Positions 1-64,000 of a stretch of DNA of 64,000 nt are shown here, piece after piece. The stretch comes from Dethiobacter alkaliphilus (GTDB taxonomy: Bacteria; Bacillota; Dethiobacteria; DTU022; UBA8154), in the NCBI GenBank assembly GCA_016841605.1, contig JAENYV010000006.1:124001-188000 (forward strand), written 5' to 3'. The notes beneath the pieces were generated by a model that was not told the origin of the DNA, searched no databases, and saw nothing but the letters and a program-made list of their open reading frames with translations. Positions within the stretch are counted from its first letter, which is position 1; each line of letters begins with the position of its first letter. The translations under genes were made by a program, and so were the position numbers.

Positions 1-666
1 AATATTATCGAATATATTATAAATGCTCTTGTTGTTATCGGCGCGGCGACAAAAGTGCTGGCAATTATGATCCCGTTATTTCTGGTTGCTATTCTCTGTA
101 TATTGATCGGAAATTATCGGGAAGAATTATCTTTCCGGCGTTTCCGTTTTTCACGGATTGGAGAAATTGATGAACTTGATCCCCAAAAATATTTTTTCTT
201 AATGAAAGCATTCCTTGGCTGGATGGGATTTAATGAAGAGATTCCACTTCCGGCAGAGGACGAGGAAGACGAAAAAAATAAAGAAGATGATAATTTTTGG
301 GAAGATAAGGACAAAAAAAACGATAACAAAAAGAAAAAACCCGGTATGGAGGAACCTTTGATTGTGGTCAAAGAGGGTATTCGTTACGGAGTCTTACTGG
401 AAAGGAAGAAGTTCGGAGTAGGCCGGTTTGCTTTTAATAAACTGGAAAAGGCAATCGGAGAGCGCGACTGCCGGGAGGGAATCATTTTTAATAATGGATT
501 TTTTTCCGAGGAAGACCTGGAGGAAGGAAGGGCGAGGAATATTCGGATGTGGGATCGGGATTGGTTTATTAAAGAATTGCTGGAAATGCAGGGATTTGAG
601 GATACTGCCGGAAAAGATTTTAAATATTATTTTCAAGATTTTTGGAGATGGGCTCTCCGGGGCTAG
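1..666 (+). CDS. membrane-anchored protein with Mrr-like nuclease C-terminus (5' truncated)
   Basis: The reading frame is open to base 1, so the start lies outside the window; the GTG at 55 is only the first possible internal start. The visible part opens with hydrophobic segments ending at about NYREE, then has a highly charged linker rich in Asp, Glu and Lys. The last 100 or so residues look like the second half of an Mrr/restriction-endonuclease-type fold: an ERKK strand (possible ExK), VGRFAF, then a strand/helix pattern IIFNNGFFSEE and NIRMWDRDWFIKEL. The conserved DGGID-like catalytic segment that normally precedes the ExK strand is not recognisable; the charged linker stands there. It may be a nuclease relative that is inactive or divergent. 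Assignment is by pattern only. Confidence 0.5.
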   Translation, partial: NIIEYIINALVVIGAATKVLAIMIPLFLVAILCILIGNYREELSFRRFRFSRIGEIDELDPQKYFFLMKAFLGWMGFNEEIPLPAEDEEDEKNKEDDNFWEDKDKKNDNKKKKPGMEEPLIVVKEGIRYGVLLERKKFGVGRFAFNKLEKAIGERDCREGIIFNNGFFSEEDLEEGRARNIRMWDRDWFIKELLEMQGFEDTAGKDFKYYFQDFWRWALRG

Positions 667-785
667 CAGGGAGCTTTTTTTAATGAAACTTTAAGAAAAA
701 GAGATATTTCTCCTGTTCCTTTAATAATAATGAATGTGTATAATCCTCAGGAATTCCCAGGGACCTGAAGTTACTGCCAAAGCAG

Positions 786-1058
786 GTGATCATAGGGATG
801 TCCGGAACACTTCTCGGTATGGTTCTTTTGCGCCTTTTATCGGGAACGGTGGAAATTGTCTCGGCTTTGATTATTTACCGTTTAAACAGTCTGGAGCAGG
901 CCTTAAAAATAAATGCCCTGCTGGCATCGATCGGCCCCCTGATTTTTTTGTCGGCCATGTACCTCGGATTGACAGGCTTGGCCAGACAAGTGCCCTATCA
1001 GAAGATGATCTTTATTTACCTGGGAGTGGCCTTAATTTTTATCGGTTTGCGGCGCTAA
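786..1058 (+). CDS. YqhV family (DUF2619) small membrane protein
   Basis: A 90-residue protein with three hydrophobic helices. The pattern of an Arg-Leu helix, ALKINALLASIGPLIFL and a final IFIYLGVALIFIGLRR segment fits Bacillus YqhV/DUF2619, a sporulation-associated integral membrane protein of unknown function. The start could be GTG 786 or ATG 798; neither has a strong ribosome site. YqhV genes often lie beside the spoIIIA operon, which is absent here. A GC-rich hairpin follows the stop. An overlapping 121-residue frame at 734-1099 has no protein-like features. Confidence 0.7.
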   Translation: MIIGMSGTLLGMVLLRLLSGTVEIVSALIIYRLNSLEQALKINALLASIGPLIFLSAMYLGLTGLARQVPYQKMIFIYLGVALIFIGLRR

Positions 1059-1099
1059 AAAAAGCAGGTTTTGCTATATTGCGGTTATCTTTTTTTTAA

Positions 1100-1123
1100 C
1101 CCCGGATTTTTCCGGGGCTTCTT
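1100..1123 (+). terminator. rho-independent terminator after the yqhV-like gene
   Basis: A 7-bp stem (CCCCGGA/TCCGGGG) with a TTTT loop, followed by CTTCTT. It lies about 40 bases after the stop of the YqhV-like gene. Confidence 0.6.
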
Positions 1124-1220
1124 GTTATCCCGGTGTTTACAGGTTACAATATAAAAAAAGCCGTAAAATATTTAAATCTTCTTTTGTCTTTTAACCGAGG
1201 AAAGGATTGGTAAATAACAG

Positions 1221-1967
1221 ATGGGATACGGTTCCTGCCCTGCCGAAGTGATTGAACGTGTTCGGGGAAAAGATGGGGAACTGCAGCTGCAGCGCCGGGG
1301 AAAGGAATTTGAGTTTATTTTTAACGGTGTTTTTCTGATGGCAAGTTATAACGGTGCAGCGGAACGAGAAATGGTCGAAGCAGTCCTGAAGAACCGGGGG
1401 ACTGAACACGCCGGGCAGATTTTAGGAAAGGGCTTGATAGGTACTGCTGCTGGAACGGTGGATACTTCCAATCTGCGGGTCTTAATGGGGGGACTGGGGA
1501 TGGGCCTGGGATTGCAGGAGGCACTCCGTTTCCCCGGAGTAGAGAGAGTGGATCTTTTTGAGCTGGAAGAGGCGGTTGTGCGCTGGAACAGAGGCCCCCT
1601 CAGTGAGCTGAACGGCGGGGCTCTGCAGGACCCCCGCGTTAATGTCATACAAGAAGATATCGTGGAATTTTTAAAAGAAGATGAAATAATATCACGGAAA
1701 GAGAACCAACTTTATCATGCCGTTATCCTGGATACGGACAATGGTCCCGGTTGGCTGAGCCGTCCCGAAAACGCCTTCCTGTATGATGTCCGGGGGACCC
1801 GTCTGCTCAGGGAATTGCTGCTGCCCGGAGGCAAACTTTCCGTCTGGTCGTCAGCACCTGTCCCCCGGTACCTCACTTTATTGCAAACAGTTTTTGCCAA
1901 TGCCCGGGAAAAGGAACTTTTCGAAAAAACAGGGCAGACTTCTTACTATTATCTGGCAGTGAAATAA
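1221..1967 (+). CDS. spermidine synthase-like SAM-dependent transferase
   Basis: A 248-residue protein of the spermine/spermidine synthase fold (Rossmann-type methyltransferase fold). It shows the glycine-rich motif I VLMGGLGMGLGLQEAL at about residues 94-109, an acidic residue at the end of the next strand (DLFELEEAV), and a DTDNGPGWL segment where polyamine synthases carry the catalytic Asp region. The HHPDH-type substrate motifs of true spermidine synthase are not clear, so the substrate is unknown. The start ATG lacks a well-spaced ribosome site; GAGGAAAGG lies some 16 bases upstream. It stands alone before topB. Confidence 0.65.
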   Translation: MGYGSCPAEVIERVRGKDGELQLQRRGKEFEFIFNGVFLMASYNGAAEREMVEAVLKNRGTEHAGQILGKGLIGTAAGTVDTSNLRVLMGGLGMGLGLQEALRFPGVERVDLFELEEAVVRWNRGPLSELNGGALQDPRVNVIQEDIVEFLKEDEIISRKENQLYHAVILDTDNGPGWLSRPENAFLYDVRGTRLLRELLLPGGKLSVWSSAPVPRYLTLLQTVFANAREKELFEKTGQTSYYYLAVK

Positions 1968-2053
1968 GTTTAACTGTTAAGATTATCTGCGACAATTTTG
2001 CTGCAATTGATTCAACACCCTGAAAATTGAAATGGAAGTTATTGGAGGTTATT

Positions 2054-4264
2054 ATGGATAAAGTTGTGGTTATCGCTGAAAAACCTTCTGTGGGCAGGGA
2101 TCTGGCCAGGGTTTTGCAATGCCGGAAAAAAGGGAACGGTTACCTGGAAAACGATAAATATATTGTCACCTGGGCTCTGGGTCATTTGGTAACTTTGGCT
2201 GATCCCGAAGTTTACGATGATAAATATAAAACCTGGCGTATGGAAGATTTGCCCATGCTGCCTGCTCCTTTGAAGCTCGTTGTTATCAAGCAGAGTGGCA
2301 GGCAATTTAAGGTTATTAAGGACCTGCTGCACAAAAAAGAAGTCCGGGAGATTATTATTGCCACTGATGCCGGACGTGAGGGTGAACTTGTGGGCAGATG
2401 GATCCTGGAAAAGGCCCATGTCAGGAAACCCGTCAAACGTCTCTGGATTTCCTCTGTCACGGATAAGGCTATCAAGGAGGGCTTCAGCAATCTGAGAGAC
2501 GGGCGGGATTATGAGAATCTTTATGCCTCTGCCGTGGCCAGAGCGGAAGCGGACTGGCTGGTGGGCATCAACGCCACCCGCATGTTAACCTGCAAATATA
2601 ATGCCCAGCTTTCTTGCGGAAGAGTACAGACCCCCACACTCGCTATCATCGCCAAAAGAGAAGAAGAAATTAAGAATTTCAAACCGAAAACTTTTTATGG
2701 TATTGCGGCCATTACAGCCCTGGCTGGCAGTCTGAAGCTAACGTGGCAGGACCGCCGCACGAAAGAAATACGGATCTTTGACAAGGACAAGTGTGATAAG
2801 TTAATAAATTCTCTGCAAAGCAAAGATGCAGTTGTGCAGGAAGTAAAGAAAACCTCCAAAAAGAGCTACGCTCCTTTGCTCTACAATTTAACGGAAGTGC
2901 AAAGGGAGGCAAATAAAAAATTTGCTTATTCGGCAAAGGAAACGCTCTCCATATTGCAAAACCTTTATGAAAAGCATAAAGTTTTGACTTATCCCCGGAC
3001 CGATTCCCGGTATCTTCCCTCAGATATTGTTGCTACCTTGAAGGAGAGAATCAGAGCTTGCGGGCGGGGACCCTACAGCGCTAGGGCCGCCAGGCTTTTA
3101 AAAAGTCCTCTGAATATGGGCAAATCCGTTGTTGATAACAGTAAAATTTCCGACCACCATGCCATAATCCCCACCGAACAGCCTGTTTCCCTCAGCGCCT
3201 TAAATGATCGGGAAAGGAAAATATATGATCTGGTTGTCAAACGCTTTTTAGCCGCGTTCTATCCTCCCTTTGAGTACGAGCAGACCGCCATAAAAGTGAA
3301 AATTGGAGATGAAATTTTTATTGCCGGAGGGAAAACGGTCCTCAGTCAAGGCTGGAAAGAAGTGTATGAAAATAACTTTGAGGATGAGGATGGCGATGAT
3401 GGGGAGGAAAAACGTGAGGAGCTTCCGGAACAAATATTGCCGTCCATCAAAAAAGGAGATCACCTCAAAATCTTGAAAGTAGTCCAAACGAGCGGTGAGA
3501 CGAAACCGCCGGCCCTGTTTAACGAGGGAAGCCTGCTGGCGGCAATGGAAAACCCCGTAAAATATATGGCTGCTGAAAGAAAGGATTTAATTAAAACGAT
3601 TGAAGAAAGCGGCGGCCTTGGAACAGTAGCAACAAGGGCCGATATTATTGAAAAGCTTTTTAACAACTTCCTTATTGAGAAAAAAGGCAAGGATATTATG
3701 ATTACCTCCAAGGGGAGGCAGCTTCTGGAACTTGTTCCCGATAATTTGCGCTCCCCGGCCTTAACAGCCCGGTGGGAGCAAAAACTCGGAGCAATCTCCA
3801 AAGGGTCCCTCAGCAAAGATGCCTTTCTTACCGAGATGAGGAATTATGCAAAGGAAGTTGTCAGTGAAATCAAAAATAGCCGGGAAGTTTTTAAGCACGA
3901 TAATCTTACCAGGAACAGATGTCCCCAATGTGGGAAGTATATGCTGGAGGTAAACGGAAAAAAGGGCAAAATGCTCATCTGTGAAGATAGGGAGTGCGGT
4001 TATCGGAAAGGTCTGGCCAAAACAAGCAACGCCCGCTGTCCGGATTGTCACAAAAGGATGGAGCTGCACGGCGAGGGAGAAGGGCAAATATTTGTTTGCA
4101 GCTGCGGTTACAGGGAAAAACTTTCCGCCTTTTATGCCAGAAAGAAAAATGAACCGGACAGGGTCTCCAAAAAAGAAGTGACAACTTTTCTAAGGAAACA
4201 AAAAAAGGAAGAGCCCATAAACTCAGCCCTTGCTGATGCCCTTGCCAAGCTAAAGCTTAAATAA
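2054..4264 (+). CDS. topB: DNA topoisomerase III (type IA)
   Basis: This enzyme relaxes and decatenates DNA through a transient 5'-phosphotyrosyl link. The 736-residue chain opens with a Toprim domain (VVVIAEKPSVGRDLARVL; ATDAGREGE), followed by the type IA core with active-site Tyr313 in YPRTDSRY. Two C-terminal zinc ribbons begin at about Cys623 (CPQC...CEDREC) and Cys662 (CPDC...CSCGY), which gives a longer tail than a minimal TopB. An in-frame ATG exists at 2027, but GGAGG is spaced correctly for the ATG at 2054, so that start is preferred. A Lys-rich tail ends the protein. The next gene follows after 16 bases with its own ribosome site. Confidence 0.95.
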   Translation: MDKVVVIAEKPSVGRDLARVLQCRKKGNGYLENDKYIVTWALGHLVTLADPEVYDDKYKTWRMEDLPMLPAPLKLVVIKQSGRQFKVIKDLLHKKEVREIIIATDAGREGELVGRWILEKAHVRKPVKRLWISSVTDKAIKEGFSNLRDGRDYENLYASAVARAEADWLVGINATRMLTCKYNAQLSCGRVQTPTLAIIAKREEEIKNFKPKTFYGIAAITALAGSLKLTWQDRRTKEIRIFDKDKCDKLINSLQSKDAVVQEVKKTSKKSYAPLLYNLTEVQREANKKFAYSAKETLSILQNLYEKHKVLTYPRTDSRYLPSDIVATLKERIRACGRGPYSARAARLLKSPLNMGKSVVDNSKISDHHAIIPTEQPVSLSALNDRERKIYDLVVKRFLAAFYPPFEYEQTAIKVKIGDEIFIAGGKTVLSQGWKEVYENNFEDEDGDDGEEKREELPEQILPSIKKGDHLKILKVVQTSGETKPPALFNEGSLLAAMENPVKYMAAERKDLIKTIEESGGLGTVATRADIIEKLFNNFLIEKKGKDIMITSKGRQLLELVPDNLRSPALTARWEQKLGAISKGSLSKDAFLTEMRNYAKEVVSEIKNSREVFKHDNLTRNRCPQCGKYMLEVNGKKGKMLICEDRECGYRKGLAKTSNARCPDCHKRMELHGEGEGQIFVCSCGYREKLSAFYARKKNEPDRVSKKEVTTFLRKQKKEEPINSALADALAKLKLK

Positions 4265-4280
4265 AGGAGGTTTTCTGATC

Positions 4281-5339
4281 ATGGAAAACGGAAAGATGAG
4301 AGCTGCGTTTTTTTACGGTAAGAACAGACCAATCGCGGTTGAAGAAACGGATGTGCCGAAACCCGGTTCAGATGAAGTCCTCATTGCCGTCAAAGCCTGC
4401 GGTATCTGCGGATCGGATCTTCATATTGTTTTTGAAGAAGCGGAAACAGGTTTTTTGCCCATAATCCTTGGACATGAACCTTCCGGAGTTGTGGCTGCCG
4501 TTGGCCACAATGTGGCAAATTGCCGAGTGGGGGACAGAGTCCTCGTCAGTTCGGGCGTTTATTGCGGGGAATGTGAAAATTGCTTAAGGGGAAGAGAATC
4601 AATCTGCTTGCATAAAAAATTTCTGGGGATTCAGTTAAACGGCGGGCTGGCAGAGTATATGCTTACCCCGGGTAAAAATATTTTTCCGCTGCCTGATTCC
4701 ATATCTTTTGAACAGGGAGCATTGATTACCGATGCTATTGCAACTCCCTATCATGCTGTAACAAAAAGAGGAAAACTGAAAATAGGTGAAACAATCGCTA
4801 TTTTCGGTTGCGGCGGGCTGGGTTTTCATGCTGTCCAAATCGCTAAGATCTGCGGCGCGACGAAAATTATTGCTGTGGATATTAATGATGTTGCCTTGCA
4901 AAGAGCGCAAAAAGTCGGGGCAACGGATATAATCAATCCCGAAAAAGAAGATACAGTTGAGGCAATACTAAATATAACGGGAGGATGCGGCGTAGATCTG
5001 GTTTTGGAATGTATCGGCAGCCAAAAAACAATCGCCCGGGGAGTTCAGAGTTTAAAAATAGGGGGCCGTATCGTCGTTTTGGGTTTGAGCCCGCAAAATA
5101 TCAACATTTTACCTCCGGATATTTTCGTGAGAAAAGAATTTTCCTTAATAGGCTCTTCTGCCTGGGAGCGTTCTGAGATAAAAGAGATTATAAACTTAGT
5201 CGAACATAAGAAATTTAATTTAGACCTGTCGATTTCAGAAAAATTCCCATTGTCTGATATCAATACGGCCTTACAGCGCTTAAAAGATAAAGAAGGCAAT
5301 CCCGTCAGAATTATCATTGAACCAAATGCAAACAAATAA
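4281..5339 (+). CDS. zinc-dependent medium-chain alcohol dehydrogenase
   Basis: A 352-residue NAD(P)-dependent dehydrogenase of the sorbitol/threonine/butanediol dehydrogenase group. Catalytic zinc ligands are Cys43 (GICGSDLH) and His65-Glu66 (LGHEPSG). The structural zinc site is Cys95, Cys98, Cys101 and Cys109. The coenzyme fold shows GCGGLG at 176-181 and an acidic strand end in AVDIND, which favours NAD. The substrate cannot be read from sequence. AGGAGG precedes the ATG. It may be co-transcribed with topB, and a strong hairpin follows. Confidence 0.88.
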   Translation: MENGKMRAAFFYGKNRPIAVEETDVPKPGSDEVLIAVKACGICGSDLHIVFEEAETGFLPIILGHEPSGVVAAVGHNVANCRVGDRVLVSSGVYCGECENCLRGRESICLHKKFLGIQLNGGLAEYMLTPGKNIFPLPDSISFEQGALITDAIATPYHAVTKRGKLKIGETIAIFGCGGLGFHAVQIAKICGATKIIAVDINDVALQRAQKVGATDIINPEKEDTVEAILNITGGCGVDLVLECIGSQKTIARGVQSLKIGGRIVVLGLSPQNINILPPDIFVRKEFSLIGSSAWERSEIKEIINLVEHKKFNLDLSISEKFPLSDINTALQRLKDKEGNPVRIIIEPNANK

Positions 5340-5370
5340 GACAAAAGAAGGAATTAAGAAGTTTTCTTGA

Positions 5371-5405
5371 CCAAAAAAGAGGAGAACCGCTCTCCTCTTT
5401 TTTGG
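5371..5405. terminator. perfect 15-bp hairpin terminator
   Basis: Arms 5371-5385 and 5391-5405 are perfectly complementary around a 5-base loop (ACCGC). The A-run and T-run lie inside the stem, so it can act in either direction. It closes the dehydrogenase gene. Confidence 0.8.
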
Positions 5406-5506
5406 TTTAAGTATAAAGTAAACTAAACCATTTTCATTGATGGTATCATGAATATAACATTTGTAAAAGGCTTATAATATAAAAAATTCTATAGGAGAAG
5501 ATATTC

Positions 5507-6073
5507 ATGAATAATTTTTTTAATGGCCCGTTTGAGAAGCAGGTGGTTGATTTTATTACCAATATGCCTGTTAATGTCCAAAAGCCTTATCCACAGTTAA
5601 ACATTACCACAAAAAATGAAAAGCTGGCAAATTTATTGTTATCGGCGTTTGCCGATGGAGGCAATGCGGAGATGTCCGCTGTAGCACAATATATTAATCA
5701 TTCCCAGACCATAAGTAATAAGTCTGTTTCTAATCTTTTGCTTTATGTTGCTTTAATAGAAATGTATCATCTGCAATTGATAGCCAGAATGATTACAGAT
5801 CTGGGCGGAAACCTGAGATACTGGAATTCAAATAATGCATACTGGTCAGGCGGAAATATTGACTATGGTGATACAGTTACCAACAAATTATCTTTAGATA
5901 TTTATTCTGAAGAGGAAGCCATATCAGGTTATCAGGCGATATTAAGAGAGATAAATACCCTGAATGTTCCGGAATTGGCGCAGGTATCTTCAATGATTAA
6001 TAGGATTATTGAAGATGAGTATCTTCATATATCGTTATTTAAGGAAGCTTACCAAGAAAACGGGGGCAAGTGA
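5507..6073 (+). CDS. ferritin-like diiron protein
   Basis: A 188-residue four-helix protein with the carboxylate/His pattern of ferritin-like diiron proteins: Glu55 (GNAEM), Glu85-x2-His88 (EMYH), Glu136/137 (SEEEAISGY) and Glu171-x2-His174 (EDEYLH). These would bind two metal ions. It resembles the small bacterioferritin/rubrerythrin-like proteins of clostridia, without a rubredoxin domain. The role may be metal storage or peroxide handling in an anaerobe; the substrate is inferred. AGGAG precedes the ATG. It is a single-gene unit between two hairpins. Confidence 0.7.
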   Translation: MNNFFNGPFEKQVVDFITNMPVNVQKPYPQLNITTKNEKLANLLLSAFADGGNAEMSAVAQYINHSQTISNKSVSNLLLYVALIEMYHLQLIARMITDLGGNLRYWNSNNAYWSGGNIDYGDTVTNKLSLDIYSEEEAISGYQAILREINTLNVPELAQVSSMINRIIEDEYLHISLFKEAYQENGGK

Positions 6074-6119
6074 AAGAAAAAGCTCAGAATAATACCCAAG
6101 CGGCCCCTTCATATAAGAT

Positions 6120-6160
6120 AAAAAGAGGAAACGGCAAAATTAAGGTTGGTTCCTCTTTTT
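6120..6160. terminator. hairpin between convergent genes
   Basis: An 11-bp stem (AAAAAGAGGAA at 6120-6130, TTCCTCTTTTT at 6150-6160) with a 19-base loop. It lies between the ferritin-like gene (+) and the end of the molybdenum hydroxylase operon (-), so it can serve both. Confidence 0.65.
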
Positions 6161-6188
6161 ATGAAATCAATCAACACTCCAGCCAAAC

Positions 6189-6377
6189 CTAATCTTGAGT
6201 TCTTCTGTAGGGGTTTTGTTTTCCACCCTGGCCTGCACCTTTGCCAAGCCTTTTTTTTGTTCCATCACAGTTTCCGGTACCTGTTCCCCGAGGTCCTGTT
6301 CCCCGAGGTCCTGTTCCCCGAGGTCCTGTTTCTCGAGGCCCTGTTCCTTGAGGTCCCGTTCCATCACGATTGGGCAT
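6189..6377 (-). CDS. GTGPR-repeat small protein, DUF5320-like
   Basis: A 62-residue protein starting MPNRDGTGPQGTGP, then tandem GTGPR pentapeptides, one CDGT and a basic tail. The MP-x-D-GTGP opening is that of DUF5320-type small proteins of anaerobes, though those usually end in GRGAGYC-like segments. AAAGGAGGTG lies well placed before the ATG, which makes it a real gene rather than a repeat artefact. It is the last gene of the molybdenum hydroxylase operon, 25 bases after the iron-sulfur subunit. Function is unknown. Confidence 0.65.
   Translation of the reverse strand: MPNRDGTGPQGTGPRETGPRGTGPRGTGPRGTGTGNCDGTKKRLGKGAGQGGKQNPYRRTQD
6281..6355. repeat. 15-bp tandem repeats coding for GTGPR
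   Basis: Five consecutive 15-base units (CTGTTCCCCGAGGTC on the plus strand; the last two diverged). On the minus strand each unit encodes one GTGPR-type pentapeptide, so copy number can change without breaking the frame. Confidence 0.85.
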
Positions 6378-6402
6378 TCAATTCACCTCCTTTAAACCAA
6401 TA

Positions 6403-6873
6403 TTAGGATTTATGCGTCGATAAAACAGAATGGATGGCTTTGCTAATTTCTTCATAGCCCGTACACCGACAAAGGTTTGATTGCAACCATTCCCTTATTA
6501 CGGCTTCATCTGCTTTTGGATGAATTCTGGCCAGGGCATGGCAATTTATAATAAATCCTGATGTGCAGTAGCCGCACTGAAAAGCGAACTCATCCACAAA
6601 TGCCTGTTGAAGAGGTGCATTTTGAAGTCCTTCGATAGTTATTATTTCATGACCTATTGCTTCCACGGCCAGCATAAGGCAGGATTTAACCGGCCAGCCG
6701 TCAACAAGCACGGTACAAGCCCCACAGTCGCCATTTTTACAGCTGGGTTTAGCCCCGGTCAAACCTAGCTGATCCCGCAGCACATCTAGCAACAAATCAG
6801 AGGGCCTGACTAAGGCGCTCCTTTTTTCTCCATTAACAAGCAGTTCAATTGTTCCGGTATCAAGAAATTTCAT
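6403..6873 (-). CDS. molybdenum hydroxylase, [2Fe-2S] subunit
   Basis: A 156-residue small subunit of the xanthine dehydrogenase/CO dehydrogenase (CoxS) family, which passes electrons from molybdenum to FAD. The plant-type [2Fe-2S] cluster is bound by Cys45, 50, 53 and 65 (CKNGDCGAC...C). The second, four-helix cluster is bound by Cys100, 103, 135 and 137 (CGYC...CRC). All eight ligands are present. The ATG at 6873 overlaps the TGA of the FAD subunit by one base, which implies translational coupling; a TTG one codon upstream is less likely. Confidence 0.93.
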   Translation of the reverse strand: MKFLDTGTIELLVNGEKRSALVRPSDLLLDVLRDQLGLTGAKPSCKNGDCGACTVLVDGWPVKSCLMLAVEAIGHEIITIEGLQNAPLQQAFVDEFAFQCGYCTSGFIINCHALARIHPKADEAVIREWLQSNLCRCTGYEEISKAIHSVLSTHKS

Positions 6874-7733
6874 CAAAACTCTACTCCTTCAAAATTGTCC
6901 AAAGCTCCGGCCAATGTATTGCGGAAAACAAATTCGCGGTATTGGGCTGAACTGTCCATATCGTTTAAAATGGGGGCCGGCAAACACTGAACAGATTCGT
7001 TAAGCTTCTCATCGGGAGATACTGTTGTATCATTCAGTACTGCCTCCAGTTTGAGTGAACGAAAAGGATAAGGGCATAACCCGCTGAAGGCTGCACGTAT
7101 GTGCCCTTTATTATTTAAAAATACGCCGGAAAGCAAGGGATAGCCAATTCTGTCTTGAGGATAATCTACATCACCATCGGCTGTTTTCTTCATACTGAAA
7201 AAAGGCATTACAGTATAGTTTTTTTCAACGGTAAACTGCAGCAGCAAATCACCTGGTTCCAATAGCATTGACTCTGTGTAAATACTTTCCAGTGGCACCT
7301 TCCGGATTCCATTTTTGTTTTCAATGATCACTTCACAATCAGAGACTAAAAGGGCTAAGATAGCTTCCCTGAAGGGAATCCTGGAGCAAATATTCCCGCC
7401 AAGAGTGATTTTATCCCTGATAGTGTGATCAGCCACCCGCCCGCCGCACTGGTTCAGTAAAGGAAAGAGATTGGATTCCTGTACCTGGCTTAGGGTTTTG
7501 GCTGCTCCTATTACCAGCTTATCATTTTTAAATTCTAGTACATTACACTCAGGAATACCTTTAACATCAATTACTGCTTTAGGAAATAACTGATAGAGCC
7601 GGGAAAAACTAATTATTTCGGTACCACCGCCATAATACATCGGGTTCTTTTCCTGGGATCGCAGGTTATGAAATAAGCTAACCGCTTCCTGAGCTGAGGT
7701 AGGTTTATAGTACTCGAAATCAAAAGGAATCAT
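6873..7733 (-). CDS. molybdenum hydroxylase, FAD-binding subunit
   Basis: A 286-residue medium subunit of the xanthine dehydrogenase family (CoxM/XdhB-like), taking electrons from the [2Fe-2S] subunit to NAD or another acceptor. It begins IPFDFEYYKPTS, typical for this subunit. FAD-binding segments are YYGGGTEI near residue 35 and TLGGNICSRIP near 115. A C-terminal CO dehydrogenase flavoprotein domain follows. The start overlaps the stop of the large subunit by four bases (ATGA), and its end overlaps the iron-sulfur gene. Confidence 0.93.
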   Translation of the reverse strand: MIPFDFEYYKPTSAQEAVSLFHNLRSQEKNPMYYGGGTEIISFSRLYQLFPKAVIDVKGIPECNVLEFKNDKLVIGAAKTLSQVQESNLFPLLNQCGGRVADHTIRDKITLGGNICSRIPFREAILALLVSDCEVIIENKNGIRKVPLESIYTESMLLEPGDLLLQFTVEKNYTVMPFFSMKKTADGDVDYPQDRIGYPLLSGVFLNNKGHIRAAFSGLCPYPFRSLKLEAVLNDTTVSPDEKLNESVQCLPAPILNDMDSSAQYREFVFRNTLAGALDNFEGVEF

Positions 7734-10066
7734 AAACTCACTCCTCTTTTAGCCTTCCAGATAGCTTCCGGTGTCAGCGGCGTAAAGTCAAGATTAACCT
7801 GGGCTGCAGCTGATAAGGCATTGGCCAGTGCGGCAGGCATGCCGATGATCCCGTGTTCTCCTATACCCCGCATACCATAGGGAGAGTCTAGTTGAGGTGT
7901 TTCAATAAAGTCCACTAAGTACTCAGGATTTTCACCATAACGCATCAGGTGGTAGGTTCGAAACTGCGGGTTCATCCTTACTCCACCACTATCAAATAGA
8001 CTGGCTTCACGGCAGCCATAGCCCAAACCCATGCACATGCCTCCCATAGTAACACCCTTGGCATTTTTTGGATTCAATACCTTGCCGGCATCAAGAACAG
8101 TGGCTGCCTTCAATATTTTATAAGTATAATCCTTTGTATCAAGTTCTACTTCTACTGCTTGTGCTCCCACAGCCCAGGCCGGACCTAACTTGCCCCTGCC
8201 GGTATCAGGATCCATCGGAAGTAGATGGTGCATGATAAAGTTGCCCCGGCCGATTACCTCTCCGCCGGTGGAGCTTCCGTCCGGGTATTTATAGCCACAG
8301 GCAATAGCTCTTTGTTCCACAAAGATAGTGGGATCAGCCTTCAAAAATACTTTTTCCCCCCCGACCTGCAAAACCTCGGGCGGACACCTTAGTACCACAG
8401 ATGCAGTCTTACAAAGCTGTTTAATGACATCCTCCGCCGCATCTAGAACTGCGTTGCCTACCATATAGCCTGTCATACTGGCCACAGTTTTCCAGTGCCT
8501 GGGGCTTGTTTCGGTATTTACTTCCATAACTACGTTTATTTTGTTAATATCCATTTGTAATTTTTCAGCCAGTATTTGGGCCAGGGCTGTTTTAATGCCC
8601 ATTCCTATTTCAACAGCACCCACATTTAAATTAACGGTGCCGTCACGGTTGAAGGTGATAATTGCCGCACCAGTAGCGTTAGGCGGGCTGCTGGATGTCT
8701 TCCAAAGACCGCTTAGACCTTTAGCCCTGACTTTACCGTTTGCTAACTCAATCCTAATTCCTTCATCCCAGTTAATCATTTGTTTTAACCGTTTTAGGCA
8801 TTCCGGGAGATTGCCTAAATTACTGGAATTAAGTTTTACATTTGTTGGTGTAAAATGGCCGGGGTTAACAGCATTTTTTATTCTTAATTCCAAGGAATCA
8901 ATCCCCAAGCTAAAAGCAAGCTTATCCATGGCTCGTTCAATGGCGAAAGTGTGCGAAAGGCGGCCAAAACTACGGAAAGCTGTAACATAGGTGTGATTTG
9001 TGTATATACAGAAGGCATCACAGTGAACATTTTCTATATTATAGGGACCTGTGCAGTCCGCGGCCATAGCCCGCGTCATTTTTGTACCTGAATCGGTATA
9101 GGCTCCAGTATCAACTTGGCATGTAATCTCTATGGCCTTCAGCATACCATCCCGGTTAGCGCCCAATTTTATATATGCCTCCAAACCCAGGTGGCCGGGA
9201 GAGGTAGTAAAGTCCTGCTCCCTAGACTCTATCAGCTTCACTGGCCGTCCATTAACGGACTGGCTGGCCAGGAGAGCCAAGATTTCTAATTGGGGAGTTG
9301 TCTTCCCGCCAAAACCTCCCCCCACCAGCGGTACATTAACGGTAATTTTGCTCTCTTCAAGGTTGAAGTAGTAGCTTAACTCTTTTTTTACATCAAAAGG
9401 TCCTTGGGATGAAGTATTGATTATTACCTTACCGTCTGGTTTTATCTCTGCCCTGGCATTGCGGGGTTCCATAGCGGCATGAAGCGATTGGGGAAGGGTG
9501 ATGGTTGACTCAATAATCACATCGCTTTCTGCCCATCCTCTGTCCATATCACCTTTGCGAATTTTGATCTGGTTTGCGATATTTGTTCCTGGCTGGGGAA
9601 ATATTTCGTCAGGTTTTATCCGGCGATACAGAGGCAGGTCTTCATGTAATATGTACTTCTTTTCCAAGGCGTCCTTGAGGGAATCAACTACAGGAAGAGG
9701 TTCGTACTCAACATACACTTTGCCTGCAGCCTCTTTGGCCTTTGATAAGCTGTCGGCAACAACAATTGCAATGGGTTCCCCAAAATATCGTACCCTGTCG
9801 ATAGCTAACGGCGGACGATCCTCCAAAATCGGACCTATCAGACGGGGCATACTATCTCCGGTAACCACAGCCAGTACCCCGGGAAATTTGAGAGTAAGAG
9901 TTTTATCAATTGATTTAATTAGTGCATGACCGTAAAGACTGGTTACCAGCCAGGCATGAAGAACTCCCGGCTCATTAAAGTCGGTGTTATACCTGGCAGC
10001 CCCCGTAACTTTATTCCAGGACTCTTTTTTGGGTATGTCTTTCCCTATCGCATGTAGTGTTTCCAA
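7730..10066 (-). CDS. molybdenum hydroxylase, molybdopterin-binding large subunit
   Basis: A 778-residue catalytic subunit of the xanthine dehydrogenase/aldehyde oxidase family, binding Mo-molybdopterin cytosine dinucleotide and hydroxylating an N-heterocycle or aldehyde. Visible are the N-terminal hammerhead domain (VTGAARYNTDF), GGGFGGKT, the AFRSFGR cofactor segment, and the catalytic base Glu737 in RGIGEHG near the C-terminus. The cofactor loop has SH where many relatives have PQ. An upstream in-frame TTG exists at 10084, but GGAGG is spaced for TTG 10066, so that start is chosen. The substrate (purine, nicotinate or other) is not readable. Confidence 0.92.
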   Translation of the reverse strand: METLHAIGKDIPKKESWNKVTGAARYNTDFNEPGVLHAWLVTSLYGHALIKSIDKTLTLKFPGVLAVVTGDSMPRLIGPILEDRPPLAIDRVRYFGEPIAIVVADSLSKAKEAAGKVYVEYEPLPVVDSLKDALEKKYILHEDLPLYRRIKPDEIFPQPGTNIANQIKIRKGDMDRGWAESDVIIESTITLPQSLHAAMEPRNARAEIKPDGKVIINTSSQGPFDVKKELSYYFNLEESKITVNVPLVGGGFGGKTTPQLEILALLASQSVNGRPVKLIESREQDFTTSPGHLGLEAYIKLGANRDGMLKAIEITCQVDTGAYTDSGTKMTRAMAADCTGPYNIENVHCDAFCIYTNHTYVTAFRSFGRLSHTFAIERAMDKLAFSLGIDSLELRIKNAVNPGHFTPTNVKLNSSNLGNLPECLKRLKQMINWDEGIRIELANGKVRAKGLSGLWKTSSSPPNATGAAIITFNRDGTVNLNVGAVEIGMGIKTALAQILAEKLQMDINKINVVMEVNTETSPRHWKTVASMTGYMVGNAVLDAAEDVIKQLCKTASVVLRCPPEVLQVGGEKVFLKADPTIFVEQRAIACGYKYPDGSSTGGEVIGRGNFIMHHLLPMDPDTGRGKLGPAWAVGAQAVEVELDTKDYTYKILKAATVLDAGKVLNPKNAKGVTMGGMCMGLGYGCREASLFDSGGVRMNPQFRTYHLMRYGENPEYLVDFIETPQLDSPYGMRGIGEHGIIGMPAALANALSAAAQVNLDFTPLTPEAIWKAKRGVSL

Positions 10067-10088
10067 TTTTATTCCTCCAGGCAAAATG

Positions 10089-10334
10089 CTAACTTTTTTT
10101 CATGACTCCGTCAGTGTTTTGATTAAAATCATTTTTATGCACAAAGGTTTTGCAGCAGGTTTCCGGGGATTTGGTCACAGGCGTTTGGTTAATCTGGGCT
10201 GCATAAGGGGCATCAATATTGGATGATAAGTTTTGGCTCATTGTGTCAGAAGTTATCATGATCTGATTGGCTTTGCATACATTGCCTTTTCCATAATAAT
10301 GACAATTACCGACACTGCAAAAAATCTGCGGCAT
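10089..10334 (-). CDS. DUF1540 cysteine-rich protein
   Basis: An 81-residue protein with the DUF1540 pattern: Cys6-SVGN-Cys11-HYY...Cys20-KANQI, then a linker and ETCCKTF. The cysteines probably bind a metal ion. DUF1540 proteins are common in spore-formers and their function is unknown. The ATG at 10334 is preferred to an in-frame GTG three codons upstream, because AGAGGTG is correctly placed. It is the first gene of the minus-strand operon, 22 bases before the large molybdenum subunit. Confidence 0.78.
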   Translation of the reverse strand: MPQIFCSVGNCHYYGKGNVCKANQIMITSDTMSQNLSSNIDAPYAAQINQTPVTKSPETCCKTFVHKNDFNQNTDGVMKKS

Positions 10335-10372
10335 ATTAGGCACCTCTTTTTTTCATTATTATTTGTTGCGTA

Positions 10373-10401
10373 ATAATAAAAGATGTATCTATAGTTGTAA
10401 A
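10373..10401 (-). promoter_or_regulatory. sigma-A-type promoter of the molybdenum hydroxylase operon
   Basis: On the minus strand a TTTACA -35 box (10401-10396), a 17-base spacer and a TATTAT -10 box (10378-10373) lie about 40 bases before the DUF1540 start. Confidence 0.5.
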
Positions 10402-10404
10402 AAA

Positions 10405-10434
10405 GTATTTAGCCTCGCTAAAGAGGATTGAAAC
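10405..10434 (+). repeat. single CRISPR-type repeat without an array
   Basis: A 30-base element beginning GTATTTAGCC and ending GAGGATTGAAAC, with an internal CCTC/GAGG stem. Length, the GT start, TTTAGCC and the ATTGAAAC end match the repeat family of clostridial type I/III CRISPR arrays. I find no second copy within the following 200 bases and no cas genes in the window. Confidence 0.45.
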
Positions 10435-10661
10435 AAAATAATGAAGGAATGCTGAATCTCATGCCCTCTGTGCGTGGAAATTATAGACTGCAAAAGATCT
10501 CAATAGAATATTTCATGAGTTTTACAAGCAGTTTCTTGCTTTTTCTGCCTCGGTGCGATAGCTGGACATCCATTTGTCTACCCGTAGACCCTGCCCTGCA
10601 ATACACCTCTTTACCTTACCTGTTGCTTTCAGGAGAAGTTTATTATATATAAATTGTTAGC

Positions 10662-10706
10662 TCAAAATTGACTTTATTAGTAATTAAAAAAAAGTCAAAA
10701 TTGACT
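10662..10706 (+). promoter_or_regulatory. upstream activator sites for the sigma-54 promoter
   Basis: TCAAAATTGACT occurs twice, at 10662 and 10695, 33 bp (about three helical turns) apart. The second copy forms an inverted repeat AGTCAA-AA-TTGACT (10693-10706). It lies about 100 bp before the -24 element. The same layout occurs before the second target gene at 14718-14763, so these are probably binding sites of the Fis-type activator encoded between them. Confidence 0.6.
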
Positions 10707-10800
10707 ATTTTTTTAATTACCCAAGCAAGGGGCATTGTTTATTATTAATTTTTAAAGTTTGATAGTTATTCATACTGCAATTTAATTATTATTTTTAAAA

Positions 10801-10817
10801 TTGGCATATATATTGCA
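10801..10817 (+). promoter_or_regulatory. sigma-54 (-24/-12) promoter
   Basis: TTGGCATATATATTGCA has GG at 10803-10804 and GC at 10815-10816, exactly ten bases apart, as needed for RpoN. It faces the UPF0261 gene and is preceded by the paired activator sites. Transcription would begin near 10828. Confidence 0.7.
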
Positions 10818-10828
10818 GTTAAGTATTG

Positions 10829-11443
10829 AAAAATACTTTAGAACATTCAATCAAAATTAACATATAATTTTTAACTTTGGTGCAAAAAACATATATAGGA
10901 AATGTTTAAACAAAAATAATATAAAAAGGAGGTGATCCCAACGAAACGCCGGTATTTATCACGGAGATAAAAGTGGAAGGATAGAGCAGTGGTGTGATGT
11001 CAAGTAGCTAACTGGAAATTTTAAAGAAATTCTCTGCTGTCAAAGAGGTATTTGCCCTAAAAAGGCAATAACTAAGCCCGCTCGGATTTCAACCAAAAAG
11101 TAGCAAATATTTCAATAAACGGGTAGAGAGAAAACATCTAAACTTTCAGAAGTTAATTGCATTAAATATATAAAATATAATAAATATTAATAATATTAAT
11201 TATAAATGATATATTATTATTTTAGTTGAACATGGAAAATGTTGCTCCAGCACCTGCCGCAATATTTTCCATGTTTTTGATTATGTAGCGATAACAGATC
11301 CCTATTTAAAAGCCGTCAAAGCACGCTTATCCTTTGCTATTGCTGCGATAAATATGCTTTGAACTCTTCATCCGGAAGAGAGGAAAGGGAAAAAATATTT
11401 AGCTAATCAAAAAAAATTAAAAAAACGGGGAGGAAGAAAAACT
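10829..11443 (+). other. long untranslated leader of the UPF0261 gene
   Basis: About 615 bases lie between the predicted sigma-54 start and the first codon. I see no convincing gene in them. They hold a perfect anti-16S sequence (AAGGAGGTGATCC at about 10927) with no sensible start codon after it, small hairpins (TTTATC/GATAAA at 10955-10971; TTGCC/GGCAA near 11052), an AT-rich stretch, and the large hairpin at 11229-11275. No known riboswitch class is recognisable. Confidence 0.4.
11229..11275 (+). terminator. leader hairpin with T-run, possible attenuator
   Basis: A 17-bp stem with one G-T pair (11229-11245 with 11259-11275) and a 13-base loop, ending in a TTTTT run. It lies inside the leader, 170 bases before the UPF0261 start, so read-through may be regulated. 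Confidence 0.55.
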
Positions 11444-12664
11444 TTGAAGACAATACTTGTTATTGCAACCCTGGATACTAAGGCGACAGAAGCAGGATTC
11501 ATTAAAAAGCAGATCGAAGCCCTTGGAACAAAAACGTTGCTCTTGGATGGGGGAGTACTGGGTTCGCCGATGATAAAGCCTGATATAACCCGCGAAGAAG
11601 TTGCCGCGGCAGCCGGGTCCTCAATGGAAGAAATAAGAAATATTAAGGCCGAAGCTGTAGCTATAGGAACGATGTCCTCCGGTGCCGGCAAGGTTGCCCT
11701 AAATCTCTACCAGGAGGGAAAGATTCACGGCATAATTGGCGTCGGCGGTGGCATGGGCACTGCTTTTGGAAGCGGTGTGATGCAGGCTCTTCCCATCGGG
11801 GTACCCAAGGTAATGGTTACCTCACAGGGGGCTAATCCTGACGTGGTGAAGGCTGCAGTAAAAACAAAGGATCTCTGCATGTTTAATGCTGTGACCGATG
11901 TTGTCGGCATAAACCGGCTTACGGAGACCATCTTTACCAGGGCCGCCGGGGCTGTGGTAGGGATGGCTAATGCCGAAGCAAAGCAGGATGAAAGCGGAAA
12001 AAAAACAGTAATAGTATGCGCTAAAGGGACTACCGAGGATACCAACAGAAAGATAAGGCAGAGAATTGTGGATGCCGGATTTATTCCGATGACTTTCCAT
12101 TGCTGGGGATATGGTCCCGAAGCCGTAGAGCAGGTAATTAAGGATGGTTACATTGACGGCGGCGTAATAGAGTTTGCCAGTGACTGGCTTGACCGCATTG
12201 CCGGCGGAAGCTCGTATCCTCCGGACGACCGTTACGAAAACGCCGGTAAACGGGGGCTGCCTCAGGTTTTCGTTCCCGGGTCTTGCGATTTTGTCGTCGC
12301 AAATCCGGGAACATTCCCGGACCGTAAAATGCATCCTCACAATCAAGCGGCAGGGCTTTTCCGCTCGAAAAAAGAAGAGCTTAGACGGGTGGGGCAAGAA
12401 ATAGGCGAAAAGCTCTCCAAGAGCAAAGGGCCGGTTACAGTTGTGATACCGCTTCAGGGATTATCTATATGTGACGGCAATGGTGGTCCTCTGACTGATC
12501 TCGATGCCGATGCGGGTTTTATTGAGGGGATATCGCCATTTGAGGGCAAGATTAAGATCAAAAAAGTAGACGCCCACGTGCTGGACAACGAATTTTCCGA
12601 TGCGGTTATGGAGGCTTTCTTGGAAAATGTCGCTCTGGCCAAAGGAATTAACGTGGGATTGTAG
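11444..12664 (+). CDS. UPF0261 / Tm-1-like ATP-binding protein
   Basis: A 406-residue protein opening with TILVIATLDTKATEAGFI and carrying GVGGGMGTAFGSGVMQ and PKVMVTSQGANPDV, the hallmarks of the UPF0261 family. The N-terminal half is related to the ATP-binding domain of tomato Tm-1; the bacterial function is not settled. The TTG start is preceded by GGGGAGG. The gene follows a sigma-54 promoter and lies next to a sigma-54 activator, so it is probably induced together with the PaaK-type ligase at 14998. A catabolic role is inferred from that context only. Confidence 0.85.
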   Translation: MKTILVIATLDTKATEAGFIKKQIEALGTKTLLLDGGVLGSPMIKPDITREEVAAAAGSSMEEIRNIKAEAVAIGTMSSGAGKVALNLYQEGKIHGIIGVGGGMGTAFGSGVMQALPIGVPKVMVTSQGANPDVVKAAVKTKDLCMFNAVTDVVGINRLTETIFTRAAGAVVGMANAEAKQDESGKKTVIVCAKGTTEDTNRKIRQRIVDAGFIPMTFHCWGYGPEAVEQVIKDGYIDGGVIEFASDWLDRIAGGSSYPPDDRYENAGKRGLPQVFVPGSCDFVVANPGTFPDRKMHPHNQAAGLFRSKKEELRRVGQEIGEKLSKSKGPVTVVIPLQGLSICDGNGGPLTDLDADAGFIEGISPFEGKIKIKKVDAHVLDNEFSDAVMEAFLENVALAKGINVGL

Positions 12665-13169
12665 TGTTTCAGTATAGCGCGTAATTTACGAACAATTTTA
12701 ATTTACTGACGAAATCCTCAGGAGCTTTACAACAACACTTCAGATAATTGCTTTAATGACCAGGGAGTTCGGAGATGCAAAACAAGTTTTGGAAGCCGGG
12801 GGAAACACTTTTTTGTCGCGACAGGGATGCGTCCCTGTCGCAGACTTTTAATACAGGTAAAGCTCTTAAAGCTCTTTTTGATAAAAATTGATACATGAAA
12901 GAAAAAATTTACAGGTCATATTAATTCAATCGCCTCATATCTTCAAAAGGTTTAATTTAGTGTTAAAATTCCATATACTACATAGACAATTTTATGTTTT
13001 TATGGTACCATCAAATTATGGAAGAAGATAACTGTTTATTTACACTTACAAACATATATATAATAAAAAATTCTGTTCCTGTACTTATCGCTATTAAATT
13101 TGCACTGGAAGGAAACCCTTTTATTCCGGAAATGATAAAATAATATACAGGATTAGGAGAGAGACGCCC
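12665..13169. other. intergenic region before the activator gene
   Basis: A 505-base AT-rich gap. It contains the hairpin at 12818-12841. A 41-codon frame at 13018-13143 (MEEDNCLFTLTN...) has no ribosome site and is not called as a gene. No -24/-12 promoter or copy of the AGTCAA/TTGACT site is visible, so the activator seems not to be under its own sigma-54 control. Confidence 0.5.
12818..12841. repeat. 10-bp hairpin, GCGACAGGGA palindrome
   Basis: Perfect arms GCGACAGGGA and TCCCTGTCGC around TGCG. It is followed by CAGACTTTTA, so it may terminate the UPF0261 transcript. It also resembles small dispersed palindromes of clostridial genomes. Confidence 0.55.
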
Positions 13170-14576
13170 ATGCTTCTCGAAAATGTAGTTGAATTACAAG
13201 AAATGATGTTACATTCTAACGATGTTTTTTTAGTTACCGACCCGGAAGGGGTGATTATTTATGTTAACCCTTCTATTGAGAAAGTGTGCGGTTTAGGAAT
13301 AAACAGCCATTTAAAAAAAAATATTCGTGATCTTGTCCAAGAAGGTTTAATAAACTGTTCGGCTACTTTAGAAGCCCTTGAACAGAAAAAAACAGTAACC
13401 CGGAGAGTAAAGACTATCGCTGGAAAACTGGTCTTAAGCACCGCTTCTCCGGTTAATAGTGCTAAGAATAGTTTAAACCACGTCATTTGTAATATTCGGA
13501 GCCTGGATGTTTTTTCTCCCCAAATAAAGATCAACAAACAAGAGCGGCAGTTTCAACTATCCCAGCAGGAGAAGAAAAAGCCATACCGGCTAGTTAATAT
13601 CAAAAACGGTGAATACCAGTTGGCGTACTCCAGCAAAGTGATGCAGGATGTTATTGATTTAGCTTGCCGTTTAAGTCAGGTTGATACTACTGTCTTTATT
13701 TACGGTGAGACAGGGGTCGGAAAAGAATTGATCGCCCGGTTCATTCATGACCAGAGTTCGAGAAAGGATTCAGGTAATTTTATCAAGGTTAATTGTGCCT
13801 CGATCCCGGCCAATCTGTTTGAGTCTGAGCTTTTTGGTTACGAAGCGGGTTCTTTCACAGGGGCTCTAAAAAACGGAAAAATAGGATTCATAGAACTGGC
13901 TCATGAAGGCACCCTTTTTTTGGACGAAATTGGTGAGCTTCCATTGGAGATGCAGGCCAAAATTCTTGCTATTTTACAGGATCGGCAAGTTTACCGCATC
14001 GGCAGTACAAAGCCTAAACAGGTTAACCTGCGTGTTCTTTCCGCTACCAATCGCAATCTTAGAAAAATGGTATCTGAGGGCACTTTTCGCGAAGACTTGT
14101 TTTATCGCTTAAGTGTTATTCCCCTTGAAGTTCCTCCTTTACGTTCCCGCAAAGAAGATATCCTTACTCTACTGACCTATTTTATCTCCTTTTTTTGCGA
14201 GAAATATAAAATTAAAAAAAATATTGATATGAAAGTTTTTCATGCTTTGCAAAACTACCATTGGCCCGGTAATGTACGGGAACTCACCAATCTTGTGGAA
14301 AGGCTTTTAATAACAACTTCCCAAAAAAAGATTTCGCTTGTAGATTTAAGCGATTACTACCTTCATTCCAAAGTTGCGGATGCATTTGAGGATATGGACC
14401 TTTCCGGCGAAATCGGTCCACTTAAAGATATGGTTGCCGATTTTGAAGCAACTATGATTTTAAAAGCACTCAAAAAATGCAGGAATTACACTGAAGCGGC
14501 GAATTTACTCGGCATCAGCCTTTCCAGTTTTACTCGCCGAATTCGTAGATTAAAAGAGGAACGCCACTATTATTAA
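13170..14576 (+). CDS. sigma-54-dependent transcriptional activator (PAS-AAA+-Fis)
   Basis: A 468-residue enhancer-binding protein. An N-terminal PAS-like sensor (about residues 12-110; NDVFLVTDPEGVIIYVNPS) is followed by the AAA+ domain: Walker A GETGVGKE at 179-186, the sigma-54 contact loop GSFTGA at 227-232, and Walker B LFLDEIGE at 249-256. A Fis-type helix-turn-helix (EAANLLGISLSSFTRRI) ends the protein. The contact loop has Ser in place of the usual Ala (GAFTGA). No receiver domain is present, so it probably senses a ligand or redox state. It lies between two predicted sigma-54 promoters and is their likely activator. Confidence 0.92.
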   Translation: MLLENVVELQEMMLHSNDVFLVTDPEGVIIYVNPSIEKVCGLGINSHLKKNIRDLVQEGLINCSATLEALEQKKTVTRRVKTIAGKLVLSTASPVNSAKNSLNHVICNIRSLDVFSPQIKINKQERQFQLSQQEKKKPYRLVNIKNGEYQLAYSSKVMQDVIDLACRLSQVDTTVFIYGETGVGKELIARFIHDQSSRKDSGNFIKVNCASIPANLFESELFGYEAGSFTGALKNGKIGFIELAHEGTLFLDEIGELPLEMQAKILAILQDRQVYRIGSTKPKQVNLRVLSATNRNLRKMVSEGTFREDLFYRLSVIPLEVPPLRSRKEDILTLLTYFISFFCEKYKIKKNIDMKVFHALQNYHWPGNVRELTNLVERLLITTSQKKISLVDLSDYYLHSKVADAFEDMDLSGEIGPLKDMVADFEATMILKALKKCRNYTEAANLLGISLSSFTRRIRRLKEERHYY

Positions 14577-14717
14577 TAATTGTTTATAAGGTTTTAGTTC
14601 TTTTTCATCCTTTATAACCCAGCCTTTCTTATTTATTGCTCAAGGCACAAAACGATGGAATGTTGCCTTTGAGCTTTTTGTTTTTAAAAAATGAGATTAA
14701 TTATTGTAATATTCGCT

Positions 14718-14763
14718 TAAAAATGACTTTATTATTGTTTAAGAAAAGTCAAGTTTGACTTTT
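14718..14763 (+). promoter_or_regulatory. upstream activator sites before the PaaK-type ligase
   Basis: A half site ATGACTTT at 14723-14730 and, 32 bp on, a 9-bp inverted repeat AAAAGTCAA-GT-TTGACTTTT (14744-14763). Sequence and spacing parallel those at 10662-10706, including a GCAAAGGGG-like stretch just downstream. The distance to the -24 box is about 175 bp. Confidence 0.6.
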
Positions 14764-14927
14764 TTTTTATTTGCTGCAAAGGGGAGCGTTGCTTTATTTT
14801 GCCAATCATGCCAGCGGATACCGTTCCATCATTTCTATTTCATTCAATGTGCGGAGAGATACCGCATTTACAGTGCGCGAGTGGGGCTGAGGTATAAATC
14901 AAAAGAATGAGTTAATAAGCCGGTGCG

Positions 14928-14943
14928 TTGGCACAGTTTTTGC
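14928..14943 (+). promoter_or_regulatory. sigma-54 (-24/-12) promoter
   Basis: TTGGCACAGTTTTTGC matches the RpoN consensus almost exactly: GG at 14930-14931 and GC at 14942-14943, ten bases apart. Transcription would start near 14955, so an in-frame GTG at 14923 cannot be the translation start of the next gene. Confidence 0.85.
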
Positions 14944-14997
14944 GAAATAATGTTTGGAATAAAAAACATTTTTCTTAACAAGAAAGGAGTGTTCATT

Positions 14998-16332
14998 GTG
15001 CAGGTCAAAGGAATAGATCAGTATTGGAATCCTGTGTTGGAAACTCTTTCCCCTGAGAAATTAAGAGCTCTGCAATTTAAAAAGTTTAAACGGGTAGTGG
15101 AATGGGGATACCAAAACTCAAAATTATATCGCCGCCTTTATGATGAAGCCGGTTTTCATCCTCAGGATCTGAAGACCTTTGCGGATATCAGCAAGGTTCC
15201 CACATTACAAAAAGAAGATTATCGTACCGCTCAGGCCAAAGATCCCTATCCTTATGGAGACAGCCTCTGCGTTCCCCTGGAGAGGATAACGGAATATCAC
15301 CAGACTAGTGGAACAACCGGACAGCCGGTCTACCAGCCGGATACCTGGCAGGACTGGGAATGGTGGAGCGAGAGCTGGGCCTATATCCTCTGGGCGCAAG
15401 GTTTTCGCAATACGGACCGCGTCTTTATTCCATTCGGTTATAACGTTTTTGTCGCTTACTGGGCCGGCCACTATGCCTGCGAAAAAGTAGGCTGCGAAGT
15501 AGTACCGGGAGGCATCCTTAATACGGAGGAAAGACTGCTGAAAATAAAAGAATTAAAAGCAACAGCCATAATGGCCACCCCGACTTATGTTTTAAGCATG
15601 GCTGCAGCGTGCCGCAATAAGCTGGGGATGGAAGCCGGGGAAGACCTGAATGTTCAGCGTATTTTATGCGCCGGGGAGCCGGGGGCCAGCGTTCCCGCAA
15701 CCAAAAAGCGTATGGAAGATGCCTGGAAGGCCAAGGTCTATGACCATGTGGGGGCTACGGAAATCGGCGGCTGGTCCTTTGAATGTTCCGCCCAAAAAGG
15801 GCTGCATATCAATGAAGCCTTCTTCCTGGTTGAATTAGTCGATCTGGAAACCGGAGAGCCTATTGAAGAAACCGGAAAACCGGGCAAAATCATTATTACC
15901 GCCCTGGACCGTGAAGCTCAGCCCTGTATCCGCTTTGATTCCAAGGATGTGAGCATGTGGGGGCCTCCCTGCGAATGCGGACGGACCTTCAGGCTTTTGG
16001 ACGGTGGTATTCACGGACGGGTCGACCATATCACCAAAGTCAAAGGCGTGCTCTTCAGTCCGGTTTCCGTGGAAGAAGTCGTTCGGAGTCTGCCCCAACT
16101 GGGAGACGAGTATGAGCTGATCGTTTCTAAAAAGGGAGATACCGATATCATTACACTCAAAGTGGAACTGCTGCCCGAAGCCGGTACCCCGGAAGAAGTG
16201 GAACCGGAACTGAGCAGGCAGCTACGTCTCAAAACAAACCTGGCCTATAAAATTGAATTTCATCCCTTTGGCAGCCTTCCCCGTTACGAAATTAAAGCCA
16301 AGCGCTTTAAAGATCTACGTAAAGAGCATTAG
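14998..16332 (+). CDS. phenylacetate-CoA ligase family (PaaK-like) AMP-forming ligase
   Basis: A 444-residue acyl/aryl-CoA ligase that would activate a carboxylic acid as adenylate and then CoA thioester. The phosphate-binding loop HQTSGTTGQPVY lies at about residues 100-111. Also seen are the PaaK-type N-terminus (LRALQFKKFKRVVEW), HVGATEIGGW and DSKDVSMW. A Cys-rich turn (CECGRTFRLLDGGIHGR) leads to the mobile C-terminal domain. GTG 14998 is chosen since AGAAAGGAG precedes it and the sigma-54 promoter overlaps the earlier GTG. The substrate is not certain; phenylacetate or another aromatic acid is a family-based guess. Confidence 0.88.
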   Translation: MQVKGIDQYWNPVLETLSPEKLRALQFKKFKRVVEWGYQNSKLYRRLYDEAGFHPQDLKTFADISKVPTLQKEDYRTAQAKDPYPYGDSLCVPLERITEYHQTSGTTGQPVYQPDTWQDWEWWSESWAYILWAQGFRNTDRVFIPFGYNVFVAYWAGHYACEKVGCEVVPGGILNTEERLLKIKELKATAIMATPTYVLSMAAACRNKLGMEAGEDLNVQRILCAGEPGASVPATKKRMEDAWKAKVYDHVGATEIGGWSFECSAQKGLHINEAFFLVELVDLETGEPIEETGKPGKIIITALDREAQPCIRFDSKDVSMWGPPCECGRTFRLLDGGIHGRVDHITKVKGVLFSPVSVEEVVRSLPQLGDEYELIVSKKGDTDIITLKVELLPEAGTPEEVEPELSRQLRLKTNLAYKIEFHPFGSLPRYEIKAKRFKDLRKEH

Positions 16333-16372
16333 AACAACAGCGAAAATTAGCGAGAAAAGGAGGCACCCTTCA

Positions 16373-16558
16373 ATGATAACGGCTGAAGTCGACTTGAAAG
16401 AGATGGATACGATTATCCTGGAAATCAAGGGAAAAGTAAAGCAACTCCGGGAAATGTCCGGAGGTATGCAGTGTGTGGACAGAAACTGCGAACGAATCCT
16501 GGCAAGCTTAAAAATGTTGGAATTAAATATCTGTGATGTAATTGAGTTTCTTGACTAA
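16373..16558 (+). CDS. 61-residue protein co-transcribed with the ligase
   Basis: A short protein (MITAEVDLKEMD...VIEFLD) preceded by AAAGGAGG at good distance. It lies 40 bases after the ligase stop, so probably in the same sigma-54 transcript. It is predicted mostly helical, with three Cys residues (MQCVDRNCERIL and NICDVI). I do not recognise a family. It could be an accessory or regulatory subunit of the ligase. Confidence 0.6.
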   Translation: MITAEVDLKEMDTIILEIKGKVKQLREMSGGMQCVDRNCERILASLKMLELNICDVIEFLD

Positions 16559-16632
16559 CAGTATCTCCAAGATATGATCAAATATATTTTACTTTTTTAT
16601 CATGACTCTTGAGTAATTAATTGCAGTATGAA

Positions 16633-16725
16633 GGTGCAGCGGGATACTGAAGGCAGAACTGCCTATGAAATCAGGAAATTTCCCATCGTCGCCTTTGCAG
16701 AGTTGCCTTAGTGCCACGCTGCACC
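16633..16725. ncRNA. possible structured RNA between convergent units
   Basis: A 9-bp closing stem (GGTGCAGCG at 16633-16641, CGCTGCACC at 16717-16725) encloses 75 bases that hold a 6-bp hairpin (AGGCAG/CTGCCT, 16651-16664) and a GGAAATTTCC palindrome (16674-16683). It matches no RNA class I know and the strand is undetermined. It could also be a mere terminator-like region between the ligase unit and trpA. Confidence 0.25.
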
Positions 16726-16809
16726 ACAAGTTTCTGGAAATCAGTTAACTATCAATAATGCTTCGCTGCAGTGCTGTTTGCTTTTCTCCTGCAGCATTCC
16801 CTGCAGCCG

Positions 16810-17595
16810 TTATGGCTCCTGAATACGTAAAAAGCTTTTCAGTTCGTGCACGTAGGCGGGGAGGGAGGTTCTCCAGTTTTCATCGGAGAGGTGGCGGATG
16901 ATGTTGCTGCCGATGATAACTCCGTCTACCAGCCGGGCCACTTGGCCGGCCTGTTCCGGTGTTGAGATGCCGAAACCCATGCAGAGGGGCTGCACGGCAT
17001 ATTTTTTGACTCTCTCCACAAATTCTTGCAGACCTGGGGGGAGGTTTTCCCTTACACCTGTGACTCCCTCCACTGAAACCAGGTAGAGAAATCCCCTGGA
17101 GCGCGAGGCCACATATTTTATTTTCTCATCGGGTGTACTGGGCGCAATAAGATAAATTAGATCAAGGCCGTGTTGCAACGCTGTTTCCTCCAGCAGACCG
17201 GCCTCCTCGGGAGGGAGGTCGGGAATAATGAGCCCGTCCGCTCCTGCTGAGAATGAGTTCGCGCAAAAAGCTTCAGGACCGTACTGCAGAATGGGGTTGT
17301 AGTAGCCCATGAAGATGAGGGGGATGTCGGATTTTTCCCGTATCAGGCGGACAGCCTCAATGCACCTATTTATGTTGACACCGTTTTGCAGGGCTTTGGT
17401 GCCGGCCTGCTGAATGGTGATGCCGTCAACCAGAGGGTCGGAAAAGGGAATACCCAGTTCAATGATATCCGCTCCGCTTTTCTCCAGCAGCAGTACTGCC
17501 TCCACGGTTTCCTCCAGCGAGGGATAGCCCACGGTGAGATAGGCGATGAAAAGAGCGCCTGCTTTGTCGGCAAAAACAGAGTTAAGTCGGTTCAT
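16810..17595 (-). CDS. trpA: tryptophan synthase alpha subunit
   Basis: A 261-residue TIM-barrel protein that splits indole-3-glycerol phosphate into indole and glyceraldehyde 3-phosphate. It shows the catalytic Glu and Asp in [15 protein letters not shown] (near residues 46-60) and the phosphate loops GFGIS and GSNI. The start overlaps the end of trpB by four bases, as in coupled translation of the alpha-beta complex. It is the last gene of the trp operon. Confidence 0.97.
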
Positions 17596-18797
17596 ATTTT
17601 CCCCTCCATTTGTTCCCGGATAATTTCCATATCTTTATCTCCCCGGCCGGAGAGGTTAACCACAACAATTTCTCCTTCCCGGAGAGACGGGGCCAGCTTC
17701 ATGGTATAGGCCAGAGCGTGCGCGGACTCCAGCGCGGGGATTATCCCCTCGGTGAGGCTGAGGAATTCCACGGCCTGCAGGGCTTCGTCGTCCATGACAG
17801 CCGTGTAGTGGGCGCGGCCGCTTTCTTTCAGGTAGCTGTGTTCCGGACCGACACCGGGATAATCCAGGCCCGCGGAAACGCTGTGTGCCGTGGAAATGTT
17901 GCCGTCAGCATCCTGAAGCAAAAATGATCTGGAACCGTGGAAAACTCCTGTTCTGCCCATGTTCAGGGTTGCGGCATGCCGGCCGCTTTCCAGGCCCTGC
18001 CCGCCGGCTTCTACGCCGATCATTTTAACCGTCTGTTCCTCCACAAAGGGGTAAAAGAGCCCGATGGAGTTAGAGCCGCCTCCCACACAGGCGATCAGGT
18101 AGTCGGGGAGTCTGTCATACCGGGCGATGATCTGCCTTTTTACCTCCTCCCCGATGACGGATTGAAAATCGCGAACTATCATGGGAAAGGGATGCGGTCC
18201 CACTACAGAACCCAGGAGATAATGGGTCTCTTTGACGCTCGCCACCCAATCCCGGAAAGCCTCGTTAACAGCCTCCTTCAGCGTCCCGCTTCCGCCGCCC
18301 ACAGGTTTTACCTCCGCACCCAGGAGCCGCATGCGGGCTACGTTGGGGGCCTGGCGGGCCATGTCCTTCTCTCCCATGTGGATAACACATTCCAGCTTCA
18401 GCATGGCGCAGACCGCTGCCACAGCCACCCCATGCTGCCCCGCGCCCGTTTCCGCTACGATACGTCTCTTTCCCATCTTTGCGGCCAGCAGTCCCTGGCC
18501 CAGGACGTTATTGATTTTATGGGCTCCTGTGTGCAAGAGGTCTTCCCGTTTGAGAAGAATACGGGCTTTGCTCCCCAGTGCATCGGCAAAATTTACTGCT
18601 TCGTAAAGGGGTGTGGGACGTCCTGCCCACTCCTTTAAAAGCCGGTCAAGTTCCAGCTGAAAGGCATTGTCGTTCTTTGCCTCCTCATAGGCTCTTATCA
18701 GCTCATCCAGAGCGGGCGCCAGTACTTCGGGCACAAAGCGTCCGCCAAAATTACCGAAATATCCTTTTTCATCAGGTATCATAATATCAGGTACCAT
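17592..18797 (-). CDS. trpB: tryptophan synthase beta subunit
   Basis: A 401-residue PLP enzyme joining indole and serine to give tryptophan. The PLP lysine lies in HTGAHKINN, the phosphate-binding loop is GGGSNS, and ETGAGQHG is present. The length is usual for TrpB1. AAAGGA precedes the ATG. It lies between trpF and trpA in the operon and overlaps trpA by four bases. Confidence 0.97.
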
Positions 18798-18859
18798 GTC
18801 GTTTTTTTCCTTTCATGGCGGAAGTAATCCGCATTAATTGAAGTTTACAACCCGTAAGT

Positions 18860-19525
18860 TTACAAACCCGGCCTGACTGCCCGGATAAAAGTTCTTACTT
18901 TCTTTCTTTCCAGCCGCCCTTTGGTCGTGACTGCGCTGAAGGCATCCACAGCAAAGGGTTGCACTGCGGCTATGGCGTTTTTTACATTCTCAGCGTTAAG
19001 ACCGCCGGCCAGAATAAGGGGTGCCGGCCGGATGGCCTCCCGTATTTGGCGGGCAATCTCCGGAGGGAACTGCAGGCCTGTTGACCCCACTTTTCCCGCT
19101 GTCATGGTATCAAGCAAGACGGCATCCGCGCCTTTCTCCACGTATTCCCGGGCACAGCGTCCGGGGTCTGCGCCTTCCGCCAGACCATTTTCTCCCCAGT
19201 GCAGGGTTTTGATGATACCCGTTTGGAGCTTTCTTTTGAGCAGGGCCACCTGTTCCGTGGAGTTAAAGCCATGGAGCTGCACGACATCAGGCTGAATTTC
19301 TTCTGCCATGGAGACGATCCGTTCCGTTTGTTCCTCAGTGATAATCAGGATAGAGGTCACCAGAGGAGGGATCAGCCGGCGGAGGCTCCGGGCTTCTTCC
19401 AGGGAGAGGCGGCAGGCGAGCTCCTGCCTTACTTCCGTGATCAGGCCGATGCCGTGAACGCGTTCCTCCACCAACAGATCAATATCTGAAGGTTCACAGC
19501 TTCCGCAAAGCATAATGCGGGTCAT
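18860..19525 (-). CDS. trpF: phosphoribosylanthranilate isomerase
   Basis: A 221-residue TIM-barrel enzyme converting phosphoribosylanthranilate to the enol-ribulose phosphate. The general base Cys lies in the N-terminal MLCGSCEPSDI segment and the acid Asp in VLLDTMTAGKVGSTG. LAGGLNAENV forms the phosphate site. The start overlaps trpC by four bases, and GAGGAAAG precedes it. Confidence 0.94.
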   Translation of the reverse strand: MTRIMLCGSCEPSDIDLLVEERVHGIGLITEVRQELACRLSLEEARSLRRLIPPLVTSILIITEEQTERIVSMAEEIQPDVVQLHGFNSTEQVALLKRKLQTGIIKTLHWGENGLAEGADPGRCAREYVEKGADAVLLDTMTAGKVGSTGLQFPPEIARQIREAIRPAPLILAGGLNAENVKNAIAAVQPFAVDAFSAVTTKGRLERKKVRTFIRAVRPGL

Positions 19526-20289
19526 GAGCTTTCCTCCTCCCGGGAGGCATATGCCCCGACAAAGGATGCCACCGTTTCCGCAGGTTTCGGGGAGAGCATA
19601 AATGCTGTCCCGACCAGCACTGCATCGGCACCGTTTTTCAGGGAAAAAAGGGCGTCGCCGGGAGTTTTGTGAGCACTCTGGCTGACAAGAAGAGCGTTGC
19701 CGGCTACCTGCCGGTAAGCGCCTGCCGTTTTTGTCGTCAGCCGCAGGGCATTTTCTCCCTTTTCCAGATCATCGATATCTTTATTATTAAAGCCCACCAG
19801 GGTTATTTTGCCCCCAAGTCCCTGCAGGTAGTAAAGATCCTTTGTTCCCCGGGTCTCTACCAGGGCCTCCATCCCATCGTTTTGCACCTGTTCCAGCACA
19901 GCAGGTAGTTTTTCCTTCAGCTGGTGAGCGATGAGCAGGAGAGTGACGCGGGATCTTAGGTCATTTCCCAACCTACCGAGTAATCCGGCGTAATAGCCGG
20001 CCCCCTCTTGATCAAAAATAAAATCTTTAATGAGCAGAGGCAATGATGTAGCCTGCAGGACCGCAGGAATATCCCTCTCCGGGTCTCCTCCGAAAAAGCG
20101 GCGTTCCGTCACAAGGGAGATCCCGGCTGCCCCGCCCTTTTCGTAACTTTTAGCCAGGAGTCCGGCGTCCCGACCGTCGCGGGGAAGGTTATTCTCTTCC
20201 GCCAGTTTGGGAATCAGACGCTTAATTTCGGCAATAACAGGGACAATCCCCGCTGCCCTGGCATTAATGAGGGACTGTACCAGATTCAC
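19522..20289 (-). CDS. trpC: indole-3-glycerol phosphate synthase
   Basis: A 255-residue TIM-barrel enzyme closing the indole ring. Motifs are VIAEIKR near the N-terminus (catalytic Lys), LLIKDFIFDQ, EALVETRG and LVGFNNKDI. The GTG start is preceded by GGGGGA and lies inside the 3' end of trpD, overlapping it by 26 bases. The N-terminal helix seems shorter than in many homologues. Confidence 0.94.
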   Translation of the reverse strand: MNLVQSLINARAAGIVPVIAEIKRLIPKLAEENNLPRDGRDAGLLAKSYEKGGAAGISLVTERRFFGGDPERDIPAVLQATSLPLLIKDFIFDQEGAGYYAGLLGRLGNDLRSRVTLLLIAHQLKEKLPAVLEQVQNDGMEALVETRGTKDLYYLQGLGGKITLVGFNNKDIDDLEKGENALRLTTKTAGAYRQVAGNALLVSQSAHKTPGDALFSLKNGADAVLVGTAFMLSPKPAETVASFVGAYASREEESS

Positions 20290-21319
20290 AAGATTTTTCC
20301 CCCTTTAGCTCTTTGGATTTTCGGCTTATCTCTTCAACCTTGGCCAGGGCCAGACCGGAGTCAAGGGTTTGCCGGGCAATTTCCAGCCCTTCAAAAAGGT
20401 CTGTGGCTTTTCCTCCGACTACCATGGTTGCTGCCGCATTGAGCAGAAGCATATCGCGCTTTGGACCTTTTTCTTTCCCGCTGAAAATGTCTCTGATAAT
20501 ATTGGCATTGTAAACGGGGCTACCCCCCTTGATCTCTTCAAGAGAACAGCGGCGAAGCCCGAAATCTTCGGGGGATACACTGAAAGTGTTAATCTTGCCT
20601 TCTTTTATCTCCGCAATCTTTGTTTCACCTAAAAGAGACAATTCATCAACTCCATCAGTGCCGTGGAGAATCATGACATGTTTGAAGCCGAGCATCGCGA
20701 CCACTTCAGCCACCGTATCGACCAGTTGCGGTTGATAGACTCCCAGCACATGGCGTTTGGCTCCGGCCGGGTTAATTAATGGACCGATAATGGTGAAAAA
20801 AATTGTTTTAATTCCCAGTTCGTTTTCCGGGGGGAAAACCTTGAGCATAACAGGATGAAAGAGGGGGGCGTAAAGGAAGGAAAAACCCGATTCGTCAATG
20901 AGACGTTCCGCCTGGTGGGGTTCGAGTTCCACTTCAATACCCAGCGCTTCCAGAACATCCGCGCTCCCTGAGGAGGCAGAGATGGAACGGGAGCCGTGTT
21001 TGGCAATCTTGATTCCTGCAGCAGCGGAGAGGAGAGCGTTGGCACTGCTGACATTAAAAGTAGTCAGGCCGCCGCCTGTACCGCAGGTGTCGGTCAACTG
21101 CCCGTTGGCCCGGGGTTTGATCGGGATGCATACTTGCTGCATGGAGCGTGCTATCGCGGCGATTTCGCCCACTGTGGGGCCTTTCATTAACAGAGCCATT
21201 AAAAACCCGGCAATTTGGGTTTGCGAAAAACGATCCTCAGCAAGGCCTGTGATAACTCCATCTATTTCAGGCTGGCCCAGTTCTTCTTTCTGAGCAAGCT
21301 GCCGTAAAATTTCTTTCAT
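20264..21319 (-). CDS. trpD: anthranilate phosphoribosyltransferase
   Basis: A 351-residue enzyme that transfers phosphoribosyl from PRPP to anthranilate. The PRPP-binding signature DTCGTGG and KHGSRSISASSGSADVLEALG are visible. It is the first enzyme gene of this operon; trpE and trpG, which usually precede it, are absent from the window. GGGAG precedes the ATG. Confidence 0.96.
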   Translation of the reverse strand: MKEILRQLAQKEELGQPEIDGVITGLAEDRFSQTQIAGFLMALLMKGPTVGEIAAIARSMQQVCIPIKPRANGQLTDTCGTGGGLTTFNVSSANALLSAAAGIKIAKHGSRSISASSGSADVLEALGIEVELEPHQAERLIDESGFSFLYAPLFHPVMLKVFPPENELGIKTIFFTIIGPLINPAGAKRHVLGVYQPQLVDTVAEVVAMLGFKHVMILHGTDGVDELSLLGETKIAEIKEGKINTFSVSPEDFGLRRCSLEEIKGGSPVYNANIIRDIFSGKEKGPKRDMLLLNAAATMVVGGKATDLFEGLEIARQTLDSGLALAKVEEISRKSKELKGEKSCESGTVPH

Positions 21320-21470
21320 GAGATAATATCTCCCTTCTATTTGGTAAAAATAGTATATTAGTTCCTAAACTAAACAAGTAACAACTCCGGCTGGTAAGAA
21401 ATATTTTATAGGCCCTCGCGGGCCAAGGCCAAGACCATGTCCGAAATTTCGAAGCACATATTTGCAGCAT
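21267..21470 (-). other. Trp-rich short ORF between T-box terminator and trpD
   Basis: A 67-codon frame with GAGGAGG before its ATG. Residues 12-16 read Trp-Ser-Trp-Pro-Trp, and directly after them lies a GGCCC/GGGCC hairpin (about 21411-21424). It ends inside trpD in another frame. It could be a leader peptide sensing charged tRNA-Trp. A competing 27-codon frame (21406-21489) over the same DNA encodes an ordinary helical segment (CFEISDMVLALAREGL) and might be the remnant of a lost gene. Confidence 0.3.
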
Positions 21471-21523
21471 GGTAAATTTTCCTCCTCATTGTGCGTTTAG
21501 AATTGAATTTAAAAAAAGGAAAT

Positions 21524-21865
21524 AAAAAAGCCTCTCGCCTGATAAAGGGCGAGAGGCAGATCTACCTTCGCGGTGCCACCTTAATTAACCGGCCCAAAGG
21601 GCCGATATCTTTGACAGGTACGGAAATACTTTACCGCTTTTGCCGGCAAAGCATCGATACCCCGAGCTCTAGTAACGGTGCTCACTCCGTCGGGGGCTAC
21701 TGGGGAACCGTTTGGACAACCGTGTTAACCCGTTCGCCACCGCGTCTTCCGAGTCCATTCACCACCTGCGCTAGGACCGGGTTCTCAGCTGCCCCGGCTC
21801 TCTGGGCCTCCGCTTTGTTGGCTACTCTCCTCGTGCATGGACTTTAATTTTTTAAAAAATATATT
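21524..21865 (-). promoter_or_regulatory. T-box leader of the trp operon
   Basis: On the minus strand the T-box core AAGGTGGCACCGCG (21582-21569) precedes a terminator with a 10-bp stem GCCTCTCGCC/GGCGAGAGGC (21557-21530) and a T-run. Upstream are a stem I region with AGAG and GAGA elements and a likely specifier TGG (21757-21755) in GAATGGACTC. Uncharged tRNA-Trp would stabilise the antiterminator and switch on trpDCFBA. Confidence 0.92.
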
Positions 21866-21871
21866 GCTACT

Positions 21872-21900
21872 TTTTTACCGTACTTTTTTCGTTTTGTCAA
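21872..21900 (-). promoter_or_regulatory. promoter of the trp T-box leader
   Basis: On the minus strand: TTGACA (21900-21895), a 17-base spacer, and TAAAAA (21877-21872). This lies just before the T-box leader. Confidence 0.65.
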
Positions 21901-22096
21901 TTACTTTTTTTTATATTGTTTATTCTGTGATAATGCAACCCTGACTTTTTTCCTTATATTATTACTTTTTTTTTCCGCTAAAACGGAGTTAACAGACATA
22001 TTCCGGCAGGTCAAACGGGGGCAATCAAGAATATATTATATGTATTATTTGGTAACAATACACGAATTGCCTGGTACGGGGAGTGAGGATGCTCTG

Positions 22097-23269
22097 ATGA
22101 AACTAATGAGAATTATTTACGTGTTGGCTGTTTTGCTAATAATTTTTCCGGCAGCAGTAATTACTTTTTTGCTGAAGGGAGATACAGCTTGCCCGGTAGC
22201 CGCGACGGAACCTGAGGGAGGGGAGATACCCGCGGAAGAGAAAGCCCTGACCATAGAATTTCAGCAGACCCCCTTTCTGCTGGATGGTCTAACATTTGTT
22301 CCCGTGCGGGAACTGGCCGGATATCTGGGCCTTACCCTTACATGGGATGCAGAACAAAATGCGCTGATCTTTGATGACGGCCGTGTTGCTTTTTGTTTTG
22401 AGACATTATCCGATCCGCCCGGCCGGGGCAGGTTTGTCTTTCCATCCAGGCAGACGGTTACTAACATAAGAAAAAGAGAAACCGAGGAGATAACCTGGCC
22501 CTATTACCTGGAAAATGGTTTCATCTTCCTCCCCTTGCGTCCTCTGGCCCAGTGTTTTAACTGGAAATTAGGCTGGCATCCTGACCTGAGTTTTATATCG
22601 CTGAAGTTAAATCCTGAGAAAGAGGGGTCCCAAATCCTACTTTTTGATGTGGAACTTCCCTTTTCCCGTTACTTCTGGCCGCCTCCGCAGCGGATTGCCT
22701 ATCTGACCTTTGATGACGGCCCCAGCCAGGCTGTGACACCTCTCATCCTGGATATTCTGCACGAAGAGAATATTAAGGCTACTTTTTTCGTTGTGGGTGA
22801 ACGGATCGAGCGGCACCCGGATATGCTGCTGCGTATTTACGAAGAAGGACACACCATAGGCAATCATACCTATAGTCATCAGCCTGCGGTGATTTTCACC
22901 GGCACGAAAGAATTCATGCAGGAGATTAAAAAAAATGAAGATTTGATTCATTCCGTAATCGGAGAAAAGCCTACGCTTGTGCGCATGCCCTACGGGATAG
23001 GATTTGACCAATGGCCTGCTTATAAAAGGAGTTTGGAAAAAAAAGGGTACCTTCACGTTGGCTGGAATGTAAACAGTTTCGATTCTTCCGGTCAGAATGT
23101 TCCCGCACAGGATATCATCGCGGAAGTCAAGCAGCAAGTCTCCGGTAAAAATGAAGTTATTATTCTTTTCCATGATCTGGCCTGGAAAAGTACCGCGGAA
23201 GCACTGCCGGAGGTTATCCGTTTTTTACAGAAGCAGGGGTATTTTTTCCGGCCGCTTGCCAAGGATTAA
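22097..23269 (+). CDS. membrane-anchored polysaccharide deacetylase with stalk domain
   Basis: A 390-residue extracytoplasmic protein. The N-terminus is a signal/anchor helix (IIYVLAVLLIIFPAAVITFLL), followed by a copper-amine-oxidase-N-type stalk domain (FVPVRELAGYLGLTLTWD; FLPLRPLAQCFNWKLGW). A NodB deacetylase domain comes last with TFDDGPS, the metal-binding NHTYSH, RMPYG, GWNVNSFD and ILFHD. It probably removes acetyl groups from peptidoglycan or another N-acetylated glycan. GGGGAGTGAGG supports ATG 22097 over an earlier ATG at 22040. It is divergent from the trp operon. Confidence 0.88.
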   Translation: MKLMRIIYVLAVLLIIFPAAVITFLLKGDTACPVAATEPEGGEIPAEEKALTIEFQQTPFLLDGLTFVPVRELAGYLGLTLTWDAEQNALIFDDGRVAFCFETLSDPPGRGRFVFPSRQTVTNIRKRETEEITWPYYLENGFIFLPLRPLAQCFNWKLGWHPDLSFISLKLNPEKEGSQILLFDVELPFSRYFWPPPQRIAYLTFDDGPSQAVTPLILDILHEENIKATFFVVGERIERHPDMLLRIYEEGHTIGNHTYSHQPAVIFTGTKEFMQEIKKNEDLIHSVIGEKPTLVRMPYGIGFDQWPAYKRSLEKKGYLHVGWNVNSFDSSGQNVPAQDIIAEVKQQVSGKNEVIILFHDLAWKSTAEALPEVIRFLQKQGYFFRPLAKD

Positions 23270-23310
23270 TTTCGCATAATAGATTCCCTGCCGGGGAAAT
23301 CTAAATTATT

Positions 23311-25554
23311 ATGAGACACAAGCTAAGAATACACTACGATAACGGAAACAACTTTATTGACCCTCACCTCTGGACATGGGTCACGGACGGGTCTACTCTG
23401 GAAAGGGAAGTTGCCCCCGGCGGCAGGGATATTTTCGGTGTCTATTACGATGTTGAGTTTAACCGCAGCAGCTTCAATTTTAAGTTTAAAGACGGCCGCG
23501 GCAAAAAAAATATCTGGGAAGAAGGTGCCTTTGACCGTTATTATCATCTCCGGCTCGGAACGGAGATCTGGACCATGTCGGACCGGCACAATGTTTATCA
23601 TATCCTACCCGCAAAACCTGTGGGCCATGTTAAAGACTATTATGCCCCTATAAGGCATCTCATTCCCCAAAAAAACTTCTATCTGCCCAATACCGATGTT
23701 TCGGGGCTGGGCGTCCCCTCCCTGCTTGGCGCCACACCCCTCACCGATGGAACGATCCTCTTCGGTTTTTTTCATCCCAGGGCTGCCCGCGTCTATCTTG
23801 TGGGCAATTTTAATGACTGGCAGTGTCCCGGCTTTCCCAATGCACGACCGGAAATGTTCCATGAGATGGAACTCTACCGGGGTTTTTATTACCTACCCAA
23901 CATCTGGTTGATCAGAATTAAATCTCCTTCCGGATTAAAGCAATTGGAGTATAAATTTTTTGTGCAGGGCGGTGCCGTGGAGACTGAACGCTACGTCAGC
24001 GACCCCTACACCAGGGTTTACAGTGACGATTACAGGTTCAGGAATTCCGTCGTGATCGATCCCTCAAAATTTGTCTGGACAGACCATGATTGGCAGACAC
24101 CTGCCGTTAAGGACCTCATTTTATATGAACTGAATGTTTACGGCTTTACCGATAATGACAGCACGATCCCCGATGAACATCAGGGCACCTTTAAAGGGAT
24201 AATACAGCGCATCCGGGATGGTTTTTTTCAGAAGCTGGGGGTTACGGTAATTGCCCTCATGCCCACCGCTGAGGTTCCCCTGAAAAGAGGCCTCGGTTAT
24301 GAGCCCTGCACCTTCATGGCTGTAGAGCAGGATTTCGGTACCCCCGACGAATTTCGGGAAATGATTAACGAAGCCCACAGACATGGACTGGCTGTCATTA
24401 TGGACCAGGTATTCAATCATACCTCCAATGATTTTAATCCTCTCTGGAACTTGATTGACGATGGCTCCGGTCCCGGCGGATTCTATTTTGAAGGGGAAAC
24501 CATGTGGGGCAATAAGGTGGCTACGGGCAAAGAAGAAGTGGATAATATGCTGATCGATGCCTGTAAACTCTTTATTAGGGAATATCACGTGGATGGTTTT
24601 CGTTTTGATGCTACACACAGCTATTTTCTGAACCATAAATTGCTGCACCGTCTTGCCTACGAGATAAAGGATAAAGGTTTTAAACCGGACGTCATTCTTA
24701 TCGCCGAGAATCTCCCCAATGAGCAGGATCTCAATCTGGAAGGGTACAATGGTTATGCCCAGTGGTCGAATATCTTTCATGATAAGATCAAGGCGCTCCT
24801 GCGTGAAGGGGAGTTTGAAGGGATAGACAACAGCATTAATGATCTGGGTGATATGTTTTATTTCAGTAAAGAAAGCTTTGCCGCTCATACGAACAACGTG
24901 GTAAATTATTGCGAAAGTCACGATGAGAACAGTGTCCCGTTTGAAGTCGCCACGGGAGGGCCGCAACTGCAGGATTACAGCCTGAAAAACAGAAAGGCCA
25001 GGCTGGGGCTGATGGCTACCATGCTCGCTTTAGGCCAGCCCATGATCTACATGGGGCAGGAATACGGTATTGAAAGGGAACGGAACAGGATCGATGTGAA
25101 CTGGGAGGAACAATCCGAACCCCACCGCTTCTATACCTGGTCCCGGGGTTTGATCCGCCTGCGCAGAGATTTACCCGGTCTGAAAATCAGCGGCTATAAC
25201 CCCGCGGGCGAAGGAAAATTTGCCTGGGTGCTGGGTCCCTGGATGGAAGCGGATCAAGGCGGCGGTCAAAGAGTCATTGGTTGGAGGAGCCGGAGTAGCG
25301 GTGGTAATGGTAAGCCGCAGGATGAAAGGATTCTGGTCCTGTTCAATTTTGAGGACCATGATGTCCCGGTTAATGTTGACTTTAAGACCCCGGGCCGCTG
25401 GGTAAAACTGGCGGACATTGACCATGTAAATGGCGGTCCCGCAACGGACCCGGAAAAACCGGACCAGGCCGATTTTCTGACAACAAACGGATTGTTTCCC
25501 AATTTTACCCTGCCGCGCTACAGCGGTTTTGTCTATCGTCATATTGAAGCTTAG
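23311..25554 (+). CDS. GH13 alpha-amylase/branching-type enzyme with CBM48
   Basis: A 747-residue alpha-glucan-active enzyme. An N-terminal starch-binding-like domain (IHYDNG...DPHLWTW) is followed by a CBM48 module (RAARVYLVGNFNDW, about residues 160-175) and the GH13 barrel. Catalytic residues are the nucleophile Asp433 (GFRFDATH), acid Glu466 (AENL) and Asp538 (SHDEN), all intact. It has no signal peptide, so it acts in the cytoplasm. Neighbours (GH57, TreT-like GT4) suggest work on glycogen or maltodextrin. Branching, debranching or hydrolysis cannot be told apart by eye. Confidence 0.85.
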   Translation: MRHKLRIHYDNGNNFIDPHLWTWVTDGSTLEREVAPGGRDIFGVYYDVEFNRSSFNFKFKDGRGKKNIWEEGAFDRYYHLRLGTEIWTMSDRHNVYHILPAKPVGHVKDYYAPIRHLIPQKNFYLPNTDVSGLGVPSLLGATPLTDGTILFGFFHPRAARVYLVGNFNDWQCPGFPNARPEMFHEMELYRGFYYLPNIWLIRIKSPSGLKQLEYKFFVQGGAVETERYVSDPYTRVYSDDYRFRNSVVIDPSKFVWTDHDWQTPAVKDLILYELNVYGFTDNDSTIPDEHQGTFKGIIQRIRDGFFQKLGVTVIALMPTAEVPLKRGLGYEPCTFMAVEQDFGTPDEFREMINEAHRHGLAVIMDQVFNHTSNDFNPLWNLIDDGSGPGGFYFEGETMWGNKVATGKEEVDNMLIDACKLFIREYHVDGFRFDATHSYFLNHKLLHRLAYEIKDKGFKPDVILIAENLPNEQDLNLEGYNGYAQWSNIFHDKIKALLREGEFEGIDNSINDLGDMFYFSKESFAAHTNNVVNYCESHDENSVPFEVATGGPQLQDYSLKNRKARLGLMATMLALGQPMIYMGQEYGIERERNRIDVNWEEQSEPHRFYTWSRGLIRLRRDLPGLKISGYNPAGEGKFAWVLGPWMEADQGGGQRVIGWRSRSSGGNGKPQDERILVLFNFEDHDVPVNVDFKTPGRWVKLADIDHVNGGPATDPEKPDQADFLTTNGLFPNFTLPRYSGFVYRHIEA

Positions 25555-25578
25555 CTTATGAGAAGGGGATATGAATGA

Positions 25579-27528
25579 ATGAAAAATATTTATGTAATAT
25601 TTGCCTTTCACGCCCATGAACTGCTTTGGGAACTGCCGCGTATCATGCTTTCTTACCTGGAAGACGACAACCCCATGAAAGATTCCGCGCTGGATGAGAA
25701 CTATCTTAAAAAAAGAAAAGAAGAAGACCGAAATATCTATGCGCTGGGCCTTCAGTTCGGTGAAAACCTAAATGCCCCTTTATGTATGGAGTTCTCCAAC
25801 GAGCTCTTGTCACAGGTCAGGGAAATAATGCCTACGACTTTCCAGCAATTAAGCGAAGCGTACGCGGGAGGGCGGCTTTATCCCCTTTACGGCCATGCCC
25901 ATCATACCCATGTTGCCCTTCTCCGTCCGGAAGAAATCACCCAGGAAATTCAATGGAACATGCAGTACCTGCATAATTACATGAATGTCCCCTATCCCAA
26001 ATATAACGGTCTGTTTGCCGCGGAAGCCTCTTATATTTATGATAAAATGCCCGGTATCGCCCGGGCAAATGTTGATTATGTTATCTTTCCTCATCTGAAC
26101 GAAGAAAAAAACCCGTTTAATATCTTGGGAAAAGGGGATTACAGGTTTAAGCCGTTTCTGATCAAGACCGAAGAGCAAAACATCCTGGCCTTTCCGCGAA
26201 ATTTTCCTATCTCCCAGGAAATATGGCGTCCGATTACCAGGATGAAAAGGGATGAAGTAAAATTTCAAGGATACATGCTGGGTGATTATCCTGTTTTTCA
26301 AAATGAATATATGGAAGGTACAGTGGAGGAATACCCCATTAGTTTGGAGGAAGGGGTAAAAATATACAAGGAAGTTTTGCTGCGGGAACTGGAAAAAGCT
26401 CCTGATCACGGTGTGCTGGTTTATATCCAGGACCTGGAGTTAATGGATTTCGGCGATATGGCCCTGGAGATCATGGAAAAAGCCTGGAAAGAGATTCTGG
26501 TCGAACAGAAGGAAGCATATATTTTAGATTTTGTTACGCCTGATCAATATATTGACCGGGTTCTTAAACTGGAGGGGCTGGGCGGCCTTCCGGAACTGGA
26601 ATTTGACCGGACCACCTGGGCTCCGGAGATCCGGCTGGTGCTGAGAACCGACGGACACTATCCGCCTCTCGGCGTGAATAACGATCGCTACAGCAAAGAG
26701 AGAACAGGTATTTATGAACATCCCCAGATTTTCTGGGAAAACGGCAAATATTTTTGCGGTATCTTTGATACCCTGGTTGACAGTTTTAATATTTCTCTGC
26801 ATGTTTCCGGTCATGGGGAGCGCTTCAACAACATAAAATACAATCTGGGAGAAGAAAACCCGGATATTCAGGCCATCATGTACCTGCGGATTATGAAAAG
26901 GGCGTGCAACTGGGGCTGGAGGCCCACGGAAGGCCGGCAGAAACTTCCCTGCCTGAACGGTTTTCTTTTGTGTTCCGTCCTGCTCAAACAGCTGGAGGAT
27001 TACCCATGGGATTTGATTTTTAACCGCCGTCCCAAGCGCATTGATGAAAGGAACCTGGTCGGCCTGGTGGAACTGCTCGACGTTTTTATCGATGGGCGTG
27101 TAAATTACCTGAAATACGGCCTGGAAAAACTTGCGGCCCGCACCGCAGTTGATCCGCAGGGACCGCTCAGTGAAACAGTAGATGTGTTCAGGTGGAAAAA
27201 TGTGGCCGTGCGGCGGGCCCGCGAGCTTTTTATTCTAAACAGGACAAACGGGGATGAGCGGCAGCGCATCAAAAAGAGCATTGAACTCATGCGCGGCTAC
27301 TGCCAGGCAGTTTTTATGTCCACGGAACATATCCAGCGTATTTGGATGAAAATTTCCGATACGGAATTTATTGTGGAAAAAATGTATGAATATCTCTATA
27401 ATATTTATCCACCTTCTTTCCCCGGGATGATCGACCGTATTGATACCATGGAAGCGGGGGAGATAGAAGCATACTTTACCGCACGGAAAGAAAAAAGCCC
27501 GGTTGAAGAAAGCCCGGTTACTGTTTAA
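25579..27528 (+). CDS. GH57 family glycoside hydrolase/transferase
   Basis: A 649-residue cytoplasmic protein of the GH57 type. It shows FAFHAHE near the N-terminus, YGHAHHTHVALL, a probable nucleophile Glu in NGLFAAEASY, and a candidate acid Asp in VYIQDLELMDFG. The usual Trp and Pro around these residues are replaced, so it is a divergent member. The family includes 4-alpha-glucanotransferases, amylases and branching enzymes. It lies 24 bases after the GH13 gene and 20 before the GT4 gene, so the three are probably one operon. Confidence 0.75.
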   Translation: MKNIYVIFAFHAHELLWELPRIMLSYLEDDNPMKDSALDENYLKKRKEEDRNIYALGLQFGENLNAPLCMEFSNELLSQVREIMPTTFQQLSEAYAGGRLYPLYGHAHHTHVALLRPEEITQEIQWNMQYLHNYMNVPYPKYNGLFAAEASYIYDKMPGIARANVDYVIFPHLNEEKNPFNILGKGDYRFKPFLIKTEEQNILAFPRNFPISQEIWRPITRMKRDEVKFQGYMLGDYPVFQNEYMEGTVEEYPISLEEGVKIYKEVLLRELEKAPDHGVLVYIQDLELMDFGDMALEIMEKAWKEILVEQKEAYILDFVTPDQYIDRVLKLEGLGGLPELEFDRTTWAPEIRLVLRTDGHYPPLGVNNDRYSKERTGIYEHPQIFWENGKYFCGIFDTLVDSFNISLHVSGHGERFNNIKYNLGEENPDIQAIMYLRIMKRACNWGWRPTEGRQKLPCLNGFLLCSVLLKQLEDYPWDLIFNRRPKRIDERNLVGLVELLDVFIDGRVNYLKYGLEKLAARTAVDPQGPLSETVDVFRWKNVAVRRARELFILNRTNGDERQRIKKSIELMRGYCQAVFMSTEHIQRIWMKISDTEFIVEKMYEYLYNIYPPSFPGMIDRIDTMEAGEIEAYFTARKEKSPVEESPVTV

Positions 27529-27548
27529 TCACGGAGGGGAGGGGTCTT

Positions 27549-28787
27549 ATGGAACTGGTAAAGACGGAACAAAAAAAGTTTAACGATTATCTGGAATTTC
27601 TCGATAGGGAAAGTATTAAGGAATTTGACGGCTTGCTGCAGCAGCTGGGGGAGAAAAAAGTGGCCATGGTCAGCGCTACAGGCTTTGGGGGAGGGGTGGC
27701 GGAGATACTTCATTCCCTCGTTCCTCTAATGAACGACCTGGGACTAAATGTTGATTGGTGGGTCCTAAGCAGTTGTCCGAATCAGTTCTACAATGTAACC
27801 AAAACCTTTCATAACTGCCTGCAAGGTCAGGAAGGGGAGTTGGTTCAGAGGGATAGGGAAATTTACCTTCATTACAATGAATTAAACGCCTACCAAATGC
27901 TGGAGTGGAATTATGATTATATTGTTATCCATGATCCCCAGCCCGCGGCACTGATCCATTACCGGGATAAAAAAGCCGGGGAAAAGTGGATCTGGCGCTG
28001 CCATATCGATACATCCACACCCAACATGGAATACTGGGACTTCTTGTATCAGTATATCTCCCGGTATAATGCCTGTATTTTTACTATGAGCGAATACGTC
28101 AAAGAGAACCACGGCTTGCCAAACTTAACTTTTATTACCCCCTCCATCGATCCCCTCAGCTACAAAAACATTCCTTTAACGCGGGAGCGGGCGCAGGAAA
28201 TCGTCAGCAGTTTCGGTATTGATACCAACCGGTATCTTATTTCCCAGATCTCCCGTTTCGATCCCTGGAAAGATCCTCTGGGGGTAATTGATGTTTACCG
28301 CATCGTCAAAAAAGAGCTGCCCGAGGTTCAGATAGCTCTTGTAGGTTCCATGGCCTCCGATGATCCGGAGGGTTGGGATTACCTATACCGAACCCTCCGT
28401 AAGGCCGGTGAAGATTACGATATCAAGATTATAACCAACTTTAACGGTATTACAGGACTGGAAGTAAATGCTTTTCAAACGGTTTCGGACGTGTTGCTGC
28501 AGAAATCACTAAAAGAGGGATTCGGCCTAACGGTGACGGAGGGGCTTTGGAAGGGAAGGCCCGTCGTCGCGGGGAACGTGGGGGGCATCAAGCTGCAAAT
28601 CGAAGATAATATCAGCGGGTACCTGGTGAGTACGGTGGAAGAATGTGCGGAAAAAGTGCTGCATTTATTGCGCAACCCCATGCTGTCACAGGAGATGAGT
28701 GAGAAGGGAAGGGAAAAAGTAAGGAAGGAGTTTCTGGTGACAAAGAATGTACTGAACTACCTTAACCTGTTTGTAAAACTGGCTTAA
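27549..28787 (+). CDS. GT4 glycosyltransferase, trehalose synthase (TreT)-like
   Basis: A 412-residue GT-B enzyme. The N-terminal segment SATGFGGGVAEILHSLVPL and FYNVTKTFHNCLQG are typical of trehalose-forming glycosyltransferases (TreT) and related trehalose phosphorylases. The nucleotide-sugar site is KSLKEGFGLTVTEGLWKGRPV near residues 320-345. TreT makes trehalose from NDP-glucose and glucose, or the reverse. Together with GH13, GH57 and the TreZ gene downstream this suggests a trehalose/glycogen circuit. GGAGGGGAGGGG precedes the ATG. Confidence 0.82.
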   Translation: MELVKTEQKKFNDYLEFLDRESIKEFDGLLQQLGEKKVAMVSATGFGGGVAEILHSLVPLMNDLGLNVDWWVLSSCPNQFYNVTKTFHNCLQGQEGELVQRDREIYLHYNELNAYQMLEWNYDYIVIHDPQPAALIHYRDKKAGEKWIWRCHIDTSTPNMEYWDFLYQYISRYNACIFTMSEYVKENHGLPNLTFITPSIDPLSYKNIPLTRERAQEIVSSFGIDTNRYLISQISRFDPWKDPLGVIDVYRIVKKELPEVQIALVGSMASDDPEGWDYLYRTLRKAGEDYDIKIITNFNGITGLEVNAFQTVSDVLLQKSLKEGFGLTVTEGLWKGRPVVAGNVGGIKLQIEDNISGYLVSTVEECAEKVLHLLRNPMLSQEMSEKGREKVRKEFLVTKNVLNYLNLFVKLA

Positions 28788-28848
28788 AAACTTTGATAAG
28801 CGAAGTGAGGCGGCGGGGAAAATAATTTTGGGTCACGCAGAAAAAAGG

Positions 28849-28909
28849 TTGACAGAAAGCAGCCAATGATGGTATTATGTCATCATAATATTACGAGATG
28901 CGTAATATT
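28849..28909 (+). promoter_or_regulatory. promoter with two palindromes before the MarR gene
   Basis: TTGACA (28849-28854), an 18-base spacer and TATTAT (28873-28878). The -10 box is framed by ATGATG/CATCAT (28867-28872, 28881-28886). Just downstream is a perfect 9-bp inverted repeat AATATTACG-AGATG-CGTAATATT (28887-28909). Placement over the promoter and start site fits autorepression by the MarR protein. Confidence 0.7.
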
Positions 28910-28925
28910 CGTTGGAGGTAAAATT

Positions 28926-29405
28926 ATGAACGGCAATAATCTCTACGACTTACTTCTTAATTACCTAAAAAAATTCTTTTTTCCGGAAGACTGGCTGGAC
29001 CTGGACCTTAATTTTTCCAAAGTGGAACTATTGACCCTGTTATTGGTGGACCGCCGGGGAGAAGTAAGCATGAGCCGGATTTGTGAAGAAATGAATATGC
29101 CCATGAGTACTGCCACAGGTATTGTGGACCGGATGGTCAAAAAGGAACTTTTACAGCGGGAGCGCAGTGAAAGTGATCGGCGGCTTGTCTTAATCAGCCT
29201 TTCAGCAGAGGGTAAAGAAGTGATCAATCATTGGAAGGAAGTGATTTCCGACTATGTAAGATTGATCGAAGACGCACTGACGGATGAAGAGCGGCAACTC
29301 CTTTATAAAGTTTTCCTAAAGGTCGTTGAGATCCTTAACCAAAAGAGGAAGTCGCCTAAGGTGCAGGAATCGGGCCCTGTTGTTAAAAAAATTGATATTG
29401 AATAG
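28926..29405 (+). CDS. MarR family transcriptional regulator
   Basis: A 159-residue winged-helix regulator. The DNA-binding core runs SRICEEMNMPMSTATGIVDRMVKKELLQRERSESDRRLVL (quoted here as adjoining helix 2, recognition helix and wing; shown in parts: SRICEEMNM, STATGIVDRM, SDRRLV). ATG 28926 with GGAGG is preferred over an earlier in-frame start that would lie in the promoter. It is the first gene of a unit with an ArsA-type ATPase and a small protein and probably represses that unit through the palindromes upstream. The ligand is unknown. Confidence 0.9.
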   Translation: MNGNNLYDLLLNYLKKFFFPEDWLDLDLNFSKVELLTLLLVDRRGEVSMSRICEEMNMPMSTATGIVDRMVKKELLQRERSESDRRLVLISLSAEGKEVINHWKEVISDYVRLIEDALTDEERQLLYKVFLKVVEILNQKRKSPKVQESGPVVKKIDIE

Positions 29406-29529
29406 AGGCGCTTCAGTATCTTTCTTCATTGGTAAAGCCCAAATGTGCGGGCATTTTTTTCACAATAACTTCGTCTTTAGTAATATTCATAAATCGTAAT
29501 AAAATTAAAGAAAGAGGAGGAAGTTTAAA

Positions 29530-30720
29530 ATGCGTATTCTTCTCTATACCGGCAAAGGTGGAGTGGGCAAAACCAGTATTGCCGCGGCTACGGCGATTAA
29601 AAGCGCTCAGCGCGGATTAAAGACGCTGGTAATCAGTACCGATGCCGCTCACAGCCTTGGTGACTGTCTGGACAGAAAATTATTACCGGAACCTGAGGAA
29701 ATCGATACTAACCTTTGGGCACAGGAGATCGATATTACTCATGAAGTGGAAGAAGGCTGGGGACTGGTACAAAATTACCTGACCAAACTCTTTACGGCCA
29801 AGGCTATCAAGGATATCACCACAGAGGAACTGACTGTTTTCCCCGGGGTGGAGGACTTGCTGAGCTTACTGCGTATTCTTAATTATTACAAGAAAAAAAC
29901 CTTTGATGTAATTATTATTGACTGTGCGCCGACCGGTGAAACGCTGGCCCTGCTCAGTTTTCCCGATATGTTACGCTGGTGGATGGACCGGCTCTTCCCG
30001 ATTAAGCGCAAAGCCGCCAAAATTGCGAAACCTTTCGTTGAGCCTCTGCTGGGCATTCCCATGCCCGGCGACAATGTAATGGGGGAAATCGAACGCGTCT
30101 ATCATCAGCTGGATGAGATGAGGCAGGTTTTTACGGACCGGGATATTACCAGCATCCGCATGGTGGTTAATCCGGAAAAAATGGTGGTAAAAGAATCGCA
30201 GCGCAGTTTCACTTACCTTAATCTTTATGATTACAATGTGGATGCCGTCATTGTAAATCGTGTTATTCCGGAAGGTGTAACCGACCCCTATTTTAAAGTT
30301 TGGAAGGATATCCAACAGAAATATCGGGAAATGATTCAAGAAAGCTTTGAACCAGTGCCCATTTTCTCTGCCCCTCTTTTTGAAAAAGAGGTCGTGGGGA
30401 CAGAGATGTTAACACGTCTGGGAGAGGCTGTCTTTGGGCCGGAGGACCCCTTACGCATTTTTTACAACCAGCGGACCCAGCACATTGAAAAAAGAAACGG
30501 CCAGTACCTGCTGTCCATCTATATGCCTTTTACCGCGAAACAGGATTTGTCCCTCAGCCAGAAAGGGGATGAATTGATTGTACGGGCGGGACAGGTCAAG
30601 CGTACGCTTACTTTGCCCCGCACCGTCCGGGGGTATACAGTAAAAAGTGCAAAATTTAATGAGGATTATCTGAACATCATTCTGGGAGGTGGTCACCATG
30701 AACAGGGAAGTGCTGATTAA
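29530..30720 (+). CDS. ArsA/GET3-type ATPase with C-terminal HSP20-like domain
   Basis: A 396-residue ATPase of the ArsA/GET3 family. The deviant Walker A GKGGVGKT is at 8-15, switch I DAAHSLGD and switch II DCAPTGETL follow. The last 70 residues (GQYLLSIYMPFTAKQDLSL to the end) form a HSP20-like beta domain, as in many bacterial ArsA relatives. The arsenite-binding cysteines of plasmid ArsA are not seen and no arsB is near, so arsenite export is unlikely. A chaperone or membrane-protein targeting role is inferred. It follows the MarR gene and overlaps the next gene. Confidence 0.88.
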   Translation: MRILLYTGKGGVGKTSIAAATAIKSAQRGLKTLVISTDAAHSLGDCLDRKLLPEPEEIDTNLWAQEIDITHEVEEGWGLVQNYLTKLFTAKAIKDITTEELTVFPGVEDLLSLLRILNYYKKKTFDVIIIDCAPTGETLALLSFPDMLRWWMDRLFPIKRKAAKIAKPFVEPLLGIPMPGDNVMGEIERVYHQLDEMRQVFTDRDITSIRMVVNPEKMVVKESQRSFTYLNLYDYNVDAVIVNRVIPEGVTDPYFKVWKDIQQKYREMIQESFEPVPIFSAPLFEKEVVGTEMLTRLGEAVFGPEDPLRIFYNQRTQHIEKRNGQYLLSIYMPFTAKQDLSLSQKGDELIVRAGQVKRTLTLPRTVRGYTVKSAKFNEDYLNIILGGGHHEQGSAD

Positions 30721-30910
30721 ACTATGGAAATTAAAATTGGAAGCTCTGGGCCTGATGACCGAATTGCTGCCTGAGCCGGTCAGGGATAAAGCGGCAAAAC
30801 ATCAGCAGGACCTGATTCAACTTCTGCACCGGGTCACCGGAGAATATCTGGAGAAAGCACAGGTCAGTCCCGACAGGGGCAATGCTGTACGGAAAGTGGA
30901 GATTCAGTAA
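30698..30910 (+). CDS. small helical protein coupled to the ArsA-type ATPase
   Basis: A 70-residue protein (MNREVLIKLWKLKLEALGLMTEL...) starting inside the 3' end of the ATPase gene, 23 bases before its stop. GGGAGGTGG precedes the ATG. It is predicted to be mostly amphipathic helix and has no Cys. I recognise no family. The overlap suggests a fixed ratio and perhaps a physical partnership with the ATPase. Confidence 0.7.
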   Translation: MNREVLIKLWKLKLEALGLMTELLPEPVRDKAAKHQQDLIQLLHRVTGEYLEKAQVSPDRGNAVRKVEIQ

Positions 30911-30912
30911 AA

Positions 30913-30950
30913 AACGGCCGGGGAACATCTCCTCATGTTCCCCGGCCGTT
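30913..30950. terminator. perfect 16-bp hairpin between convergent genes
   Basis: Arms AACGGCCGGGGAACAT (30913-30928) and its complement (30935-30950) around CTCCTC. It is flanked by an A-run, so a T-run follows on the minus strand. It separates the ATPase unit (+) from the anti-sigma gene (-). Confidence 0.85.
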
Positions 30951-30965
30951 AAAGTTTACTTTAAC

Positions 30966-32228
30966 TTAATATAGTTTGGCGCTAAAGTTGCGGTCAAACC
31001 AGTTCCACAATTCCACATCTCCTAGAGCAGGGGAATGGACGGATTCCAGATCCTGCAGCTTTAATAATTCCCTGGTCGGACCTGTAACGACAACCCCGTA
31101 AACATGAATGCCGTGCTCCTTTAAATATTCATAGCGCTCGTCAAGAAGCATGTTGCGCGGATTACCCTGGTAAATCCGTCCGGCCAAATTTTTATTTTCA
31201 ACCAGGAACTTCATGGATTCAAGAAGGTATTCTGCATAAAGGGCACTGTCATTTTGCGAAACCTGCGCGTATTGACGCAGCATGTTCCCGGATAGAGCCG
31301 GTACCCCCCAGGCACCGTCAAAAGCAGAGAGGGGAGCTAGGGGTTCCGGGGGTTCGCGGTCCGTTTCCACTCCGGTGGCGACGGCATACCAGGTAATATC
31401 CACATCTAATGCCTCCAGCATAGCCCGGACCTGATCAATGGAATAGGTCTCCCGGAAAGAAACGGCCATTTCCGCCACAGTTCCTTCCGGCAATATTTCC
31501 AGCGCGTGCCAGGTTTCCTGTGAAGCTTGCGCCGGCAGGTTCCTGTCCGAAGTATCATCCGGCCCCGCCAGTTGATCCGGATGATAAAAATAAAGGTAAT
31601 GCCGATACTCTCCGTCGGCCCATTCTCGTCCGGTTATCACTGAAGAAAATAAATGGTTGATATTCAGATGTCCGATGACAATAGTTTCTTTGCCAACCTG
31701 CTTTTGCATGGCATAATTTCCCTTGACGACAAAATACGGTTTAATTTCCACGCTGCTATGTCCCCATCCTGCTCTGGAAAAAAAAGTTACAGGGGGGGCA
31801 AAGCTGAGCGGTATTGTCACATTGGGAAAGCTGAACTCCGTCAGCAGAGCCGCTGTTTTTTGCGTCCTGTACAGGAGAGAATTTTCTCCTCCCCGGTTGT
31901 AATATAAGCTTGAAAGAAAGCTGCCGGCAATATTAAAAGCAGCAAAGAGCAGCAACAGAAAAAAAGCCGTGTTGATGCGGTTTTTATATTTTGCCCGGCG
32001 CAAGATATTTTGCTGCTTTTTTTCATTTAGTTCATTGCCGGCGGGAATGTAAGATAATTCCTTTTTCATGTCTATTTTATTTTGTTCACTTTCAGCCAAC
32101 CAGGTATCAAGAATTTGCCGGCAGGCCGGACATTTTTCCGCGTGAACTTCCATGGCTTCTTCTTCCCGCAAAGAAATTTCGCCTTGCAGATACCTGCCTT
32201 TTAGCTTTTTAAACTCCTCACATTTCAT
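30966..32228 (-). CDS. membrane anti-sigma factor with zinc-finger N-terminus
   Basis: A 420-residue single-pass protein. The N-terminus carries an anti-sigma zinc-binding motif His29-x3-Cys33-x2-Cys36 (HAEKCPAC). A membrane helix follows at about 82-108, then a roughly 300-residue extracytoplasmic part like the sigma-factor regulator C-terminal domains of Firmicutes. It would hold the ECF sigma factor encoded just upstream; the two genes overlap by 11 bases. Signals sensed by the outer domain are unknown. Confidence 0.82.
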   Translation of the reverse strand: MKCEEFKKLKGRYLQGEISLREEEAMEVHAEKCPACRQILDTWLAESEQNKIDMKKELSYIPAGNELNEKKQQNILRRAKYKNRINTAFFLLLLFAAFNIAGSFLSSLYYNRGGENSLLYRTQKTAALLTEFSFPNVTIPLSFAPPVTFFSRAGWGHSSVEIKPYFVVKGNYAMQKQVGKETIVIGHLNINHLFSSVITGREWADGEYRHYLYFYHPDQLAGPDDTSDRNLPAQASQETWHALEILPEGTVAEMAVSFRETYSIDQVRAMLEALDVDITWYAVATGVETDREPPEPLAPLSAFDGAWGVPALSGNMLRQYAQVSQNDSALYAEYLLESMKFLVENKNLAGRIYQGNPRNMLLDERYEYLKEHGIHVYGVVVTGPTRELLKLQDLESVHSPALGDVELWNWFDRNFSAKLY

Positions 32229-32712
32229 CTTTCATCACCTCTTTTATTTTTTGGCGGGCTCGAAAGAGAGTTACTTTCACACCGGTTAAGCCGGTGCCAA
32301 GGATTTGAGCGATCTCCCGGTAAGTAAAGCCGTGATAGTCCCGCAGGAGAATGATCTGTCGGTTCTTGACGGGCAAAGAATTTACCGCGCGGAGCCAGTT
32401 TTTGAGCTTTTCCTGTAGCAGGTAGCGTTCCTGGGGACCGGCTTCCGCTATCTCATACAAATTATCCAGCAAGGACGGGTCGGTCTGTAGCCGGCGTTTT
32501 TCCCGGCGGTACCAGTCAAGAAAAGCGTTATGCGCGACCCGGAACAGCCAGGGACGGACCTTTTCTCCTTCATAACTTTCCAGGTACTCGTATGCTTTGA
32601 TAAAAGTATCCTGGAGCAGATCTTCCGCAGTCTGAGGGTGGCCGGTCAGATGGAGCAGGTATTTGTACAGGTCGTTCATGTTGGCCCTGTAAATATCCTC
32701 CAGTGTTTTCAC
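32218..32712 (-). CDS. ECF-type RNA polymerase sigma factor
   Basis: A 164-residue sigma-70 family factor. Region 2 spans about residues 8-75 (AEDLLQDTFIKAYEYL; RPWLFRVAHNAFLDWYRR) and region 4 about 105-158 (LPVKNRQIILLRDYHGFTYREIAQIL). Region 3 is absent, as in ECF factors. The GTG start follows GGGGGTGG. It forms an operon with its anti-sigma factor. No -35 AAC-type autoregulated promoter was identified with confidence. Confidence 0.93.
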   Translation of the reverse strand: MKTLEDIYRANMNDLYKYLLHLTGHPQTAEDLLQDTFIKAYEYLESYEGEKVRPWLFRVAHNAFLDWYRREKRRLQTDPSLLDNLYEIAEAGPQERYLLQEKLKNWLRAVNSLPVKNRQIILLRDYHGFTYREIAQILGTGLTGVKVTLFRARQKIKEVMKDEM

Positions 32713-32825
32713 TCAACAACCACCCCCATCTTTCATTAAAACAACGAATAAAAAAAAGAAAAGTTACATTTAATTTAACTTTTCCGGATAACAAAGATAA
32801 TTTATAAAATGTCGTACGTTTCAGC

Positions 32826-32853
32826 TTGAAATAATTTCAGACAAAGCTATAAT
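32826..32853 (+). promoter_or_regulatory. promoter of the toxin-antitoxin pair
   Basis: TTGAAA (32826-32831), a 16-base spacer and TATAAT (32848-32853), then GGAGGTG before the antitoxin ATG. The -35 box overlaps a GAAAT-A-ATTTC palindrome (32828-32838), a possible site for antitoxin binding. Confidence 0.55.
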
Positions 32854-32875
32854 AATATCAGGAGGTGTATTAAAT

Positions 32876-33112
32876 ATGTCGGTAGCAAAAGTTGGGAAAC
32901 GGGGAACATTGGTTCTTCCAGCCAGTATACGCAAAAAATATAAGATAAATGAGGGCGATGAATTGCTTATAGACATCAGCGATTCCGGTGTTATATATTT
33001 GGTTCCACGACCCCATGATTATGTAAAAGCTCTTAAAGAGGCCGGTAACGGACTTTGGATGAATGAGAATCCTGTTAGCTATATCCGTAAGGAACGAGAA
33101 AAATGGGAATAA
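32876..33112 (+). CDS. AbrB/MazE-type antitoxin
   Basis: A 78-residue protein. The first 47 residues form a swapped-hairpin AbrB fold (VAKVGKRGTLVLPASIRKKY and GDELLIDISDSG), which binds DNA. The C-terminal part (YVKALKEAGNGLW to the end) would wrap the toxin. It overlaps the PIN-domain toxin gene by ten bases, a typical antitoxin-first arrangement. It probably represses its own promoter together with the toxin. Confidence 0.87.
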   Translation: MSVAKVGKRGTLVLPASIRKKYKINEGDELLIDISDSGVIYLVPRPHDYVKALKEAGNGLWMNENPVSYIRKEREKWE

Positions 33113-33540
33113 GCTATCATGGGAAAAAGATCATGATCGATACAAACTGCTTTGTTTACTTAATTGAAAGTAAGCATTACCCCGATTTTTTACCTGCGGT
33201 AGAGAAATTGTTTACTGCAGTAAGTAGCGGAGTTTGTCAGGGTATCACCTCCCCAATTACACTAACTGAAGTAATGACTTTGCCGCGAAAAATGGGTCGG
33301 GAAGACCTTGCCTATTTATATAAAACTCTTATTATAAATTTTCCAAACATGGCTATTATTCCTATTGATACTTTGATCGCCGACCGCGCTGCAGCAATAC
33401 GCTGTGCCTACAACCTAAAAACTCCGGATGCTTTGCAAATTGCCACCGGCCTGGTGAGCAAAGCTTCTCTGTTTGTTACTTTTGATAAAGAACTGAAACG
33501 TGTTGAACCAACAATTAATGTTTATATTCCTCCACAATGA
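33103..33540 (+). CDS. PIN-domain toxin (VapC-like ribonuclease)
   Basis: A 145-residue PIN-domain protein. Acidic residues of the metal site are visible: Asp in MIDTN, Glu in TLTEVM, Asp in KTPDALQIA and Asp in VTFDKEL. Such toxins cut tRNA or rRNA. The gene overlaps its antitoxin gene, and its last 26 bases overlap the 3' end of the convergent treZ. The pair lies alone between a sigma factor operon and treZ, without mobile-element remnants. Confidence 0.88.
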   Translation: MGISYHGKKIMIDTNCFVYLIESKHYPDFLPAVEKLFTAVSSGVCQGITSPITLTEVMTLPRKMGREDLAYLYKTLIINFPNMAIIPIDTLIADRAAAIRCAYNLKTPDALQIATGLVSKASLFVTFDKELKRVEPTINVYIPPQ

Positions 33541-35314
33541 TCATGTTGCCCCTGGAGAGAACAGATGAATCGCCATCCGAATTCCCGCCGTATAGTTTCC
33601 ACTCTGAATTTAAAAGCTGCTTTCCAGGATATTTTTCCATGCTGATTTCTTTGTCACCCAGGTTAAAAAGTCCTCGCAGGAGGAGTCCTTCTCTCTGCCT
33701 TACAATCTCCACCAGGCGGCTTTCCGGGTTAACCTTTACTGTAGTTGTTTTCTTCTCCGGGCTGCGAAGGGCCGGGTGGTTTTTGCGCAGCCGGATCATA
33801 TCTTTATAAAAAGCAAAGATCTGACTGTTTTTTTCCTCCCAGTCTTCCCGGGCAGTTAGCTTGGAGCGATAAAATGTCTCCTCATCCACCGGGTCCGGGA
33901 AGTCTTCCCAGCCAAAAGAGCGGAATTCGTCTTTTCTGCCCCGAGAGACAGCTTCTCTCAAGCCCGGGTCCTCGTAATCTACGAAAAAAAGAAAGGGCTC
34001 TTTCTCCGCGTATTCTTCCCCCATAAAGAGCAGAGGAAGATAGGGGGCCATGAAGAGCATGCCTGCTGCCGCTTTGAGAAAAGGGAAATCCGCCAGTGCG
34101 CCGAGCCTTTCTCCCCAGGCCCGGTTGCCGATCTGGTCATGATTTTGCAGGGAGACAACAAACTGGCGGCCGGGGTTTTCCGAGGCGTCGCTGCCCCGGT
34201 TTTTCTGCCAGAAAGTGGAGAACTGACCGGTATATAAAAAATTTCCATAAACCTTTTCCAGGTCTTCCAGGCGGCCGTAATCTACATAGTAACCCTGTTT
34301 TTCCCCGGTTAAAGCGGTATGGATACAGTGGTGAAAATCATCCATCCACTGAGCATCAAGCCCGGCTCCCCCTTCTTCCGGAGGGTTAATGATCTTGTTA
34401 TTGTTTTCGTCGGTTTCAGCGATTACAATAATTCTGCGGTTTGCACGGGAAGCTGTCGCCTTTGCCGTTTCGGCGATCTCCTGCAGGATATGCCTGGGGC
34501 TTTGATCATGGATGGCATGGACCGCGTCCAATCTCAGACCGTCAAAGTGATAACTTTCCAGCCAGTAGCGGACATTTTGCAGCACCAGTCTGCGTGCCGC
34601 TTCGCAGTGCTCATCATCATAATTGACTGCCGGACCCCAGGGAGTGTCGTACTTGGAAGTAAAATACGGTCCGTATGTGGAGAGGTAATTCCCCTCGGGG
34701 CCGAGATGATTGTAGACAACATCAAGGAAAACAGCGATCCCCTTTCCATGGCACTTGTCGACCAACTCCTTGAGATCGTCGGGAGTGCCGTAATTGTGTC
34801 GGACGCTGAAGAGGCTGGTGCCGTCGTAACCCCAGTTCCATCTTCCCGAAGTCTGGGCTACCGGCATTAACTCAACGGCATTTATGCCCAGTTCCAGCAG
34901 GTAGTCCAGCCTTCCGGCCACGCCTTTGAATGTTCCTTCAGGGGTAAAGGTGCCTACGTGCAATTCATAAAAAAGCAGTTCAGCCAGCTCTATCCCCCTC
35001 CACCCGGAATCTTGCCAGGAGTATTTTTCGTGGTCAATAACCCGGGAAAAACCGTGCACACCCTCCGGCTGGCAATGGGAAAACGGGTCCGGGAAATCTC
35101 CTTCTCCTTCAAGACGAAACTTATAGGCAAGCTCCGCGCCCATCCCCTCCACTTCAACCCTGTACAGGTTCGGTTCTTCTTCCTCCATGGGGATAAATTT
35201 TGTTTCTCCTCCTTGCTTCAGGAGCAGCCCCACACCTTTCTTTTCAAAGGCATAAGCCCTGAACTCAACCCGCCATTTTTCCCTGTCTAAAATATTTGCG
35301 CCCATGATTTTCAT
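33515..35314 (-). CDS. treZ: malto-oligosyltrehalose trehalohydrolase
   Basis: A 599-residue GH13 enzyme that releases trehalose from maltooligosyltrehalose. It starts with a CBM48-like domain. Then come FYELHVGTFTPEGTF, DVVYNHLGPEGNY, the nucleophile Asp in DGLRLDAVHAI, the acid in VIAETDENN, and QNHDQIGNRAWGERL, which is typical of TreZ. The start is uncertain: no ribosome site is clear at ATG 35314, ATG 35305 or TTG 35335. Its usual partner TreY is not in the window. It lies away from the other glucan genes and on the opposite strand. Confidence 0.9.
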   Translation of the reverse strand: MKIMGANILDREKWRVEFRAYAFEKKGVGLLLKQGGETKFIPMEEEEPNLYRVEVEGMGAELAYKFRLEGEGDFPDPFSHCQPEGVHGFSRVIDHEKYSWQDSGWRGIELAELLFYELHVGTFTPEGTFKGVAGRLDYLLELGINAVELMPVAQTSGRWNWGYDGTSLFSVRHNYGTPDDLKELVDKCHGKGIAVFLDVVYNHLGPEGNYLSTYGPYFTSKYDTPWGPAVNYDDEHCEAARRLVLQNVRYWLESYHFDGLRLDAVHAIHDQSPRHILQEIAETAKATASRANRRIIVIAETDENNNKIINPPEEGGAGLDAQWMDDFHHCIHTALTGEKQGYYVDYGRLEDLEKVYGNFLYTGQFSTFWQKNRGSDASENPGRQFVVSLQNHDQIGNRAWGERLGALADFPFLKAAAGMLFMAPYLPLLFMGEEYAEKEPFLFFVDYEDPGLREAVSRGRKDEFRSFGWEDFPDPVDEETFYRSKLTAREDWEEKNSQIFAFYKDMIRLRKNHPALRSPEKKTTTVKVNPESRLVEIVRQREGLLLRGLFNLGDKEISMEKYPGKQLLNSEWKLYGGNSDGDSSVLSRGNMIIVEEYKH

Positions 35315-35395
35315 AACATTAATATATCCAGACAAAGAAAAAATAATAAAAATAATAAGGTGTATAAATAGCTAAGCCCTGGAAATAATGGAATT

Positions 35396-37120
35396 ATGAA
35401 GCCTACATGGAAATCCGTCAAAAAACTGAAGGGCCTGTTTTTCAGGAAGAAAAAGAGGGGAAAAAGCGTAAGAAGGGCGGCAGAACCGCAGAATGAGGTT
35501 GGTTTTCCGGAGAAAGAGAAGGATAAAGCGAAGGATATAACCGTTGACTTGCGGGATATCGGCCGGCGGGAGGCTGACCTGAAAAAGATCCCCCTTGTAC
35601 CCAATTTAAAAAAAAATCTGGAATACTTTAAAGAGATTACGGGCAAGAGCTACGATATGAATATCCGCGAGTTTAAAACCGGACCCGACGAGGTTCCCTC
35701 GGCCCTCATCTTTGTCGACGGCATGGTCGATAGCGCTTCCGTGGAGAATCTTCTGCAGGTGGTCAAAGTCGATATCTTTTTCACAGGGATCAAGGAGGTG
35801 GGGCGGGAGGGTATCTTTGAGACCATCCGGGAACGTCTCCTGGCGGCAAAGAATTACCGGGAAGTCGAAGATATGGATACCCTCTATGAAGGGATCTCCA
35901 TGGGTGAGACAGCCCTTCTTTTTAACGGAACTCCCAGGGCCATCCTCTGTGAAACACGGGGCTGGCAGACGCGCGCCATTGACGAGCCGGAATCCGAGAC
36001 AACCATCAGGGGGCCGCGTGACGGCTTTATTGAGAGTCTTCGCGTCAACACCTCCCTGATCCGGCGTCGTATCAGCAGCCCCAACCTCTGGATCGAAAAC
36101 CTCAAGGTGGGTAGCCTGACCCGCACGGAAGTGGCTTTTGCCTATATCAAGGGGCTGGCCGGAGAGGAACTCCTGGAGGAAGTAAGGGCGCGCCTGATGC
36201 GGATCGATCTTGACGGTATCCTGGAGAGCGGCTACATAGAGGAAATGATCCAGGACGAACCTTTTTCAGTTATGCCCACCGTCTTTCGCACCGAGCGGCC
36301 CGACCGGGTTGCCGCTGCTCTCCTGGAGGGGCGCGTGGCTATTTTTACCAACGGAACGCCATATGTCCTGGTTGTTCCTGCGGATTTTGCCATGTTTCTG
36401 CAGGCTCCCGACGATTACTATGAAATTTTTCCTATCGGGACTTTTGTTCGTGTTTTACGCTATTTTTCATTTGCTGTTTCACTGTTTCTTCCGGGGATTT
36501 ACGTGGCTGTCCTCAATTATCATCCCGAGTTGCTTCCCACCACCCTGCTGCTGCGTATCCAGGCCTCCCGGGAGGGGGTCCCTTTTCCTGTCATGGGCGA
36601 GGTCTTTCTTATGGAGGCTGCTTTTGAAATCTTGCGGGAGGCAGGGCTGCGCCTCCCCCGGGCTATCGGTTCGGCCATCAGTATTGTCGGCGCCCTTGTC
36701 CTGGGAGACGCGGCCATCCGCGCCGGGCTTGTCTCCCCGGGGGTGGTCATTGTTGTCGCCTTTACGGCAATTTCTTCCTTTACTACTCCCGGTTTTGGGA
36801 TCGCCATTTCCGCCCGTCTACTGCGCTTTGCCATCATTTTCCTGGCAGGTGTCGGGGGGCTGCTGGGGATCCAATTTGCTTTACTGGCCCTACTTATTCA
36901 CCTGGTCTCGCTGCGCTCCTTCGGCCATCCTTTTATGGCTCCCTTCGGCCCCTTTATCCTGCAGGATATGAAGGATGCCATTCTTCGCCTTCCCGTCTGG
37001 CAGCAGGATCTGCGCCCCAGGCTCCTTGGCCACCGGGAGCCCCGCAGGCAGCGTCCCGGGCAGAAGCCCAGACCCCGGAAAATTCTCCGGGAGGACCAGA
37101 CCGGCCGAAAGGAGAAATAA
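35396..37120 (+). CDS. spore germination receptor, GerA-type A subunit
   Basis: A 574-residue protein of the GerAA/GerKA family, part of the inner-membrane nutrient receptor of dormant spores. A long hydrophilic N-terminal region (with a basic start, KKRGKSVRRAA) precedes the conserved NTPYVLVVPADFAMFLQAPDDYYE segment, seen here as GTPYVLVVPADFAMFLQ and DDYYE. Five or so membrane helices follow and then a basic tail. It is the first gene of an A-B-C-D operon; only three bases separate it from the B gene. Confidence 0.95.
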   Translation: MKPTWKSVKKLKGLFFRKKKRGKSVRRAAEPQNEVGFPEKEKDKAKDITVDLRDIGRREADLKKIPLVPNLKKNLEYFKEITGKSYDMNIREFKTGPDEVPSALIFVDGMVDSASVENLLQVVKVDIFFTGIKEVGREGIFETIRERLLAAKNYREVEDMDTLYEGISMGETALLFNGTPRAILCETRGWQTRAIDEPESETTIRGPRDGFIESLRVNTSLIRRRISSPNLWIENLKVGSLTRTEVAFAYIKGLAGEELLEEVRARLMRIDLDGILESGYIEEMIQDEPFSVMPTVFRTERPDRVAAALLEGRVAIFTNGTPYVLVVPADFAMFLQAPDDYYEIFPIGTFVRVLRYFSFAVSLFLPGIYVAVLNYHPELLPTTLLLRIQASREGVPFPVMGEVFLMEAAFEILREAGLRLPRAIGSAISIVGALVLGDAAIRAGLVSPGVVIVVAFTAISSFTTPGFGIAISARLLRFAIIFLAGVGGLLGIQFALLALLIHLVSLRSFGHPFMAPFGPFILQDMKDAILRLPVWQQDLRPRLLGHREPRRQRPGQKPRPRKILREDQTGRKEK

Positions 37121-37123
37121 AAA

Positions 37124-38230
37124 GTGTACAGAGAAAAGATTGTCCATCGCCAGCTATTTTTTCTGCTTTTTATTATGCGGACCACCATTGTCATCTCTTT
37201 TCTCCCCGTCCTGACCACCGCGGATGCCCGTCAGGACGCCTGGATTGCGGCTATTATCTCTTTTTTTACCAGTGCCGCGGCCGTGTATTTTGTCGCCAGG
37301 CTGGCGGTAACGTTTCCCAATATGAGCATCGTGGAGTACAGCCAGAAGTTGATCGGAGTAATTCCGGGGAAGCTACTTGTACTGACTTACTTATGGCTTT
37401 TCCTTTTTATCGCGGGGACAGACAGCCGCCTGTACGGTGAGGTAATCCGTTCAGGATTTCTTCCGGAGATGCCCATGGTGATTATTATCGGTTCAATGGT
37501 TCTCCTGGCCGTCATGGTTGTTTATAGCGGGCTGGAGCCCCTGGGGAGAATGGCTGATATTATTTTCCCAATTTTTGTGTTAATGATCCTGGGGAGCTTG
37601 CTTTTTCCCCTCATTCAGGCAGATTTTACCAACCTTCAGCCGGTGCTTTCCAGGGGATGGAGCCCCGTATTTCTGGCGTCAGTTACCCCGACAGCCATCA
37701 TCGCACAGTATAGTACTCTCACCATGCTGGTTCCCTCTCTGACTCAGCCGGAAAAAACAATGCAGGCTGCTCTCTGGTCCCTTTTTTTCTCCTCTCTGGT
37801 CCTTGTTTTTTTTGCCCTGGTAGTTGTAGCTGTCATTGGCGTGGACGGGGGAGCGCGCGCCACCTTTCCGGTTTTTAAAATGATCCGAGCCGTGCGAATC
37901 AGCGATTTCCTGGAACGGATTGAAGTGTTGACAATTTTCCCCTGGGGACTGGGAGCTTTTTCCACTTTTGCCGTAACCCTATATTCGGGAGCCAAGGGTC
38001 TCTCTCAGGTTTTGGGGATGCAGGATTACCGGCCCCTGGTGCTTTCCATGGGGGTGGTCTGGGTCACCCTGGCCCTGCAGATTCACAGGGATGTTTTTGA
38101 AGTTGCCGCATTTTTTTCTCCGGAGAATGTCGGTCCTTTTATTGCTGCCAACTTTTTACTTCTTCCAACGGTCTTATGGATTGCCTACTTTTTTAAGAGA
38201 CGGCACCTCAATAACCGGGGAGGTAGCTGA
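37124..38230 (+). CDS. spore germination receptor, GerB-type permease subunit
   Basis: A 368-residue membrane protein with about ten helices of the GerAB/GerKB family, related to APC-type amino acid transporters. It probably binds the germinant. The GTG start is preceded by AAAGGAG inside the end of the A gene. RTTIVISFLPVL opens the first helix, and SIVEYSQKLIG and FPWGLGAFSTFAVTL are typical segments. Confidence 0.95.
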   Translation: MYREKIVHRQLFFLLFIMRTTIVISFLPVLTTADARQDAWIAAIISFFTSAAAVYFVARLAVTFPNMSIVEYSQKLIGVIPGKLLVLTYLWLFLFIAGTDSRLYGEVIRSGFLPEMPMVIIIGSMVLLAVMVVYSGLEPLGRMADIIFPIFVLMILGSLLFPLIQADFTNLQPVLSRGWSPVFLASVTPTAIIAQYSTLTMLVPSLTQPEKTMQAALWSLFFSSLVLVFFALVVVAVIGVDGGARATFPVFKMIRAVRISDFLERIEVLTIFPWGLGAFSTFAVTLYSGAKGLSQVLGMQDYRPLVLSMGVVWVTLALQIHRDVFEVAAFFSPENVGPFIAANFLLLPTVLWIAYFFKRRHLNNRGGS

Positions 38231-38232
38231 CT

Positions 38233-39474
38233 TTGCGAGGCCCTATGTCTTTTAATTCCTATAAAAAGATTATTTACCTTTTATTGCTGGTTCTTACCCT
38301 TTTTTACGGTGCAGGATGTCGTGATCGGAGAGAACCCGACCTGCTGGGCATTGTTACTGTGATAGGCTTTGATCTTGATCCGCAGACGGGATACATTAAG
38401 ATGCTTGCTTCTGTGGCCAACCCGTCAAGCGGGGGATCCAGCCAGGACCAAAGCAGCGGAAGCGGGGGGGGTGGACAAAAGCCTCCTTTTTGGGTTGTTG
38501 AGGCTGCGGGGCGCACGGTCTTTCAAGCCAGCAAAAATCTGGAAGTGATCAGCTCCCGGGAACTGCGCTGGAGTCACGTGGATGTAATCCTGTTTTCCGA
38601 AAAGCTGGCCAGGGAGAGGGGAATCGGTCCTGTCCTGGATTATTTTGACCGGGAGCGTCAATCTCGCCCCATTTCCGTCCCCCTGGTGGTGCAGGGAGAT
38701 CTGAAAAAATTTATGGAGTCCATGTATCCCCTGGAACAAAATTCCGGTACAGCGTTGGCCAAACAGGTCCGCAGTATCCGCCTGGAGAGCGCAAGGATCC
38801 CGGAAACCGATTCCCTGATAAAGGTTTTTGGAAACCTTGCCAGGCCGGGAAAAGAGGTTGTTCTCCCCCTGGTCAAGTTTGTTACGGAAGGTGGAGAAGG
38901 CTCTCTCGGGACAGGGGCTCCCAACCCTGCCAAGATCTCGGGAAGCGCCCTTTTTAAGGGTGATAAGCTGCTGGACTTTTTTAACGAGCGGGAGACCGCG
39001 GGATACCTCTGGCTGACGGGAAACGTGGATATCGCGACGTATGTTATCAGGTGCCCCGGCAGTGAAGAAGACTTTTTTTCTGTTGAAGTTGATCAGACAG
39101 CGACGGAAATAAAGTCTCTCCTCAAAGACGGGAAGCTTCGTTTTCAGGTTTCCGTGCAAGCGGAAGGCCGCATGCAGGATTTTAACTGTGAGAACCCGCC
39201 CCGGTCCCAGTGGGACGAGGAATTTATTGCCGCGCTCAACCGTCGCCTGGCCACAGCCATCCGCAACCAGATGGAAATGAGCCTCGATAAAGCGCGGCAA
39301 GCGGGTGTGGATGTCTTCGGACTGGGCAATCTGCTCTACCGAACTCATCCTGTAAAGTGGAAGGAACTGGAGGGCAGGTGGGGTGAAATTTTTCCCACTG
39401 TCGCGGTGGATATTGAGGTGCAAGCTATTATCAGGCGTCACGGTCTTGTCCTGGATAGGTTCAAAATCAATTAA
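38233..39474 (+). CDS. spore germination receptor, GerC-type lipoprotein
   Basis: A 413-residue Ger(x)C lipoprotein. The signal peptide ends in a lipobox LFYGAGC, so the mature protein starts at that Cys and is held on the outer face of the inner spore membrane. DLLGIVTVIGFDLD and the C-terminal FGLGNLLYRTHPVKW are family marks. A glycine/serine-rich stretch (SSGSGGGG) lies in the N-terminal domain. TTG 38233 is used because GGGGAGG is spaced for it. Confidence 0.94.
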   Translation: MRGPMSFNSYKKIIYLLLLVLTLFYGAGCRDRREPDLLGIVTVIGFDLDPQTGYIKMLASVANPSSGGSSQDQSSGSGGGGQKPPFWVVEAAGRTVFQASKNLEVISSRELRWSHVDVILFSEKLARERGIGPVLDYFDRERQSRPISVPLVVQGDLKKFMESMYPLEQNSGTALAKQVRSIRLESARIPETDSLIKVFGNLARPGKEVVLPLVKFVTEGGEGSLGTGAPNPAKISGSALFKGDKLLDFFNERETAGYLWLTGNVDIATYVIRCPGSEEDFFSVEVDQTATEIKSLLKDGKLRFQVSVQAEGRMQDFNCENPPRSQWDEEFIAALNRRLATAIRNQMEMSLDKARQAGVDVFGLGNLLYRTHPVKWKELEGRWGEIFPTVAVDIEVQAIIRRHGLVLDRFKIN

Positions 39475-39502
39475 CAAAAAAGGGATAGAGGAAAGGGCTT
39501 TT

Positions 39503-39733
39503 ATGATTTGGCTGGTTATTATCATGGTCTCCGTCGCTTTTTTCCAGGTCCCGCCCCTGCTGCGCAGGAAACAGTGGCGGGAGCTTGTGGGTTTTGCCCT
39601 GGTCTGGCTCTCCGCCGTTCTTTATGCTTCCCTGGTTGTGATGGATTTTCCTTTGCCTACTATGGTGGAAATTATAAAGTTAACCTATGAGAAGATAAAC
39701 ATGGCCTATGAAAGCCTGTCTATGTTGTTTTAA
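39503..39733 (+). CDS. small D-type subunit of the germinant receptor
   Basis: A 76-residue protein with two membrane helices (IWLVIIMVSVAFFQVPPLL and LVGFALVWLSAVLYASLVV). It lies 28 bases after the GerC-type gene with AGAGGAAAGGG before its ATG. Small two-helix D subunits occur in some GerA-type operons of Bacillus and clostridia and modify receptor activity; position and topology fit. An earlier in-frame start at 39383 would lie inside the C gene and is not supported. Confidence 0.7.
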   Translation: MIWLVIIMVSVAFFQVPPLLRRKQWRELVGFALVWLSAVLYASLVVMDFPLPTMVEIIKLTYEKINMAYESLSMLF

Positions 39734-39902
39734 TAAACAATACGGATATTTTCTCCAGAGTTTGGGTAAGAAGAGGAAATGGGGCATTCTTAGCGAATAT
39801 ATACCGGATAGAATAAAACAGAAAAAAGATTAAATTTTTAAGGAAAGATAATGGGGAAAATCATTTTCCGTTTGATTAAAATCTTTTCAGGGAGGTTCAG
39901 AC

Positions 39903-40361
39903 ATGGCCTTGGAAGCATTGAAGCAGCAGATCTCCGAAGTGTCCCTGCGGGAGGAAAAGCTGGTCATTCTTGTCGGCCGGCCCGGTAGTGGAAAGAGCCG
40001 TATTTTGCGAGGGCTTGCCCATAACAATTACCTTGACTTGAGTAAAGAACTTGCAAAACAATTGCTGCCTGTTCCGCGTGAAAAACGCCCTGCCCAGGTG
40101 CCCGCTTTGCTGCAGGAGCTTATTAATTCAAGGGAAGAACCGGTGTTGATTATTGATAATATTGAAATTCTTTTTTTACCTGAAGTGGATCTGGAACCGC
40201 TAAAAATGCTGGCCAAACTAAGCCGGAGTAAAACTCTAGTGGTGGCCTGGGTTGGGGAATACGACGGTTTGCAACTCAGCTGGTCCGAACCGGGTCGGCC
40301 GGGTTATAAAACTTATGCGACGGGGGAGTGGGATTTTCCCATCATCCCTATTGAAAATTAA
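39903..40361 (+). CDS. brxF: BrxF-like P-loop ATPase, isolated
   Basis: A 152-residue P-loop protein with Walker A GRPGSGKS (25-32), a Walker B-like VLIIDNIEILF, SRSKTLVVAWVGEYDG and SEPGRPGYKTY. This is the pattern of BrxF, the small ATPase of type 3 BREX phage defence systems. No brxC, pglZ, pglX or brxH-like gene is found in the window, so here it stands alone with its own AGGGAGG ribosome site. Its role outside BREX is unknown. Confidence 0.75.
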   Translation: MALEALKQQISEVSLREEKLVILVGRPGSGKSRILRGLAHNNYLDLSKELAKQLLPVPREKRPAQVPALLQELINSREEPVLIIDNIEILFLPEVDLEPLKMLAKLSRSKTLVVAWVGEYDGLQLSWSEPGRPGYKTYATGEWDFPIIPIEN

Positions 40362-40373
40362 CAAAAAGTAATA

Positions 40374-40420
40374 CAAGAAAAAAAAGGGGAAGGCCTGCAT
40401 TTAACTTCGGCGCCCTTCCC
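40374..40420 (-). terminator. terminator of the SleB-like gene
   Basis: On the minus strand an 8-bp stem GGGGAAGG/CCTTCCCC (40413-40420 with 40385-40392), closed further by GCC/GGC, is followed by a run of eight T. It lies just after the SleB-like gene. Confidence 0.75.
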
Positions 40421-40445
40421 CCGTGATATTTTTAGAGGCTTGTCC

Positions 40446-41276
40446 TTAGCGAAAAAAAATGTGATTGCCGATAATAGCGGTTACTGTCTGCTGCCGCACC
40501 CACTGGTTGCTGGTTTTACTCGGATTGTAGAACCCAAGGGCATTGCCTGACGGGTCCCATCCGTTCAAAGCATCATAAACAGCATCGTAAGCCGTCGTGC
40601 CGGCCGGTGAATTAATCCGGCCGTCCAGCACCGGGCTGTACTGATAGTGACCGTTGGTGACCTGATAGATAACCCCGCTCAGGGTGTTGGGATAAAGAGG
40701 GCTCTCCATACGGTTTAAAACCGTTGCGGCTACGGCAACTTGTCCCGTGTAAGGTTCACCGGCAGATTCGGAATGGACCAATCTGGCCAGCAAATCAATT
40801 TCCTGAGAGGAAAGACCCCATGATGATGTGCTTGTCCTTCCTGCCCGTGAAGCCAGATTGCTGCTCTGCGCGGGGAGTGAAGTATCCTGCCCGGGGAGAG
40901 AGAGCTTCTGTCCGGGGAGCAAGTTATAAGGATTAATCCCCGGATTGGCCGCGAGAAGGTCCTGGAGACCGACATTATACCGGAGGGAGAGCAGCCAGAG
41001 GGTATCTCCCTTTTGAATAGTATGTATTTCTGCAGGTATAGTCAGGACCTGTTCCGGGTAAATTATCCATGGAGAGTTTAGATTGTTTGCGGCGGCCAAT
41101 TCCTGGACGGTGGTATTATACTTCCGGGCCAACAGCCAGAGGGAATCTCCCGGTTTGACCCGGTAAGTAGCTCCTTCAGCGATCCCCCCACCCAGGTATA
41201 AACAAAATATGCCGATAAAAAATATGATACTCAGTGTTTGCCTGATGCCTCGAGAGGAAAGATATCTCTCTTTCAT
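40446..41276 (-). CDS. LysM + SleB-type cell-wall hydrolase
   Basis: A 276-residue secreted protein: signal peptide (IIFFIGIFCLYLGGGIAEGA), two LysM repeats (about residues 36-79 and 83-126; YRVKPGDSLWLLA and HTIQKGDTLWLLS), then a Hydrolase_2/SleB domain (about 160-275) with the catalytic Glu in HSESAGEPYTGQVAVA. SleB-type enzymes are lytic transglycosylases of the spore cortex, active in germination; some relatives act on vegetative wall. The germination receptor operon nearby supports a spore role. Confidence 0.88.
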   Translation of the reverse strand: MKERYLSSRGIRQTLSIIFFIGIFCLYLGGGIAEGATYRVKPGDSLWLLARKYNTTVQELAAANNLNSPWIIYPEQVLTIPAEIHTIQKGDTLWLLSLRYNVGLQDLLAANPGINPYNLLPGQKLSLPGQDTSLPAQSSNLASRAGRTSTSSWGLSSQEIDLLARLVHSESAGEPYTGQVAVAATVLNRMESPLYPNTLSGVIYQVTNGHYQYSPVLDGRINSPAGTTAYDAVYDALNGWDPSGNALGFYNPSKTSNQWVRQQTVTAIIGNHIFFR

Positions 41277-41463
41277 TTGTAGCCTCCTTCTACTAATTAT
41301 GTTAACTTTAGTTTAATTATAAAGAAAAAAAAGAACTTGGCAACTCTGGTAACTCATGCCCAGTCCTTTTTATTAAGAATGACAAATATTATGTTAACTT
41401 ATTTTAATAATTACAGTAAGAATCCAGGGTGATGGTATATCCTGGTTGAAATCAACATTTATA

Positions 41464-41604
41464 TTAAAATAAGGAACGGATAAAGGGAAAAAGATGGCGG
41501 CTGATAAAATAAAGGACGATGATCAATCCCAAAAGCCAGGTGCCGTAACGGATAGCTGCATAGCTGATAGCCTTTGTTTCCTGCCTGTCCTGTCTATCAT
41601 CCAT
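41464..41604 (-). CDS. 46-residue single-pass membrane protein
   Basis: A short gene: ATG at 41604 with AAGGAG ten bases upstream, encoding MDDRQDRQETKAISYAAIRY followed by a hydrophobic helix (WLLGLIIVLYFI) and a short RHLFPFIRSLF tail. Ribosome site, charged head and membrane helix make it a plausible real gene. I do not recognise a family. Confidence 0.55.
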   Translation of the reverse strand: MDDRQDRQETKAISYAAIRYGTWLLGLIIVLYFISRHLFPFIRSLF

Positions 41605-41664
41605 AAATACGCACTCCTTAAAATCTAGTTTTTTGTTTTTATGGCTTGTTCATAATGAAACCTT

Positions 41665-41705
41665 GGTGAAGCGCTTTCCTCCTGACTAATGGAAAGCGCT
41701 TCACC
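41665..41705. repeat. perfect 15-bp hairpin GGTGAAGCGCTTTCC
   Basis: Arms 41665-41679 and 41691-41705 with an 11-base loop. No T-run follows on either strand, so it is not a standard terminator. It lies upstream of the 46-residue membrane protein gene and downstream of the gene at 41827-42024. Confidence 0.6.
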
Positions 41706-41826
41706 TGCGGCCTAGTAAATGAACTGCTGTTTATTTGGAAAGTGTTAATTTGGTAAGCAGAAAAGGAAATAGAACAGCCGTTTTTTTAATTAACTTTTAA
41801 TTAAAAGCGTTGGCTTTGTAATCTTT

Positions 41827-42024
41827 TTACTTATTCAAGTCTCTACTAAAGTCTTTACTAGTAGATGAGATGATATTGCTATTACTGGCACTATTTCTTT
41901 GTTCCCGGATTTTTTCTTCCAGATCGAAATCTCTACCTGCTTCTACCTGAATATTATCCAGGTTTTTACCTCTTTTGCTGTAGTTGGGTTTCTGTTCCCT
42001 GCTCTTATTATATTTTTTAGCCAA
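41827..42024 (-). CDS. small hydrophilic protein, SASP-like composition
   Basis: A 65-residue protein (MAKKYNKSREQKPNYS...) rich in Lys, Asn, Ser and Arg and without Cys or Trp. The TTG start follows AAAGGAGGG. Size and composition recall small acid-soluble or other small spore proteins, but the alpha/beta SASP motifs are absent. I see only resemblance in composition, so function is open. Confidence 0.55.
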   Translation of the reverse strand: MAKKYNKSREQKPNYSKRGKNLDNIQVEAGRDFDLEEKIREQRNSASNSNIISSTSKDFSRDLNK

Positions 42025-42171
42025 TTTTATCCCTCCTTTCATTACCCTTATTTTTTGCGAAAATAATACTTCTATTCCCTTGTTTTTATGGTAAGATATA
42101 TTAAATAAGAAAATTTTTTTATTTTTCCAGGAACTCCTCAGCGAAAGTTTTTATCCGGAAAGGGGATGTTT

Positions 42172-42612
42172 ATGCTGTTGGAGATGAAAGTTAAGACGGT
42201 ATCAATAGACCAGAGCGGCGGTTTTCTTGTCATCTTGACCGATTCTGCAGAGAAAAAAATACTGCCAATTGCCGTTGGACCTTTTGAAGCCCAGTCTATT
42301 GCCCTTGTTTTACAGGGTGTTGATCCACCGCGTCCATTAACTCATGATCTGTTAAAAATATTATGTGAGAATTTGGGAGGAGAATTAAATAAAATCGTTA
42401 TCACCGATATACGGGAGAGCACTTTTTATGCGGAGCTGTACATTCGGCACGGTGATCAGACTATTGTCATCGATTCCAGGCCCAGCGATGCTATTGCTTT
42501 CGCTCTTCGCTGCGGTGTTCCAGTTTATATGGCAGCAAAATTGGTAGAATTTACCTATGATTACGAAGATCTTTTACAGATCGATGACCAGGAATATAAT
42601 GAACCACACTGA
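42172..42612 (+). CDS. bifunctional nuclease family protein (DUF151)
   Basis: A 146-residue protein of the BFN/DUF151 family. Marks are LPIAVGPFEAQSIALVLQG, RPLTHDLL and VIDSRPSDAIAFALRCGVPVYM. Plant and bacterial members have been reported to have RNase/DNase activity; the role in Firmicutes is not known. The second ATG (42172) is preferred because AAAGGGG directly abuts the first one (42166). Confidence 0.9.
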   Translation: MLLEMKVKTVSIDQSGGFLVILTDSAEKKILPIAVGPFEAQSIALVLQGVDPPRPLTHDLLKILCENLGGELNKIVITDIRESTFYAELYIRHGDQTIVIDSRPSDAIAFALRCGVPVYMAAKLVEFTYDYEDLLQIDDQEYNEPH

Positions 42613-42715
42613 AACTATTATTTTCTTTTCATCCATCTTTTGGTGAAGGGAAATTTTATTGATTTTTTATTGAGGCATAAAGAAGAAGGATCTTACTAAA
42701 AAAAGGAGGATCTAG

Positions 42716-43507
42716 ATGACTGGAAGAGATGATAGCAAGGAAGAAAAAATTACTGATCTGGCGCGCCGGTTGGCGGAAAGCCGGGAGACGGTAATTTTTA
42801 CAGGTGCGGGGATCAGCACAGAATCCGGTATCGCTGATTTTCGCAGTCCGGGTGGAATTTGGGATCGTTTTGATCCGAATGAACTTTCCTATCCAAGTTT
42901 TGTTTCCAATCCGGTCAGCAGGCGTAATTACTGGCAATTTTACCGGGAGTACTGGAAGGAAGCCAGAGATGTTGAGCCGAATCGTGCTCATTTTGCCCTG
43001 GCCAAATTAGAGGATTTAGGTAATTTATCGGCTATTGTTACTCAGAATATTGATGGACTGCACCAGAAAGCGGGCAACAGTCCTGAGAAAATTTTTGAAC
43101 TTCACGGCAACATGTGGGAAGTTCGATGTCTTTCCTGCAACGATATTTATACCTGGAATGATATTTTTCAGCTTTTGGAGGAGGGTAAAGAAGTCCATAG
43201 CTGCCGGCAGTGCGGAGGACTTTTAAAACCAGCGACTGTTTCCTTTGGTCAATCTTTGCCGGAAAGGGCACTGCGAGAGGCGCAAAGACTGAGCGAGCGC
43301 TGTGACCTTTTCCTTTGTATCGGTTCATCTCTAGTAGTTTACCCTGCTGCCTATCTGCCGGAACAGGCAAAAAACAGCGGAGCCAAACTGGTTATTCTCA
43401 ACAGAGAGCCTACCCCTCTGGACGGGATTGCCGATCTTGTAATTTCCGGTGAAGCGGGGGATGTCATGTCCCAGGTTGTCAAGGCGGTGGAAACGAGAAG
43501 CTTTTAA
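42716..43507 (+). CDS. NAD-dependent protein deacylase (sirtuin)
   Basis: A 263-residue Sir2-family enzyme removing acyl groups from lysines with NAD. It shows FTGAGISTESGIADFRS, TQNIDGLHQKAG and the catalytic His in ELHGN. A zinc site is formed by CLSC and CRQC. SFGQSLP and GSSLVVYPAA follow. AAAGGAGG precedes the ATG. The gene seems to be transcribed alone. Confidence 0.95.
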   Translation: MTGRDDSKEEKITDLARRLAESRETVIFTGAGISTESGIADFRSPGGIWDRFDPNELSYPSFVSNPVSRRNYWQFYREYWKEARDVEPNRAHFALAKLEDLGNLSAIVTQNIDGLHQKAGNSPEKIFELHGNMWEVRCLSCNDIYTWNDIFQLLEEGKEVHSCRQCGGLLKPATVSFGQSLPERALREAQRLSERCDLFLCIGSSLVVYPAAYLPEQAKNSGAKLVILNREPTPLDGIADLVISGEAGDVMSQVVKAVETRSF

Positions 43508-43798
43508 TAGGGACAAGGGGAAGTTAACATTAGCGCCTGAATAATTTGAAGACAAGAAAAGCTAAAGAAGCTAAAAAGTCTTGACTATCAGTTTTCCATA
43601 TGCTAAATTGATATTAGCAGGATCGACTGATGTTGCTGATAAGACAGAGACAGGCTATGCAAAATTACAGGGAGAAATTTTTTAAGTACTCTATAATATT
43701 ACATAAATCTGCTCTGTATTTGACATAAAGGCGGTTGAATTATTTCAGCAAGGCTGAAAATTAGCTGGATATAATAACATTAGCAGGGGGGTTTTATA

Positions 43799-44071
43799 AT
43801 GAGTATAATGAGTAGAATAAAAATTCAAGTTTTGGAGCCTGATTTGGAAAAATGTGAGGCAATACTTATGGACGCAATGAAGGCGCATCTTGGGTGGTCA
43901 GTTGTCGCTGAGGTGAATAAGGTTTTAGATATAGATAAAATTAAGAAGTACGATGTATCTGAAACACCGGCAGTGGTTATCAATAATAAGGTTAAGGTCT
44001 CCGGCAGAGTTCCCAGCAAAGAAGAAATTAGAGAATGGATTAAAGAAGAATACGGACCTCCTGTCGCCTAA
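43799..44071 (+). CDS. small thioredoxin-like protein with a single active-site Cys
   Basis: A 90-residue thioredoxin-fold protein of the small redox-disulfide group. The cis-Pro region is present (SETPAVVINNKVKVSGRVPS). The usual CxxC is reduced to one Cys: EPDLEKC, with Leu16 where the first Cys should be and Cys19 kept. It therefore cannot form the usual active-site disulfide and may bind metal or work by a monothiol route. GCAGGGGGG precedes the ATG. Confidence 0.75.
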   Translation: MSIMSRIKIQVLEPDLEKCEAILMDAMKAHLGWSVVAEVNKVLDIDKIKKYDVSETPAVVINNKVKVSGRVPSKEEIREWIKEEYGPPVA

Positions 44072-44132
44072 GGAAAGATAAGTTTTTTATTAAAGCATTT
44101 ATGGTAATTCTTAAAAATAACAACTAGCAATT

Positions 44133-44166
44133 TTGACCCGTACACAATAGAAGCTGTACGGGTCAA
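44133..44166. terminator. 12-bp hairpin between convergent genes
   Basis: TTGACCCGTACA (44133-44144) pairs with TGTACGGGTCAA (44155-44166). It lies between the thioredoxin-like gene (+) and the asparagine synthetase gene (-). A T-run is lacking, so strength as a terminator is uncertain. Confidence 0.5.
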
Positions 44167-44220
44167 CTGTGTACATAGTCTGAACAGGCTGTCAACCCGA
44201 ACTGAGGGGAAAATAACAAC

Positions 44221-46050
44221 CTAAGTAATAAAGACCTTATGCCAGAGCAGGAAAATGAGGATGGTCCACAGTTTTCGGCTGACATCTTTTTTACCGGTGC
44301 TATGCTCTCTTAAAAGTTGTCTGACATTTTTACGATTGAACCAGTTTCCTCCTTCTCCCGCCAGGAGATCCTGGAAAAGTTCCTGAAAGTCGGGCCGCTT
44401 CATCCAGTGCCTCGTTGGGACGGGAAAGCCCCGTTTAGGCCGGTTTAACGCTTCAGGGGGGAGAATTCCCTTGAAAGCTTTCCGCAGAGCAACCTTTGTT
44501 TTATCACCCTGGATTTTGTATTTGAGAGGGATTGTTGCCGCGAATTCAAAGACGTGATGGTCCAGGTAGGGAACTCTGAGTTCAAGAGAATTGGCCATTG
44601 TCATTTTATCGGCTTTAGCCAGGATATCACCGGGCATCCAGGTATGCAGGTCGATATACTGCATCCGGGTTACATCGTCCAGATGGGAGGATTCCTTGTA
44701 AAGACAGTCTGTAATGCGGAAGGGAGATAGATTTTTTTTCAACAATGTAATAGTTGATTTTTCCAGGGGAGAAAAGATATAGGCATTTCCCAGAAATCTT
44801 TTTTCTATGGGGCGCTTTGTCCTGGCCAGGTAGTTTTTCCCCGGAATTCCCGGAGGCAGTATTTTCTCCGCCAGGTAAAGGGCTTTTTGCAGGGGTGAGG
44901 GCAGCGCATAAAAAAATGCCAGTGACTGGGGCTCACGGTAAATGCCGTAACCGCCAAAGACCTCATCAGCACCTTCTCCGGAGAGAGTGACGGTAATATT
45001 TTGTTTCGCCATGCGCGCGACAAAAAATAGGGAGATCGCTGCCGGGTCGGCAACCGGTTCATCAAAATGCCAGACCAGGCGGGGAAGGTTTTGTAGAAAA
45101 TCATCAGGGCTGATGATGTATTCGTGGTGGTCTGTTTCCAGATATTTCGCCGTTTCCCGGGCTTCTTTCAGCTCGCTGTACTGTTCTTCGCTGTAACCTA
45201 CGCTATAAGTGGAGACTGGTTCCAATTCCCGGGCCAGCGCGGCAATAAGGGCTGAATCCACTCCGCTGCTTAAAAAAGCTCCCCTGGGAACATCGCTGTT
45301 CAAGTGGAGTTTGACGGACTCCCTGAGTTTTTCCCTGATCCCCTCAAGATAATATTCTTCCGGTTCCGCGGAAGGTGTGAAGCGGATTTGCCAGTAACGG
45401 GAGATCTGCAGAGGTTTTCCGGCGGACTTGAGCAGGTAATGCCCCGGTGGAAGACGATAAATTTCCGAAAACATTGTTTCCGGTTCAGGAACATACTGAT
45501 ATGTAAGATAATCGAGGAAAGCATCTTCATTAACCTGCGCCGAAAAGTCGGAGAGTTCCAGCAGGGCTTTGATTTCGGAGGCAAAGGCCAGAGTTCCAGC
45601 CTTTTCAAAGTAATAAAAAGGCTTGATGCCAAAGCGGTCCCGGGCTCCAAAAAGCTGTTTTTTCTCCTTATCCCAGAGGACAAAGGCGAACATGCCGCGC
45701 AGATCTTCGAGGCACCGGGTTCCCTTATCTTCATACAAGTGGATGATCACTTCAACATCGCTTCGGCTGGAAAAACGGTGTCCTTTGCTGATCAGTTCCT
45801 CCCGCAGGGATTGAAAATTGTAAATTTCCCCATTGCAAAAAAGCCAGATATTTCGCTTTTCGTTACTTATGGGCTGACTGCCTGTCATAAGATCAATAAT
45901 ATTTAAACGACGAAAACCCAGTCCAATATTTTCATCCAGGAAATGAGTTCCTTCATCGGGTCCCCGGTGGATCATCTTTTCTCTCATTTTGCTCACCAGG
46001 TTTTCTTCAATGCTGCCCGTTTCCTTTAAAATTCCACAAAAACCGCACAT
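44221..46050 (-). CDS. asnB: asparagine synthetase (glutamine-hydrolysing) type amidotransferase
   Basis: A 609-residue two-domain protein. The N-terminal class II glutaminase has the nucleophile Cys2 (MCGFCGI), and a C-terminal synthetase has the ATP pyrophosphatase loop SSGVDSALIAA. It would make asparagine or amidate another carboxylate. A second paralogue follows upstream at 47411-49258 and a Gfo/Idh gene lies between, so at least one copy may have a special substrate such as a wall precursor. A terminator lies between this gene and the oxidoreductase gene. Confidence 0.88.
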   Translation of the reverse strand: MCGFCGILKETGSIEENLVSKMREKMIHRGPDEGTHFLDENIGLGFRRLNIIDLMTGSQPISNEKRNIWLFCNGEIYNFQSLREELISKGHRFSSRSDVEVIIHLYEDKGTRCLEDLRGMFAFVLWDKEKKQLFGARDRFGIKPFYYFEKAGTLAFASEIKALLELSDFSAQVNEDAFLDYLTYQYVPEPETMFSEIYRLPPGHYLLKSAGKPLQISRYWQIRFTPSAEPEEYYLEGIREKLRESVKLHLNSDVPRGAFLSSGVDSALIAALARELEPVSTYSVGYSEEQYSELKEARETAKYLETDHHEYIISPDDFLQNLPRLVWHFDEPVADPAAISLFFVARMAKQNITVTLSGEGADEVFGGYGIYREPQSLAFFYALPSPLQKALYLAEKILPPGIPGKNYLARTKRPIEKRFLGNAYIFSPLEKSTITLLKKNLSPFRITDCLYKESSHLDDVTRMQYIDLHTWMPGDILAKADKMTMANSLELRVPYLDHHVFEFAATIPLKYKIQGDKTKVALRKAFKGILPPEALNRPKRGFPVPTRHWMKRPDFQELFQDLLAGEGGNWFNRKNVRQLLREHSTGKKDVSRKLWTILIFLLWHKVFIT

Positions 46051-46144
46051 TTGTCATCTCTCCCGTCTCCTTCCCCTTCGGGAAGAGAATAAAACCAACG
46101 CTTTATGATATGAATTCCCTCCGGACTTGGTTACGAGAAAAAAG

Positions 46145-46175
46145 AAAGCCTGCGTACATTTGCGCGGCAGGCTTT
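46145..46175 (-). terminator. terminator after the Gfo/Idh gene
   Basis: On the minus strand a 9-bp stem AAAGCCTGC/GCAGGCTTT is followed by CTTTTTTC. It lies after the oxidoreductase gene and before asnB at 46050, so asnB probably has its own promoter. Confidence 0.7.
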
Positions 46176-46223
46176 TCCTAGATCTCAGTTTGCCAACAAG
46201 ATATATAACGTTTTTTTTGTAAT

Positions 46224-47324
46224 TTACAAGATAGGTATTTTTTCTTTTTCAGGAGTTTTTCTATGTTGCCCTAGGTCTCGGGTTATTTCTTCATCCACCT
46301 GGACAATGATTTCCTCCCGAATAGATTTGAGGATATCCAGGACCATTTTGGTATCGCCGTAGCCCATTTCCGGTGTAACAAAAAGAGGTTCCTGATGGAA
46401 ACGGGAATTGTAGAAATTTAAAAGCTCATTATAATACCCCCGTTGCGGTCGATAGGGCACCTGCTCGGAAGTACCGTTTTGGTAGGCGATATTAATGATC
46501 CCGCAATCCCTCTCTTCCAGATAAATCATTCCCTCGGTGCCGAAAATACGCATTCCGATAAAAGGTCTCTGTGTTTCTTTTCCGGCGCAGAAAAAGGAAA
46601 ACAGTCCGGGTATACCGTTTTTAAAGAGCAGATTAACGGTTACAACGGAGTAGGGAGAATAATCGGCCTCCAACGTTTTACCAAAAGCCTGGAGCTTATC
46701 GACGGCTCCGAAGATGTGCCGGAGCGCAGCCAAATCGTGTATTCCCGAATCAAGGACGGCTCCTCCGGGGTATTCCGGATACTGGCGCCATTCTCTGGCA
46801 GGAAATTTATCCTTGATCATATCTTCGGGAAAATTCAAGATCCGGTTATGTATAAAGTAGTAGACATTGCCGATTTTCTTTTCCCTGACCATATCCCGGA
46901 TTATATTTGTCTCATCATTGTAACGATAATTCTCGGCAATCATAATCGCTATGTCGTATTTCGCGGGAAGTTCCCGGTGTGCCCGTGCGTCCTCAAGGTT
47001 GTCGGCTGACGGTTTTTCACAGATGATTCCTTTTCCTTTGCCCGCGATTCCCCGGGCGACTTCTTCTGTAACGGCATAGTTCAGGGAAATGGGGACCATA
47101 ATATCAAAGAGATCGATATCATCCCGCTTGATCATCTCATGGTAATCATCAAAAATACTTTCTTCATCCAGACCCAGAATTTTTGCCCACTTGTTTGCCT
47201 TTTCCAGGTCAATGTCGCAGAGAGCGACAATTTTATAGCAGTTTTCCAGTTCTTTATAAGCAGGATAGTGCAGTTTTTCAAAAGCCATTCCTATACCGAT
47301 AATACCGACATTCAGCTGCGTCAA
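46224..47324 (-). CDS. Gfo/Idh/MocA family oxidoreductase
   Basis: A 366-residue NAD(P)-dependent oxidoreductase. The N-terminal Rossmann fold reads VGIIGIGMAFEKLHYPAY, the EKPSADNLEDAR segment has the usual cofactor-contacting Lys, and the C-terminal alpha/beta domain includes YPGGAVLDSGIHDLAAL. Substrates of the family are mostly sugars or sugar nucleotides. TTG is the start, weakly supported. It stands between two amidotransferase genes on the same strand. Confidence 0.85.
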   Translation of the reverse strand: MTQLNVGIIGIGMAFEKLHYPAYKELENCYKIVALCDIDLEKANKWAKILGLDEESIFDDYHEMIKRDDIDLFDIMVPISLNYAVTEEVARGIAGKGKGIICEKPSADNLEDARAHRELPAKYDIAIMIAENYRYNDETNIIRDMVREKKIGNVYYFIHNRILNFPEDMIKDKFPAREWRQYPEYPGGAVLDSGIHDLAALRHIFGAVDKLQAFGKTLEADYSPYSVVTVNLLFKNGIPGLFSFFCAGKETQRPFIGMRIFGTEGMIYLEERDCGIINIAYQNGTSEQVPYRPQRGYYNELLNFYNSRFHQEPLFVTPEMGYGDTKMVLDILKSIREEIIVQVDEEITRDLGQHRKTPEKEKIPIL

Positions 47325-47410
47325 TGCCTAATCACCCCAGTTTTTTTTATTGCCCGCATTTATTATTTCCCATAAAGTCGTTTGTATTCCATTTTTCAGC
47401 TGAAATCTCT

Positions 47411-49258
47411 TTAGAAAATTTTTACCCCGTAATCCTGAAGCCAGGTATTTATTTGGATAAGGTAGGCCATAAATTGCGGATAAGTCATCAATTGGCCAAA
47501 CCAGGGCTGACCTGTGGAATTGTTTGCCTTCTCCACCAGGGCGCGCACAGCTGCCGCATCGATTAGAGGTAAAATGGGTGATGCGGGATCATCAAGAATC
47601 TCCAGAAGCCACTTTTGCACGGCAGCCCGGTAAGCCGGATGATGTGTTTTGGGATAGGGGCTTTTCTTACGGTAGAGAACGTCTCCCGGAAGGGTGTTTT
47701 GAAGGGCATGGCGCAAAATACCTTTCTCCCGGTTATGGCATGTTTTAATCTCCCAGGGAATATTCCAGACATATTCCACCAGACGGTGGTCGCAAAAAGG
47801 GACCCTGACTTCCAGCCCGCAGGCCATGCTCATACGGTCCTTGCGATCCAGAAGTGTAGTCATAAACCAGATCATATTCAGGTAAAACATTTCTCTCCGG
47901 CGTTTTTCCAGCGGGTTCTCCCCGGGGAGAGTAGGTACTGCCGCAATTGTCTCTTGGTAGCGTGACTGTAAATATTCTTCCGGTTTGAGAATTTCTCGCA
48001 GTTGTGGTGAGAGTAGTTCAAGACGCTCGGCGAGGGATCTGACCCAGGGGAAGGTTTCCCTGTTCAGTATTTCCGGATTGTGAAACCAGGGATAACCCCC
48101 GAATATTTCATCAGCAGCTTCTCCGGAGAGAGCTACAGTGGCCTCTTTTTTAATTTCCCGGCAAAACAGCAAAAGTGAAGAGTCCACATCAGCCATGCCG
48201 GGCAAATCCCGGGCCTTTACAGCCATAATCAGCGCTTCCACCAACTGCGGGGTGTCGATTACTACTTTATGGTGCTCCGTTCCCAGGAAGCCGGCAACTC
48301 TGTCCACCCACTGCGAATCTGCATCCGGCTGAAAGGTGCCGGCCTGAAAGTAACGTTCGTTATCCCTGTAGTCCACGGAAAAAGTGTGAAGCCGGTCGGC
48401 TCCGTTTTCCCGATAAAATTCTGCGGCAAAAGCGGTCAAAGCGCTCGAATCCAACCCTCCTGAAAGCAGGGTGCAGACGGGAACGTCGGAGACCAGTTGT
48501 CGCCTGACGGTATCTTTTAAAAGCTCATAAACTTTTGTCGCGGTACCTTCCAGGTCATCTTCATGGGCTTTGCTCAGGGGATGCCAGTATCTTTGTACCT
48601 TAATTCCCCTGCGATTATAAACGAGGTAGTGACCCGGCTTCAGTTCGTTTATTCCCCGGTAAATGCCATGGCCGGGAGTGCGAGCCGGTCCCATGATAAA
48701 AATTTCAGTCAGACCCTCTTCATCCAGCTCGGGCAAAATGTCCGGATGTGCCAGGAGTGCTTTTAACTCGGAAGCAAATAAAAAAGAACTATTTTTTTGC
48801 GTATAAAAGAGAGGTTTTACTCCCAAACGATCCCGGGCCATGAAAAGGCTTTGCGTTGCTTCATCCCAGATAGCAAAGGCAAAAATTCCGTTTAAGCGGT
48901 CCAGGCAATTTGCTCCCCATTCCTGATAAGCTTTCAGGAGCACTTCCGTATCGGAGTTTCGTGTGGTAAAAAAATGTCCGAGTGATTCAAGCTCCCTGCG
49001 CAGTTCCAGTGTATTGTAGAGCTCTCCGTTATAAGTAATTGTGCCGGTATGCTCTCCATACCGTCGGGTCATGGGCTGTTCTCCGCCCTGCGGATCGACA
49101 ACAATTAGACGCCGGTGACCCAGGGAGGCGTGGGGGGAGAACCATAGCCCCGAAGCGTCGGGCCCCCGTGGTGACAGTTTTTGTGTCATTACCTCCAGGA
49201 CTGTTTTCTCCTGTGTCATATCTCTTTCCCAGTCTATCCATCCGGCAATTCCGCACAT
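47411..49258 (-). CDS. asnB: asparagine synthetase-type amidotransferase, second copy
   Basis: A 615-residue paralogue: class II glutaminase with Cys2 (MCGIAGW) and synthetase loop LSGGLDSSALTAFAA. AGGAGGGAAC fixes the ATG at 49258, which puts the nucleophile Cys at position 2; a longer frame from 49297 would bury it. It differs widely from the copy at 44221, so this is not a recent duplication. It is about 85 bases upstream of the Gfo/Idh gene and may be in one transcript with it. Confidence 0.88.
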   Translation of the reverse strand: MCGIAGWIDWERDMTQEKTVLEVMTQKLSPRGPDASGLWFSPHASLGHRRLIVVDPQGGEQPMTRRYGEHTGTITYNGELYNTLELRRELESLGHFFTTRNSDTEVLLKAYQEWGANCLDRLNGIFAFAIWDEATQSLFMARDRLGVKPLFYTQKNSSFLFASELKALLAHPDILPELDEEGLTEIFIMGPARTPGHGIYRGINELKPGHYLVYNRRGIKVQRYWHPLSKAHEDDLEGTATKVYELLKDTVRRQLVSDVPVCTLLSGGLDSSALTAFAAEFYRENGADRLHTFSVDYRDNERYFQAGTFQPDADSQWVDRVAGFLGTEHHKVVIDTPQLVEALIMAVKARDLPGMADVDSSLLLFCREIKKEATVALSGEAADEIFGGYPWFHNPEILNRETFPWVRSLAERLELLSPQLREILKPEEYLQSRYQETIAAVPTLPGENPLEKRRREMFYLNMIWFMTTLLDRKDRMSMACGLEVRVPFCDHRLVEYVWNIPWEIKTCHNREKGILRHALQNTLPGDVLYRKKSPYPKTHHPAYRAAVQKWLLEILDDPASPILPLIDAAAVRALVEKANNSTGQPWFGQLMTYPQFMAYLIQINTWLQDYGVKIF

Positions 49259-49362
49259 AATCTGTTCCCTCCTAAAAAAATCGGTAATGATTCTCACTAG
49301 TGTATGCTGTTAGTTCCTTTTTGTTCATTTTCCGGCTGTTAAATGGTGCATATTTTAACGGG

Positions 49363-50034
49363 ATGGAAGCAAAAGATATTAATATGATAATGATGATGAC
49401 GGAAAGTAAAGAAAAACAGCCGGGAAGAAAACCGGCTCGTCTCTTTATTGAGCAAAGGGACCGGTTTCAGGGAAAAGATTATCTTTTTTGTGTTATCGGC
49501 TATCATTTGGCTCCTGTCCTGGAAAAACAAAAACCGGCCGTCATTCTTTCCTTTCATGATTCCCGGCGCAATTTGTTGCATCTGTGGAAAAAGTATAAAT
49601 TTGAATTTCCTTCGTCCGGGAGGCTAAAATATTTTGAAATTAAAACGGGGTTGCAGAGAATTTGTGTGTTTTTCTATAACCCGCAGCTTCTAGACCGGAT
49701 CTTGAGGCAGGATAAAACGATGTATCTATTGCAACAATATGGTTATTCCGGGGGTATGACCCTGGATGAATCCCTTCTCCATTTACAAAAGCGCTTTTTC
49801 GCGGCCGGCTGTCCCCATGAGCTTGGTGCTTTCTTAGGTATTCCCGTAGAAGATGTGCTCGGTTTTATTGCCAACAGAGGAAAAAATTTTAAATCATGCG
49901 GTTATTGGAAAGTATATCATGATCCCTGTCAGGCCCAAAGAATCTTTAGTCGTTTTGAAGAAGCGAAGAACCGCTACCTGAATTTTTTGCAATATGGAAT
50001 TCATCCTTCCGCTTACCTCGAATACTATTCTTAA
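49363..50034 (+). CDS. DUF3793 family protein
   Basis: A 223-residue cytoplasmic protein with CPHELGAFLGIPVEDVLGFI and SCGYWKVYHDP, the two signatures of DUF3793. These proteins occur in anaerobic Firmicutes, often near iron-transport or iron-regulated genes; function is unknown. The start is uncertain (ATG 49363 or 49387; an earlier frame from 49300 is less likely). A Fur-family regulator follows 180 bases later. Confidence 0.8.
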   Translation: MEAKDINMIMMMTESKEKQPGRKPARLFIEQRDRFQGKDYLFCVIGYHLAPVLEKQKPAVILSFHDSRRNLLHLWKKYKFEFPSSGRLKYFEIKTGLQRICVFFYNPQLLDRILRQDKTMYLLQQYGYSGGMTLDESLLHLQKRFFAAGCPHELGAFLGIPVEDVLGFIANRGKNFKSCGYWKVYHDPCQAQRIFSRFEEAKNRYLNFLQYGIHPSAYLEYYS

Positions 50035-50211
50035 CTAAGAACATCATTTCGCATTTAGCAGAAGGCTTGTCATAAAAACTATGCTTCGGTTGAACGGAAA
50101 AAAAGAGTAAAAAGCTGAAATCTATTCTTGACGCGGAAGTTTGTTCCTGATACGTTATAAGCAGATTATAATGCAGCCAAAGTAAAAAGCATTATTACGA
50201 AGGTGGCGTAT

Positions 50212-50637
50212 ATGGGAAAACATACGGAGAAGTTGGCCGGCGAAATTTTATCCGGAGCCGGTTTAAAAAGGACTTACGGCAGAGTGGCTCTCATTAAACT
50301 ACTTCTTGAAGCGCAAAATCCCCTTACACGGCAGGAGATCTCCGATAACCTTAACGGTGTAAATTTTAACTATGTAAGTATCTACCGATCTTTGGATGCT
50401 TTTTTAAAAGCCGGGATTATTCATAAAGTGGAAGCAGGTGACAGGAACTGGCGTTTTGCCATCTGCCACTGCGGCAGCAGCAGTCATTGTCACCCTCATT
50501 TTATTTGCCGGTCCTGCGGTAAGGTGGAGTGCCTCAGCGGGTTAAAAATTCCGCAAATTGATAAGCTAAAGCCCGGATATGTGGTTGAAGAACAGGAGAT
50601 CTATATACGGGGACTTTGCGCCCATTGTTCATCATAG
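50212..50637 (+). CDS. Fur family metal-responsive regulator
   Basis: A 141-residue winged-helix repressor (Fur/Zur/PerR group). The DNA-binding domain includes TRQEISDNLNG and NYVSIYRSLDAFLKAG. The dimerisation domain has an HCHPHFICRSCGK segment and a final CAHC, which form metal and zinc sites. Which metal it senses is unclear; the extra Cys and His (ICHCGSSSHCHPH) may favour zinc. GAAGGTGG supports ATG 50212 over GTG 50203. Confidence 0.88.
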   Translation: MGKHTEKLAGEILSGAGLKRTYGRVALIKLLLEAQNPLTRQEISDNLNGVNFNYVSIYRSLDAFLKAGIIHKVEAGDRNWRFAICHCGSSSHCHPHFICRSCGKVECLSGLKIPQIDKLKPGYVVEEQEIYIRGLCAHCSS

Positions 50638-50710
50638 AACCGGGCTTCTATATCCCGGTGCGGCCGTTAGGCACCGGGATCATATCCATACCGGTCGGAA
50701 GAGGGAAAAA

Positions 50711-51466
50711 TTGATATCACTATTGCAGGGATTATTAATCGGCCTTTCCATTGTCCTGCCCGGAATGAGCGGGGGAACGGTTTTTCTTATTCTGGGGATA
50801 TATGAAAAAAGTTTACAAGATATTGCACACCTTTATTTAAAACCATACAAACTTTTCTTAATTGGGACTATTGCCGGTATCTTTCTGGGCGGTCAGCTGC
50901 TGGGACGCCTCTTAGTTTTTTATCGCGACCCTACGGCGGCATTCTTCCTGGGAATTTTGCTGGCTTCCATAAAAACTGTTTTTAATGGCCGTCCTTCTTT
51001 CACTCCAGTGCGGGTTCTAACTTTAGCGGCCGGCTTTTTCATCGGTTTTTATCTGGCGCAGGAACCTTTATATATCATGGGCGGGAGTGAAGTAATGTGG
51101 CCGCTTCTTATTATTGGAGGAGCTCTTTCCTGCGCCACGATGTTGCTTCCCGGCGTCCCGGGAAGTGCCGTCCTTATTGTCATGGGTATTTATGATGATG
51201 TGCTCTTCTCCCTAAAAAATATTCTGATGGGAGAATTGCTTATTTTTGGTGCAGGGGCTTTGCTCGGTATTTATCTTTTTTCCAGGGTTTTGGAAAAATT
51301 ATATTTTCGATATCAGGTCTCTTTTGCTTTCTTATTTGCCGGCCTTATCGCCGGTTCGACCCGCGCCCTTTTCCCAGCAGAATGGGGGTTTGTAGAAATT
51401 TTTGTCTTTTTGGCAGGATTTTGCCTGATCTGGTTTTGGGGAGGGGAACGGAATACTCATTCCTAA
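50711..51466 (+). CDS. DUF368 membrane protein (polyprenyl-phosphate transporter family)
   Basis: A 251-residue protein with about eight membrane helices. It contains LPGMSGGTVFLILGIYE and an inverted-repeat copy LLPGVPGSAVLIVMGIYD, as in DUF368/PopT, a family reported to recycle undecaprenyl phosphate across the membrane. The TTG at 50711 follows GAAGAGGG; an upstream frame overlapping the Fur gene is not credible. It lies 73 bases after the Fur-family gene and 24 before yjbQ. Confidence 0.82.
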   Translation: MISLLQGLLIGLSIVLPGMSGGTVFLILGIYEKSLQDIAHLYLKPYKLFLIGTIAGIFLGGQLLGRLLVFYRDPTAAFFLGILLASIKTVFNGRPSFTPVRVLTLAAGFFIGFYLAQEPLYIMGGSEVMWPLLIIGGALSCATMLLPGVPGSAVLIVMGIYDDVLFSLKNILMGELLIFGAGALLGIYLFSRVLEKLYFRYQVSFAFLFAGLIAGSTRALFPAEWGFVEIFVFLAGFCLIWFWGGERNTHS

Positions 51467-51490
51467 ATTAAAGATGAGGAGGCGTTATTT

Positions 51491-51907
51491 ATGAAATCCC
51501 TGCGGGAATATCTCTGGTTTGAGACGGCAAATAGGGTTGATTTTGTCAATATTTCTTCTCAGGTGCAGGAGATTGTGGATCGAAGCGGAATTAAAGAAGG
51601 GCTTTGTCTCGTTAATGCTATGCATATAACGGCAAGTGTTTTTATTAATGACGATGAGAGCGGTTTACACAGAGATTTTAAAATCTGGCTGGAGAAACTT
51701 GCTCCCCATGAACCGATTTCTCAATATGCCCATAACGGTTATGAAGACAATGCGGATGCCCATTTAAAAAGGCAGGTCATGGGTAGAGAGGTAGTTGTTG
51801 CCGTAACCGAGGGGAAACTTGATTTTGGCCCCTGGGAGCAGATTTTTTACGGAGAATTTGACGGGCGGCGGAAAAAAAGGGTGCTCGTGAAAGTAATTGG
51901 AGACTGA
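51491..51907 (+). CDS. YjbQ family protein
   Basis: A 138-residue protein of the YjbQ/UPF0047 family with [31 protein letters not shown] and [13 protein letters not shown]. Family members have been reported to have a weak thiamine-phosphate synthase activity; the real role is not clear. GAGGAGG precedes the ATG. It probably shares a transcript with the DUF368 gene. Confidence 0.9.
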
Positions 51908-51982
51908 GACGTCAAGGGTACGTTTAGACTTGAAATGCGCTTAAATTGTGAAGAGCTGTGAACAGCCCGTGGAGAGCCTTTT

Positions 51983-54900
51983 GTGTCGGGCAGATTTTCT
52001 TGTAAGAGGTGTCGAGGTTTGATATTTAAAGGTTTTTGCCTGGGAGCAACAACGATTAGCCTGGTAACACTGCAAAAAGAAAAAACAACGGGGAACATAG
52101 AGATTTTAGAAACGCTTTTAAAGTCTCATGAAGGAGAACTTCGCCGCACGTTGTTGGAACTTCTGCAAGGTGATACAAGTGCCCGCCTTTGTGCAACAGG
52201 CCGCAAATTTCGCCGTTTGTTGTCTACTGCCGGCATTCCGGAGCCGGAGGCCGTTGAACTGGCTTATGAGTACTGCTGCCGGGAGGCAAGAGTGGACGGT
52301 ATTGTCAGCGCCGGAGGAGAGACAATTATTTACTATGAGCTTGACAAAAACGGCCGTATCGGCAATGTCCAGGCCGGGAGCAAGTGCGCCTCGGGTACCG
52401 GAGAATTTTTTCTTCAACAGATCAAGCGGATGGGCCTCGGGTTGGAGGAGGCTTTAACTATCTCCGAAGGTGAAGAACCTTATCCCGTGGCAGGGCGGTG
52501 TTCTGTTTTTTGTAAGAGCGATTGCACCCATGCTCTCAATAAAGGAGAGAAAAAGGGAAAAGTTGTGGCCGGTCTCTGCCGCATGATAGCCGGAAAAATT
52601 GTAGAACTGGTTCAGAAATCCGGAGGAAAACGAATACTGCTGATTGGCGGAATGGCCGGAAATAAGCCTGTAGTGAATTTTCTTGGCGCTCACATGGAAG
52701 TGATCATCCCACGGGAAGCGGCCTATTTTGAAGCATTGGGCGCCGCCCTATGGGCTGCCCTGCACGAGCCGGCACCGGTCTTGATCCGTGAGGAGACCCT
52801 TTTTCTCCCCGCGGGCAGTTCTTTTTCTTTCCTTCCTCCACTTGCCGAAGCACGAAAGTCGGTAAGTTTTAAGAAATTGCTCCGGGGAGAGGCTGCCCCG
52901 GGTGAAAGGCTGATCCTGGGGTTGGATGTAGGCTCGACAACCACCAAGGCAGTGCTTCTGCGGGAGCGGGACAAGGCCCTGGTCGCTTCGATTTACCTGC
53001 GCACAGAGGGAGATCCTGTCAGGGCAGCTCGCCAATGCTATGCCTCCCTGGCCCGGGAAGTTTTTTTTGATGTACATATTATCGGACTGGGAGTGACCGG
53101 GTCCGGGCGTCAGATTGCCGCGCTGCACGCTCTTACCCCGGCTGTTATAAATGAGATTATCGCCCACGCCAGGGCTGCCCTTTTTTTTGATGGACAGGTA
53201 GATACTATTTTTGAAATAGGTGGGCAGGATGCGAAGTATACATATATTGTTAACGGAGTTCCTGCGGACTATGCCATGAATGAGGCCTGCTCTGCAGGAA
53301 CGGGGTCCTTTTTGGAGGAATCCGCCTTTGAGGCTCTGGACGTGGAGATGACAGGCATTGCTCCTCTTGCTCTGCAAGCGGTCTCCCCCCCAAATTTTAA
53401 CGACCAGTGTGCAGCTTTTATCAGCAGCGATATTAAAACAGCGGTCCAGGAGGGGCTTGGAACACCTGATATCCTGGCCGGACTGGTTTATTCCATCTGT
53501 CTAAATTACCTGAACCGCGTAAAAGGTAATCGACCGGTGGGCAAGAAAATATTTATGCAGGGGGGCGTTTGTTATAACCAGGCTGTTCCCGTGGCTATGG
53601 CCGGCCTGCTGGAGAAAGAGATCGTCGTTCCTCCTGAGCCGGGTCTGATGGGGGCTTTTGGGGTCGCGCTGGATGTTGCCGAGAAGATAGGTAGGGGTAG
53701 CCTTCCGGAGGGCAGCTATAATCTGCAAGAGCTTGCCGGAAGAGAGATCGAATATGGGAAGCCTTTTACCTGCCGGGGGGATAAAAGTTGCGACCGGCGT
53801 TGCCTCATTAATGTCCTTAAGATTGAGGGGAAACGTTATCCGTTTGGAGGAGCCTGCAGTCGTTATACCGGAGTACAGAGACAGGTTCGCCATGATGTGG
53901 GTGCTTTGGACCTGGTTTTTCAGCGGGAGCAGATTATTTACCGGCAGAGCGCAGGAAACAGAAGCTTCTCTAGAAAAGGTAAAAAACTGGGAATTAGCCG
54001 TTCTCTTCTGGTAAATACTCTGTTTCCTCTGTATTTTCATTACTTTTCTTCTCTGGGTTTTGAGGTGATTACTCCGTCCACTTCCGACCCGCTTGGCCGT
54101 CTGCGTCAGGGAGCCCCTTTTTGTTTTCCTGTTGAACTCGGTCACGGTTATATGGCCGACCTTCTTCGCATGGAGCCGGATTATATCTTTGTGCCGCATG
54201 TCAAGGCGCTTCCCTCTTTAAGTGATGAGGTTTCCATTATCTGCCCCCTGGCCCAGGGAGAACCCTATTATCTGAAAGCAGCTTTTGCGGATCTTCAGGA
54301 TTCCAGCCGCGTTCTCTCTCCGGTGTTGGATTTTTCCCATGGTTATAGCGTTCCGGAGCAAGAATTTGTGGAGATGGGGAAAACCCTGGGCGCGACGCAG
54401 CAAGAAGCCAGAGAGGCTTTTTGCTCTGCCGTACGCCGGCAAGAGCAGGCTCAGGCAGAGTGTAAACAGCTTGGCCGGGGACTTTTAGCGGAAATGGAGT
54501 TGGATTCCGCTCAGAGAGCGGTTGTGCTCTTTGGCCGTTCCTACAGTGCGTTTACTGAAGGTGCCAACCTGGGTATCCCGCACAAGTTTGCCTCCAGGGG
54601 ATGGAAAATAATTCCATGCGATTTTCTTCCTCTGGAAGAGGAAGAGCCTTTTCCCTCAATGTACTGGTCCAATGGGCAGATTATTCTGCAGGCAGCTGAA
54701 CTCGTGTGCAAGAATCCCCGCTTTTTCGGGGTTTATATCACTAACTTCAGTTGTGGGCCGGATTCGTTCCTGGTAGGTTATTTCCGGAGCATTATGGGGG
54801 AAAAACCTTCTCTGACCCTGGAACTGGACGGCCATACCTCTGATGCGGGGCTCGATACCCGTATTGAGGCTTTCTTGGATATTGTGGAGGGATACCTGGA

Positions 54901-56290
54901 GACAATGGGGCAGAGCTCCCCGGCAAAGAGGAATGAAAGAAAAAAAGCCCGTCCTGTAACTCTGGTGGACAGAAAGAAAATATTTGTTCGGTTTTCCGAA
55001 GGTGACCGTCTTCCCCTGTCTCACCCGCATGTAAAAGTACTTGTTCCCTCGATGGGTGCAAACTCAGCCCCTTTTCTTTCCGCGGCTATGAACCGGTGGG
55101 GTATCCGGGCCATTGCCCTCCCCCCCCCGGGAAACCGGGAACTGAAATTGGGAAGGTCTTACAGCACCTGTAAGGAATGCCTTCCCTTGCAGCTGACTGT
55201 GGGGAGTCTGTTGCGCTATCTTGAAGAAGTTCCTCTTAAGCCGGAAGACCGGATTGTTTACTTTATGCCCGATGCATCGGGCCCTTGCAGATTTGGTCAG
55301 TATCAGGTTTTTATAAACCGCCTGCTGGAGAGCCTGCAAATTGACAATGTGACAACATTTTCCCTCAGTGCGGAAAACGGTTACGGAGGCCTGGGCACTG
55401 CTTTCAGCCTCCGGCTTTGGGTAGCGGTTATTTTCGCGGATGTCCTTTCAGAAATCTACAGTTCCCTTCTTGTTCTGGGAGCGGACAGGGAAGAAGCCCT
55501 CGCGGTTTATAACCGGGCAACCGGACAGATTGCCGCTGCCCTGGCCGTGGAAAACTGGGGCGGGATCAAGAAAGCGGCCATCCGTTGTTCAGAGGAACTG
55601 GCGAGGGTAAAACGAACCGGCAGGCTTGATGATTATCCTAAAATTGCCCTGCTGGGAGAAATATATGTTCGCAGTGACGATTTTTCTCGTCAGCACCTGG
55701 TCGAGTTTCTGGCCGAAGAGGGTATCATTACCAAAGTGGCATCGATCAATGAATGGCTTTATTATTGCGATTACCTGGTAAAAAAGGGGATTGCAGCCCT
55801 TTCAACTCCCCTGGAAAGATGGAAAAATTCGCTGCAAACCCCGGTGAAAAGATGGATTGAGAGGGAGATTAAAAAAATCTTTTTTACTGCAGGATTGTCT
55901 GAAAGTTATTTGACCAGGGTAGACAGGGCTCTTTCCCTGGGCGAAAATTTTATCTCCCCCCATCTAACCGGAGAAGCGATTCTGACGCTTTCCACTGCTC
56001 TGGCGGAATTGGTGGAAGAGGTATCAGGGGTTATAGCCCTCGGTCCTTTCGGCTGTATGCCCAACAGGGTGGCGGAAGCGGTGGGCAGCCGGATACTGGC
56101 CCGGGAAGAACCGCCTCTTTTTAGCAATGGGACCTTTTTATCCCGCGTTCTTTTGCGCCATCCCCATCTGCCCTTTATGGCCGTGGAGACAGATGGAAAT
56201 GTTTTTCCACAGGTCGTGGAGGCCAGGCTGGAAAGTTTTATTCTTCAGGTCAAACGCCTTCACCAGGTAATACGGGAGGAAAAATTATAG
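51983..56290 (+). CDS. giant acyl-CoA dehydratase activase-related protein
   Basis: A 1435-residue fusion related to the activator (HgdC/BcrA/D type) and substrate components of 2-hydroxyacyl-CoA dehydratases. The first ASKHA domain (to about residue 270) is degenerate in the phosphate loop (LGATTISLV) and has GGET for GGQD but keeps Cys pairs (GSKCASGTG; CSVFCKSDC). The second (about 310-570) is canonical: GLDVGSTTTKAVLL, GGQDAKY, and the [4Fe-4S] ligands NEACSAGTG and DQCAAF. DUF2229-like and HgdB-like regions follow from about 660. It would couple ATP hydrolysis to low-potential electron transfer. The target enzyme is unknown. The GTG start follows GGAGAG. Confidence 0.85.
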   Translation: MSGRFSCKRCRGLIFKGFCLGATTISLVTLQKEKTTGNIEILETLLKSHEGELRRTLLELLQGDTSARLCATGRKFRRLLSTAGIPEPEAVELAYEYCCREARVDGIVSAGGETIIYYELDKNGRIGNVQAGSKCASGTGEFFLQQIKRMGLGLEEALTISEGEEPYPVAGRCSVFCKSDCTHALNKGEKKGKVVAGLCRMIAGKIVELVQKSGGKRILLIGGMAGNKPVVNFLGAHMEVIIPREAAYFEALGAALWAALHEPAPVLIREETLFLPAGSSFSFLPPLAEARKSVSFKKLLRGEAAPGERLILGLDVGSTTTKAVLLRERDKALVASIYLRTEGDPVRAARQCYASLAREVFFDVHIIGLGVTGSGRQIAALHALTPAVINEIIAHARAALFFDGQVDTIFEIGGQDAKYTYIVNGVPADYAMNEACSAGTGSFLEESAFEALDVEMTGIAPLALQAVSPPNFNDQCAAFISSDIKTAVQEGLGTPDILAGLVYSICLNYLNRVKGNRPVGKKIFMQGGVCYNQAVPVAMAGLLEKEIVVPPEPGLMGAFGVALDVAEKIGRGSLPEGSYNLQELAGREIEYGKPFTCRGDKSCDRRCLINVLKIEGKRYPFGGACSRYTGVQRQVRHDVGALDLVFQREQIIYRQSAGNRSFSRKGKKLGISRSLLVNTLFPLYFHYFSSLGFEVITPSTSDPLGRLRQGAPFCFPVELGHGYMADLLRMEPDYIFVPHVKALPSLSDEVSIICPLAQGEPYYLKAAFADLQDSSRVLSPVLDFSHGYSVPEQEFVEMGKTLGATQQEAREAFCSAVRRQEQAQAECKQLGRGLLAEMELDSAQRAVVLFGRSYSAFTEGANLGIPHKFASRGWKIIPCDFLPLEEEEPFPSMYWSNGQIILQAAELVCKNPRFFGVYITNFSCGPDSFLVGYFRSIMGEKPSLTLELDGHTSDAGLDTRIEAFLDIVEGYLETMGQSSPAKRNERKKARPVTLVDRKKIFVRFSEGDRLPLSHPHVKVLVPSMGANSAPFLSAAMNRWGIRAIALPPPGNRELKLGRSYSTCKECLPLQLTVGSLLRYLEEVPLKPEDRIVYFMPDASGPCRFGQYQVFINRLLESLQIDNVTTFSLSAENGYGGLGTAFSLRLWVAVIFADVLSEIYSSLLVLGADREEALAVYNRATGQIAAALAVENWGGIKKAAIRCSEELARVKRTGRLDDYPKIALLGEIYVRSDDFSRQHLVEFLAEEGIITKVASINEWLYYCDYLVKKGIAALSTPLERWKNSLQTPVKRWIEREIKKIFFTAGLSESYLTRVDRALSLGENFISPHLTGEAILTLSTALAELVEEVSGVIALGPFGCMPNRVAEAVGSRILAREEPPLFSNGTFLSRVLLRHPHLPFMAVETDGNVFPQVVEARLESFILQVKRLHQVIREEKL

Positions 56291-56372
56291 GATATTTCTA
56301 TTATATTTTTTTAAGGACGGGGGATATAATGTTCCCGTGCAAGGTAATGTAAAGATAAAGGAGGTGACAAAA

Positions 56373-57035
56373 ATGTCTTCCAATAAGGAGATTGACAATC
56401 GGGGATTGTCCTGTCCTCTGCCGGTGATTAATACCAGGAAAGCACTATTGGAACTCGTTCAAGGGGCGGCAGGCGAGCTTGACCTGGTATCTATTGTAGA
56501 TAACGAAGCAGCCCTGGTAAACGTGACCCGTATGGTTGGCAGGGAAGGCTATGAGACCAGCGTGGAGAGGAAAGAGGACGGAATATATATTCATGTTTTT
56601 AATAAAGCCGGACAGAGGGATAATGCCGGCCCCCAAATTGCTCAACGGAAGGAGCAGGAAGAGTATTGCTGCGGCGAGGAAGCGGGGAAAAATGTCCGGG
56701 AAGAGACAACTATTCTAATTACTTCCTCCAGGCTGGGGGAAGGAAAAGAAGAACTGGGCACTCTCCTCATGCGCAGTTTTATTTTTTCAGTGAAAGAAGT
56801 AGGGTTTTTACCTGCCCGCATTCTCTTTATGAACAGCGCGGTTTTTTTGACGACGGAGGGAAGTCCTGTTCTTGATGAACTGAAAGAACTGGAAGAAAAA
56901 GGCGTGCAGATGTACTCCTGCGGTACCTGTCTGGATTACTACCAGTTAAAAGACAAACTGGTTATCGGTCAGGTTACAAACATGTACGATGCCGTAGAGT
57001 ACCTTAACAATTCGACCAGGTGCCTGACGCTGTAA
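56373..57035 (+). CDS. yedF: selenium-metabolism sulfurtransferase-like protein YedF
   Basis: A 220-residue fusion: a TusA-like domain with Cys14 in NRGLSCPLPVI, an acidic linker with CC and a DsrE-like domain ending in YSCGTCLDYY. This fits the clostridial YedF type that travels with selenium-using genes (selD and selenium-dependent enzymes), though none of these is in the window. AAAGGAGGTG fixes ATG 56373; an earlier frame from 56337 has no ribosome site. It lies 80 bases after the activase gene. Confidence 0.88.
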   Translation: MSSNKEIDNRGLSCPLPVINTRKALLELVQGAAGELDLVSIVDNEAALVNVTRMVGREGYETSVERKEDGIYIHVFNKAGQRDNAGPQIAQRKEQEEYCCGEEAGKNVREETTILITSSRLGEGKEELGTLLMRSFIFSVKEVGFLPARILFMNSAVFLTTEGSPVLDELKELEEKGVQMYSCGTCLDYYQLKDKLVIGQVTNMYDAVEYLNNSTRCLTL

Positions 57036-57040
57036 AGCGG

Positions 57041-57092
57041 AACAAACGGGGACGGTTCTTGCTTGGGCAAGCAAGAACCGTCCCCGTTTGTT
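57041..57092. repeat. 25-bp perfect palindrome (dispersed-repeat type)
   Basis: Arms 57041-57065 and 57068-57092 are fully complementary with only GG between. It begins AACAAACGGGGACGGTTCTT. Such GGGGACGGTTCTT/AAGAACCGTCCCC palindromes are found scattered in clostridial genomes. It lies six bases after the yedF stop and may also terminate it. Confidence 0.75.
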
Positions 57093-57147
57093 CGTTGCAA
57101 TTTGCAAAGAGAAAAACCGGAGTAAACAATAGAAGAGGTGACTGTCG

Positions 57148-57756
57148 ATGAAAATATATCTGGTCCGTCACGGTCAGACAAAATCCAATAAAGAAGGTCG
57201 TTTTGTGGGCTGGAATGATGTGGATCTTTCCAGTGAGGGTTGCCGACAGGCGGAAAAAGCAGCCCAACGATTCAGCACCGAGCGGGTGGCTGCCCTTTAT
57301 AGCAGCGAACTGATCCGGGCTAGGAGGACTGCGGAGATTATTGGGAAAAAGCATGGACTAGAACCGCAGACAAGCACGCTGCTCCGGGAAATCAATTTTG
57401 GAGCCTGGGAAGGACTTACTCACGGGGAAATTATGAGTTTATACGGTCCGGAGATGCGAAGATGGATTAACAATCCTTTCCGTTATTCTCCTCCCGGGGG
57501 GGAGTCTCTCCGGCAGGTTTATTCCCGGATGGAACAATTTCTGGCTTCTCTATCGCTTTGTGAAAATAATGATGGAGCGATTGTTGTGGTTAGTCACGGG
57601 GGGGCAATTATCTCTGTTTTGCACCATATAATGGGACTCTCGGAGAAGGAAATTTGGGACAGGGCTATTAAGAATGCCTCTGTAAGCCTTTTACAAAAGA
57701 ACAATTCACAATTTGAAGTTGTTTTTATCAACGACATAAGTCACATTACAGATTAA
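57148..57756 (+). CDS. histidine phosphatase family protein
   Basis: A 202-residue phosphoglycerate-mutase-fold phosphatase. The phosphorylated His8 lies in LVRHGQTKSNKEGRF, the acid Glu in REINFGAWEG, and a second His in VVSHGGAI. It resembles alpha-ribazole phosphatase (CobC) and other broad phosphatases. No cobalamin genes are near, so the substrate is open. GAAGAGGTG precedes the ATG. Confidence 0.88.
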   Translation: MKIYLVRHGQTKSNKEGRFVGWNDVDLSSEGCRQAEKAAQRFSTERVAALYSSELIRARRTAEIIGKKHGLEPQTSTLLREINFGAWEGLTHGEIMSLYGPEMRRWINNPFRYSPPGGESLRQVYSRMEQFLASLSLCENNDGAIVVVSHGGAIISVLHHIMGLSEKEIWDRAIKNASVSLLQKNNSQFEVVFINDISHITD

Positions 57757-57890
57757 ACTATACTTATGCGTATCTTCTAATAAACGATCAGAAATATTGA
57801 CAGTAGTTTTCTTTTTCGATAAAGTAAAAGTAATTTTATGCGAAAAATAGTAATTAGCGTACCAGGAAACTAGACAAGGGAGGGGTAGAG

Positions 57891-58199
57891 ATGCAGATTG
57901 AGAAGAAAGATGAACGGACAGCCGTTATTATTCCCGCGGGTAAAATTGATGTCACAAATTCAAACTTGTTTAAAGCAAAGCTTACGGAGCTTTACCAGGA
58001 AGGTTTTAATGATATTATTATTGATTTTACCGATGTAAATACCCTGGATAGCTCAGGAATCGGAAAGCTGCTTGTTTTCTATAAAAAACTAAAGGATCGG
58101 GGCGGCACGTTAAGTATTATTCATGTCAAACAAGCAAATATCCGTCACTTGCTGGATATGATTTGCCTGGATAAGGTAATTAATATTACCTGGGACTAG
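57891..58199 (+). CDS. STAS-domain anti-sigma factor antagonist-like protein
   Basis: A 102-residue single STAS domain of the SpoIIAA/RsbV type. The phosphorylatable serine lies in LDSSGIGKLL (Ser54/55). AAGGGAGGGG precedes the ATG. No serine kinase/anti-sigma or sigma gene of the SpoIIAB/SigF type is adjacent, so its partner must be encoded elsewhere. It is convergent with the HD-GYP gene. Confidence 0.88.
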   Translation: MQIEKKDERTAVIIPAGKIDVTNSNLFKAKLTELYQEGFNDIIIDFTDVNTLDSSGIGKLLVFYKKLKDRGGTLSIIHVKQANIRHLLDMICLDKVINITWD

Positions 58200-58220
58200 A
58201 ACAGGCAATATGATGAAAGG

Positions 58221-60497
58221 CTATGATAATTGGTCAGGGGCTTTTTTTTTGCTTTCTTCATCTTCTTTGGTGTAGAGAGGTCGATCATGCAGGTTATACA
58301 ACATTCTGCAAAGTTCCAGGGACTCTTGGGCAAAGTCATAAAAACAGATGAAGAGAAGGTCAAGATCTTTTATGCAGGAAGAAAGATTATTTTCCCATGT
58401 AAGCATCTGATTGGGTGTCAGGGAAAGACTGGAAGTATCCAGAATAACTCGCAGTGAGGTAAAATTATCCGCATAGGTTTCGTCCAGATTGGTTTTCAAG
58501 ATCTTTTTTGTTTCAAACTCCAGCATGGCGCGCCTCTCCAAATAATGAAGCAGTTGCTCTATATTTTCCCACCTGGCTACCTGGTTTTTTTTAATCAGTG
58601 AACTTGTCGGAAGCCCCCGGTAAATATGTTCAGAAAGCTTTTCCAGAAAAAGTTTTTCTGTTTCCGTGTTCAGATGATAGAGAACCTTTTCATTGTTCAT
58701 TACACCTGCTGCACAGTATGAAACAGCCTTAACAGCTAAATGAACATTCCCGCTGTAGAATTCTCCGTAGTGTCCCCCCAGGACTAAGAAGCCGGGAATA
58801 TACCCTGCAGGGACAAGTTTACACAGATCCCGCGGCCACTCCAGCATTCCGGATATACTTTTATATTCGTTCAGGCATGATACAAAACAGTTGACGATAA
58901 CATGGTCAAACATAGAGCCTGTTTTTTTAACTAAAAAGTCAAGGCTCTCGTGAATGGATTTTCCATTGCCTTTAATACGACCTGTTGTCAGCAGATCGAA
59001 AGTATTGGCAACAGATAAAATTCGGGCACCAAGGGGAATCTCATCCCCTTTAAGGCCATGAGGATAACCTTTACCGTCAACTCTTTCATGGTGGTGGATA
59101 ATAATGGGAAGAAGGGGTTCCAATTTTTTCAGGGGTTTAATAATTTCCGCGCTCCAAACAGGATGTTGCTTAAAAATTTCCCATTTTTCATGGGGCAGCG
59201 GACACGGTTCATTTAAAATATCTTTTGAAATCTCAATTTTGCCAATGTCATGCAGCAATGCGGCATATTCTATCCGGGATACTTCTCGCGCGGGTAATTT
59301 TAAAGCCCGGCAGATTAATTGTGCATAGACTAGAACCCTTTCGCTGTGTCCATAAGTAAATTTATCCTTGGCATGGATGACAGCCATCAATGTTTTTACT
59401 GTGTCCAGGAAATCTTTTTCGGTTTTTAATTTTTCCCCACTGATGCGATCAAAAATTGAATAATAAAGTTGGACCCTGTTTCCCCTTGTTATTTTTACCT
59501 TATATAGTGCCTCATTGGCTTTTTGGATCAGGCTCTCCGGGTCATCTGCCTGATCCGGGAATATGGCAACTCCAAGGGAGGCGGAAACGCTGCGGTTGTG
59601 ACCGGGAATTACATTTTGTAAAGCGTCGATTGTTTTCCTTATTTTTTCTGCTTTAGCGACAACTTGTGAGGTTTCACGTGTTATGGTAAGAATTACAAAA
59701 GTATCTCCCCCATAGCGCGCGGCAAAATCTCTTTCTTCCAGAAAACGGCGGATCGTCGCAGAAACTCTTTTTAAGACGTTATCACCGGAAAGAAAGCCGA
59801 ATATTTCATTGTAAAGATTGAAGTTGTCTAGGTCCAGAATGATTAAACCGATTTTTTCTTCACCAAGCGTGTGAAAGTTCGCAATGGTTTCCGCCAGTTG
59901 ATGCTGAAAAAAGCGATAGTTATACAAGCCTGTCAGTTCGTCACGGTTAGCCAGTTCCAAAAGTTGTTTTCTGACGGAACGTTCCGCTGCAACCATGTCT
60001 CCAATCAGCCAGCTAAATAAAAAGAAGGAGAGGATTATTGCCAGATCCGTTTGAAGAAAATCGAACTCTTCCGGACTGAGAAAATAGAAGTTCAAAACAG
60101 CATATGTATTAATTAAAGAACTTATATAACCGGTTTTTGCCCCATAGCGGAGACTGTATAAAACCACAGGCAGAAGGTAAAGTATTTTAAAACCGCTCTG
60201 TACGCCACCGGTTATATGAACCAGTAGAATTGTGATAACCTGAAAGATAAACATTTCTACGTGTTCCGGAATGAGGGGATGAATCTTTGTTAACTTATCC
60301 AATAAGTTACTAATAGAGAGGATAATCAAGTAAATAATAAGCGGGATACAGAAGGTGAACCAAATATAATAATTTGATGTATCCCATGAAAGGTAATTGA
60401 TGATTATTAATGTAACAAATAAGATAGTAAAAATCCTTACAATCGGGATAATATCGTTTGCTGTGGGAGGAGACTCGTAGTCTGACAGGTTATCCAT
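58221..60497 (-). CDS. membrane HD-GYP phosphodiesterase with degenerate GGDEF domain
   Basis: A 758-residue signalling protein with five to six membrane helices in the first 180 residues, a GGDEF domain (RDELTGLYNYRFF; signature GGDTF for GGDEF), an HD-GYP domain with HDIGK and HHERVDGKGYP, and a C-terminal extension of about 230 residues without known motif. The HD-GYP residues are intact and point to c-di-GMP degradation. The altered GGDTF may bind GTP or be inactive. The ATG overlaps the stop of the upstream membrane protein gene by one base. Confidence 0.88.
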   Translation of the reverse strand: MDNLSDYESPPTANDIIPIVRIFTILFVTLIIINYLSWDTSNYYIWFTFCIPLIIYLIILSISNLLDKLTKIHPLIPEHVEMFIFQVITILLVHITGGVQSGFKILYLLPVVLYSLRYGAKTGYISSLINTYAVLNFYFLSPEEFDFLQTDLAIILSFFLFSWLIGDMVAAERSVRKQLLELANRDELTGLYNYRFFQHQLAETIANFHTLGEEKIGLIILDLDNFNLYNEIFGFLSGDNVLKRVSATIRRFLEERDFAARYGGDTFVILTITRETSQVVAKAEKIRKTIDALQNVIPGHNRSVSASLGVAIFPDQADDPESLIQKANEALYKVKITRGNRVQLYYSIFDRISGEKLKTEKDFLDTVKTLMAVIHAKDKFTYGHSERVLVYAQLICRALKLPAREVSRIEYAALLHDIGKIEISKDILNEPCPLPHEKWEIFKQHPVWSAEIIKPLKKLEPLLPIIIHHHERVDGKGYPHGLKGDEIPLGARILSVANTFDLLTTGRIKGNGKSIHESLDFLVKKTGSMFDHVIVNCFVSCLNEYKSISGMLEWPRDLCKLVPAGYIPGFLVLGGHYGEFYSGNVHLAVKAVSYCAAGVMNNEKVLYHLNTETEKLFLEKLSEHIYRGLPTSSLIKKNQVARWENIEQLLHYLERRAMLEFETKKILKTNLDETYADNFTSLRVILDTSSLSLTPNQMLTWENNLSSCIKDLDLLFICFYDFAQESLELCRMLYNLHDRPLYTKEDEESKKKAPDQLS

Positions 60498-60970
60498 TAA
60501 ATGCATCTCCTTTCGCCAAAGGAAGTGCTTGAATTTTTCTTTTTTGCAGTTTTTATAGTAAGTAAAAAACTGCCGCCGGCAATAATTGCGAGGAGAAAAA
60601 GGGGAGGCAGTGATAAAAGCAATTTATGCCATTCAGTTAGCTGATCGAATTTCTCTATGTTTAAGACAAAATTAAAATAAAATCCCTCTAAAATTGTAAG
60701 AATTATTAGTGGATAAAAAGTTGCCGGTGCGGCCCGGTTAATGGGAAGGCTGAAAATAGAGTGGTAGATAAAGAGAATAACAACAGTGCAAAGGATTGTA
60801 TGAACGCCGAATTTCAGAGGCAGCATTCTTACAATAAAGACAAAATTCCCCAACAGGAATGCTGAAAGAAAGGCTTTCCCCAGGGGAATGTAAAACTTAA
60901 TAGTTGAAGCACCAAGGATTAACATACAAAATGTTTCTATTGTATGTCTTAAGATCCATAAAAGATACAT
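60497..60970 (-). CDS. membrane protein coupled to the HD-GYP gene
   Basis: A 157-residue protein with about five hydrophobic helices and a basic C-terminal tail (KTAKKKN). GGGAG precedes the ATG. Its stop overlaps the start of the HD-GYP gene, so the two are translated together. The helix pattern resembles sensor membrane modules of signalling proteins, and it may be the sensory partner. I recognise no family. Confidence 0.7.
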   Translation of the reverse strand: MYLLWILRHTIETFCMLILGASTIKFYIPLGKAFLSAFLLGNFVFIVRMLPLKFGVHTILCTVVILFIYHSIFSLPINRAAPATFYPLIILTILEGFYFNFVLNIEKFDQLTEWHKLLLSLPPLFLLAIIAGGSFLLTIKTAKKKNSSTSFGERRCI

Positions 60971-61236
60971 TTTATTCTCCCAAATGTGAAATAGAATGTA
61001 ATTATTTGCTCTACTGGTTAATTCTACCTAAGAAAAGAAAAATCCTCTTTTCAAAGACAAAAAAAAGCAGTTTTATTTTAGTTATTCAGAATATCTCTAT
61101 TTCTTTGTCCATTGGTTCTTTCTGGTATCTGATGAATAGTAAAATTTACTTTTTATAGCTGAATATTTTGCTCAGCCTTGGAAAAAGTATAAAGGGTGAA
61201 AGCAGGAAAGAGACCACTATTAAAAGGAGACGGAAT

Positions 61237-61902
61237 ATGTATACAACAACAATGAATCCGTGGCAAAGCAGCAATATTTTTCCACAGCAACACTTTGCCT
61301 CTCAATCGTTTTTGCCGTTCCAGATTTCCCCACAAATTCAGGGCTATAGTATACCCCTTCAGTCAGGGGCAGCCAACATTTCTCCCTTCGTTTACCAGCT
61401 TCCTTACGCCAGTGCTATGATCTCTCAAGCGGGAAATATGCAAACAGGTATTAGTCCACAGGGAGCGATTTCTTTCGGTTATAGTCCCAATCTTGCCTGG
61501 CAGTCGGCTAGCCCGGTTATGAGTGGGCAATTCAGGCCGGTAAGTTATTCTCTGGGTCAGCAGCAACTTGCCTTTCAACCCAGCGGAATGACAACCGGAA
61601 TTAATGCTGTTTCCGGTTTGGCCCAACCGAGGGTGGAACTGGCAGAAACTAACAACGATGTTATCGTAACGGCTGATCTCCCCAATGTGGATCCCAACAA
61701 TATCTATATTACGGTTACGGACGATTCCCTAAGTATTTCCGCTCTTTCCATGATGGGCGGTAATGCCGGCAGTCTGCACCGTACGGTTGCTCTACCGACC
61801 AGTATTCGGGCGGAACATCTAGATGTTAGCTATACGAACGGTACTCTTGAATGTCGTCTTCCGAAGTCCGATCTGGTTGCCAGGCGTAGAGTAAAGGTAT
61901 AA
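61237..61902 (+). CDS. HSP20-type protein with long Gln/Ser/Pro-rich N-terminus
   Basis: A 221-residue protein. The first 140 residues are low-complexity, rich in Gln, Ser, Pro, Ala and Gly. The last 80 form an alpha-crystallin/HSP20-like domain (VELAETNNDVIVTADLPNVD; LHRTVALPTSI; GTLECRLPK). AAAAGGAGA precedes the ATG at 61237. Small heat-shock proteins hold unfolded proteins; in spore-formers some such proteins are spore-coat components, which the N-terminal composition might suggest. Confidence 0.8.
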   Translation: MYTTTMNPWQSSNIFPQQHFASQSFLPFQISPQIQGYSIPLQSGAANISPFVYQLPYASAMISQAGNMQTGISPQGAISFGYSPNLAWQSASPVMSGQFRPVSYSLGQQQLAFQPSGMTTGINAVSGLAQPRVELAETNNDVIVTADLPNVDPNNIYITVTDDSLSISALSMMGGNAGSLHRTVALPTSIRAEHLDVSYTNGTLECRLPKSDLVARRRVKV

Positions 61903-61969
61903 ATACCACCGGTTAATATTTTTCTTTCCTGCTTCACCCATTTAATTTAAAAGTGAGGTATTAAATAAA

Positions 61970-62533
61970 GTGTATTATCAGGTTCAAACAATTTCTCCAG
62001 GAGTTCAGGGGAATCCTGCAGAGAATTTCCATTTGGTTCCGAAGGTTGATGTTTTGGAGTCTTCAGATGAAGTCATTTACATATTCGAAATGCCGGGGAT
62101 TGAAGAGAAATCCGTCAATGTTGAGGTTAAAGACAACATGCTTTTTGTAGGTGGAGATATTATTGTTGGAGTAGAAAATGAAGCCCTTAATATTCTCTAT
62201 CAGGAGAGAGAAAATATAAGAAGCTATAGCCGCTTTTTGTCTTTGCCCCCGGATGCCGATTCCGAGCAGGCTGCAGCAAATGTTCGCAACGGTCTGTTAA
62301 CTATTCGATTTCCAAAGAAAAAGATCGGGCGACGTTTGCCGATCAACCAGCATCAGACGCAGTTCCAACAAGCTGCGGCTCAGAATTCTTATAACCAGGT
62401 GCCGAATAACCAGGTGCCCAACTTACAAAACATAAACATTCAACAAGATCAATTTCAACAGCAGCAGCCTCAAAATGTCCAGCAGCACAGTTCCAGTGAA
62501 CTTCCTCAAAATGTACAGTACCATAGCCAATGA
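61970..62533 (+). CDS. HSP20-type protein with Gln/Asn-rich tail
   Basis: A 187-residue small heat-shock-like protein. The alpha-crystallin domain (about 25-125) includes PKVDVLESSDEVIYIFEMPG, YSRFLSLPPDAD and NGLLTIRFPK. The C-terminal 60 residues are very rich in Gln and Asn, with a repeated NNQVPN/YNQVPN element. The GTG start has a weak ribosome site. It follows the first HSP20-type gene by 67 bases, and a hairpin closes the pair. Confidence 0.82.
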   Translation: MYYQVQTISPGVQGNPAENFHLVPKVDVLESSDEVIYIFEMPGIEEKSVNVEVKDNMLFVGGDIIVGVENEALNILYQERENIRSYSRFLSLPPDADSEQAAANVRNGLLTIRFPKKKIGRRLPINQHQTQFQQAAAQNSYNQVPNNQVPNLQNINIQQDQFQQQQPQNVQQHSSSELPQNVQYHSQ

Positions 62534-62582
62534 GTGAATGGTTAAACCAGAAAGGAAATAAAAGGAAACAAACCGGGAAGGA

Positions 62583-62616
62583 AACAAACCAGGTAAATAA
62601 AGTACCCTGGTTTGTT
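62583..62616 (+). terminator. terminator after the HSP20 pair
   Basis: AACAAACCAGG (62583-62593) pairs with CCTGGTTTGTT (62606-62616), and a T-rich CACTTTTTT follows a few bases on. Confidence 0.65.
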
Positions 62617-62814
62617 CATTTCCCACTTTTTTAATTTATTTCCCACTTTTAATTTCTTGTTGCTCAACTATAATAAGACGGTTAATAGATTCTGAAAAAA
62701 AAGGTTGAATGTAGATATCGGGCAAATAACTGGAAGAGTTTTCTATTGTACAATAATGGTTGAGAGTTTTAAATTTAAAAAGGTCCGGGTAATTATTGTT
62801 ATGATTTTTTTTTA

Positions 62815-63879
62815 CTATAATGGCTGTTTCCTCGCTTTCTTATCATTATTTTTGATAAATTTCCATTTCTGACGTAGTATTTCCAGGCTTACAGGTGGAG
62901 TATTACCTTCCTGTTTGGCCAGACGGGTCACTCGTCCTTCAAAAATAAAAGTATCAAGCCTTTCCTGGCTCTCAATAATCCCGCCTGTGGCCTCAAAATC
63001 AACCTGTATTTCTTGTTCTTCCAAGAGAAGTGCGGGATTAAACGGTTCTGTAAGCTGCAAGTCTTTTTCATAGTTTTCATAAAGAGTCCACATTAATTTT
63101 TCAACAACCGGTGAAGGTTCTGAAACATTTAAATGAATACGATTTCCGGCCTCAGAACGGGGTATCATATAACTGTGTGCATATAATTTCTCTGTTAAAT
63201 TTTCAATAATATTTTCAATGCGCTCCGGAGATGAGCCTCCTTTATGCATTTTCAAAAGTTTTTTACCCAGGGAGCGAATTAGGGCGTAGTTTCTATAAAC
63301 ATTTCCCAGTGCCAGAGGGTGAACAGCCTTGGATAAACGGAGAAAGACTTCAAGTGCTTGTTCTGTTCCTTTTAATCCTGCCATTTCATTGGCTAAAAGA
63401 AGATATGAGGAGACGTCTTCTACGCTAACCGGAATCCTTGCGGTAGGATGGTGCGGGTCTTTCGGGTTAAAGGCATTTGCTACGCTGGGATCAATAGGAC
63501 TAAGTTCAGATAGCTTCCCCATAATGATTTCATCTGCCCCCAGGGAGATCAACGTCCCTGCACTGTAGGCCCGAAAAGGAATTAAAACGTTGAAAAATGA
63601 GCAGTATTCCCGGATAAGACTTACCAAACGAAATGGAGTCATAAGATCGCCGCCCCGGGTATAAAGAAAAAGAGTAATCTTCTTACGAGGACCAAGCATC
63701 TCAAGGTGTTGATAGAAGACCCGAATTATATCGGGAGCGATCCTGGTACTGAGATTTTCTCTGTCACCGGTAATGTAGCATATCAGTGCCGATTGAAGTT
63801 CTTCTTCAAGCTGTTGAATCAATTTGAAACGTTTACTGTGTCCCATTTTATACCCTTTTTTATCTGACGTATTTGACAT
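62815..63879 (-). CDS. SDH-type ClpP-like serine protease
   Basis: A 354-residue soluble protein of the serine dehydrogenase proteinase (PF01972-type) family with a ClpP/crotonase fold. The nucleophile Ser lies in RAYSAGTLISLGAD, preceded by LFLYTRGGDLMTPFRLVSLI, which forms the oxyanion region. No signal peptide or membrane helix is seen. Starts at 63879 (GGGGGA upstream) and 63846 are both possible. It converges with the HSP20 genes, so a role in protein quality control is plausible but inferred. Confidence 0.82.
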   Translation of the reverse strand: MSNTSDKKGYKMGHSKRFKLIQQLEEELQSALICYITGDRENLSTRIAPDIIRVFYQHLEMLGPRKKITLFLYTRGGDLMTPFRLVSLIREYCSFFNVLIPFRAYSAGTLISLGADEIIMGKLSELSPIDPSVANAFNPKDPHHPTARIPVSVEDVSSYLLLANEMAGLKGTEQALEVFLRLSKAVHPLALGNVYRNYALIRSLGKKLLKMHKGGSSPERIENIIENLTEKLYAHSYMIPRSEAGNRIHLNVSEPSPVVEKLMWTLYENYEKDLQLTEPFNPALLLEEQEIQVDFEATGGIIESQERLDTFIFEGRVTRLAKQEGNTPPVSLEILRQKWKFIKNNDKKARKQPL

Positions 63880-64000
63880 TAAATCTATTTTCCCCCGAGC
63901 ACGAAAAATTATTTCTTGAATAGAGAGTTTATAAAAAGAGAGCTTGTAACTTTTTTAAATTTTGGCGGATCATCCCATGGGGAAGTAAACCCTGCATTTT

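Follow-up and report, generated by a model that had tools for sequence, protein, structure and literature searches.

The gene at positions 51983–56290 (+ strand) of the window, the whole 64,000-nucleotide stretch of DNA that was analysed, encodes a 1435-residue candidate Ger-type glycerol ester reductase, as judged by Pfam, 80 homologous loci and a tree. It begins with GTG, and reading the sequence directly we observed a candidate ribosome-binding site (GGAG, 51971–51974, + strand) 8 nt before this start. The chain is ordered as two ASKHA activase halves (Act1 and Act2), a link with four cysteines, and two dehydratase-like reductase halves (Red1 and Red2). By Pfam, two stretches match PF01869, and residues 668–881 match PF09989 (DUF2229). 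AlphaFold2 models were confident for residues 1–640 (pLDDT 90.5, pTM 0.82) and 306–1435 (pLDDT 87.7, pTM 0.86). Both activase halves showed the ASKHA fold, residues 309–573 matching HadI (Z 31) and residues 14–262 matching pantothenate kinases (Z ~20). The original prediction, which named structure prediction as a check, had placed two ASKHA activase domains and dehydratase-like regions in one 1435-residue chain, and the open reading frame, Pfam and AlphaFold2 all agree with it.

We aligned the window protein with the 80 homologous loci (81 rows). Of 566 relatives found in 590 candidates, these are the best 80, and they are therefore biased to close relatives; several end at contig edges. The closest gene copies among them carry the labels Bacillota and Syntrophomonadaceae. 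The 77 locus rows longer than 1380 aa are 46–62% identical to the window protein, a similarity far beyond chance. A second set held 29 PlsA-type rows, 26 picked mostly by PF09989 score and three being named records. They are Listeria-type, C. perfringens PlsA not being among them; PMC9702350 describes Listeria as a plasmalogen producer. L096–L125 were too short for Act1, and 19 of these 30 were retaken at full length, together with one more. Twelve further stretches gave five of the PlsA-type rows, L151, L152 (the latter in the window protein's clade) and five split-form loci (L153–L157) that stayed outside the analysis.

The tree was of the quick kind, with L091 and L186 on long branches and unsure in placement; L184 was left out (wrong frame), and the same gene is present as L072. 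The window protein fell outside the clade of Listeria, Acetoanaerobium and Fusobacterium rows (PlsA-type). Its own clade of 29 rows, three being duplicates, is 45–100% identical inside and 21–28% identical to the 29 PlsA-type rows (SH-aLRT 100). Two clade members lie on contigs with the label Thermoplasmatota, a group that already has ether lipids, which speaks against a Ger role.

Act2 (residues 308–573; 52904–53701, + strand) carries intact DVGSTTTK and GGQD motifs in alignments to 4eht and 1hux. Its putative hinge-cluster ligands are Cys436 (53288–53290, + strand), which falls in the HadI motif NDKCAAGTG when the two are aligned, and Cys476 (53408–53410, + strand), which falls on the cysteine of the HadI TCTVF stretch. 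Cys530 (53570–53572, + strand) lies in GGVCYN, which we take to be the adenosine motif, and is clade-specific, being Cys in 81/81 rows of the homologue alignment and Phe in 28/29 PlsA-type rows. Act1 (residues 12–290; 52016–52852, + strand; PF01869 stretch 93–258, ASKHA fold 14–262) contributes Cys135 (52385–52387, + strand) as its first putative hinge-cluster ligand and Cys173 as its second. The putative hinge cysteines were present in every covering row (C135 and C173, 80/80; C436 and C476, 81/81), and the two halves thus both retain the putative cluster ligands on whose conservation the original prediction had staked itself. Together with the ASKHA fold, these two hinge cysteines per half are the features of the BCR/HAD activase family (PF01869). 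A free homodimer would have two equivalent nucleotide sites; here the halves are fused, and Act1 is without the phosphate-1 Asp and Lys.

Residue 19 of Act1 (52037–52039, + strand) is where the phosphate-1 Asp is expected. Of the 75 rows that cover it, 72 have Cys, three have Ser and none has Asp, the other six of the 81 being gapped; these counts vary with the alignment, a second one giving Cys 73, Ser 3 and gap 5. The PlsA-type rows have Asp at this position in 29/29. In Act1, Lys is also replaced by Ser26, and the phosphate-2 motif GGED has become GGET. The phosphate loop of Act1 had been described as lost; its Asp, Lys and GGED chemistry is indeed gone, but the hairpin itself (GFCLGAT) is still there. 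The four conserved hinge cysteines and the broken Act1 motifs bear out the original proposal that two activase halves are paired within the chain, one of them with a degenerate nucleotide site. We consider it likely that Act1 and Act2 pack as a pseudo-dimer around one cluster, as predicted.

Act1 also contains C173-x3-C177-x3-C181 (52499–52525, + strand), in which the hinge ligand is followed by two clade-specific cysteines on the same helix (residues 174–186 in the AlphaFold2 model). Conservation was 80/80, 78/80 and 80/80 rows, respectively, and the PlsA-type rows have Ala at 177 and Ile or Val at 181. C177 is one helical turn beyond C173 and C181 is two, so a second cluster could adjoin the hinge cluster. 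Seven rows without C352 are also without C199 and without Cys at window residue 310, which is Leu in the window protein and Cys in most other rows. These seven may be one lineage, so we drew no ligand set from this co-loss. Judged by sequence, the degenerate Act1 and the extra cysteines are best read as hallmarks of the window protein's clade.

The link holds C597-x5-C603-x3-C607-x17-C625 (53771–53857, + strand), a possible Fe-S or Zn knuckle. All four cysteines are present in 81/81 rows and also in the PlsA-type and Ger2-like rows, with gaps in L151 and L178. By Pfam and alignment, Red1 (residues 660–985; 53960–54937, + strand) combines DUF2229 with an HGD-D-like C-terminal part, and its C714, C754 and C924 are Cys in 81/81 rows. 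Red2, the second reductase half (residues 1000–1430; 54980–56272, + strand), conserves C1066 and C1102 (81/81), C1358 (80/80) and C1063 (75/81). HGD-D (PF06050) scored 15.7 bits on the window protein, below its 28.4-bit cut-off. Of 45 Red1 members, 40 gave a weak match to it (best E 0.0014, counted to E 1), and five of 45 Red2 members gave a weak match to DUF2229 (best E 0.0098). Profiles of Red1 and Red2 found no credible relative by sequence among solved structures, and hhalign found no mutual match between them (probability 0.5%). Foldseek and VIA searches with the 306–1435 model gave no HAD or DCCP reductase chain among the 50 matches listed by each; Act2 fills both lists, so nothing is excluded by this result. 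A match to Ndufs5 and, separately, complex I rows were set aside, being in our judgement probably due to cysteine spacing.

We also assessed the gene neighbourhood. Neighbour clustering over the 81 loci recovered no recurrent partner gene across the clade. The largest clusters covered 9 and 8 loci, and their scanned members were MurJ (opposite strand) and a nitroreductase. Nitroreductase was also the top Pfam family, with six members, among the 79 neighbours (77 from the loci, two from the window) that lie on the same strand no more than 250 bp away. Six deltaproteobacterial loci have a common neighbour family, of which the member scanned, from L067, is a CDP-alcohol phosphatidyltransferase; no lipid gene was found as a common neighbour over the clade (81 loci). 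The lack of a conserved partner fits a self-contained enzyme. A hint at selenium or sulfur chemistry had been seen in the adjacent yedF, but this is unsupported: YedF occurred in none of the 80 homologous loci (best 80 of 566), where flanks of 1 kb or more are available upstream in 62 and downstream in 63. Likewise, PopT-like, Fur, DUF3793 and the small ORF at 57891–58199 had, like YedF, no homologue at E 1e-5 among the ORFs of these loci, and at the same threshold YjbQ was found in four and a phosphoglycerate-mutase-like gene in two. The gene-neighbour analysis of homologues suggested with the original prediction thus brought up no recurring partner enzyme. The genome has a SelD with an in-frame TGA, for which we found no link to the 51983–56290 gene. 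A search of the genome with NF045702, presumably the tetraether synthase Tes, gave only sub-threshold matches (best 72 against a 450-bit cut-off).

Enzymes of the PlsA/Ger family reduce the esters of phospholipids, PlsA yielding vinyl ethers and Ger alkyl ethers, the latter from the sn-1 (and sn-2) ester. PlsA has two activation domains and two reduction/dehydration domains (PMC12838417), and validated Ger proteins have two PF01869 domains (PMC13274423). The window protein has this Ger-like layout, its two PF01869 activation domains being fused to reductase domains. Two Desulfatibacillum genomes (the genus of G150) each encode two large PF09989 proteins. In one of them, G154, the larger (L174) is 159.6 kDa from its first start, reads LGLCLGAST and belongs to the window protein's clade; the smaller (L175) is 153.3 kDa, reads LGIDVGS and has the Act1 Asp intact. 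Published Ger is 159 kDa and active in anaerobic E. coli, and published Ger2 is 153 kDa and inactive. A further genome, G149 (labelled Desulfatibacillum, 3.6 Mb), has only the member of the window protein's clade. Desulfonema magnum, a cultured clade member, has three PF09989 proteins, none of which falls in the PlsA-type clade. The window protein thus groups with a protein matched to the active Ger by mass and two-gene content, not by sequence. This match fits poorly in one respect: published Ger and Ger2 are called closely related and highly similar, whereas the two G154 proteins are 24.6% identical. We therefore regard the clade as a candidate Ger clade, tied to Ger by protein mass and genome content.

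Based on layout, clade and mass match, we suggest, with a probability of roughly 70%, that the window protein is a Ger-type enzyme, reducing phospholipid esters at the expense of ATP within a single chain. In such an enzyme Act1 and Act2 would form an internal pseudo-dimer holding one hinge [4Fe-4S] cluster between C135, C173, C436 and C476. ATP would be hydrolysed by Act2 only, and its use would drive low-potential electrons into the fused Red1 and Red2. Act1 would serve as a structural half that has lost nucleotide chemistry, and its gained cysteines may hold a further cluster or admit electrons. At the three-Cys sites of Red1 and Red2, a glycerophospholipid would then have its ester carbonyl reduced to an ether by way of a ketyl radical, each saturated alkyl ether costing four electrons.

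If the protein were instead an ATP-driven reductase acting on some other substrate, in the way that DCCPs act on small molecules, the link to Ger would be a coincidence of mass. The variable gene neighbours, with no lipid gene in common, are compatible with this idea, as are the clade-specific cysteines, which suggest different cofactors, and the tie to validated Ger through mass and genome content, with a published pair said to be more alike than the G154 pair. We consider it unlikely, because the Desulfatibacillum two-gene content and both masses agree with published Ger and Ger2 and the protein has the PlsA/Ger layout. Similarly improbable is a plasmalogen synthase (PlsA), in which the chemistry stops after two electrons and a dehydration at the vinyl ether. 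The domain order is identical, the hinge, link and reductase cysteines are common to both sets, and 123 positions share one residue in at least 95% of both (26 clade rows, 29 PlsA-type rows). Against this, the tree and the 21–28% identity separate the two, 63 positions are fixed differently between them, including Cys19 for Asp, and the clade's Desulfatibacillum member matches by mass the alkyl-ether-making Ger. A stand-alone activase giving electrons to a separate enzyme in trans, the unknown acceptor first envisaged, would suit the closeness of Act2 to the free activases HadI and HgdC but is highly improbable, since the chain itself carries the acceptor halves, as do the 80 homologues to the extent that their contigs reach, the cysteines of these halves are invariant, no partner gene recurs, yedF is in the flanks of 0/80 loci, and the family chemistry is known from PlsA and Ger.

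On the Ger-type reading, the protein is probably what an anaerobic bacterium uses to convert ester-linked membrane lipids into tougher ether-linked ones. Ether lipids of bacteria make the lipid divide between Bacteria and Archaea less sharp, and those that span the membrane serve as palaeoclimate proxies. Homologues of Ger and PlsA were said in 2025/2026 to be indistinguishable by sequence (PMC11868695; PMC13274423). A hypothesis printed in the latter associates two activation domains with Ger and one with PlsA; the Listeria-type rows, which have two intact ones, do not fit this rule. The boundary of the clade, on one side of which the ATP site is broken and cysteines are added, is a testable candidate marker for Ger versus PlsA, and it singles out a likely maker of ether lipids in a group of organisms where the closest gene copies bear the labels Bacillota and Syntrophomonadaceae. 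More tentatively, Act1 might be an ATPase turned iron-sulfur electron-entry domain. An asymmetric pseudo-dimer with a single ATPase could then separate four-electron (alkyl ether) enzymes from the two-electron PlsA (vinyl ether), and Cys19 with FCKSDCTH could be the missing sequence marker of Ger; we find this proposal possible and rather doubtful. If true, the asymmetric activase would be a new mode of ATP-driven low-potential electron pump.

Among known systems, Ger (Desulfatibacillum alkenivorans SHJ90043, Thermotoga maritima Tmari_0479) likewise has two activation domains and reductase domains in one chain of ~159 kDa. At 49.4% identity to the window protein, the Ger-sized Desulfatibacillum L174 has Cys19 and C-x3-C-x3-C in common with it. 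Single-chain PlsA of the Listeria type has the same Act1-Act2-Red1-Red2 order but differs in that both nucleotide sites are intact in 29/29 rows and cysteines are lacking at 177, 181, 530 and 1063. Paired activase halves are thus not peculiar to the window protein. The Ger2-like L175, L176 and L180 share the layout, the hinge, link and reductase cysteines and C199, but keep the Act1 Asp; L175 is 24.9% identical to the window protein, and its by-mass match was inactive in E. coli. The activases HadI/HgdC (2-hydroxyacyl-CoA dehydratases), MbdPQ (benzoyl-CoA reductase) and DCCP-R have the same ASKHA fold and Act2 hinge cysteine motif, and in the HAD activase the cluster sits between the two subunits of a homodimer. 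In DCCP, according to PMC11971306, six cysteines hold an [8Fe-9S] cluster in one subunit; the window protein conserves three cysteines in Red1, four in the link and three or four in Red2, a comparison of counts and not of geometry. Whereas HadI/HgdC, MbdPQ and DCCP-R are separate subunits, the window protein has both activase halves and the reductase in one chain.

The window protein is encoded by an intact ORF on the forward strand (51983-56290; 1435 codons plus stop) that begins with GTG, and a GGAG can be read in the sequence 8 nt upstream of this start. Pfam placed PF01869 in two stretches and PF09989 over residues 668-881; the first half taken alone scored 83.7 bits for PF01869. The top NCBIfam match was TIGR00241, an acyl-CoA dehydratase activase domain. 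We modelled the protein with AlphaFold2 as two overlapping pieces from 64-row alignments, and both models were confident (residues 1-640: pLDDT 90.5, pTM 0.82; residues 306-1435: pLDDT 87.7, pTM 0.86). The model of the second activase half (Act2) matched HadI, HgdC, MbdQ and DCCP-R (Z 31 to 25), and that of the first half (Act1, residues 14-262) also showed an ASKHA fold (Z ~20 versus pantothenate kinases). The two PF01869 stretches and both ASKHA folds bear out the original prediction of two activase halves in one 1435-residue chain.

To count conserved cysteines, we aligned the window protein with the best 80 of at least 566 relatives from one scan of an 84,980-species genome collection. Identity to the window protein was 46-62% in the 77 rows longer than 1380 residues. 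Among these 81 rows, Cys was invariant (81/81) at 436, 476 and 530, at the link positions 597, 603, 607 and 625, and at 714, 754, 924, 1066 and 1102. C135, C173, C181 and C1358 were Cys in 80/80, with one row gapped. Others were kept in most rows (C177, 78/80; C506, 78/81; C1063, 75/81; C352, 74/81; C199, 64/80), and the remaining Cys of the window protein were variable. The candidate Cys ligands, whose absence from homologues would have counted against the original prediction, are thus conserved. At position 19, where the phosphate-1 Asp is expected, we observed Cys in 72 rows, Ser in 3, a gap in 6 and Asp in none, as anticipated for a degenerate first half. Because Asp is absent from every covering row, the alignment argues that the degenerate Act1 is a fixed trait of the homologues, as opposed to decay in a single genome.

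We compared this clade with long proteins from some of the genomes carrying PF09989, a domain present in 139/149 sampled genomes of the window's phylum, and with named records from Listeria, Acetoanaerobium, Fusobacterium and Collinsella. In all 29 PlsA-type rows, positions 19 and 114 were both Asp, 177 was Ala and 181 was Ile/Val; position 530 was Phe in 28/29. Pairwise identity was 45-100% within the window clade (406 pairs) and 47-83% within the PlsA-type set (406 pairs), but 21-28% between them (841 pairs). The tree separated the two with an SH-aLRT of 100, and 63 positions were fixed for different residues. Two further large activase fusions (L151 and L178) formed another clade, gapped at all four link Cys; their second reductase half (Red2) probably lacks the cluster expected at Cys 1066, 1102 and 1358, because all three Cys are missing.

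The window's genome (98% complete) encodes two PF09989 proteins on separate contigs, and we found no PlsA-type protein in it. The second, L091 (L091:7775-12109, G000:C13), has 1444 residues, 25% identity to the window protein and an intact Act1 Asp; it falls outside both clades on a long branch whose position is unsure. The same genome holds two pairs of adjacent activase genes (L092, L093; G000:C8, C26). L093 also has two adjoining ORFs of 388 and 439 residues, which could encode reductase subunits for the activases. SelD (L205; G000:C26:134253-135179, reverse strand) is probably itself a selenoprotein, since its gene has one in-frame TGA.

PlsA, with PlsR in C. perfringens, is reported to convert the phospholipid sn-1 ester to a vinyl ether (PMC9702350), and its predicted structure is given as Act1-Act2-Red1-Red2 (PMC12838417). 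A modified plsA of T. maritima was first remarked on in PMC8788747. In anaerobic E. coli, the PlsA homologue Ger is reported to yield alkyl ethers; of the two D. alkenivorans proteins, Ger (159 kDa) was active and Ger2 (153 kDa) formed no ether (PMC11150832). Two genomes of Desulfatibacillum, the genus of G150, each encode two large PF09989 proteins. In the 6.5 Mb genome, one (159.6 kDa from the first start, LGLCLGAST) belongs to the window clade and the other (153.3 kDa from the first start, LGIDVGS) to another clade; a third genome with this label has the window-clade member only. By mass and gene content, rather than accession, we infer that the 159.6 kDa protein is Ger. The 159.6 and 153.3 kDa proteins share 24.6% identity, a poor match to the description of Ger and Ger2 as 'closely related' (PMC11150832).

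The clade motif FCKSDCTH, searched as an exact 24-base degenerate pattern, which overlooks variants such as Ser at 177 (2/80 rows among the best 80 of at least 566), occurred in 11/299 genomes (≥90% complete) of the window's phylum and 31/60 of the class around Desulfatibacillum; the reversed control pattern gave 0 matches in both sets. Two members (L076, L083; sisters, support 100) lie on contigs labelled Thermoplasmatota, either archaeal or misbinned bacterial, and L083 has a separate 253-residue activase ORF directly upstream.

No fixed partner gene was found among the neighbours at the best 80 of at least 566 homologous loci. YedF (TIGR03527; 56337-57035, forward strand) follows the window gene after 47 bp and combines TusA at its N-terminus with a DsrE-like part at its C-terminus; it was in the flanks of 0/80 of these loci. 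Two ORFs that by eye resemble asparagine synthetases (44221-46050 and 47411-49297, reverse strand) enclose an oxidoreductase-like one (46224-47324, also by eye). At six deltaproteobacterial loci, one neighbour family recurs 0.2 to 6.8 kb upstream, and the member scanned is a CDP-alcohol phosphatidyltransferase; this is consistent with lipid work but may reflect synteny by descent.

The window protein belongs to an already known kind of enzyme, and it is the clade signature, rather than this protein, that deserves testing. We found no degenerate activation domain or Cys signature of Ger in the literature searched, including by term searches within PMC13274423, PMC11604127 and PMC11150832; the first Ger paper may describe one. 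Text in PMC13274423 (2026) has the Ger motif signature still to be determined, and PMC11868695 (2025) states that ether type is not predictable from sequence homology alone.

In the HAD/BCR activase dimer, a [4Fe-4S] cluster is reported to sit between two Cys per subunit, and ATP drives an electron into the reductase (PMC11574389, PMC11971306). Unlike that dimer, the window protein carries both subunits in one chain, so that C135, C173, C436 and C476 would, judging from the family, hold the hinge cluster. As DVGSTTTK and GGQD are kept in Act2 and their equivalents are not preserved in Act1, each chain is predicted to have a single ATP site. Reduction of an ester to an alkyl ether requires four electrons. 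We infer every cluster assignment in this protein; the link, with its four Cys, resembles a small metal knuckle. The first reductase half has three Cys, and its C-terminal end resembles HGD-D (40/45 members at E up to 1). The spacings of Red2 Cys 1066, 1102 and 1358 (36 and 256 residues) are near the 33 and 252 of Cys95, 128 and 380 in BzdO, the subunit reported to hold the catalytic [4Fe-4S] cluster (PMC11971306).
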